A stretch of DNA of 34,903 bases from NCBI GenBank assembly GCA_945889645.1, contig CAMDCA010000020.1, positions 1 through 34,903 of the forward strand. Reading direction: 5' to 3'. The position numbers and the translations under genes were made by a program. The notes beneath the pieces are model-generated. The model worked only from the letters and a program-made list of their open reading frames with translations. It was not told where the DNA came from and made no database searches. The DNA comes from Rhizobium sp. Q54 (GTDB taxonomy: Bacteria > Pseudomonadota > Alphaproteobacteria > UBA2966 > CAIVPW01). Shown here piece by piece: positions 1-34,903 of this stretch (its first letter is position 1; each line of letters begins with the position of its first letter).

Positions 1-1
1 C

Positions 2-148
2 CGCAACCGCCGCCTCGCCCGCGACTTCGAGCGCTACGCCAGAACCGTCGTCGCCTTCGTTCGCCTCGCCATGATCCGCATCATGCTCCGGCGCCTGACC
101 AGGCCAATCCCTTGCCGCTCAATCTCAACTTCTTGGATCGGCTCTTAG
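2..148 (+). CDS. IS5-family transposase, C-terminal fragment cut by the window edge
   Basis: The frame is open from the first base and ends at TAG 146-148, giving 48 residues of a protein whose start lies outside the window. The stretch RNRRLARDFERYARTVVAFV and the following VRLAMIRIMLRRL match the conserved C-terminus of IS5/IS427-type DDE transposases. Only the tail is visible, so it cannot be said whether the element is intact. The element's end should lie shortly after the stop. An 8-base word TGTCCTAA occurs twice just downstream (about 158 and 180), but no inverted repeat could be checked. It marks the left edge of the accessory group that follows. Confidence 0.75.
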   Translation, partial: RNRRLARDFERYARTVVAFVRLAMIRIMLRRLTRPIPCRSISTSWIGS

Positions 149-187
149 AGCGTCACCTGTCCTAATTTCCCCGCCAGGGTGTCCTAA

Positions 188-207
188 CTCAGCCAGTACC
201 GGCTGAG
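188..207. other. Inverted repeat in the gap before the PQQ dehydrogenase
   Basis: CTCAGCC (188-194) and GGCTGAG (201-207) are perfect complements around a 6-base loop. No run of T follows on the plus strand, so it is not a clear terminator. It could be an operator for the gene at 298, a remnant of the neighbouring insertion sequence, or chance. The rest of 149-297 shows no further structure apart from the ribosome binding site GGGAGGGA just before 298. Confidence 0.3.
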
Positions 208-297
208 CGCTTGACTCGCCTTGCCTACTCTTCGACCCTGATCGACGGAGCGGAGGCGCTTCTGCGTCGCCGGCCCGACGATAGGGAGGGAAACCAG

Positions 298-2076
298 ATG
301 AAACTCACACACACTCTTCTGAGTGCGGCGGTATTTGCCGCTGCTTTGGCCACGCCGGCCATGGCGGCACCAACCACGCCAGACCGGCTCAAGAACGCCG
401 GGAATGAACCGCAAAACTGGCTGATGGCGCATTCGACCTACAGCGGGTGGCGCTACTCGAAGCTTGCGCAGATCAACAAGAACAACGTCTCCGGTCTGCA
501 CGTCGTATTCATGGCGTCCATCGGTGGTGGCGCCAGCTCCAACGCGGCCGGGCGTCCCAACAACAACGAGCAGGCTTCACCCCTGGTCGAAGACGGATTC
601 ATGTTCGTCGTCGACGCGCACAACAAGATCATGAAGTTCGACGTGCGCAGCGGCGACCGCGCGCTGCCGCTGTGGCGGTTCGACCCGAAGGTTGAACGGG
701 TCCAGAACACACTGGGGGTCGCGCTGTACAACGACCAGGTGATCATGGCGGCGCGCGATGCGCGCCTCATGGGCATCAACAAAGAGTCCGGCGAGCAGGT
801 GTGGGAGGCCAACGGCCGAGAGCCACTGGGCGGCGTGAACGCGGCCGACGCGATCGCCACGCGGACCTTCCGCGGCACCAACACGGTGGTGAAGACCGCG
901 GGCGGCAAGGACCTCATCGTGGTCGGCGCCGCTGGCTCGGGAGTCGGTTGGGTCGGCGGCTTCAACGCCACCAACGGCCAAACCTACTGGCGGACCTATA
1001 CCATCCCGCAGCCAGGCGAGCCCAACTTCGGCACCTGGCCCGCCGACAAGTGGAAGTTCGGCGGCGTGATGCCTTGGGGACCGAGCACGTTCGACGTCGA
1101 GACCAATACGGTCTTCATCGGCACGGGCGAGCCGTCCCCGGTGTACGACCCGGAGTTCCGTCCTGGCGACAACCTTTATTCGGTTAGCACGCTGGCGTTG
1201 GACGCCGACACCGGCAAGATGAAGTGGTTCTTCCAAGAGACGCCCAACGACCAATGGGACTTCGACTCGACGAGCACGCGGCTGATCTATGACCTCGTCG
1301 GCGCGGATGGCAAGGTCACCAAGGTCGTCAGCAACTGGGCCCGCAACGGCTTCTTCTACACGCTCGACCGGAACACCGGCGCATTCCTGTCGGCAACCCC
1401 AACAATGAACAACATCAACTGGACCGCCGGCATCGATCCGAAGACCGGCAAGCCGCTGGAGTACAAGCCCGGCAACATCCTGCAGACCTACTTGGTGGCG
1501 GGGCCGCGCATCGGACGTCCGGAGCGCGACGCACCGCTGTTCTGCGCGACATGGGGCGGCGCGCCGACCGGGATTTGGCCGGCGTCGTTCGACCCGGTAA
1601 CCGGCATCACCTATCAAACCCGGACCGGCGGCTGCACCTACCAGACCCTCACCAAGAGCGCGGCTGAGGACTTCCAGCCGCTCGCCCGCGAATGCTTGGG
1701 CTGCGTCATCAAGCAGGTGCAGGTGAATACCAACGCCAACCTGATCGCCATCGACACGCGCACCGGCAAGGTGGTGAACACGTATAGCCGCGACCTCGGC
1801 ATTCCCAGCGACCGCCAGGCCGAAGTGGGCACGATCGTGACCGCGGGCGGCTTGGTGTTCACCGGCTTTGACGATGGCACGTTCTCGGCCCACGACAAGG
1901 ACACCCTGGCCGAGTTGTGGAAGTTCAATACCGGCACCGGCCTGAAAGCCGCGCCGATCACCTACTCGACCGGCGGCAAGCAGTACATCGCGCACATTGC
2001 CGGCGGCGACAATCCTGGCAACGGCATCCGGTCGCTGATCCTGCCGACCGCAATGCTGATCGTGTACGGGCTGTAG
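298..2076 (+). CDS. Periplasmic PQQ-type (quinoprotein) dehydrogenase
   Basis: The 592-residue protein starts at ATG 298 behind GGGAGGGA and has a signal peptide ending near AMA (residues 21-23). It carries the repeated tryptophan-docking pattern of eight-bladed quinoprotein propellers (STLALDADTGKMKW near 297-310; NLIAIDTRTGKVV later) and RNGFFYTLDRNTG. Family members oxidise alcohols or sugars and pass electrons to a c-type cytochrome; one is encoded nearby at 3645-4175. The catalytic Asp is probably D321 in QWDFDST, with a second Asp at +2 (D323), the spacing seen in lanthanide-type methanol dehydrogenases. The vicinal Cys pair is absent, and the usual Asn of GTGNPSP is Glu (GTGEPSP, E278), so the metal site looks unusual. 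Substrate is unknown. A strong terminator follows, so it is probably monocistronic. Confidence 0.88.
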   Translation: MKLTHTLLSAAVFAAALATPAMAAPTTPDRLKNAGNEPQNWLMAHSTYSGWRYSKLAQINKNNVSGLHVVFMASIGGGASSNAAGRPNNNEQASPLVEDGFMFVVDAHNKIMKFDVRSGDRALPLWRFDPKVERVQNTLGVALYNDQVIMAARDARLMGINKESGEQVWEANGREPLGGVNAADAIATRTFRGTNTVVKTAGGKDLIVVGAAGSGVGWVGGFNATNGQTYWRTYTIPQPGEPNFGTWPADKWKFGGVMPWGPSTFDVETNTVFIGTGEPSPVYDPEFRPGDNLYSVSTLALDADTGKMKWFFQETPNDQWDFDSTSTRLIYDLVGADGKVTKVVSNWARNGFFYTLDRNTGAFLSATPTMNNINWTAGIDPKTGKPLEYKPGNILQTYLVAGPRIGRPERDAPLFCATWGGAPTGIWPASFDPVTGITYQTRTGGCTYQTLTKSAAEDFQPLARECLGCVIKQVQVNTNANLIAIDTRTGKVVNTYSRDLGIPSDRQAEVGTIVTAGGLVFTGFDDGTFSAHDKDTLAELWKFNTGTGLKAAPITYSTGGKQYIAHIAGGDNPGNGIRSLILPTAMLIVYGL

Positions 2077-2093
2077 CCTCTAGTCAGGCGAAG

Positions 2094-2125
2094 CAGGGGG
2101 AGCCCTCGGCTCCCCCTGTTTCTTT
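2094..2125 (+). terminator. Rho-independent terminator after the PQQ dehydrogenase
   Basis: A perfect 11-bp stem, CAGGGGGAGCC (2094-2104) with GGCTCCCCCTG (2108-2118), encloses the 3-base loop CTC and is followed by a T-rich tail (TTTCTTT). It lies 18 bases after the stop codon at 2076. Confidence 0.9.
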
Positions 2126-2152
2126 CCGCGCATCGCCTGTTAGCATCGCGCC

Positions 2153-2905
2153 ATGCATCCATCGCGTTGGTGGCTTCCGTTCCTGGCCCTCGCGCTCGTC
2201 ATGGCGACCGGCCATGGCATGGCGCAGAGCCGCACGCGAGTCTGGGACGTCGAGTTCGGCACGCCGGTGGACCGGCTGCCGCTGAAGGAATTCGTCGAGC
2301 CGGCTTGCGGGACCGACGGCGGGCCGCCGGCCCTGCCGCTGGAAAGCTTCCTGAGCTTTGCCCTTTGTCCCGTCGAGCCGGCGACTGGGCTCCGTGAGGT
2401 GTGGTTCATCTACGACGACGAATGGGAGTACATCGCCCGTGCGCAACGCGACGTACTTGGGATCGGCCGGTATTCGGCGAACACCTTGGACCGCCAGCCC
2501 ATTCTTACGTCGCTGCTCATCGATGGCGGCGGACTGGTGCAGGGCTACCGGGTGATCACCGACCCGCGCGCTCCGATCGAACTGCGCGCCAGCAGCCATC
2601 TCCTGGGGGGCCTGCTGCGTACGCTGGTCACCGGGGCGAACTGGGCGTGTGCCGACCTACCGCGCGACGAGCGCGAGCGACCGATCGACGGCGAGTTCGT
2701 CAAGCAGTCATGCCAGGCCGCAGCGGGCGAGCACCTGGCGAAGGTCGAGACCCGGCACCTCTACAAGGCGGGGCAAGACGTGCGCGACGTGCCGCGATTC
2801 CTGGACACGGCTGCCGGCGACTTCGAAAGCTCGGCGCGTCTCGATGTGTACGCCGCGGCCGCCGTCAGGGATGCACCGTGTTGTCGGGCATCCTTGCGCC
2901 GGTGA
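2153..2905 (+). CDS. Secreted protein of unknown function
   Basis: A 250-residue protein with a hydrophobic N-terminal signal sequence ending about GMAQ (residues 22-25). The mature part has several cysteines (FVEPACGTD, SFALCPVEP, ANWACADL, KQSCQAA), which fits an oxidising periplasmic location with disulfides. I recognise no domain. It follows the dehydrogenase terminator with its own start, so it is probably transcribed separately. Its last 41 bases overlap the 3' end of the convergent pentapeptide gene, and the final residues (DAPCCRASLRR) look like run-on, so the true C-terminus may have been altered. GC-rich third positions support coding. Confidence 0.6.
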   Translation: MHPSRWWLPFLALALVMATGHGMAQSRTRVWDVEFGTPVDRLPLKEFVEPACGTDGGPPALPLESFLSFALCPVEPATGLREVWFIYDDEWEYIARAQRDVLGIGRYSANTLDRQPILTSLLIDGGGLVQGYRVITDPRAPIELRASSHLLGGLLRTLVTGANWACADLPRDERERPIDGEFVKQSCQAAAGEHLAKVETRHLYKAGQDVRDVPRFLDTAAGDFESSARLDVYAAAAVRDAPCCRASLRR

Positions 2906-3620
2906 GTACGGCGTCTTGCAAGCTGGCCGTCGTGACATAGGCATCGACGAGATTCGCACCCCGCAGGTCGGCAGCGCCCAGGTCCGCCTGCTCGAAATTG
3001 GAGCCGCGCAGATTGGCGCCGCGTAGATCGGCACCGCGCAAGTTGGCCTCGGCAAAGTAGACGGTCTCGGCCACCGCATCACGCAGGTCAGCCCGGAACA
3101 GCGTGCTGCCGCGCATGTCGGCGCCGCTCAGCGTGGCCCTGGCAAGCTTGGCGTCGTTGAGGCGGGAGCCACCGAGGTCCGCCTTAATCAGGATCGCCCC
3201 TTCGAGGTTGGCGCGGATGAGGCGCACATTGCCCATCTGGGCCTCCGACAGATTGGCACCGGCGAACGTCGCTGCGGAAGCGTCGGCGGCAAACAGCATG
3301 GCGCCGGTGAGGTCGGCATTCACCAAGTTGGCCGAGATCAGGTCGGCACGATTGAGGTTGGCGTAAGCGAGGTTGGCGCCGGACAGATTTGCACCCCGCA
3401 AGTTCGCCCTGTGAAATGAGACCTCCTCGAGATTGGCGCCGGACAGGTTGGCGCCCGCCAAGTTGCGCCGCTTCAGGTTTGCCCCCATGAGGTTGCAGCC
3501 CGGACAGTCATTGGTTTGCCCGGCGAGGAAGGCTGCTACGCCGTCTTGCGCGCGGACGTCGGCAGCAGCGAAAGCCGCCAGCGCGATGGCGGCAATCCAG
3601 ACAGCGCGCGGAGTCTTCAT
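2865..3620 (-). CDS. Secreted pentapeptide-repeat protein
   Basis: A 251-residue protein with a signal peptide (cleavage probably after VRA, residues 22-24) and a CPGC pair at 39-42. From about residue 46 to 245 it is almost continuous A(N/D)LxG/x pentapeptide repeats (GANLS, RANLRGANLS, ADLRGANL and so on), which fold as a right-handed quadrilateral beta-helix. Such proteins are usually binding or scaffold proteins, and no enzymatic function is implied. It lies 24 bases downstream of the cytochrome c gene on the same strand, so the two are probably one transcript exporting both products to the periplasm. The role is unknown. A two-cysteine start before the repeats is common in exported members. 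Confidence 0.85.
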   Translation of the reverse strand: MKTPRAVWIAAIALAAFAAADVRAQDGVAAFLAGQTNDCPGCNLMGANLKRRNLAGANLSGANLEEVSFHRANLRGANLSGANLAYANLNRADLISANLVNADLTGAMLFAADASAATFAGANLSEAQMGNVRLIRANLEGAILIKADLGGSRLNDAKLARATLSGADMRGSTLFRADLRDAVAETVYFAEANLRGADLRGANLRGSNFEQADLGAADLRGANLVDAYVTTASLQDAVLTGARMPDNTVHP

Positions 3621-3644
3621 CGCCCACTCAGCGCGCGGCGCACA

Positions 3645-4175
3645 CTAGCGCGGATACTGCTGACACTCGGGCGCGTTTTCGTTGCCATCGTTGAAGGTGG
3701 CACAGTTTCCCCGCGTGATGCGCGCCATCCCAACGACGTTCTTGACCAGGAAAGCGACCAGGTCGTCGATCTGCGCCGCCGTCAGGGCCGAGCCCTTGGC
3801 GGTCTTGGCGGGCACTGCGCCGAGCGGCAGCCCGTAGCACGCCGCCGTCGTGTAGGCGCCCGCGAGGTGGTACGGCATCTGCGTCTCGGGCCGGCCGCAG
3901 GCGATCGTTTCCTTGATCTGATCAGGGTCGAGGCTTGTCCTGCGCAGGCTTGGCCCCTGCGGGTAGGCCGGGTCGCCGCCCCCCTCCGCGAGGTTCCCAT
4001 GGCAGTTGGAGCAAGCGCCCCGGCTCCACACCGCCGCGCCCGCGTCCTGGGCCCGTGCTGGACCGGCGATTGCCGTCACCGCGACCGCGACGGTCAACCC
4101 GGCGAGCAGCGGGAGGGACGCACGCAAGCGGCGCCCAGCGAGTGGTGGATGCGTGTTGCCTGCGGGCCTAGCCAT
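3645..4175 (-). CDS. Periplasmic class I cytochrome c
   Basis: A 176-residue protein with an N-terminal signal sequence (about residues 15-42, ending ARA-Q), one haem-binding motif CSNCH at 55-59, and a likely axial methionine at M100 in ETQMPYHL. The start is ATG 4175, preceded by GGAGGA at 4185-4190. The length exceeds a minimal cytochrome c, and the C-terminal tail has two additional cysteines (GNCATF, PECQQY) that could form a disulfide. The pentapeptide-repeat gene lies directly downstream. Its likely partner is the PQQ dehydrogenase at 298, because quinoproteins use soluble c-type cytochromes as electron acceptors; that pairing is an inference from proximity. Confidence 0.85.
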   Translation of the reverse strand: MARPAGNTHPPLAGRRLRASLPLLAGLTVAVAVTAIAGPARAQDAGAAVWSRGACSNCHGNLAEGGGDPAYPQGPSLRRTSLDPDQIKETIACGRPETQMPYHLAGAYTTAACYGLPLGAVPAKTAKGSALTAAQIDDLVAFLVKNVVGMARITRGNCATFNDGNENAPECQQYPR

Positions 4176-4347
4176 GCTGTGCTGTCCTCCAAGCCGAGCG
4201 CGTGCCGGAACGGCTAGCTAACTAACCGCTAGCGCCGAGAGGATTCAAGGTGGCTGGCAAGGTGCCGAAAACGGCTCGCACGGTATCCCGGTGGTATCCG
4301 GGACATTGGCCGGTGTCCGAGACGTCCAACTAACTCATTGAAAATCC

Positions 4348-4422
<75 letters not shown>

Positions 4423-4528
4423 CTTCCAGGTACGCGCCGAGGACCGGAGTCCTTGGGCCCCAAGGGGCTTGGCGCGGCGCGGAAGCTACGTCCCGCCGGG
4501 CCCGGCGTCAAACGCTGCCGCAGATTTC

Positions 4529-6097
4529 CTAGAGCGGGTCTTTGGGCGAGATCAGCGGCACATCCGGCGGCAGCGACGCGAAGGGGGGCAGGGTCCGGCG
4601 TTCGGGCGCGCGCTCAGGCTCGGGTTCCGGCCTGGGCCTGGAAAGCTGGGCGACGATTTCCGCCTCCGGCGCTGGCTTGGGCGCGGCGGCGGGCGCGGCG
4701 GAGGGCGGGCCGGTCAGGCGGCGGACCTCGATCTCGGGGCGGGCCAGCGCCGCGGCGGCGACACTGGCGGGGGCTTCGATGACGGGGGCCTGTGCGGGGG
4801 CCTTGCCGCGGCGCCATTCCAGGCTGTCGAACGCGCCGCAATACGGGCAGGCCGGGCGCCACGACGGCTGGCGCTGGCCGCAGCTACCGCACACCCACAT
4901 TGGGTCGGGGGTGGCGGCCGAGGCGCGCAGCAGCCATTCGCGCGCGGCGAGGCCGGGGCCGTGCTCAGCGTCTTCGAGTTCCGCCCACAGGCGGCAGACG
5001 CGGGCCTCGGGGCCAGCGTCGTTGCCCTGGGCGCCGATGGCCTCCAGAGTGCGCCGCGCCAGCGTGTAGTCGCGCGCGTCGATGGCGGCGCGCACGATGG
5101 CGATGGCGCCTTCGATATGGCCGGGGGTCGTCGCGGCCAGCGCCTGGGTACGGGCGAGGCGTTTGGCCGGCGCCTCATCGGGCCACAGGGCGAGCACCGA
5201 CACGGCAAGATCGGGGTGCGGCGTGTGGCGCCACGTCGTCTCCAGAACCTTCTGCCCGCGCTTGGCCTTGTTCACCGCGGCCAGCAGGCGCGCGGCGGCG
5301 ACCGCCGCCGGGACGAAGTCGGTCGCGGCGCTGTGCGCGCGCTCGGCGAGCGGAACGGCGGCGGCGCGATCGCCGGACGACTCGATGTCGGCGGCCTGTT
5401 CCAGCAGCAGGATGGCGCGGCGGCGGCGTACGGCGGCTTGCGGCAGGCCGCCGCGCTTGGCGGCATCGTTGAGCAGTGCCTCGGCCTGTTTCCACTGATT
5501 GGCGGCGAGCTGCAGCTCGAACAATGTGCCCTGGATCCACTCGCTGCCCGGGCTGAGGCGATAGGCGCGGCGCGCGTATTCGAGTGCCTGGGGCGCGTTG
5601 CCCTGGCGCAGCGCGGCGGTGAGCAGGCCGCGCAACCCGAGGAACTCGAGCTCGGGATTTGCCACCATGAGGTGGAAGTATTTCTCCGCCGCGCGCTCGT
5701 CGCCTTTCAGCTGCGCGGCCTGGGCGGACAGCAGCAGCGTCAGCGGCGGCTCTTCCAGCAGCGCTTCAGCGGTGCGCGCCAGGCGGTGAGATTCTTCGGC
5801 ATCGCCGGCGGCGACGGCGACCATGCCGCGCGTCAGAGCGCGATAGCCCTGCTTGCGGCGCTCGGCTTCCTGCGCTGCGCGGATGCGGCGCGGCAGGGTG
5901 CGAAGCCAGCGCCACAGGCGATAGAGAAGTGCGGTCGTGACGGCGAGCAGAACGGCGGCGGCAACTGCGACGCCGGCCGACGTCTCGATGCGCCAGTCGC
6001 CCCAGTCGATGGCGACGAGGCCGGGGTTCTCGGAGAACCATGCTGCGCCGAGCGCGACCAGCGCCAGCACCGCGACGACGAATGCGACGCGGATCAT
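4529..6097 (-). CDS. hemY: HemY-like membrane protein with TPR repeats and zinc ribbon
   Basis: A 522-residue protein starting at ATG 6097 (MIRVAF), 7 bases after the stop of the mitofilin-like gene. It has two transmembrane segments (about 3-20 and 40-60), a cytoplasmic or periplasmic helical TPR region (about 75-395), and near the C-terminus a four-cysteine zinc ribbon (C403, C406, C417, C420; WVCGSCG and CPYCGAFDSLEW), typical of alphaproteobacterial HemY. The tail after about 430 is rich in Ala and Pro and probably disordered. It is the last gene of the hemC-hemD-mitofilin-hemY operon. HemY proteins are linked to haem synthesis by gene order, but their biochemical role is not settled; this is not the protoporphyrinogen oxidase also called HemY in Bacillus. 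Confidence 0.9.
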   Translation of the reverse strand: MIRVAFVVAVLALVALGAAWFSENPGLVAIDWGDWRIETSAGVAVAAAVLLAVTTALLYRLWRWLRTLPRRIRAAQEAERRKQGYRALTRGMVAVAAGDAEESHRLARTAEALLEEPPLTLLLSAQAAQLKGDERAAEKYFHLMVANPELEFLGLRGLLTAALRQGNAPQALEYARRAYRLSPGSEWIQGTLFELQLAANQWKQAEALLNDAAKRGGLPQAAVRRRRAILLLEQAADIESSGDRAAAVPLAERAHSAATDFVPAAVAAARLLAAVNKAKRGQKVLETTWRHTPHPDLAVSVLALWPDEAPAKRLARTQALAATTPGHIEGAIAIVRAAIDARDYTLARRTLEAIGAQGNDAGPEARVCRLWAELEDAEHGPGLAAREWLLRASAATPDPMWVCGSCGQRQPSWRPACPYCGAFDSLEWRRGKAPAQAPVIEAPASVAAAALARPEIEVRRLTGPPSAAPAAAPKPAPEAEIVAQLSRPRPEPEPERAPERRTLPPFASLPPDVPLISPKDPL

Positions 6098-6104
6098 CGG
6101 CCGA

Positions 6105-7424
6105 TCAGGGTGCGGCCGGAGCGGCGCCCGCAGCGGCACCAAGAGCGGCACCACCGGCGACTAGCGCGACGGCACGCGCGGCGATGACGTCCGACGCCTG
6201 TTCGACGGTGAGCCGTGCTTGCGCCTGTGCCAGCCAGGCGGCGAGGCCGGCGCGCAACGCCGTGGACGCGGCGTCGAGTTCGCGCAGGGCGGCGGCAAGA
6301 TTGCCTTGAGCGAGGCCCGCGCGCGCGCGCGCAACGCGTGCTGCGTCGTCCTCTCCCGCGACGTCGCCGGTGCGGCGCACGCGTACCAGCTCGCGCACGC
6401 TGCGCAACACGGCACCGGTCCAACCCTCGGGCGCCGCCTCCGCAGCGGCGAGCGCCGCATCGGCGGCAAGGTCGAAGTTGCGGCGCAGGTCATCGGTGCT
6501 TGCGGCGCCGCGCGCGGCAATGGGCGCGACGGAGTCGAGCGCGGCGGTAAGTGCTGCATCGGTGATCGGGCCGGTCGCTGCGCGGAACGCGTTGAGTTCG
6601 CCGGTGAACGCACCGGGGGTTCGCATGCGGTCGCGCAGCTGGGTCGCGGTCACGACGATGGCACCGCGGGCCGCGCCGGGATCGGCGGCGCGCGCACGCT
6701 GTTCGGCCACATCGATGCGCGCCCGCAGCTGCGTCACCTGACGCGCAAGGGTCTCGGCGAGGGCGCGCGCTTCGGCAACCGCCGGCGCGACGGAGGGCGC
6801 GGCGCGCAGATCGCCCAGGGCGCGTTCGGTATCAGCCAAGCGCGCGGCCAGCGCCTCGGCAGCGGCGCGCGCCGTCGGATCGGGAGTGCCGGCCGGCGCA
6901 GCGGCGGCAGCGGCTTCCAGTGCGATCATGCGCCGTTCGATCGCGGCGACGGCGGCCGGATCGGCTCCAGCTGCCGGAGGCGGCGCGGCGCGCAGTGCGT
7001 CGAGGCGGGTTGCGAGGGCGCGCACCTGTGCCTGCACTTCGGCGGCGCGCGTGGCTGCCGTACCGCCGGTGCCTTCGAGTACGGTGAGGCGCTCGGTGAG
7101 GCGCGTGGCGTCGGTGCGTGCGGCGGCCAGATCGCGGCGCAGCGCGTCCCGGTCAGAATTCGCGGTCGCGATGGCGGCCTGCAATGCGCGCACCGTGTCG
7201 GACAGCGCGGCCTGTTGCGGATCGCCCTGGCGCGCACGCCATTCGCTGCCGAGCCAGGCGCCCCCGCCGGCCAGCGTGCCACCGAGAATCACGCCGAGCA
7301 GCAGCATTGGGCTGCGGCGGCGGCGCGGCGAGTCGGTCTTCACCGGCTCGGACGGCGGTCGCGGCTCCCCAACGGCGGTCGCCGAGGCGAGAGGGAGTTC
7401 GGCAGGGGGCACGGAGTCGGTCAT
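6105..7424 (-). CDS. Mitofilin-like inner membrane protein
   Basis: A 439-residue protein starting at ATG 7424, which overlaps the hemD stop in an ATGA. The N-terminal 35-40 residues are Pro/Ala-rich and cytoplasmic. One transmembrane segment follows (MLLLGVILGGTLAGGGAWLG), then a long Ala/Arg-rich coiled coil (roughly 65-260), then a helical C-terminal domain. This layout and the position between hemD and hemY match the alphaproteobacterial Mic60/mitofilin homologues (COG4223), which shape membrane in organisms with intracytoplasmic membranes and are probably ancestral to the mitochondrial cristae protein. An operon with haem genes is the usual context. Function here is inferred from family and synteny. 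Confidence 0.85.
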   Translation of the reverse strand: MTDSVPPAELPLASATAVGEPRPPSEPVKTDSPRRRRSPMLLLGVILGGTLAGGGAWLGSEWRARQGDPQQAALSDTVRALQAAIATANSDRDALRRDLAAARTDATRLTERLTVLEGTGGTAATRAAEVQAQVRALATRLDALRAAPPPAAGADPAAVAAIERRMIALEAAAAAAPAGTPDPTARAAAEALAARLADTERALGDLRAAPSVAPAVAEARALAETLARQVTQLRARIDVAEQRARAADPGAARGAIVVTATQLRDRMRTPGAFTGELNAFRAATGPITDAALTAALDSVAPIAARGAASTDDLRRNFDLAADAALAAAEAAPEGWTGAVLRSVRELVRVRRTGDVAGEDDAARVARARAGLAQGNLAAALRELDAASTALRAGLAAWLAQAQARLTVEQASDVIAARAVALVAGGAALGAAAGAAPAAP

Positions 7425-8131
7425 CGGTCCTGTGCGGCTAGGAGAGCGAGCAGCGCCGGCTGGTCCGGCGTGGGTGCGGCGCGCACCGAGCGCCAGGGTA
7501 GCGTCGCAGCGGCGGCCGCCACCGCCGCGCTGAGGCAAAACGCAGTGGCGGCGCGGCAGCGATCCGCCAAGCCCGCCTTGTTCACGAGACTAACAAACGT
7601 GTCCACCGTGCGGGGAGAGAAAAACAGCACCGCCTCGAACGCACCGGCGCGCACCGCGCCCTCCGCCGTTGGTGAAATGGCCTTGGCCGGCGTGGCCTCG
7701 TAGACGATGACGCGACGATAGTCGAAGCCGCGCGCCGAGAGCGTGCCGCCAGCGTCGCCGGCGATGTCGACGCCACTGGCGTGCAACACCGCGCCGCGCT
7801 TTGGATCGAGGCGCGCGATAGCGAGGGCGGCGAGCGCGGCGCTGTCGCCGTCGGCCGACGCGACCGCGCGAAATCCGAGCAAGCGCGCGATCTCGGCACT
7901 CGCCTCACCGACGGTGAGGGCGGGCAGGGCGCGTTCGGGGTTGATTTCGGCGAAGGCGCGAATGCCGGCACCGCTGGAGAACAGCAGCGCCTGCACGCCG
8001 GTGAGGTCGATGGCCGGCTGCAGGCGGCGAATGTCGAGCAGCGGGCAGAGAATCGGCTCGTGGCCCAGGCGGCGCAGCACAGCGGCAAGCGAGTCCGCTT
8101 CGGCCGCCGGCCGCGTCACGAGCACACGCAC
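7421..8131 (-). CDS. hemD: Uroporphyrinogen-III synthase
   Basis: A 236-residue protein starting at GTG 8131 (MRVLVTRPAAEADSLAAVL). HemD closes the linear hydroxymethylbilane made by HemC with inversion of ring D, giving uroporphyrinogen III, the branch point to haem, sirohaem and B12. The VLVTRP start, the LLFSSGAGIRAF segment and the PRTVDTFVSLV segment near residue 170 are characteristic of this poorly conserved family. It begins one base after hemC stops (8133) and overlaps the next gene by 4 bases, so translation is probably coupled through hemC, hemD and the mitofilin-like gene. Confidence 0.92.
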   Translation of the reverse strand: MRVLVTRPAAEADSLAAVLRRLGHEPILCPLLDIRRLQPAIDLTGVQALLFSSGAGIRAFAEINPERALPALTVGEASAEIARLLGFRAVASADGDSAALAALAIARLDPKRGAVLHASGVDIAGDAGGTLSARGFDYRRVIVYEATPAKAISPTAEGAVRAGAFEAVLFFSPRTVDTFVSLVNKAGLADRCRAATAFCLSAAVAAAAATLPWRSVRAAPTPDQPALLALLAAQDR

Positions 8132-8132
8132 G

Positions 8133-9110
8133 TCAGGTCGTCGTCAGGAATCCGGGGCCGGCGTTCTTGAGCAGCTCGGTGGCTGCGTCGCGGCCCATCG
8201 CCTCGGCGTCCGCCTCGCTGCCGATGCGCGTCGCGTCGAAGCGCTTGCTGCCGTCCGGCGCCAACAGCGACGCGCGCAGCGTCAGGCGCGCGCCTTGGGC
8301 ATCGAACTCAGCCAGCGCAGCGATCGGCGTGCGGCACGAGCCTTCGAGCTTGGCGAGCAAAGCACGCTCGGCCGCCACCGCGCGGGCCGACGGAGCGTGA
8401 TTCAAGCGCGCCAGACCGCCGCGCATGCCGGTGTCGGCGGCGCGGCAGGTGATGGCGATGGCACCCTGTGCCACCGCGGGCAGCATCTCGTCGGTCTCGA
8501 GCACGGCGTAGTCCACCGTGGTGACGTTCAGGCGCTTGAGGCCCGCCAGCGCCAGCAGAGTCGCGGACGCTTCGCCTTCGCGCACCTTGCGGATGCGCGT
8601 CTCGACATTGCCACGCAGCGGCACGATCAAAACGTCGGGACGTTTGTGGCGCACCTGGGCGCCGCGGCGCAGCGAGGAGGTGCCGACCTTGGCGCCCTTG
8701 GGCAGCGAAGCAATGGACTTGGCGCCGATCAATACGTCGCGCGGGTCTTCGCGCACCAGGACCGCCGCGATGACGATGCCGTCGGGTAGCTCGGTTGGCA
8801 GGTCCTTCATGGAATGGACGGCGAGATCGACGTGGCGCTTGAGGAGCGCCTCATCGATTTCCTTGGTGAACAGGCCCTTGCCGCCGATTTCCGCCAGCGG
8901 CCGGTCCTGCACGGTGTCGCCGCTGGTGCGGATCACCAGCAGGTCCGGCGGATCGGAAATGCCGCCACTGGCGGCGATGATGTTCATCGCTACTTCCTTG
9001 GCCTGGGCGAGGGCAAGGGGGCTGCCGCGCGTACCAATCACCAAGCGGTCGGAGTCTTCGGTCTCCTCGCGGATCGGGTCGTATTCTTCGTCGAAGGATT
9101 GCTTGGCCAT
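8133..9110 (-). CDS. hemC: Hydroxymethylbilane synthase (porphobilinogen deaminase)
   Basis: A 325-residue protein from ATG 9110 ([11 protein letters not shown]). HemC joins four porphobilinogen units into hydroxymethylbilane. Signatures include [43 protein letters not shown] and LRGNVETRI, and the cysteine of [10 protein letters not shown] that carries the dipyrromethane cofactor. The acidic N-terminal extension before residue 22 is longer than in E. coli. It is the first gene of the four-gene operon and diverges from tsaD with only 40 bases between start codons, so its promoter must lie in that gap or inside tsaD. Confidence 0.96.
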
Positions 9111-9150
9111 GCCGGTGGTGCTAGAGCGGCGAAACGCAAAAGGCAAGGGA

Positions 9151-10200
9151 ATGCGCGGCGAACCGGCCAAAGAACCAGTTGTCCTGGGCATCGAAACGAG
9201 CTGCGACGAAACCGCCGCGGCCGTGGTGGCGGGAGACCGCCGTATTCTTTCGTCGATCGTGCTGTCCCAGCTTGAGGACCACAAGGCCTATGGCGGGGTG
9301 GTGCCCGAGATCGCCGCCCGCGCCCACATCGAACACCTGGACGGTTTGGTCGAGCGCGCCCTGGCAGAGGCTGGCGTGGACTTCACCGACCTGTCGGGCA
9401 TTGCCGCCACGGCTGGGCCGGGGCTGATCGGCGGGGTGCTGGTCGGGCTGGTCACCGGCAAGGCAATGGCCGCGGCGGCCGGATTGCCGTTCATCGCTGT
9501 CAACCACCTGGAGGGCCACGCCCTGTCAGCCCGGCTGTCACACGGCATCGAGTTTCCGTTCTTGCTGCTGTTGGTCACCGGTGGCCACTGCCAGTTGATC
9601 GCCGCCGAGGGACTGGGGCGCTATGAGCGCCTGGGCACCACCATCGACGACGCCATCGGCGAGGCATTCGACAAGACCGCGCGGATGCTCGGCATGGGCT
9701 ACCCCGGCGGACCGGAGATCGAACGCGCCGCTAGACGCGGCAACCCGAAGCGCTACGCGCTGCCACGGCCGATGCGCGGGCGCGACGGGTGCGACTTTTC
9801 GTTCTCGGGACTGAAAACCGCCGTCCGCCGCATCACCGACGCGGGCCCGCTGTCGGCGCAGGACGTCGCCGATGTGGCGGCGTCATTCCAGGCCGCGGTC
9901 GGAGACGTGGTCGCGGATCGCACGCGCAACGCGATGGCAAACTTCTCGGTGAAGTTTGGGCGCGGTCACCCGCTTGTTGTGGCGGGCGGAGTCGCCGCCA
10001 ACATCGCATTGCGCACGCGCCTCGACGCCGGTGCGACGCGCGCCGGATTCACCTTGGTCGCGCCGCCGAAAGAATTGTGCACCGACAACGCGGCGATGAT
10101 CGCCTGGGCCGGAGTCGAACGCCTGCGCGCTGGATTGACCGATGGCCTCGACGCGCCGGGGCGCGCGCGCTGGCCGCTGGCGGAGTTGCGGTCCGCGTGA
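9151..10200 (+). CDS. tsaD: tRNA N6-threonylcarbamoyladenosine transferase TsaD
   Basis: A 349-residue protein from ATG 9151, preceded by AGGCAAGGGA. TsaD transfers the threonylcarbamoyl group to A37 of ANN-decoding tRNAs. It shows the ASKHA-fold start [17 protein letters not shown], the metal-binding pair in [42 protein letters not shown] and FSFSGLKTA, and ends at usual length. An in-frame open stretch upstream is antisense to hemC and was excluded. It leads the plus-strand run with gpsA, which it overlaps by 4 bases (GTGA). Confidence 0.97.
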
Positions 10201-11195
10201 GTGCCTTCAAGCACGTTGGCATTGTCGGCGGCGGCGCGTGGGGCACCACGCTGGCGCTGCAGGCCGTGCGCGCCGGACGCCGCGCCACGCTGTGGGTGCG
10301 CGAGCCCGAGGTCGCGGCGGCCATCGCGGCGGGCCGCGACAATCCGTTCTTGCCCGGCGTGAAGATGGACAAGGCCGTGACGGCGACGACCGACCTCGCC
10401 GCCCTGGCCGGCGCCGATGCGTTTCTGTTGGCTGCACCGGCACAGCATCTGCGCACGGTGTGCCGCAGGTTGCGGGGGCATGTGCGCCCGGGTGCCGCGC
10501 TCGCCATCTGCAGCAAAGGCATCGAGGAGAACACCGGCGCGTTGCTGAGCGACGTGGTGGTGGCCGAAATTCCCGGCGCCACCATCGCCGTGCTGTCGGG
10601 CCCGACGTTCGCACCGGAAATCGCGCGCGGTCTGCCGGCGGCAGTCACGCTCGCCTGCACCGATGCGGAGGTGGGGCGCGCGCTGGTGGACGCCATCGGT
10701 ACGCCAACGTTCCGCCCCTACCTCTCAACCGACATTGTTGGCGCGCAGGTCGGCGGCGGCGTGAAGAACGTGCTGGCGATCGCGTGCGGCATCGTCTCGG
10801 GCCGCAAGCTCGGCGACAACGCGCGCGCCGCCCTCGTCACCCGCGGCCTAGCCGAGATTCAGCGCCTGGGACGCAGACTGGGCGCGCAGCCCGCGACTCT
10901 GATGGGCCTGTCGGGCCTGGGCGACCTGGTGCTGACCTGCACGTCGGACCAGTCGCGCAACTACAGCCTCGGTGTCGCGCTCGGACGTGGCCAGCGCACC
11001 GCGGACGTGTTGGGTGCGCGCACTTCGGTTGCTGAGGGCGTTGCCACCGCGGGCGCCGTCGTGACGCTGGCCGAGCGCCTCGGCATCGACATGCCGATCT
11101 CGGCCGCGGTGGACGCGATCGTCAACCACGGGGCCGCCATCGACACCGCGATCAACGCCCTGCTGTCGCGTCCATTCCGTCCAGAAGAGGAGTAA
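10197..11195 (+). CDS. gpsA: NAD(P)-dependent glycerol-3-phosphate dehydrogenase
   Basis: A 332-residue protein starting at GTG 10197, which overlaps the tsaD stop (GTGA). GpsA reduces dihydroxyacetone phosphate to sn-glycerol-3-phosphate for phospholipid synthesis. The nucleotide-binding [13 protein letters not shown] is at the N-terminus, KGIEENTG and [14 protein letters not shown] follow, and the catalytic Lys lies in [14 protein letters not shown]. The C-terminal [19 protein letters not shown] is diagnostic. The tsaD-gpsA pairing is common in Alphaproteobacteria, and the overlap suggests translational coupling. Confidence 0.97.
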
Positions 11196-11203
11196 GTTTC
11201 GTC

Positions 11204-11506
11204 ATGCTGTTCGCGGTTGTCGCCATCGATCGTCCCGGCCGGCTGGACCTGCGCCTGAAGACGCGGGCGAAGCACCTCGCCTATCTCGCCAAGCGCAGGA
11301 AGATGGTGCGGGCCGCGGGTGCATTCACGTCCGAGGATGGCACCCCCGTCGGCAGCTTGCTGATTATCGAGGCAAAGAACCTGGCGGCGGCCGAGAAGCA
11401 GATGGAGGGCGATCCGTACGTGAAGGCGGGCGTGTTCGAGAGCGTCACGGTGCGCCCGTGGAAGCACACGGTTGGCACCGGCCTGCCCGAGACGACTCCG
11501 GCCTGA
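11204..11506 (+). CDS. YciI-like small protein
   Basis: A 100-residue protein (MLFAVVAIDRPGRLDLRLKT) starting 8 bases after gpsA, with a GAGGAG ribosome site formed by the gpsA C-terminus. The pattern of RxxHLAYL, GAFTSEDGTPVGSLLIIEA and DPYVKAGVFESVTVRPW fits the ferredoxin-like YciI/YCII domain, whose His-Asp pair is thought to be catalytic. Molecular function is not known for most members. It is cotranscribed with gpsA and the EVE gene, a conserved alphaproteobacterial neighbourhood. Confidence 0.88.
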   Translation: MLFAVVAIDRPGRLDLRLKTRAKHLAYLAKRRKMVRAAGAFTSEDGTPVGSLLIIEAKNLAAAEKQMEGDPYVKAGVFESVTVRPWKHTVGTGLPETTPA

Positions 11507-11508
11507 CC

Positions 11509-11919
11509 ATGCAGTACTGGCTGTTGAAAACGGAGGCCGAGACCTATTCCTGGGACGACCAGGTGAAGAAGGGCATCGGCGGCTGGGACGGCGTGCGCAA
11601 CGCGCGCGCGGCGGCGTACCTGAAACGAATGGAGGTCGGTGACCTGGCGTTTTTCTATCACACGGGCAAAGAGAAGCGGATCGTCGGCGTCGTGCGCGTG
11701 GTGACGCCCGCTTACCCCGACAAGAGCGACGCGACCGGCAAGTTCGTGATGGTGGACGTCGAGACGGTCGCGCCGTTCAAGACTCCCGTCACCTTGAAAG
11801 AGATCAAGGCAGACCCGCAATTCGCCGACATGCAGCTTGCGCGCATCGCGCGCCTGTCGGTGCAAAAGGTCGAGCCCGAGCAGTGGAGTACCATCCGCAA
11901 CATGGGAGGCCTGAAATAG
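11509..11919 (+). CDS. EVE-domain protein
   Basis: A 136-residue protein starting at ATG 11509, 2 bases after the preceding stop. It is essentially one EVE domain: MQYWLLKTEAETYSWDDQV, WDGVRNARAAAYL and GDLAFFYHTGKEKRIVGV. EVE domains are PUA-like folds that bind modified bases in DNA or RNA, and this stand-alone form resembles human THYN1. In this house-keeping context it is more likely an RNA- or DNA-modification reader than a restriction component. Length and motifs are complete. Confidence 0.92.
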   Translation: MQYWLLKTEAETYSWDDQVKKGIGGWDGVRNARAAAYLKRMEVGDLAFFYHTGKEKRIVGVVRVVTPAYPDKSDATGKFVMVDVETVAPFKTPVTLKEIKADPQFADMQLARIARLSVQKVEPEQWSTIRNMGGLK

Positions 11920-12266
11920 AGCCCACCCCTCCTCCCGCCGGTACCGTGCTGTGCCGGTTCGATGAGTTGCGCGATCCCGGCGGACGCGAGTTCACCTTTG
12001 GCACGCCGCCCTACACGTTCGATATGTTCGTCGTGCGCAAGGGCGCCTCGGTGTTCGGCTACATCAACGACTGCCCGCACAACCGCGCGCCGTTGAATTG
12101 GCAAGCCGACCAATTCCTCGACTACACGCGCCAGCACATCCAGTGCGCTACCCACGGCGCACAGTTCCGCATTGAGGATGGTTCGTGCTTGTGGGGTCCG
12201 TGCAAGGGCGATGCATTGACGCCTGTGCCGGTCACGGTGCGCGAAGGCGTTGTGATCGTCGCGTAA
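11883..12266 (+). CDS. Rieske [2Fe-2S] ferredoxin-like protein
   Basis: A protein of up to 127 residues containing both cluster motifs, CPHNRAP (about residue 66) and CATHGAQF (about 90). This gives the Cys-X-His and Cys-X2-His ligands of a Rieske centre. No transmembrane segment or oxygenase domain is present, so it is a soluble electron carrier or assimilatory-type small subunit. The ATG at 11883 overlaps the EVE gene by 37 bases in another frame; GTG 11946 (before LCRFDEL) is an alternative and would give a length closer to the bare domain. It ends the tsaD operon. Confidence 0.85.
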   Translation: MEYHPQHGRPEIEPTPPPAGTVLCRFDELRDPGGREFTFGTPPYTFDMFVVRKGASVFGYINDCPHNRAPLNWQADQFLDYTRQHIQCATHGAQFRIEDGSCLWGPCKGDALTPVPVTVREGVVIVA

Positions 12267-12277
12267 CTAACGCCGGT

Positions 12278-12385
12278 GTCGCGAGGAGCGTAGCGACGTA
12301 GCGACCCAGCCTGGCTTGCGTCGCGCGGAACGCGCGCTAGGCGCGCGAGGCGTGCCTGCGGCACGACGCTGCGCTCGCAATGACG
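12278..12385. repeat. Interspersed repeat (composite copy with CTCGCAATGACG end)
   Basis: The gap between the converging Rieske and creatininase genes starts with GTCGCGAGGAGCGTAGCGAC and ends with CTGCGCTCGCAATGACG. The right end matches repeats at 28239-28272 and 31358-31391, and its complement begins the copy at 22281. The inner part is rich in GCGC-type inverted words and could fold. Position between two converging stops is typical of palindromic repeats that tolerate intergenic sites. Confidence 0.6.
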
Positions 12386-12396
12386 GCCGAGGGGAA

Positions 12397-13161
12397 CTAG
12401 GCCGCGGCGAACTTCTTGTAGTCTTCGCTCAGATCACCAACCACCGCGTCCAAGAACCGCTTGCCGTGTTCGGGCGTGGACAGTGCCGGGTGCGAGCCCA
12501 TGCGGCCGTCGGGGAAGCGGCGGCGGAAGTCGAAGGCGTCGGCGAAGTCCAAGGTTGCCGGCGGGGCCGGGTCCATCTTCGCGCGCTTGATGTGGTCGCG
12601 GTAGACGTGCTGGGCCAGCGACACTTCCGACGGCGTGGCGTGCAGGCCTTCGTGCTCGCCGTACAGTTCCTTGGCCAGCGCGACGACTGGCGGGCGTAGC
12701 CACCAGTTGCGTAGCGTGCAAACAACGCCGCCGCGGTTGTCGCCGGGGCGGGCACCGTCGGGCCGGGAGGCCATGCTGGTCTCCGCGTACACCTCGCCAA
12801 ACGCCGACTGGACGATGGCGATGTTGCCGCCGTGCCCGTTGACGAAATAGAAGCGGCGGAACCCGTGCGCGGCGAGCGACACGACGCAATCGCGGATGAC
12901 CTGGATCAGCGTCGATGGCTTCAACGTCATCGTGCCGGGGAAGGCCATGTGGTGCTGGGCCATGCCGACGGCGATGGTCGGCGCCACCAAGGCGCCGGTC
13001 GCCTCACCGATCTCGCGCGCGATGGCTTCGGCACAGATGGCGTCGGTGCCGATCAGGCCATTGGGACCGTGCTGCTCGGTCGAGCCGATCGGTACGATGA
13101 TGCCGGCGGAGCGCTTGCGATAGGCCTCGACCTCGGACCAGGTGCTCAACTGCAGCTGCAT
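12397..13161 (-). CDS. Creatininase-family amidohydrolase
   Basis: A 254-residue protein from ATG 13161. The metal-site residues of the creatininase/creatinine amidohydrolase fold are visible: GSTEQHGPNG (Glu, His), GTDAICAEA (Asp), NGHGGN (His) and the Glu in TPSEVSLA. Members hydrolyse cyclic or linear amides, including creatinine, formamidopyrimidines and the mycofactocin precursor peptide, so the substrate cannot be named from sequence. No creatine or mycofactocin genes are near. It diverges from acs with 65 bases between starts. Confidence 0.88.
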   Translation of the reverse strand: MQLQLSTWSEVEAYRKRSAGIIVPIGSTEQHGPNGLIGTDAICAEAIAREIGEATGALVAPTIAVGMAQHHMAFPGTMTLKPSTLIQVIRDCVVSLAAHGFRRFYFVNGHGGNIAIVQSAFGEVYAETSMASRPDGARPGDNRGGVVCTLRNWWLRPPVVALAKELYGEHEGLHATPSEVSLAQHVYRDHIKRAKMDPAPPATLDFADAFDFRRRFPDGRMGSHPALSTPEHGKRFLDAVVGDLSEDYKKFAAA

Positions 13162-13226
13162 TCTGATTCTCCTGCCGCTTTACCTAGGACCACGCGCGGG
13201 GCCATTCTAGCGCCGGGAGGGAATCA

Positions 13227-15173
<1,947 letters not shown>

Positions 15174-15326
15174 GGTTTGTGCTTAGATTTCGACCGCTCG
15201 CCCGCTTTTGTTGCAGTGCGGCGCCGACTTGTAATCGCACGATCGTTCTGCGCCTAATTGCGCCCGCGACGGACTGATCTGGGCAGACACCGGGCGCCGC
15301 CCGCCGCTAGTGGGGAAGCTGACTTC

Positions 15327-15950
15327 ATGGGGAAGAAGGGCGCTAGAACGCGCGAATCCATCCTGGAGCGGGCCGTTGCGATCGCCAGCCGGGACGGCCT
15401 GAACGGCCTGACCATCGGCGGCCTGGCCAGGGAACTGGATCTCTCAAAAAGCGGGCTTATCGCCCACTTCGGCACCAAGGAAGCCTTGGACCTTGCCGTG
15501 TTGCAGACCGCCGCGGCGTTATTCGGGCACCTGATCATCGTGCCCGCCTCGCGGGCGGCGGCAGGCGAGCCGCGCCTGCGTGCTTTGTTCGACGGCTGGT
15601 TCCGCTATGCGGCCTCCAAGCAGCTGCCGGGTGGCGACATCTTCCACTCGGCGGCGACCGAGCTCGACGACAAGCCGGGCGTGTGCCGCTACTACGTCGC
15701 GCGCGTCCACAAGGACTGGATCACCGCCATCGAGAGCGCGACGCGCGAGGCGATGGGCACTGGACAGTTCCGCGACAACCTCGATGTTGGCCAGATCGCG
15801 TTCAACGTCCTGTCGATTCTGCACGCCTACACCACTTACCACCGCTTGTTGAACGCCGGCGACGCCGAGGCGCGCGCCCGTGCCGCGTTCGAATCGCTGA
15901 TGCTGCGCGCCCGCGCCGAAGAAGCTCCCGCAGTGGCGAAGGCCGGCTAG
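15327..15950 (+). CDS. TetR/AcrR-family transcriptional regulator
   Basis: A 207-residue protein from ATG 15327 (MGKKGARTRESILERAVAIA). The helix-turn-helix is at about 27-48 (LTIGGLARELDLSKSGLIAHFGTKEAL), and the rest is the all-helical ligand-binding domain. Its target and ligand are unknown. It follows acs and converges on the nuclease-like gene, and their TAG stops share the four bases CTAG (15947-15950). In the 153 bases before it I see no clear operator, only a short CGGGC/GCCCG hairpin near 15289. Confidence 0.9.
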   Translation: MGKKGARTRESILERAVAIASRDGLNGLTIGGLARELDLSKSGLIAHFGTKEALDLAVLQTAAALFGHLIIVPASRAAAGEPRLRALFDGWFRYAASKQLPGGDIFHSAATELDDKPGVCRYYVARVHKDWITAIESATREAMGTGQFRDNLDVGQIAFNVLSILHAYTTYHRLLNAGDAEARARAAFESLMLRARAEEAPAVAKAG

Positions 15951-16369
15951 CACCACGCGGCCCGCGCGCCGCCCTCGTAGGCGCGCACCCATCCATCGGC
16001 CAGCGCTTGCTGCGCGACGTCACCCTCGGCATCGGTAACGCGCGCCAGCACGCGGCCGCCGTACTTGTCCCACCGCACGTCCCACAACTGCACCAATCGG
16101 CCCAGCGTTCGGCGCGACAGCTCGGCGCGTGCGGCCGTCGCTGCGGTGCGCTCCGCCGTGCAGCGGCCGCGCAGTTCGGGAGCGTCGATGCCATCGATGC
16201 GCACCCGCACCGACACCTGCTGACCGAGCCAGACCCGCGCGCGAACGTCCAACGTGTCGCCGTCAACGACCGCGACGACCTCGGCCGCCACGGGGCCGGC
16301 GAGCACGCCTTCGGCCGGTGCGACCGGCCCCACCGCCAGGGTTGCCGCCAGAATCCAGCCAACGCGCAT
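15947..16369 (-). CDS. Secreted staphylococcal-nuclease-like protein
   Basis: About 140 residues from ATG 16369 (MRVGWILAATLAVG), preceded by GGGGG; ATG 16378 is an alternative. A signal peptide is followed by one SNase/OB-fold domain: VVAVVDGDTLDVRARVW, VRVRIDGIDAPELRGRC and WDKYGGRVLARV. The active-site Asp, Arg, Asp-Ala-Pro-Glu and second Arg are in place, so hydrolysis of nucleic acid is plausible, although an extra Gly sits before the last Arg (KYGGRV rather than KYGR). Many small exported SNase-like proteins have unproven activity. It diverges from rsmB. Confidence 0.82.
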   Translation of the reverse strand: MRVGWILAATLAVGPVAPAEGVLAGPVAAEVVAVVDGDTLDVRARVWLGQQVSVRVRIDGIDAPELRGRCTAERTAATAARAELSRRTLGRLVQLWDVRWDKYGGRVLARVTDAEGDVAQQALADGWVRAYEGGARAAWC

Positions 16370-16439
16370 TGCCCCCATGGAGCCGCACCATATAGGAACA
16401 AAGCCGGAACTCAAAGACGCTCGGTTGCGGGTCTGCTAC

Positions 16440-17723
16440 ATGGCCGCGATGGATGCTCGTGGCGTCGCCTTGCGCGCCCTTCTTTCGACTCTCGACGGCG
16501 CCGCGTTGGAGAGCGCGTTCGGCGAGGCCGAGGGCAAGGCGGCGCTGGATGCGCGCGACCGCGGCTTCGCGCGGTTGCTGGTGCTCACCACGCTGCGCCG
16601 CTTGGGGCAGATCGATGCGGTAATCGGGCATTGCGTCACCCGCCCGGACGACCTGCCGCTGCCGGAGCGCGGCGTGTTGCGACTGGGCGCGGCGCAGCTG
16701 TTGTTCCTGGGCACGCCCGCCCATGCGGCGGTGAGTGCATCGGTGGATGCCGCGCGCAGCGCGACCCACAAGGGACTGGTGAACGCCGTGCTGCGACGCA
16801 TCTCGCGCGAAGGCGCGGCATTGGTCGCCGCACAGGATGCGGCGCGGCTGAACACGCCGGACTGGTTGTGGAAGCAACTGTTGGCGTTTGGCCCAGCGGT
16901 GGCGCGGGCCATCGCTGACGCGCATCTGCAAGAGCCGCCGCTCGACCTGTCGGTCGCGCGCGATGCAGCAGACTGGGCGGCGCGCCTGGAGGCTGAGATC
17001 CTGCCGATTGGCTCGCTGCGACTGCGCCGCGCCGGGATCGTGTCCGACCTGCCCGGCTACGCCGACGGCGGCTGGTGGGTGCAGGACGCGGCGGCGGCGT
17101 TGCCGGCACGTCTGCTGTTGAACCGCCTGGACAGCACCGGCCAAGCCCGCGTTGCCGACCTATGTGCGGCGCCCGGCGGCAAGACGGCACAGCTTGCTGC
17201 AGCTGGTACGATGGTCACGGCCGTCGACCGCGACTCCAAGCGGCTCGAACGGGTCCGCGAAAACCTGCGCCGCCTGCGCTTGGACGCGACCCTGGTGGCG
17301 GCGGACGCAGCGACCTGGTCCCCGCCGGCGCAGTTCGACGCAGTCCTGCTCGACGCGCCGTGCACGGCGACCGGCACTTTGCGGCGCAACCCGGACATCG
17401 CTTGGCATAAGGGTGCCGGTTCAGCAGCGGCGCTCAACAAAGCGCAAGACTTGTTGCTCGACGCGGCCGCGCGCATGCTCAAGCCCGGCGGCGTGATGGT
17501 CTATTGCGTGTGCTCGCTCGACCGGCGCGAGGGGGCCGCGCGCATCGAGGCGCTCATGCACCGGCAACCCGACCTGCGCCGCGTGCCGATCGCCGCCGAT
17601 GAGGTCGGGGGCCTTGGCGAACTGGTCAACCCGGACGGCGACCTGCGCACCCTGCCCTGTCATCTGGGCGTCGTCGGAGGGATGGACGGGTTCTATGCCG
17701 CGCGGCTGGTGCGGGGCGGATGA
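16440..17723 (+). CDS. rsmB: 16S rRNA m5C967 methyltransferase RsmB-type
   Basis: A 427-residue protein from ATG 16440 (or 16449). The N-terminal third is the NusB-like RNA-binding helical domain (GVALRALLSTLDG, ALDARDRGFARLLVLTTLRRL). The C-terminal part is a class I SAM-dependent methyltransferase with DLCAAPGGKT, DAPCTATGTLRRNPDI and VYCVCSLDRREG. The two cysteines in the last two motifs are the catalytic pair of RNA m5C enzymes. It would methylate C967 of 16S rRNA. It heads the rsmB-rpe-heparinase run, which is common in Alphaproteobacteria. Confidence 0.93.
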   Translation: MAAMDARGVALRALLSTLDGAALESAFGEAEGKAALDARDRGFARLLVLTTLRRLGQIDAVIGHCVTRPDDLPLPERGVLRLGAAQLLFLGTPAHAAVSASVDAARSATHKGLVNAVLRRISREGAALVAAQDAARLNTPDWLWKQLLAFGPAVARAIADAHLQEPPLDLSVARDAADWAARLEAEILPIGSLRLRRAGIVSDLPGYADGGWWVQDAAAALPARLLLNRLDSTGQARVADLCAAPGGKTAQLAAAGTMVTAVDRDSKRLERVRENLRRLRLDATLVAADAATWSPPAQFDAVLLDAPCTATGTLRRNPDIAWHKGAGSAAALNKAQDLLLDAAARMLKPGGVMVYCVCSLDRREGAARIEALMHRQPDLRRVPIAADEVGGLGELVNPDGDLRTLPCHLGVVGGMDGFYAARLVRGG

Positions 17724-17785
17724 GAACGGCCTGCGGCCTCGCTTGCCTTGCCGCCCTCGCCCTTAGCTGGTAGAGACTTTTCCCC

Positions 17786-18454
17786 ATGAAAAGGCAGCGC
17801 GTTCGCATTGCGCCGAGCATCCTCTCCTCCGACTTCGCCCAGCTTGGCGAAGAAGTGAAGCGTATCGATGCGGCTGGCGCCGACTTCATCCACGTCGACG
17901 TGATGGACGGCCACTTCGTGCCCAACATCACTATCGGTCCGGGCGTCGTGAAGGCATTGCGCCCGCACACCAAGAAGACGTTCGACGTCCACCTGATGAT
18001 CGCGCCGGTGGACCCGTTCATTCAGGATTTCGCCGATTCGGGCGCCGACATCATCTCGGTGCATCCGGAGTCCGGCCCGCACCTCCACCGCACGATCCAG
18101 GAGATCAAGCGGATGGGGAAGAAGGCCGGCGTGGTGCTGAACCCTGCGACACCGCCGTCGGCGGTGGACCACGTGCTAGGCGACGTCGACCTCATCCTGG
18201 TGATGAGCGTCAACCCCGGCTTCGGCGGGCAGAAGTTCATCAAGAGCCAGCTCGACAAGCTGCGCATCCTGCGCGCCAAGATCGACAGCATCGAGCGGCC
18301 GATCGACCTTGAGGTCGATGGCGGCATCAACTTCGAAACCGCGCCGGAGGCAATTGCCGCCGGGGCGGACGTCATGGTCGCCGGCACGGCGACCTTCACC
18401 GGAGGCCCGAGCCAGTACGCCGCCAACATCCGAAAGCTGCGCGGCGACGCTTGA
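17786..18454 (+). CDS. rpe: Ribulose-phosphate 3-epimerase
   Basis: A 222-residue TIM-barrel protein from ATG 17786. It interconverts ribulose 5-phosphate and xylulose 5-phosphate in the pentose phosphate or Calvin pathway. Motifs include IAPSILSSDFAQLGEEV, FIHVDVMDGHFVPNI (catalytic Asp and metal His), DVHLMI, VMSVNPGFGGQKFI and LEVDGGIN with the second catalytic Asp. No carbon-fixation genes are seen, so a pentose phosphate role is the default. It is 62 bases after rsmB. Confidence 0.97.
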   Translation: MKRQRVRIAPSILSSDFAQLGEEVKRIDAAGADFIHVDVMDGHFVPNITIGPGVVKALRPHTKKTFDVHLMIAPVDPFIQDFADSGADIISVHPESGPHLHRTIQEIKRMGKKAGVVLNPATPPSAVDHVLGDVDLILVMSVNPGFGGQKFIKSQLDKLRILRAKIDSIERPIDLEVDGGINFETAPEAIAAGADVMVAGTATFTGGPSQYAANIRKLRGDA

Positions 18455-18459
18455 CCGAG

Positions 18460-18492
18460 GACACGTGACAGACACGTGACGGACGCGTGACG
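18460..18492 (+). repeat. Three 11-bp tandem repeats between rpe and the heparinase-like gene
   Basis: GACACGTGACA, GACACGTGACG and GACGCGTGACG stand head to tail at 18460, 18471 and 18482. Each contains the palindromic core CACGTG or CGCGTG. An 11-bp period places the copies on one face of the helix, which is compatible with a protein-binding site. They lie 6 bases after the rpe stop and before the chosen heparinase start at 18541. Confidence 0.7.
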
Positions 18493-18540
18493 GACTCTGG
18501 GCGGACCGGCGCTCCCGCGGCTCTGCCGGCACAGTCTCGC

Positions 18541-20238
18541 ATGTCCGAAGGTTCGCGCTCCCGCACCCAGGCCCGCCGCGCGCCGGCGTGGCTGATCGCG
18601 TTGCGCCACGGTCTGCGCAAGCGCATCTTCGCCGCTTCGTTCTATCGCCACACCCTGCGCGCCAAGGCGCGCACCGGACTGAGCCGGCCCACGCACGATC
18701 CGTGGCGCGGCGACGCCGCCCGCGCCAACGCGCTGTTCCAGGGCCGTTACCGCTTCGCCGGCTCCGAAGTGCAGCTGTTCAACCGGCCGCCGTGGACCGC
18801 CGAGGCACCCAGCACCGAGTGGCTGCTGGAGGCCGCCGCCTTCACTTGGCTGCGCGACTTCCGCGCCGAGGGTGGCGCCGCGGCCCGCGATGCGGCGCGC
18901 GAACTGGTCGCCACTTGGATCGAAACCTTTGGTGAGTGGCATCCGCTGATCTGGCGCGCCGATGTGCTGGGCCGTCGCCTGATGGCGTGGACATCGCACG
19001 CCGATTTCCTGCTGGAAGATGCGGAGCCGGTGTTCCGGCGCGGGTTCCTGATCTCGCTCGAACGCCAGGCGCGCCATTTGCTGCGCGCGGTGTCGCTGGC
19101 GCCGGAGGGCAGCGGACGGCTGGCGGCGCTGATCGGCGCCTTGCTGGCGAGTGCGGCGCTGGGCGGATTGGGGCGCCGTGCGCGAGTTGCGACCAACGAC
19201 CTCGAGGACGAGCTGCGCGAGCAGATCCTGCCCGACGGCTGTCACATCTCGCGCGGTCCGTCCGAGCAGATGTCGGTGCTGCGCGACCTGGTGTGGTTGC
19301 GTGCCGGACTTTCGGCCGCCAACGCGCCCGTCCCCCTTGCCGTCCACAGCGCCATTGAGCGCATGGCGGCGATGCTGACCTTCCTGCGCCACGGCGACGG
19401 CGCCCTGGCGTTGTTCCACGGCAGCATCGAAGAAGACCGCGCCATCGTCGCTGAGACCCTGGCGCTGGCCGGACCACCGCGCGCTGAGCGCACCATTCCG
19501 CGCGCCATGCCACAGGTGGTGGCGCCGTCACCCGATGCGGCCCCGTTCGGCGGCTATGAGCGCATGACGGCCGCGCACACCATGGCGTTGTTCGACTGCG
19601 GGCCTCCGCCGCCCGATCCGTTCGGTGCCACCGGCCACGCCGGCACACTGGCGTTCGAACTCAGCGTCGGCCGCGAACGCATGATCGTGAACTGCGGCCA
19701 TCGCGCGGGCGAACACTGGCGCATCGCCAGCCGCGCCACCGCAGCGCACTCGACGGTCGTGGTCGGCGACACCAACTCGACCGGCGTGTTGCCCGACGGA
19801 CTGGGACCGCGACCGCACGTGACGGTGCGGCGCCATAACGACGATGGCAACGTGTGGATCGATGCGGAGCACGACGGCTATGCGCGCGGCTTCGGCTTGA
19901 AACATCGCCGCCGCGTCTATCTCGCCGCCGCCGGGGACACCTTCCGCGGCGAGGATGCGCTGGAAGGCGCACGCGGCGACGGCACGGCCTTCGTCGTGCG
20001 CTTCCACCTGCACCCTGACGTGCAGGCGTCGTTGCTGCCGGACGGCGCCTTGCTGCGCCTCGCCAACGGCGACGGCTGGCGCTTCCGCGCCGGTGGCGCC
20101 AACATCGCCCTGGAAGAAAGCGTGTACCTTGGCCAGATCGGCGAGCTGCGGCGCACCGAGCAGATCGTGCTGAGCGGCACGACCACGCCCGAAGGCGCCA
20201 CCATCAAGTGGGCCTTTGGCCGCATTGAGGTTGCCTAG
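18541..20238 (+). CDS. Heparinase II/III-like protein
   Basis: A 565-residue protein from ATG 18541; an in-frame GTG at 18487 would add 18 residues but overlaps the tandem repeats. The N-terminal half is the alpha/alpha-toroid region (FQGRYRFAGSEVQLFNRPPW, WLRDFRAEG). The C-terminal half is the beta-sandwich PF07940-type domain (YERMTAAHTMALFDCG, AGTLAFELSVGRERMIVNCGH, AAHSTVVVGDTNS, RRVYLAAAGDTFRGED). No signal peptide is seen. Related genes beside rpe are widespread in Alphaproteobacteria; the family name refers to polysaccharide lyases, but the substrate for this clade is unknown. Its stop overlaps the next start (TAGTG). Confidence 0.88.
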   Translation: MSEGSRSRTQARRAPAWLIALRHGLRKRIFAASFYRHTLRAKARTGLSRPTHDPWRGDAARANALFQGRYRFAGSEVQLFNRPPWTAEAPSTEWLLEAAAFTWLRDFRAEGGAAARDAARELVATWIETFGEWHPLIWRADVLGRRLMAWTSHADFLLEDAEPVFRRGFLISLERQARHLLRAVSLAPEGSGRLAALIGALLASAALGGLGRRARVATNDLEDELREQILPDGCHISRGPSEQMSVLRDLVWLRAGLSAANAPVPLAVHSAIERMAAMLTFLRHGDGALALFHGSIEEDRAIVAETLALAGPPRAERTIPRAMPQVVAPSPDAAPFGGYERMTAAHTMALFDCGPPPPDPFGATGHAGTLAFELSVGRERMIVNCGHRAGEHWRIASRATAAHSTVVVGDTNSTGVLPDGLGPRPHVTVRRHNDDGNVWIDAEHDGYARGFGLKHRRRVYLAAAGDTFRGEDALEGARGDGTAFVVRFHLHPDVQASLLPDGALLRLANGDGWRFRAGGANIALEESVYLGQIGELRRTEQIVLSGTTTPEGATIKWAFGRIEVA

Positions 20239-20504
20239 TGGCCCACGGCGAAACCCTGTTCCGCGCCACCGCGACCGCGCTCATCTCCGCCTTCGAGCCG
20301 ATCTCGGGCCGCGCGCGCCAGCTGCTGCCAACGCGCTACAACCAGCGCGCCGCGGCGCGCAAGATGCTGATGTCGGACCCGGCGCGCGTCAGCCTGAACG
20401 CCATTGCGTCCGCCATGGGCATCCGCGCCGGCAAGGACTTTGTGCCGGGCGAAGTGCGCAGCGCCGACTGCGAGTCCGTCTGCCTGTTTGTGATGGCGAG
20501 CTGA
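20238..20504 (+). CDS. Small protein of unknown function downstream of the heparinase-like gene
   Basis: An 88-residue frame starting at GTG 20238, which shares its G with the TAG of the previous gene, so it is probably translated by re-initiation. Third codon positions are strongly G or C throughout, as in neighbouring real genes, which supports coding. It contains mixed hydrophobic and basic stretches (LFRATATALISAFEPISGRA, RAAARKMLMSDPARVSLNAI) and no signal peptide or known motif. No function can be offered. Confidence 0.5.
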   Translation: MAHGETLFRATATALISAFEPISGRARQLLPTRYNQRAAARKMLMSDPARVSLNAIASAMGIRAGKDFVPGEVRSADCESVCLFVMAS

Positions 20505-20513
20505 GCATGGACG

Positions 20514-20708
20514 ATGCTGACCGTTCGGCTGACGCGCATCTCGCCCACGCGTCACACGCTCGCCTACACGCTGGCCGACGGGACGGGCGCGACCCTTCCC
20601 CTTGAGACCAAGAGCCTCCTGTTCCACGACCTGCTGCACTACGCGGTCGAGACGGAAGCTGGACTGACCGAATCATTCTACGGCTCACTGGCCAAGGGCG
20701 CCGACTAG
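20514..20708 (+). CDS. Conserved hypothetical protein, N-terminal part of a probably frame-shifted gene
   Basis: A 64-residue frame (MLTVRLTRISPTRHTLAYTL). The segment LETKSLLFHDLLHYAVETEA followed by GLTESFYGSL resembles the N-terminal half of a family of roughly 150-residue bacterial proteins in which the same chain continues into an IExIVGxLTG segment. Here that continuation is found in the next frame at 20729. Either a single indel near 20700-20728 has split the gene, or the two pieces are now separate small genes. Family function is unknown. Confidence 0.6.
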   Translation: MLTVRLTRISPTRHTLAYTLADGTGATLPLETKSLLFHDLLHYAVETEAGLTESFYGSLAKGAD

Positions 20709-20728
20709 CGACGCTGCCCGGCGCCGAC

Positions 20729-21070
20729 ATGAACTGGGCCGGTGAGGCCGGCGCCATCGAACGCATCGTGGGGTCGCTCACCGGCTTCATGAAGACGGAG
20801 CGGCCGCCGCAGATGTTCCTCGACGGATTGCGGAATTGGAGCGAAGCGGCCGGTGGCGGCGTGCCGGCGTGGGTCACGGTCGAGTTCGTCGTGCGGGTGA
20901 AGGAGCGCATGCGGAGCTTGCAGGGCGAATGGAAAGCGCTGCCGTTCGGCCAGGGCATGACCCTGACGTTCCCTAGAACTCCGCGCTCGGAGCGCGCGGC
21001 TAGAACAGGTGAAACGTTCCGCCGATCACGGCGATCGGCCAGCGGCCGGTTTCGAACAGTTGGAACTTGA
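20729..21070 (+). CDS. Conserved hypothetical protein, C-terminal part of a probably frame-shifted gene
   Basis: A frame from ATG 20729 with AIERIVGSLTGFMK, PAWVTVEFVVRVKERMRSLQ and GEWKALPFGQGMTLTFP, which looks like the second half of the family begun at 20514. The frame is also readable upstream of its ATG (RLATLPGAD), joining the end of the first piece with a shift of one base. Residues after LTFP (from about 20973) are arginine-rich run-on that overlaps the convergent gene at 21000-21596 by 71 bases and is probably not part of the ancestral protein. Confidence 0.5.
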   Translation: MNWAGEAGAIERIVGSLTGFMKTERPPQMFLDGLRNWSEAAGGGVPAWVTVEFVVRVKERMRSLQGEWKALPFGQGMTLTFPRTPRSERAARTGETFRRSRRSASGRFRTVGT

Positions 21071-21596
21071 GATGGAATGGGTGGTCGGAGTCGACGCCTG
21101 CGGCCTCAACCAGGGCGCGGTGGTGCGCGGCCTGGGCAGCGGCACCCGCGGCGGCGCGCAGCAGAGCTTCGTCGCTAACGCGGCCTATGGCGGCGGCTTC
21201 GCGGATGCTGCTTTGCACCGCGGTGCCAGCACGCTCGGAGACGCGAGTCATCGCCAGGGTCAGCTCGCGCTGGTCGAGAAGTTCGAGGGAGGCGCTGGTG
21301 AGGGCGGCACGCAAGGATTCCTCGGCATCCCAATGGGCCGAATCGAAGCCGGGATTCTCGGCGGCGAAGGTCGCTTCCTCCCAGTCGCGCACTGGCAAGA
21401 TGTCGGCATCGGCAAACCCCAACGCATCCAGATAGTCGCGCGCCAATCGCAGCTCATCGGGCAGCAGCGGCTGGCCGACGTGGGTGAACCACGGCACTGC
21501 GGCGAGATGCGCGACAAAGCGCTCCACCGCGACGAGGCGCGTGAGGCCTTCTTCGGCGCGATCGTCGGCGGAAAATTCGTCGTCGTCTTCGAACAC
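21000..21596 (-). CDS. Hypothetical protein following lolA
   Basis: A 198-residue protein from ATG 21596, starting 2 bases after the lolA stop, so it is part of the aminotransferase-ftsK-lolA run. The N-terminus is acidic (MFEDDDEFSADDRAEEGLTR). The middle is a mostly helical region (LRAALTSASLELLDQRELTLA), and the C-terminus is FHLKFQLFETGRWPIAVIGGTFHLF, a well-ordered looking ending. No enzyme motif, signal peptide or membrane segment was recognised. The codon pattern supports a real gene. Confidence 0.7.
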   Translation of the reverse strand: MFEDDDEFSADDRAEEGLTRLVAVERFVAHLAAVPWFTHVGQPLLPDELRLARDYLDALGFADADILPVRDWEEATFAAENPGFDSAHWDAEESLRAALTSASLELLDQRELTLAMTRVSERAGTAVQSSIREAAAIGRVSDEALLRAAAGAAAQAAHHRALVEAAGVDSDHPFHLKFQLFETGRWPIAVIGGTFHLF

Positions 21597-21598
21597 GG

Positions 21599-22207
21599 CT
21601 AGCGCTCGCGCTCCGGTGGCCGCTCGGGCGGGCGGAAGAGGTCGGGGTCGAGCACCGGGTTCATTTCAAGGGTCGACAGCGCGACGACGGTGGTGAGGCC
21701 CTGCACGTCAACCACCGTCCACTGACGCAGTTCGAGCGGGCCGTCGGAGAACACCAAGGTCAGCGAACCTTCGTCGCGCTTCTGCGCATCGACGATGGTA
21801 ATGCGCAGCACGCCCGGTTGTCGCACGACGCCGAGAATGGCGTTGCGGTCGAACAGGACCTGGCGCGCCAACAGGGGGCCCAGCGGCGTCGCGGCGATGG
21901 GCCAGGCGTTCTCCTGGTCGAGCTGCTTGTCGTAGTAGATGAGGCGCAGGCCGTCGGCGACCATGACGACCGGCGACGGCGGATCGTAGGCAAAGCGCAG
22001 GCGGCCGGGGCGGTTCAGGTAGAACGCGCCCTCGGCGATTTCGCCGCGCGGACCGAGCTGCACGAAGCGCGCCTTGAGCGTCGTGATGGCATTGAAGTAG
22101 GCCTCGACTCGCACCACGTCGGCGAGATCGTCGGGCGACAGGCGCGTCTGCTGCGCGGCGGCGGGCAGCGCGAAGCACAGGACAAGAAGGACTAGCAGAG
22201 TTCGCAT
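21599..22207 (-). CDS. lolA: Outer-membrane lipoprotein carrier LolA
   Basis: A 202-residue periplasmic protein with a signal peptide (MRTLLVLLVLCFALPAAAQQ). LolA shuttles lipoproteins from the LolCDE complex to the outer membrane. The body shows the family pattern IxTLKARFVQLGPRGEIAEGAFYLNRPGRLRFAYDPPSP, then DGLRLIYYDKQLDQE and the C-terminal beta strands. The C-terminal tail (PPERPPERER) is charged. Its place downstream of ftsK is the usual alphaproteobacterial order. Confidence 0.93.
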   Translation of the reverse strand: MRTLLVLLVLCFALPAAAQQTRLSPDDLADVVRVEAYFNAITTLKARFVQLGPRGEIAEGAFYLNRPGRLRFAYDPPSPVVMVADGLRLIYYDKQLDQENAWPIAATPLGPLLARQVLFDRNAILGVVRQPGVLRITIVDAQKRDEGSLTLVFSDGPLELRQWTVVDVQGLTTVVALSTLEMNPVLDPDLFRPPERPPERER

Positions 22208-22280
22208 TGCCGCACTCTAGCTGCTGGATGCAGCAGAACTGTGGCTGAATCGCCCGAGGTCAAGGACTGCCAAACCCTAG

Positions 22281-22325
22281 GTCATTGCGAGCGACCGCAG
22301 GGAGCGTAGCTGCGCTGGCAATGAC
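22281..22325. repeat. Interspersed palindromic repeat between ftsK and lolA
   Basis: GTCATTGC (22281-22288) and GCAATGAC (22318-22325) are perfect complements. The pairing continues inward for four more bases after one mismatch, enclosing GACCGCAGGGAGCGTAGCTG-type sequence. The ends are the same word as in the repeats at 12278, 28239 and 31358. It lies between the lolA start and the ftsK stop, so it would be transcribed as a hairpin in any ftsK-lolA read-through mRNA. Confidence 0.65.
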
Positions 22326-22327
22326 GA

Positions 22328-24799
22328 CTAGCCGACGCCGCTGCCGGAGAGGACCTCGCGCTTGCCGACGCGGTCGGGGGACGAGACTATACCTTCGGCC
22401 TCCATGCGTTCGATGAGGCGCGCGGCGCGGTTGTAGCCGATCTGCAGGTGGCGCTGAACGAAGCTGGTCGAGGCGCGCTGCTCGCGCACGACGATGGCCA
22501 CGGCCTCTTGATAGAGCTCGTCGGCGGCGGCCCCGCCGGGGCCCCCTGCCCCGCCCTCGCCCGGTGCGTCAGGATCGAACTCGGGTTCGGCGGTGACTTC
22601 CTCCAGGTACTCGGGCTTGCCCTGGCGCTTCAACGCCTGGACGACGCGCTCGACCTCGGCGTCGGAGACGAACGGGCCGTGCACGCGCTGAACACGGCCG
22701 CCGGATTCCATGAACAGCATGTCGCCCTGACCGAGTAGCTGCTCGGCGCCCTGCTCGTTCAGAATGGTGCGGCTGTCGATCTTCGACGTCACCTGGAATG
22801 AGATGCGGGTCGGGAAGTTGGCCTTGATGGTGCCGGTGATGACGTCCACCGACGGCCGTTGCGTGGCCATGATGAGATGGATGCCGGCGGCGCGTGCCAT
22901 CTGCGACAGGCGCTGGATGGCTGCCTCGACGTCCTTGCCGGCGACCATCATCAAGTCGGCCATTTCGTCGACGACGACGACGATGAACGGCATATGCTTG
23001 AGGTCGAGCGCCTGCTCCTCGTAGATCGGCTCGCCGCTGGCGGCGTCGTAGCCGGTCTGCACGGTGCGCTTCGGACTCTCGCCATTGGCAAGCGCCTCGG
23101 CGACGCGCTGGTTGTAGCCGGCGACGTTGCGCACGCCGAGACGCGACATGGAGCGGTAGCGCGTCTGCATCTCGCGCACGACCCACTTCAGCGCGACGAC
23201 GGCCTTGCCGGGTTCGGTGACGACCGGCGCCAGCAAATGCGGGATGCCGTCGTACACCGACAGCTCGAGCATCTTGGGATCGATCAGGATCAATCGGCAC
23301 TGCTCTGGCGTCAGCCGGTACAGCAGCGACAGGATCATCGTGTTCACCGCCACCGACTTGCCTGAGCCCGTGGTGCCAGCGATGAGCAAGTGCGGCATGC
23401 GCGCGAGGTCGGAGACCACCGGCGCACCGGCGATGTTCTTGCCCAGCGCCAGCGTCAGGCGGCCGGAGGTGTTTTCGTACTCCGGTGTCGATAGCAGTTC
23501 GCGCAGGTAGACGGTTTCGCGCTCGGCGTTCGGCAGCTCGATGCCGATCAGGTTGTGACCCTGGATGACCGCGACGCGGGCCGAGATGGAGCTCATCGAG
23601 CGCGCGATGTCGTCGGCCAAACCGATGACGCGCGACGTCTTGGTGCCGGGCTGCGGATCGAGGTCGTAGCGGGTAACCACCGGACCCGGATTCACTTCCG
23701 AGATCGTGCCGTGCACGCCGAACTCACCCAGCACGGCCTCGAGCAAGCGCGCGTTCTGTTCCAACGCCATCTTGTTGAACTGCACGGTACGCAAGGCGGG
23801 CGGCTGCGGCTGCAGCAGCGACAGTGGCGGCAGTTGGAAGCCGCCCGCGCCGCCCAGGTCGAGCGCTGGTTCGGCTTCGGCCTTGGCACGCTTGCCGGTC
23901 TTGAGCGTCGGCGCGCGCGGACGCACACGGCCGTCGTCGAGCTTGGGCGGGGTGATCGGCGCGGCGCGGCGTTCGGCGCGTTCCTGGCCGGCCTGTTCGC
24001 GCTCGGCGTTGCGCAAGCGCAGGGACGGTTCGGGCCGGCCGTTTATGCGTGGCTCGGGCCGCAGGAACGGGCCCGGCGTGGGCGCCGGCAGCAAACCCTG
24101 TGCAGGCACCAGACGACGGCTGAACGACGCGACGTTCCATAGGCCGCGCACCGCGCCGGTGGCACTGGAGCGCGCTGCACCGACGGCGCCGCCGCCGAGG
24201 CCGCGCCATTCGCGTGACGTCAGGCCGAGGCTGACGACGAGGGCGAGCGACGCCAGGATCGCCAGCAGGATATCCCAAACGACGCCGGGCACGATCGGCA
24301 GCGTGGAGCCGCCGGCGCCGCGGGCGATGTTGTGGATCGCCATGCCGAGCACGCCGCCGAGGCCGGACGGCACCGGCCACCAGGACGGGAGCGGGAACGA
24401 CGCGGCGAAGGCGGAGGCAAACAGCAGCGAGAACGGCGCCAGTGTCAGCTTGAGCCAGGCGCGTGGCATTGCCTGGTGCGCGAACATGCGCCACGCCCAG
24501 GCGAGCAGCAGAATCGGCACCAGACCGCCGGCCGCGCCGAGAGTCTGCAGCAGCAGGTCGGACGCGTAGGCGCCGGGCGTGCCCATCAGGTTGTGCGGCG
24601 ACGAGCGCACGGCGTTGTTCCACGACGGATCGCCCGCGCTGTATGTGGCAAGCGCAAGGCCGAGCAGCACCGCCCCGGTGGCAAGGGTGATGCCGAACGC
24701 TTCGAACGCTCGATGACGGAAGAAGACCTGCACGCCAACCGGCAGCAAGCCGCCGCGCGGAGCGCGCCCAGGGACGCCCAGGGGGGCCTGGTGCATCAT
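22328..24799 (-). CDS. ftsK: DNA translocase FtsK
   Basis: An 823-residue protein from ATG 24799, whose first codons overlap the stop of the aminotransferase (ATGATG around TGA). FtsK pumps chromosome ends toward the division septum and activates XerCD at dif. The N-terminal region has about four hydrophobic segments between 30 and 190. A Pro/Arg-rich linker follows. The motor has Walker A GTTGSGKS (about 475) and Walker B IVVVVDEMADL (about 605). The last 65 residues are the winged-helix gamma domain (FVQRHLQIGYNRAARLIERM), which reads KOPS sequences. The open frame extends further upstream, but that part is antisense shadow of the aminotransferase. Confidence 0.96.
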   Translation of the reverse strand: MMHQAPLGVPGRAPRGGLLPVGVQVFFRHRAFEAFGITLATGAVLLGLALATYSAGDPSWNNAVRSSPHNLMGTPGAYASDLLLQTLGAAGGLVPILLLAWAWRMFAHQAMPRAWLKLTLAPFSLLFASAFAASFPLPSWWPVPSGLGGVLGMAIHNIARGAGGSTLPIVPGVVWDILLAILASLALVVSLGLTSREWRGLGGGAVGAARSSATGAVRGLWNVASFSRRLVPAQGLLPAPTPGPFLRPEPRINGRPEPSLRLRNAEREQAGQERAERRAAPITPPKLDDGRVRPRAPTLKTGKRAKAEAEPALDLGGAGGFQLPPLSLLQPQPPALRTVQFNKMALEQNARLLEAVLGEFGVHGTISEVNPGPVVTRYDLDPQPGTKTSRVIGLADDIARSMSSISARVAVIQGHNLIGIELPNAERETVYLRELLSTPEYENTSGRLTLALGKNIAGAPVVSDLARMPHLLIAGTTGSGKSVAVNTMILSLLYRLTPEQCRLILIDPKMLELSVYDGIPHLLAPVVTEPGKAVVALKWVVREMQTRYRSMSRLGVRNVAGYNQRVAEALANGESPKRTVQTGYDAASGEPIYEEQALDLKHMPFIVVVVDEMADLMMVAGKDVEAAIQRLSQMARAAGIHLIMATQRPSVDVITGTIKANFPTRISFQVTSKIDSRTILNEQGAEQLLGQGDMLFMESGGRVQRVHGPFVSDAEVERVVQALKRQGKPEYLEEVTAEPEFDPDAPGEGGAGGPGGAAADELYQEAVAIVVREQRASTSFVQRHLQIGYNRAARLIERMEAEGIVSSPDRVGKREVLSGSGVG

Positions 24800-26001
24800 G
24801 ACAACACCTCGACTACTCGTTCGACTGCATCGGTGATGGTTGCGACGTCGTCCACCAGCGCGACCCGCACATAGGCGTGTCCCGGATTGGCGGCGCCGTC
24901 GCCGTGACTGAGATAGGCACCCGGCATGACGCGCAGGGCTGCCTTGGACCACAGCTTGCGCGTCGCGTCTTCGCCGTCGCGCACGTCGAGCCACAGGAAG
25001 AACGTGCCCTCGGGCCGGCGGAAGCCGAAGCGATTGCCGAGCACGCGCTCTGCGGCATCGAACTTGGCGGCGTAGTCGGCGCGGGTAGACGCGACGTGAT
25101 CGTCGTCGGCCCAAAGCGCGGCGCTGGCGGCGAGAATCGGTCCCGGCATGGTCGGCGCAGCGTAGGCGCGGAAGCGCGCGAAGGCGTTGATGATCTTGTC
25201 GTCCCCGGCGGCGAAGCCGGAACGCAATCCGGGAACACTGGAGCGCTTGGACAGCGAGTGGAACACGATGACGTTGTCGAGCGAGCCCGTGCGCGCGCAC
25301 ACCTCGAGCGCACCGGTGGGCGGCGTGGCGGAATAGATCTCGGCGTAGCATTCGTCCACCGCGAGCACGAAGCCGTAGTGGCGCGCGAGGGCGACGAGGT
25401 TGGCGAGATACGCCGCGCTGGCGACGCTGCCTTGCGGGTTCGACGGCGAGCACACGTAACAGAGCGCCGTGTCCCGCAGCACGTCGGGTGGCAGGCTGGC
25501 ATAGTCGGGCAGGTGTCCGGTCGCGGCGGAGGCCGGCACGAACACCGGCTCGGCACCGGTGCCGATCGCGGCGCCGGCATAGGCGACGTAGTAAGGATTG
25601 GGCAGCAGCACCTTGGAGCGACCCGCGCCATCCGCCTGCGGCGGCACTGCGACCTGTGCGACCAGGAACAGACCTTCGCGGCTACCGGAAACGCCGACGA
25701 CGTTGCGCTCGGCTGACAGCATGGTGCCGGGCAGGCAATAGCGGCGGCGCAGGTAGGCGACGACCGCTTGACGGAACTCGACGCTGCCCCGCAGGGCAGG
25801 GTAGCGGCCCCATTCCTCGCGGCGGTCGTTCACCACCTTGGCGACGAAGTCCGGAAAGGCATGGCGCGGCTCGCCCAGGGCGAGGTCGATGGGCTTGCGG
25901 CCAGGGGCGGGTTGCAGCGCGTTCAAGAGCTTGTCGAGCCGGGTAAAGGGGCCATCGCCGAGGGGACCGAGGCGGGCATCGAGCGGGCGGACTAGCCCCA
26001 T
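24796..26001 (-). CDS. PLP-dependent class I/II aminotransferase, DapC-like
   Basis: A 401-residue protein; ATG 26001 (MGLVRPLDARL) is preferred over an in-frame GTG at 26016. It has LALGEPRHAFP, GRYPALRGSVEFRQAV, LLPNPYYVAYAGAAIG, CSPSNPQGS, AVDECYAEIY and SLSKRSSVPGLRSGF, where the Lys is the Schiff-base residue. Alphaproteobacterial homologues beside ftsK are usually annotated as succinyldiaminopimelate transaminase (DapC) of lysine and peptidoglycan synthesis; substrate is not proven by sequence. It is the first gene of the ftsK run, and the insertion element lies about 210 bases upstream. Confidence 0.88.
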   Translation of the reverse strand: MGLVRPLDARLGPLGDGPFTRLDKLLNALQPAPGRKPIDLALGEPRHAFPDFVAKVVNDRREEWGRYPALRGSVEFRQAVVAYLRRRYCLPGTMLSAERNVVGVSGSREGLFLVAQVAVPPQADGAGRSKVLLPNPYYVAYAGAAIGTGAEPVFVPASAATGHLPDYASLPPDVLRDTALCYVCSPSNPQGSVASAAYLANLVALARHYGFVLAVDECYAEIYSATPPTGALEVCARTGSLDNVIVFHSLSKRSSVPGLRSGFAAGDDKIINAFARFRAYAAPTMPGPILAASAALWADDDHVASTRADYAAKFDAAERVLGNRFGFRRPEGTFFLWLDVRDGEDATRKLWSKAALRVMPGAYLSHGDGAANPGHAYVRVALVDDVATITDAVERVVEVLS

Positions 26002-26016
26002 AACCCGCACGCCCAC

Positions 26017-26240
26017 GCCTCAGGCTCAAGCATCATAACAAGAGCACCCATTAAGCCTATGATATCGGCCACAGATTGAAAAGAAAAGGGCTGTGGGGCG
26101 GGCGTTCCGCCGCGGGTGCTGATGCGCCGGGCCACCGTACATGCGGGGAAAATACGGACCGAGGGGCGCCATGCGGCTACGGGCACCGGGCGGATTCTGC
26201 TCCGCCGAACGGCCGCATGACGCGTACCGTATCAGGCGAT
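26017..26240. other. Gene-free gap upstream of the aminotransferase
   Basis: I find no gene here. The part next to the aminotransferase (26030-26090) is AT-richer and may hold its promoter, but no confident -35/-10 pair was seen. The distal part has a short hairpin, CGTATC (26227-26232 region) with GATACG ending near 26243, which overlaps the target site of the insertion element. Joining this flank to 28219 reconstructs the uninterrupted intergenic region between pyrF and the aminotransferase. Confidence 0.4.
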
Positions 26241-26248
26241 ACGTATTG
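26241..26248 (+). repeat. Target-site duplication, left copy (ACGTATTG)
   Basis: These eight bases directly before the GGG of the left inverted repeat are identical to 28211-28218 directly after the CCC of the right inverted repeat. A perfect duplication indicates a single insertion event that is not old enough to have decayed. Confidence 0.93.
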
Positions 26249-26272
26249 GGGATATGTATACTTGAAATAGTA
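26249..26272 (+). repeat. Left terminal inverted repeat of the IS1595-family element
   Basis: It begins GGGATATGTATACTTGA and ends ATAGTA. It pairs with the complement of 28187-28210 at 20 of 24 positions, including all of TATACTTGA and ATAGTA. The passenger stop codon lies only 12 bases inside it. Confidence 0.92.
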
Positions 26273-26283
26273 AACGATATCAG

Positions 26284-27066
26284 CTAGTTATTGGAACTGC
26301 GTGACAGGCCGGTTACTTTCTGTATCGTGTGGAAGAATCTCTTGAGAATCCGCCATGTGTGAGCCCACCAAGGTGCCTGAACTTTCGCCGGAGGCGGTCC
26401 GGGCGGGAGTGGATTTCTTTCTGGAATGGGAACAGTCCGAAAACTACCGGATTGAGGACCTTGTAGTAGGTCTGCATCTGCGACTATCAGCTCTTGGCTC
26501 TTGCCCGGCACAAGCGCCCCACCCATCCGAAAGTACGCCATCATAAGAGCGCCGCCGAGATGCGCGATGTCGTGCCAAAGCTTCGATAGGGTTTCCACAT
26601 CCAGCGGCAGCGCGACCATCTTTCCGTTGTGGCTGCCGTGTGCGGTGAACCGCGCAGCGGGCTGGTGCGCGCCGCTACCATCCCCGTGTATTTCAACTAT
26701 CCCGTGGACAACGATGTTGCGCCGCCAGTGAAGCTGACTCGCGTCTGCGGCGACTGCGCGTAGCGCGGCGGTTTCGTTGGGGCAGTAAGTGGTCGAGTAC
26801 TCGACCATCAGGTCCTTGTAGAGTTTGCTCCGCTTGCGGAACGACCGCTGTTTCCACCCCTTTTCGTCGCGCCCGTAGCCGGCGAGCGTTGTGCCGACGA
26901 TCATGTCCATTCGTTCTTCAAACGCGCCCCACTGCACTGCGATGCGCCCCATCAACACGGCGACTTCATCCGGCAACGGGATAACAAGTAGATGCTTCCC
27001 TGCGGCCATGTGGACGGTATTGAATTGGCCGCCAAATTCGACAACCGTTTGTTCTGAGGCGCCCAT
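26284..27066 (-). CDS. Passenger protein of the element, HEPN/Abi-like candidate
   Basis: A 260-residue protein from ATG 27066 with a strong ribosome site (GGGGGAGG, 7 bases upstream). It has no resemblance to a transposase. Residues 35-60 (VAVLMGRIAVQWGAFEERMD) and 78-122 (RKRSKLYKDLM to QLHWRRNIVVHG) are predicted helical, and the latter ends in R116-N117-x3-H121-G. This fits the Rx4-6H pattern of HEPN ribonucleases and the RNxxxHG ending seen in many uncharacterised Abi-like proteins. The C-terminal part is Pro-rich (215-230) and ends in a basic amphipathic segment (WRILKRFFHTIQK). No signal peptide is seen. Lying wholly inside the inverted repeats, it moves with the element. A toxin or defence role is inference; a regulator of transposition is the alternative. 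Confidence 0.8.
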   Translation of the reverse strand: MGASEQTVVEFGGQFNTVHMAAGKHLLVIPLPDEVAVLMGRIAVQWGAFEERMDMIVGTTLAGYGRDEKGWKQRSFRKRSKLYKDLMVEYSTTYCPNETAALRAVAADASQLHWRRNIVVHGIVEIHGDGSGAHQPAARFTAHGSHNGKMVALPLDVETLSKLWHDIAHLGGALMMAYFRMGGALVPGKSQELIVADADLLQGPQSGSFRTVPIPERNPLPPGPPPAKVQAPWWAHTWRILKRFFHTIQKVTGLSRSSNN

Positions 27067-27211
27067 GCAGAAACCTCCCCCGCAGTTTCAGCGCGTAGTC
27101 GAGAAGATGCTCGCTACGCCACCGAAACCGAAGAAGGCTACGCCTAAGAACGGCGATTCAAAATCGCCCGCAAAGCGTCCGAAAAAACCTCGAAAGGCTT
27201 TCGCGCCCTAG
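27065..27211 (+). CDS. Small highly basic protein inside the element
   Basis: A 48-residue frame from ATG 27065 (MQKPPPQFQRVVEKMLATPP), with GAGG seven bases upstream. It has 11 Lys and 3 Arg against 2 acidic residues; the second half is Lys/Pro-rich (KRPKKPRKAF) and probably binds nucleic acid or is disordered. Its ATG and the passenger's ATG lie on opposite strands and share the palindrome CATG (27064-27067), so the two genes diverge from one point and their 5' regions overlap. It ends 17 bases before the transposase stop on the other strand. Short length makes it less certain than its neighbours. Confidence 0.5.
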   Translation: MQKPPPQFQRVVEKMLATPPKPKKATPKNGDSKSPAKRPKKPRKAFAP

Positions 27212-27228
27212 GTTTCCGCTTCGTCAGG

Positions 27229-28143
27229 CTATGGGCGGTAAGTCAGCCGCTTGCCTTCGATGCCCTTTAGGGCGGCAGCGGTGCGCTCCGCATCGGTCAC
27301 AAACCGGGCGTTGTAGCGGAAATCAAACTCGCTCAGGTAGCGGTGCAAGTGCTGCTCGCTAAGGCTGTGGTAGGTGCCGTACACGCCACGCTTCAAGATC
27401 GCGAACGCGCTCTCAATCGTGTTCGTGGTCACCGCGCCGCGCGTGTACTCGCCCTTGCTGTGCGAGACGATTTCGTGCGCGGCAAACTCACGACCGATGC
27501 CGTTGTAGACCTGTGCTTCGTCCGTCATGAGGAACGACGCCTTGCTGACCTGCTTGGCGATGATCGGGCGCAACGTCTTGGCCGTGACGTTGGCAATGTG
27601 CGTTGAGCGGATTTCGCCGCCGCGCTCTACTAGCGCGAATACGGCCTGCTTGCCGCCCTTCGAGTTGTGACCGACGCGCTTGCTCTTGTGCTTGTTCTTT
27701 TCCAAACCGCCAACATAGGTTTCGTCCATCTCGACAACCTTGCCTTCGCCGCCAACGGGCGTAGGCGAGTCAACGCGCATCGCCTCACGAATGCGGTGCG
27801 TCATGAACCAGGCCGTCTTGTAGGTGACGCCAAGCATGCGTTCGATCTGCTTCGAGCTCATGCCCTTCTTCGAGCAGGAGAGCAGGTAGGTCGCGAGCAG
27901 CCACTTATGCAGCGCGATCTTGCTGCGCTCGTAGACGGTGCCAACGGTGACGGTGAAGGGCTCGCGGCAGGCGTTGCACTGATAGAGCCCCGGCCGGTGG
28001 GACTTGCCCTGCATCGCCTTAGCCTCGCCCAGAACGCCGCAGTGCGGGCAGACGGGGCCATGGGGCCAGCGGAGGGCTTCCAGATAGGCGCGGGCTGCCG
28101 CGTCGTCGTGGAACATCGGGGTGTCGAGGTATGCGTCGGCCAC
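27229..28143 (-). CDS. IS1595-family (ISXO2-like) transposase
   Basis: A 304-residue protein from GTG 28143 (VADAYLDTPMF, first residue Met); an upstream TTG at 28170 is in frame but precedes the likely transcription start. The N-terminal zinc ribbon is CPHCG and CNACREPFTVTVGTVYE. A helix-turn-helix (SSKQIERMLGVTYKTAWFM) follows, then the DDE_Tnp_IS1595 catalytic core: Asp in VEMDETYVGG, Asp in LMTDEAQVY, and the third acidic position in TNTIESAFAILKRGVYGTYH. The protein is complete. It reads away from the right inverted repeat. Confidence 0.93.
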   Translation of the reverse strand: MADAYLDTPMFHDDAAARAYLEALRWPHGPVCPHCGVLGEAKAMQGKSHRPGLYQCNACREPFTVTVGTVYERSKIALHKWLLATYLLSCSKKGMSSKQIERMLGVTYKTAWFMTHRIREAMRVDSPTPVGGEGKVVEMDETYVGGLEKNKHKSKRVGHNSKGGKQAVFALVERGGEIRSTHIANVTAKTLRPIIAKQVSKASFLMTDEAQVYNGIGREFAAHEIVSHSKGEYTRGAVTTNTIESAFAILKRGVYGTYHSLSEQHLHRYLSEFDFRYNARFVTDAERTAAALKGIEGKRLTYRP

Positions 28144-28168
28144 GGGCTTAACTCCAATCGTTAAGCCC
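28144..28168 (-). promoter_or_regulatory. Hairpin directly before the transposase start
   Basis: On the minus strand GGGCTTAAC (28168-28160) pairs perfectly with GTTAAGCCC (28152-28144) around a 7-base loop, and the GTG start follows at once (28143). The Shine-Dalgarno-like GGAG (28155-28152) lies at the loop/stem junction. RNA starting at the element's own promoter (about 28162) would lack most of the 5' arm, whereas RNA entering from outside would fold it and hide the start. A double-strand DNA operator is another reading. Confidence 0.6.
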
Positions 28169-28197
28169 AAGATAGGGTGCCTAGCCTACTATGTCAA
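28169..28197 (-). promoter_or_regulatory. Candidate sigma-70 promoter of the transposase, -35 inside the inverted repeat
   Basis: Minus-strand TTGACA (28197-28192) is a perfect -35 box and lies within the right inverted repeat. TATCTT (28174-28169) follows after exactly 17 bases and matches the -10 consensus at 4 of 6. Transcription would start near 28162, about 19 bases before the GTG. Confidence 0.65.
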
Positions 28198-28210
28198 GTA
28201 TATAGTTCCC
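28187..28210 (-). repeat. Right terminal inverted repeat of the IS1595-family element
   Basis: On the minus strand it begins GGGAACTATATACTTGA and ends ATAGTA; see the left repeat at 26249. It contains the -35 box of the transposase promoter, so transposase binding to this end could repress its own gene. Confidence 0.92.
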
Positions 28211-28218
28211 ACGTATTG
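28211..28218 (+). repeat. Target-site duplication, right copy (ACGTATTG)
   Basis: Identical to 26241-26248 and directly outside the right inverted repeat. Confidence 0.93.
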
Positions 28219-28238
28219 TGTTAAGAGCTCTGGCGGTG

Positions 28239-28272
28239 CAGTCTGGAGTGCTTCGCTTCGCTCGCAATGACG
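28239..28272. repeat. Interspersed repeat downstream of pyrF
   Basis: CAGTCTGGAGTGCTTCGCTT followed by CGCTCGCAATGACG is identical at 32 of 34 positions to 31358-31391. It lies between the element and the pyrF stop, outside the target duplication, so it belongs to the host chromosome. Its end matches the repeat at 12278, and the complement of its end matches 22281. Confidence 0.8.
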
Positions 28273-28293
28273 CAGAGGGCCGCCGCCGACGCG

Positions 28294-29052
28294 CTAGCGA
28301 CCCGCCTTGAACAGGGCGTGGATGCGGCGCTGGTGGTCAGCGGCGGCGGCTTTGGGGTCTTTCGCCCCCACGATCGGCCGGCCGACAACAATGTGGTCGG
28401 CGCCGAACTGGAAGGCTTCTTCGACATCCACGGTACGCTTTTGGTCGTCGGCCGGCTTGTTTTCGGCCGGGCGGATGCCGGGGGTGACGATCCGGAAGGC
28501 GGGCGGCACGACGGCGCGCAGGCGTTCGGCTTCCTGGCCCGAGGAGATGACGCCGTCGCACCCGGCGGCCACCGCGCCACGGGCGCGCGACAGCACCAGT
28601 TCGCCGACGTTGCCTTTGAACCCGAGGGATTCGATGCCGGCGCGGTCGAGGCTGGTGAGCACGGTTACTGCAAGAATTTTGGTGGTCTTTCGCTCGGCCA
28701 CCGCGGCGCGCAAGATGGCGTCGTCTCCATGCACCGTGCAGAAGGCGGCGCCGCGGCGCTCCAGCTGGCGCACGGCGGCGGCGACGGTGCGCGGCACGTC
28801 ATAAAACTTGAGATCGACGAAGCACTTCTTGCCGCGATCAGCGAGCCAGCCGAGGAATTCGGGGTAGGCGCCGGCAAGGAACAGTTCGAAGCCGAGCTTG
28901 TAGAACACGACATCGTCACCGAGCGTCTCGACCAGCGCCTTGGCGCCAGCGGGATCGGGCATGTCGAGCGCGACAATCAGGCGCTCGTTGACCGGAATGG
29001 ATGGGTTCGACAGCACGGTGGGTGGGCTTTGGTACCCCCGCGAACAATCCAT
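28294..29052 (-). CDS. pyrF: Orotidine 5'-phosphate decarboxylase
   Basis: PyrF makes UMP from OMP, the last step of de novo pyrimidine synthesis. The TIM-barrel signature is clear: ERLIVALDMPDPAGAKALVE, FYKLGFELFLAG, and CFVDLKFYDVPRTVAAAVRQ, which holds the catalytic Asp-Lys array. VTVLTSLD, ITPG-type VTPGIRP and GADHIVVGRPI follow. ATG 29052 gives 252 residues; GTG 29016 gives 240, closer to the family norm, and either is possible. It diverges from the metallopeptidase gene. Confidence 0.94.
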   Translation of the reverse strand: MDCSRGYQSPPTVLSNPSIPVNERLIVALDMPDPAGAKALVETLGDDVVFYKLGFELFLAGAYPEFLGWLADRGKKCFVDLKFYDVPRTVAAAVRQLERRGAAFCTVHGDDAILRAAVAERKTTKILAVTVLTSLDRAGIESLGFKGNVGELVLSRARGAVAAGCDGVISSGQEAERLRAVVPPAFRIVTPGIRPAENKPADDQKRTVDVEEAFQFGADHIVVGRPIVGAKDPKAAAADHQRRIHALFKAGR

Positions 29053-29157
29053 GTCCAGGCCGCCTGGGCACGCAATGCGCCCCGCCCCAGCGTTTTCCGC
29101 TAGGCTGTGGAGCCATCGCGGGGACGGCACGGCACCCCCTATCCTGGAAGGTCGCCC

Positions 29158-29622
29158 ATGCTGAGAGCTTTACTCGTCGTCCTGTTCGTCTTGTTCGCCG
29201 GCCCGGCGCTGGCACAGCAAAGCCTGTGCGGTGTGCGCGTGCTGGAAAACGGCGGCCCCATCAGCAGTTCGGCCATCGACGCCAATGGCCCGGTGATCTT
29301 TTACAACTCGGCGTATTTCGATGGGCCGGTGGGGGCAAACTTCCTGCGCTTCCATCTTGCGCACGAGTGCGGCCACCACATGAACGGCGACGTCGCGCGG
29401 GCGATGCAGGATCCGGGCGGCACTGCGGCGAGGCTGAAGTCGATCGAGTTGAACGCCGACTGCCTGGCGGCGCGCCTGCTGGTGAAGGCCGGCGACGTGA
29501 TCCCGCTGCAGACGGCGACGACCAAGTTCACCGCCGTCGGCGACAAGCCGACGAACGCGGGATTCCCCACCGGCCTGGAGCGCGCGGCGGAGATCACGCG
29601 CTGTACCGCCGACCTGGGCTAG
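29158..29622 (+). CDS. Small secreted zinc peptidase-like protein
   Basis: A 154-residue protein from ATG 29158 behind GGAAGG. A signal peptide (LLVVLFVLFAGPALAQ) precedes a compact domain with HECGH at residues 69-73 and ELNAD at 97-101. HExxH with a downstream Glu is the ligand set of gluzincin peptidases such as M48, here in a very short chain. The mature form has four or five cysteines (C24, C71, C102, and one near the C-terminus), which suggests periplasmic disulfides. The substrate is unknown, and activity is inferred only from the motif. Confidence 0.78.
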   Translation: MLRALLVVLFVLFAGPALAQQSLCGVRVLENGGPISSSAIDANGPVIFYNSAYFDGPVGANFLRFHLAHECGHHMNGDVARAMQDPGGTAARLKSIELNADCLAARLLVKAGDVIPLQTATTKFTAVGDKPTNAGFPTGLERAAEITRCTADLG

Positions 29623-29642
29623 TCGCGGGGGCCAGACCTGCG

Positions 29643-31325
29643 TTAGTCGCTGGTGCCCGCAGCGAGGCGTGCTGCCTCGACGTAGTCCACCATGCCAAGG
29701 GCGATTTCGCGTTCTCCCATGATGGTGTGATCGGCGCCAAGACCTTTGAGGTGCGCGACCTCGGCGTCTGAGTGCGCGCGGGCGACGATCGGCAAGTTGG
29801 CGTTGATGGCGCGCGCCTGCACCACCACTTGGCCGGCTTCGAATGCGTTGGGGATGGCGAGCAGCAGCCACAGGGCGCCTTCGAGATTGGCGGCCTCGAT
29901 GACGTCCGAGCGCGCCGAGTTGCCGACCAGCACCGCGAGTCCGGCCGCGGCTGCGGCCGCCGCGAGTTCGTCATTGTCCTCGATCACCAGCACCGGCATG
30001 CCGCGTTCGTGCAGCGCCGCGGCGGCGAGGCGGCCGACGCGGCCGTAGCCGACAACGACCGCGTGATCGGACAGAGTCGTGGGCACCAGGGTGGCGTGCG
30101 CGGGTGCTTCGGCCACGGGCGTCACGGGCTTGGCGACTGTTTGTGCCTTGCGCTGCATCAGCCAGTTGAACAGCAGCGGGTTGACGATGATCGACAGGAT
30201 CGATCCGGCCAGGATGACGTCGCGTCCTTCGGTCGGCAGCAGGCCGAGCGAAATACCGAGGCCCGCGAGGATGAACGAGAACTCGCCGATCTGCGACCGG
30301 CTGATGGCGACGGTGAGCGCGGTGGTGTTGGAGCGCCGCAACGCGCGCACGATGATCCACGCCATGACCGCCTTGCCGGGAATGATCAACACCACCGTGC
30401 CGAGCACCAGCCACGGCTGTGTGGTGAGCACGGCGGGATCGACCAGCATGCCGACGGAGACGAAGAACAGCACGGCGAACGCGTCACGCAGCGGCAGAGA
30501 TTCCTGCGCCGCCTGCTGGCTGAGCGGTGATTCGGCCAGCACCATGCCGGCGACGAAGGCGCCGAGTGCGAACGAGACGTCGAACAGAATCGCCGCGCCA
30601 TAGGCGATGCCGAGGGCGATCGCCAGCACGGCGAGGCGGAACAATTCGCGGCTGCCGGAATGCGCGACGTAGTGCAGCAGCAGAGGGATGAGCCGGCGCC
30701 CCGCGACCAGCATGACGACGATGAAGACGACGACCTTGCCGAGGGCGAGGCCAACCGTCACGGCCACGCCGTGTAGCGTCACCGGTTCGCCCGAGGCGCC
30801 GGTGAGATTGGCGAGGGCCGGCAACAGCACCAGGGCAAAGACCATGAGCAGGTCTTCGACGATCAGCCAGCCCACCGCGACGCGGCCGCGGTCGGTGTCG
30901 AGCAGATGGTGTTCGGCCAGCGCGCGCATGACCACCACGGTCGAGGCGACCGACAGCGCCAGGCCGAACACGACGCCGGCGCCGTTGTCCCAGCCGGCTA
31001 GGCGCGCCAGGGCCCAGCCGGTGACGGCGGCGATGCCGGTGGCGAGGATTGCACCGGGCACGGCGACGGCGCGCACCGACAGCAGGTCCTTGACCGAGAA
31101 GTGCAGGCCGACGCCGAACATCAACAGGATGACGCCGATTTCGGCCAGTTGGCCGGCGAGACCGGCGTCGGCGACGAACCCGGGCGTAAACGGCCCGAGC
31201 ACCACGCCGGCCAGCAAGTAGCCGACGATGGGCGAGATGCGCAGCCGGTTGGCGATGGCGGCGAGGATGAACGCCAGCACAATGCCGCCAACGATCGTGG
31301 CGATGAGAGGCGGGCCTTGTTCCAC
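29643..31325 (-). CDS. CPA2-family cation/proton antiporter with TrkA-N domain (KefB/YbaL-like)
   Basis: A 560-residue protein. About 12 transmembrane segments fill residues 5-385 (LIATIVGGIVLAFILAAIAN, ISPIVGYLLAGVVLGPF, GVILLMFGVGLHFSVKDLL, SQIGEFSFILAGLGISLGLL). A cytoplasmic Rossmann-type TrkA-N domain (about 415-545) follows with VVVGYGRVGRLAAAALHERG. Such proteins exchange K+ or Na+ for protons under control of nucleotide bound to the C-terminal domain; the ion is not fixed by sequence. The layout matches E. coli YbaL rather than KefC. It is separated from amtB by a repeat and a terminator. Confidence 0.9.
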   Translation of the reverse strand: MEQGPPLIATIVGGIVLAFILAAIANRLRISPIVGYLLAGVVLGPFTPGFVADAGLAGQLAEIGVILLMFGVGLHFSVKDLLSVRAVAVPGAILATGIAAVTGWALARLAGWDNGAGVVFGLALSVASTVVVMRALAEHHLLDTDRGRVAVGWLIVEDLLMVFALVLLPALANLTGASGEPVTLHGVAVTVGLALGKVVVFIVVMLVAGRRLIPLLLHYVAHSGSRELFRLAVLAIALGIAYGAAILFDVSFALGAFVAGMVLAESPLSQQAAQESLPLRDAFAVLFFVSVGMLVDPAVLTTQPWLVLGTVVLIIPGKAVMAWIIVRALRRSNTTALTVAISRSQIGEFSFILAGLGISLGLLPTEGRDVILAGSILSIIVNPLLFNWLMQRKAQTVAKPVTPVAEAPAHATLVPTTLSDHAVVVGYGRVGRLAAAALHERGMPVLVIEDNDELAAAAAAAGLAVLVGNSARSDVIEAANLEGALWLLLAIPNAFEAGQVVVQARAINANLPIVARAHSDAEVAHLKGLGADHTIMGEREIALGMVDYVEAARLAAGTSD

Positions 31326-31357
31326 GTGGTGAGACTAACGGTTCTTGTTGTTGTCGG

Positions 31358-31391
31358 CAGTCTGGATTGCTTCGCTACGCTCGCAATGACG
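31358..31391. repeat. Interspersed repeat between amtB and the antiporter
   Basis: CAGTCTGGATTGCTTCGCTA followed by CGCTCGCAATGACG differs from 28239-28272 at only two positions. It lies directly beside the amtB terminator. Confidence 0.8.
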
Positions 31392-31408
31392 GACGTGCGC
31401 GGCAGCAC

Positions 31409-31444
31409 AAAAAAGAAAGGGGCCGGGACTTGCGTCCCGGCCCC
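31409..31444 (-). terminator. Rho-independent terminator of glnK-amtB
   Basis: On the minus strand GGGGCCGGGAC (31444-31434) pairs perfectly with GTCCCGGCCCC (31429-31419) around a 4-base loop and is followed by TTTCTTTTTT. It lies about 30 bases after the amtB stop. Confidence 0.93.
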
Positions 31445-31476
31445 ATCTGTTCCCCCAGGGAGGAGGGAGGTTTTGG

Positions 31477-32784
31477 CTAGCTGATGCTCTCGCCGTGCAA
31501 GGCGATGTCGAGGCCTTCGCGTTCCTGCATTTCCTCGACGCGCAGGCCGATCGTGGCCTTGATGCCGTACAGGATGACGAGGCTGCCGACGCCGCTCCAG
31601 ATGAGGGTCGCGCCGACGCCGACGATCTGCGTCCACACCTGGCCGGGGTTGCCGGACAACAGGCCGACGTAGGCTTCGCCGCCGATGGCGGGGTTGGCGA
31701 ACACACCGGTCAGGATGGCGCCGGTGATGCCGCCGATGCAGTGCACGCCGAACACGTCGAGCGAGTCGTCGTAGCCCATGCGCGGCTTGAGCCAAGACAC
31801 GGCCCAGTAGCAGATGACGCCGGCCATGATGCCGAGCAGCAGCGCCGCGCCCGGCGTGACGAAGCCCGAAGCAGGCGTTATGGCGACGAGGCCCGCGACC
31901 GCGCCGGAGGCGATGCCGAGGACGGACGGCTTACGCGCCATGAACCATTCGGCGAACATCCAGGCCAACGCCGCGCCGGCGGTGGCAATCTGGGTGACAG
32001 CCATGGCCATGCCAGCGTTGGTGTCGGCGTTGACCGACGAGCCGGCGTTGAAGCCGAACCAGCCGACCCACAGCAGCGACGCGCCGATCACCGTGAAGCC
32101 GACGTTGTGCGGCGACAGGTTTTCCTTGCGGTAGCCGATGCGGGGTCCGAGCACGATTGCCGCCATCAGAGCTGCGATGCCGGAGTTGATGTGCACGACG
32201 GTGCCGCCGGCAAAGTCGAGCACGCCCATGTCGAACAGCCAGCCGCCCGGTGCCCACACCCAATGCGCGATCGGGGCGTAGACAATGATCGACCACAGTC
32301 CGATGAACCACAGCAGGGCGGAGAACTTCATGCGGTCCGCCATGGCGCCGGTGATGAGTGCCGCCGTGATGATGGCGAACGTCATCTGGAAAGTCATGAA
32401 GACCGACTCAGGAATGGTGCCGGCGAGATCGTGCGCCGAGTCGAGGCCCATACCGGAGAGCAGGATGCGGCTGAAGCCGCCGAGGTAGTCGCCGCCCTCG
32501 GTAAACGCCAGCGAGTAGCCGACGACCGTCCAGATCACCGTCACCAAGCAGGTGATGGCGAAGCTCTGCATCATGGTGGAGAGCACGTTCTTCTTACGCA
32601 CCATGCCGGCGTAGAACAACGCGACGCCCGGAATCGTCATCATCAGGACGAGAGCCGTCGAAGTAAGCATCCACGCGGTGTCGCCGGTGTCGAGTTCGAG
32701 ATCGGCGGCCAACGCGGGCAGCGTGAACATGAGCGCGCCGAGGGCACCGATGGCCCCGACGGCTTTAGGCATCGAGAACTTCAT
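31477..32784 (-). CDS. amtB: Ammonium transporter AmtB
   Basis: A 435-residue membrane protein from ATG 32784 with a cleavable signal sequence (ending ALAA, about 24-27) and 11 transmembrane segments. It conducts ammonia/ammonium across the inner membrane. Conserved parts include WMLTSTALVLMMTIPGVALF, DFAGGTVVHINSG (first pore His) and DVFGVHCIGG (second pore His). The ribosome site AGGAGGGGG overlaps the glnK stop (TAGGAGG), so the pair is probably coupled; GlnK normally blocks AmtB when nitrogen is plentiful. A terminator follows. Confidence 0.97.
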   Translation of the reverse strand: MKFSMPKAVGAIGALGALMFTLPALAADLELDTGDTAWMLTSTALVLMMTIPGVALFYAGMVRKKNVLSTMMQSFAITCLVTVIWTVVGYSLAFTEGGDYLGGFSRILLSGMGLDSAHDLAGTIPESVFMTFQMTFAIITAALITGAMADRMKFSALLWFIGLWSIIVYAPIAHWVWAPGGWLFDMGVLDFAGGTVVHINSGIAALMAAIVLGPRIGYRKENLSPHNVGFTVIGASLLWVGWFGFNAGSSVNADTNAGMAMAVTQIATAGAALAWMFAEWFMARKPSVLGIASGAVAGLVAITPASGFVTPGAALLLGIMAGVICYWAVSWLKPRMGYDDSLDVFGVHCIGGITGAILTGVFANPAIGGEAYVGLLSGNPGQVWTQIVGVGATLIWSGVGSLVILYGIKATIGLRVEEMQEREGLDIALHGESIS

Positions 32785-32796
32785 GGCTTCCCCCTC

Positions 32797-33306
<510 letters not shown>

Positions 33307-33314
33307 TTAACCAA

Positions 33315-33331
33315 TGCACACGTTTTGGGCA
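33315..33331. promoter_or_regulatory. NtrC-like binding dyad, distal
   Basis: TGCACACGTTTTGGGCA has the same length and outer bases as 33286-33302, and the centres are 29 bases apart. It also lies just upstream of the flavin hydroxylase start, so it could affect that gene too. Confidence 0.45.
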
Positions 33332-33348
33332 GAGATTTTGCCTGTCGC

Positions 33349-34584
33349 ATGGGCAGGATGAAGGCGAACGCCCCGGCCCAGTTCGATACCGACGTCGTCA
33401 TCGTCGGCGGCGGCATGGTCGGCCAGACCCTGGCCTTGGCGCTGGCCGGGGCCGGCATCGACGTGACCGTGCTGGACCGCGCCGCACCCGAGGCCGCGCT
33501 GGCACCGACCTTCGACGGCCGCGCCTCGGCCATTGCCTACGCCAGCACCCGGCTGCTGGCCGGCATCGGCGTGTGGGACGCGCTGCTACCAGATGCGCAG
33601 CCGATCCTCGACATCCGGGTGTCGGACGGCGAGTCGCTGTTCTTCGTGCACTACGACCACCGCGAGCTGGCCGGCGCGCCGTTCGGCCACATGATCGAGA
33701 ACCGCCACACCCGCTTCGCGCTGCTCGCCGCCATGAAGGCCGCCAACGTGAAGCTGCTGGCGCCGGTGACGATCCAGGCCGTGACGACGGACACATTTGG
33801 CGCCACCGTCACCCTCGCCGACGGTGCAGCGCTGCGCGCGCGCCTGATTGTCGGCACCGACGGCGCGCGCTCGTTCGTGCGCGAGGCCGCCGGCATTCGC
33901 ACGCGCGGCTGGGAGTACGGACAAAGCGGCATCGTGCTGACAGTGGCACACGAGCGCGACCACGCCGGCACCGCCCACGAGCGATTCCTGCCGACGGGAC
34001 CGTTCGCGATCCTGCCGCTGCGCGGCAACCGCTCGTCGCTGGTGTGGACCGAGCTGCGCGACGCGGCCACCGCGCTGCTCGCGTTGGACGACGCACGCTT
34101 TGCCGACGAGATGCGGGCGCGCTTCGGCGACTTCCTTGGGCACGTCGAACCAACTGGTCCGCGCTGGAGCTATCCGCTGTCGATGCGCCACGCCGATCGG
34201 ATGACCGGGCAGCGCCTGGTGCTGGCCGGCGACGCGGCCCACGGAATGCATCCACTGGCGGGGCAGGGACTGAACGTCGGCTTGCGCGACGCCGCGGCGC
34301 TGGCAGAAGTCATCGTCGATGCGGCGCGTCTCGGACTCGACTTCGGCGCCGCCGACCAGCTGGCGCGCTACGAGCGCTGGCGGCGGCTGGACGCGGTGGC
34401 GCTGATTGCCGTGACGGACGGACTGAACCGCCTGTTCTCCTACGACCTGACGCCGATCCGCATCGGCCGCGACGTCGGACTGGGAATCGTCAACCGGATA
34501 CTGCCGCTCAAGCGCGTGCTGGTCTCGCATGCGCGCGGCACGGTAGGAAAGCTGCCGCGCCTGTTGCTGGGCGAAGCGCTTTAG
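33349..34584 (+). CDS. UbiH/UbiF/VisC-family FAD-dependent hydroxylase
   Basis: About 411 residues from ATG 33349; ATG 33358 is equally possible. The FAD-binding Rossmann motif DVVIVGGGMVGQTLALALAGAG is at the N-terminus. FDGRASAIAYASTRLLAGIG is the family segment, and LVLAGDAAHGMHPLAGQGLN with VGLRDAAAL is the diagnostic second FAD motif. These enzymes hydroxylate the ring of ubiquinone precursors; which carbon is modified cannot be read from the sequence, as alphaproteobacterial UbiL and UbiM have the same layout. Its stop overlaps the stop of the truncated receiver gene. The arrangement opposite glnK is common. Confidence 0.9.
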   Translation: MGRMKANAPAQFDTDVVIVGGGMVGQTLALALAGAGIDVTVLDRAAPEAALAPTFDGRASAIAYASTRLLAGIGVWDALLPDAQPILDIRVSDGESLFFVHYDHRELAGAPFGHMIENRHTRFALLAAMKAANVKLLAPVTIQAVTTDTFGATVTLADGAALRARLIVGTDGARSFVREAAGIRTRGWEYGQSGIVLTVAHERDHAGTAHERFLPTGPFAILPLRGNRSSLVWTELRDAATALLALDDARFADEMRARFGDFLGHVEPTGPRWSYPLSMRHADRMTGQRLVLAGDAAHGMHPLAGQGLNVGLRDAAALAEVIVDAARLGLDFGAADQLARYERWRRLDAVALIAVTDGLNRLFSYDLTPIRIGRDVGLGIVNRILPLKRVLVSHARGTVGKLPRLLLGEAL

Positions 34585-34757
34585 GCAGAACCCGCCAGCA
34601 CCGCGCGCACCCTGGCCGCCAACGTCGATGGCTTGAACGCCTTTTTCAGGAGCGCGGCGCTGACCGGGAACGCGCCTGGTGCAGACTCGCCTTCGGCTTG
34701 GCCGGAGATGAACCGGATCTTGGCGGCGGCTGTAGCGCGCCGCGAGGGCAAAACCCT
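34581..34757 (-). pseudogene. Receiver-domain fragment truncated by an insertion sequence
   Basis: A minus-strand frame ends at TAA 34583-34581 and carries KIRFISGQAEGESA, then ALLKKAFKPSTLAARVRAVL. This is the end of a CheY-like receiver domain: beta-4 with the SG motif, then the conserved Lys before Pro, and the last helix. Only about 55 residues remain. Going upstream the frame runs into a TAG at the edge of the IS630-type element (34758-34760). The parent was a response regulator or hybrid histidine kinase, now without its phosphorylated Asp. Confidence 0.72.
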
Positions 34758-34760
34758 CTA

Positions 34761-34903
34761 GAGCATTTTGCGATCACGTTGTGACGTATCCGGCGTGGTG
34801 GATGTAGTTGACGCACTCTGCTGGCGTGAAGCGATCGAGTAGCTGTCCGACTCGCTGCCAAAGGCTTTCGGTGGTTCGTTCTGCGGCGACGCGCAGTAGG
34901 GAC
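34761..34903 (-). mobile_element. End of an IS630-type insertion element, continuing past the window
   Basis: The element appears to begin at GAGCATTTTGCGATCACGTT just after a TA dinucleotide (34759-34760), the target used by IS630/Tc1-type elements. The transposase stop lies only 14 bases inside. The other end is outside the window, so the boundary is inferred from one side only. Confidence 0.6.
34774..34903 (-). CDS. IS630-family transposase, C-terminal fragment at window edge
   Basis: The frame runs from the window edge to TGA 34776-34774 and gives SLLRVAAERTTESLWQRVGQ, then LLDRFTPAECVNYIHHAGY. This matches the conserved C-terminus of IS630-type DDE transposases (LRKAAxRTxExLW, FTPxECxNYFxxAGY). 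The catalytic domain is outside the window. Confidence 0.82.
   Translation of the reverse strand, partial: SLLRVAAERTTESLWQRVGQLLDRFTPAECVNYIHHAGYVTT

Follow-up and report, generated by a model that had tools for sequence, protein, structure and literature searches.

Transposase start predicted to be hidden in read-through RNA in a branch of the IS1595 family of insertion sequences

The window analysed here, a stretch of 34,903 nucleotides of Rhizobium sp. Q54 (GenBank assembly GCA_945889645.1, contig CAMDCA010000020.1), contains an insertion sequence with a passenger open reading frame (ORF; Table 1). Its transposase carries an ISXO2-like DDE domain (PF12762, 1.6e-40, 139 bits, cut-off 27) and an N-terminal zinc ribbon (PF12760, 5e-15, 55.6 bits, cut-off 25.4) and matches NF033547 of NCBIfam (1.2e-60, 205 bits, cut-off 75); against the IS1 profile NF033558 it scored 34 bits, below the cut-off of 100. 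The terminal inverted repeats are imperfect over 24 bases, with the right copy 83% complementary to 26249–26272. Target duplications of 8 bp are typical of the IS1595 family, and with its DDE domain, zinc ribbon, inverted repeats and 8-bp duplication the element is a member of that family. It is not IS10 or IS50 itself: those have an IS4-type transposase, and Pfam gives IS1595 domains only, with no IS4-type transposase. The passenger ORF had no Pfam, NCBIfam or PADLOC match and no relative among plasmids; a search of 190 genomes of the class returned its own genome and one very weak match (E = 4.7e-4). Upstream of the element, in the same direction, lies pyrF, with 83 bases between its stop codon and the element and no terminator-like site in a scan of that interval; pyrF is a possible source of read-through into the element. 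No Rfam match was found within 26000–28600 up to E = 1.

Table 1. Features of the insertion sequence and its surroundings, in window coordinates.
Feature	Coordinates	Strand	Basis
IS1595-family insertion sequence with passenger ORF	26249..28210	-	Terminal inverted repeats, 8-bp target duplication, transposase domains
Target-site duplication, left copy ACGTATTG	26241..26248		Flank comparison
Target-site duplication, right copy ACGTATTG	28211..28218		Flank comparison
Left terminal inverted repeat; TTGAAA where the right copy has TTGACA	26249..26272	+	Repeat search
Right terminal inverted repeat, contains -35 box	28187..28210	-	Repeat search
Passenger ORF, 260 aa, downstream of transposase, same direction	26284..27066	-	ORF; family searches
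Transposase gene, GTG start, 304 aa, zinc ribbon and DDE domains	27229..28143	-	Pfam, NCBIfam
3' arm of hairpin, GTTAAGCCC, adjoins GTG at 28143-28141	28144..28152	-	Fold
Loop GATTGGA	28153..28159	-	Fold; SD-like GGAG spans the last three loop bases and the first of the 3' arm
5' arm of read-through hairpin, GGGCTTAAC	28160..28168	-	Fold
Predicted transcription start, offset 34-36 from first base of -35 box	28161..28163	-	Inferred from promoter geometry and 22 relatives with ATG at offset 34-37
-10 box TATCTT, 17-base spacer	28169..28174	-	Consensus scan
-35 box TTGACA	28192..28197	-	Consensus scan; TTGAC or near variant at same place in kept relatives
Host gene pyrF (OMP decarboxylase; ORF from first possible start)	28294..29130	-	PF00215, 1.6e-45

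An earlier note on this DNA had placed TTGACA inside the right inverted repeat with TATCTT 17 bases on, and coordinates and a consensus scan confirm this. The promoter scores 10/12 against the consensus and is one of three promoter-like sites in 26200–28400, where shuffled sequences had a mean of 0.4. The same note's perfect 9-bp hairpin adjoining the GTG (28168–28144) was recovered as part of the minimum free energy fold and has −13.7 kcal/mol alone. The usual distance from −10 box to start puts the RNA 5′ end at about 28162, which agrees with the note in placing the predicted start inside the 5′ arm. The right repeat also has a TATACT (28202–28197) that overlaps TTGACA at its first base; paired with a flanking TTAACA across a 16-base spacer it scores as a promoter, the RNA of which would carry the whole hairpin.

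We calculated the cost of freeing the start region, that is, the start codon together with the 14 bases preceding it, in RNAs with different 5′ ends (modelled at 37 °C, leaving ribosomes and RNA-binding proteins out of account). The cost was 14.4 kcal/mol for RNA from 28300 or 28210 and 16.7 kcal/mol from 28168, with the whole arm present, compared with 9.1 from 28165 and 6.0 from 28162, so that the fall lies between offsets 29 and 34, counted from the start of the −35 box. RNA running from 28162 to 28144 had no calculated fold. Two consecutive in-frame TAG codons, at codons −16 and −15 relative to the GTG, mean that no outside reading frame enters the transposase; a TTG in frame at 28170 might serve as an alternative start for translation in read-through RNA. 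Taken alone, the fold energy of the 75-base stretch was ordinary (z = −1.47, with 20 of 200 shuffles equally good), and we therefore compared relatives.

The arrangement suggests how transposase synthesis could depend on where its RNA begins. The element's own promoter, with the −35 box in the terminal repeat, would start RNA within the hairpin's 5′ arm, and because the RNA starts there its own mRNA would be without most of that arm and would leave the Shine–Dalgarno (SD) sequence and GTG open. RNA from outside, which pyrF could supply here, would carry the whole arm and fold over SD and GTG, and should be poorly translated. Transposase output would be set by the element's own promoter, not by the landing site, and landing in an active gene would then not set off jumping.

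Two sets of relatives were assembled. For the first, we took the best 80 of 483 relative-encoding places in one genome collection; 73 of these 80 (74 with the window element) had the repeat, with TTGAC or a close variant of it in the corresponding position, and seven with a repeat score <13 or no start were dropped (L005, L008, L023, L053, L064, L076 and L078). Counted from the first base of the −35 box, the start codon lay 34–37 bases away in 10 elements, 47–61 in 63 and 87 in one. Start codons of L014, L031, L042 and L048, with ATG at offset 39–40, were moved by hand to the next in-frame ATG, a shift applied as a written rule in the second set. With L044 outside the length classes and eight near-duplicates removed from the 63 leadered elements, 55 remained. 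Because the hypothesis arose by eye on this first set, we built a second, held-out set from 154 places in further genomes and viral contigs. A start was obtained for 134 (20 without a start, upstream region or N-terminus were dropped), and 120 of these passed the repeat score (14 dropped); six lay outside the length classes and 104 were leadered, of which 86 were kept once 18 near-duplicates, of one another or of elements in the first set, had been removed. Together the sets comprise 141 non-redundant leadered relatives in which the repeat carries the same promoter; 423 plasmid records that contain a relative were left out. For wider scope 36 further loci were viewed, several of which were already in the sets, and the distant ones proved too heterogeneous for anchoring; the property is claimed for this branch of the IS1595 family only. 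Three distant IS1595-domain genes of another kind (L236, L247 and L250) have, by eye, inverted repeats shortly before the start codon.

Our swap test compares the opening cost of three kinds of RNA for each element: its own (from offset 35), the read-through form (beginning at the repeat) and chimaeras whose upstream part, through offset 34, comes from every other element in turn. Mean costs in the first set (n = 55) were 4.2, 11.1 and 7.1 kcal/mol for own, read-through and chimaeric RNA, respectively (Wilcoxon P = 1.2e-8), with 22 of 55 elements at rank <0.05 and the window element at rank 0.02. At the same settings the held-out set (n = 86) gave 4.39, 10.33 and 6.95 kcal/mol (P = 1.3e-13), with 34 of 86 at rank <0.05 and 80 of 86 at <0.5. 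Relatives lacking the stem, which the earlier note had named as a case against its reading, are not the rule: across both sets 85 of 141 rank <0.1, their start being hidden better than in at least nine in ten chimaeras, and 13 of 141 rank ≥0.5, with no excess hiding of the start region. Ordinary SD-bearing genes from the flanks, of similar geometry and with no promoter anchor, showed no shift (n = 75; 8.82 real versus 8.85 swapped, P = 0.12, median rank 0.58), and their shares at rank <0.05 (7/75) and <0.1 (9/75) were slightly above chance.

Partial swaps, with 40 randomly drawn partners per element in place of all, located the effect. Restricting the exchange to offsets −13 to 22, which precede the −10 box, gave 10.62 real versus 8.65 swapped (P = 6e-13), and exchange up to offset 28, the end of the −10 box, gave 10.62 versus 7.97 (P = 3e-16). 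Bases before the −10 box cannot be in own-promoter RNA, and selection on them would therefore be on outside RNA, or on DNA. Excess pairing with the start region peaks at offsets 27–36 and is gone by 38 (12 or 6 random partners each), its fading beyond offset 35 being partly built in because the swap ends there.

By eye, many longer-leader relatives have a stem over the SD or ATG, and the sequences of these stems are different. We scored the best stems with G–U counted as a mismatch; their 3′ arms sit on the SD or ATG because the test demanded it. Scores ≥7 were reached by 59 of 141 elements, compared with 12.3 per 141 chimaeras, and scores ≥9 at this place by 17, compared with 0.7. For scores ≥7 with the 5′ arm wholly before the −10 box (ending by offset 22), 16 were found and 4.6 expected; among best stems scoring ≥6, the 5′ arm ends before the −10 box in 26 of 95, against 12.6 in chimaeras. 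Mismatches in real stems comprised 43 G–U and 40 A–C, as opposed to 232:359 in swapped stems (23.2 and 35.9 per set). This G–U excess (P = 0.03, Fisher exact test on pooled chimaeras) is a weak test because the swapped stems are not independent, and gives mild support for RNA rather than DNA pairing.

Compensatory changes, which the earlier note had proposed to look for, were found in nine elements chosen for a homologous stem 14–22 bases after the start of the −35 box: both sides had changed at 5 of 9 pairs and 15 of 81 cells did not pair, a count that leans on the chosen register and elements. A MAFFT alignment of the nine leaders left the stems out of register, and the arms were set by hand and located and counted by script. 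Three of the nine (L166, L152 and L219) are near-duplicates removed from the swap sets, and five elements of the same kind (L215, L141, L138, L221 and L132), with the stem shifted or missing, were left out. The stem of the window element itself stands outside this comparison because it has no close homologue (best 66% protein identity). Across the branch, stems seem to be kept by selection on pairing, not on sequence.

These patterns bear on the alternative that the palindrome is a DNA operator through which the promoter is repressed, for example by the transposase or by a protein of the host. The position of the arms, downstream of the promoter and ahead of the start codon, would suit a repressor, and pairing alone cannot separate DNA from RNA symmetry; however, the stems vary among relatives in sequence, length, loop and place (by eye), real stems beat chimaeras under the same demand for a 3′ arm on the SD or ATG, and the excess of G–U fits RNA. 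We consider an operator unlikely.

A second class of elements informs the position of the transcription start. ATG stands at offset 34–37 in 22 elements (10 + 10 from the two sets, plus L002 and L109 (repeat score 12.5), which were put on the leaderless list by hand), and an SD-like 4-mer precedes it in 2 of these 22 versus 159 of 167 leadered elements. Judged by sequence, the 22 short-class elements are probably leaderless. Their ATG position fits a transcription start at about offset 35, in agreement with that predicted for the window element, and makes a start upstream of 28168, which the earlier note had held against its own reading, unlikely. On another view the hairpin is an always-present brake or thermometer, with the true start upstream of the arm and the element's own mRNA carrying the hairpin too. 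Such a view gains from the transcription start being a predicted one and from the change in opening cost of the window element falling within six bases; against it stand the 22 relatives with ATG 34–37 bases after the start of the −35 box, 20 of them without an SD-like 4-mer, and the 26 of 95 best stems with a 5′ arm ending before the −10 box, outside any transcript of this promoter. We judge it highly improbable. A functionless chance stem in a short leader, in keeping with the ordinary fold energy of the window stretch, is the least credible explanation, contradicted for the group of relatives by the swap tests (P of 1e-8 and 1e-13 in two sets, with ordinary genes unshifted).

The reading that transposase is well made only from own-promoter RNA, with read-through RNA folding over the start, has in our estimate a probability of about 0.85. 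As far as sequence can tell, the property would belong to a branch of the IS1595 family and not to the window element alone.

Leaderless mRNA may achieve the same result by a second route. As a rule, ATGs without an SD inside longer RNAs are read poorly; the start codon would lie at the 5′ end of the element's own RNA and, having no SD, would be lost inside a longer one. Both devices occur within one genome: the genome of the window element, with its stem, has a second IS1595 copy (L002, at G000:C12), with a transposase 61% identical, in the leaderless class. The ATG of this copy coincides with the predicted transcription start and sits at the loop of a predicted 7-bp hairpin, TCTTGGC-TATG-GCCAAGA. 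The pairing excess of the leaderless group is modest (6.5 versus 5.2 kcal/mol, P = 0.005, 7 of 22 at rank <0.1, near relatives included), and for these reasons we make no claim of stem use by its members. On a FastTree tree of 158 transposases (5 of 163 proteins, under 240 aa, were dropped) the leadered and leaderless classes are interleaved, with 19 class changes, at least 9 of them forced by well-supported branches; shuffling the labels gave a mean of 21, hardly more than the 19 observed, and 44 and 50 of 500 shuffles were as low. Whether this large branch gates transposase translation by the RNA 5′ end through either an outside-only stem or leaderless mRNA, as interchangeable devices switched many times, is to us an even bet.

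Read-through protection would on this evidence be common across a branch of a widespread family, through stems that differ in sequence and keep their place. If true, transposases of the branch are insulated from the insertion site, and leaderless translation gains a role, tying expression to the true RNA 5′ end.

Transposase domains, inverted repeats, 8-bp duplication and a passenger ORF are shared with the IS1595 family (Siguier et al. 2009). IS1 represents a related family with weak transposase similarity to the window element; there, according to a 2025 paper (PMC12428005), transcription from upstream host DNA raised transposition, and the title of Machida et al. 1983, cited in PMC12428005, reports read-through repression of IS1 cointegration. 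ISPpu9 is alike in that a structure in its transposase mRNA leader likely hides the ribosome site, and differs in that this structure is in the element's own mRNA, where it seems to be opened by an antisense RNA (PMC8450116). The parts available of two IS10 and IS50 papers (PMC5006887 and PMC4265352) make no mention of read-through control. For the IS1595 family, the earlier note had known of no such description, and among the matches listed in a literature search by title and start of abstract we found no paper on read-through control or leaderless transposase mRNA, the founding IS1595 paper aside.

Protection against impinging transcription is textbook knowledge for a few elements, such as IS10 and IS50. 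In these, transcripts arriving from elsewhere include an additional upstream arm, which pairs over the transposase start, and own transcripts begin too late to include it; the same is predicted for the window element. The calculated opening energies show a stem that hides the translation start, and its presence in outside transcripts only would follow from the sequence if the predicted start is right; the earlier note's likening of the element to IS10 and IS50 is supported by modelled energies and by the relatives. IS10 and IS50 differ in belonging to other transposase families and in being single elements studied by experiment, whereas here the case is branch-wide and drawn from sequence; moreover, in the IS1595 branch the stems are mostly different and some members look leaderless. 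The principle is known from IS10 and IS50, and its setting in the IS1595 family appears to be new.
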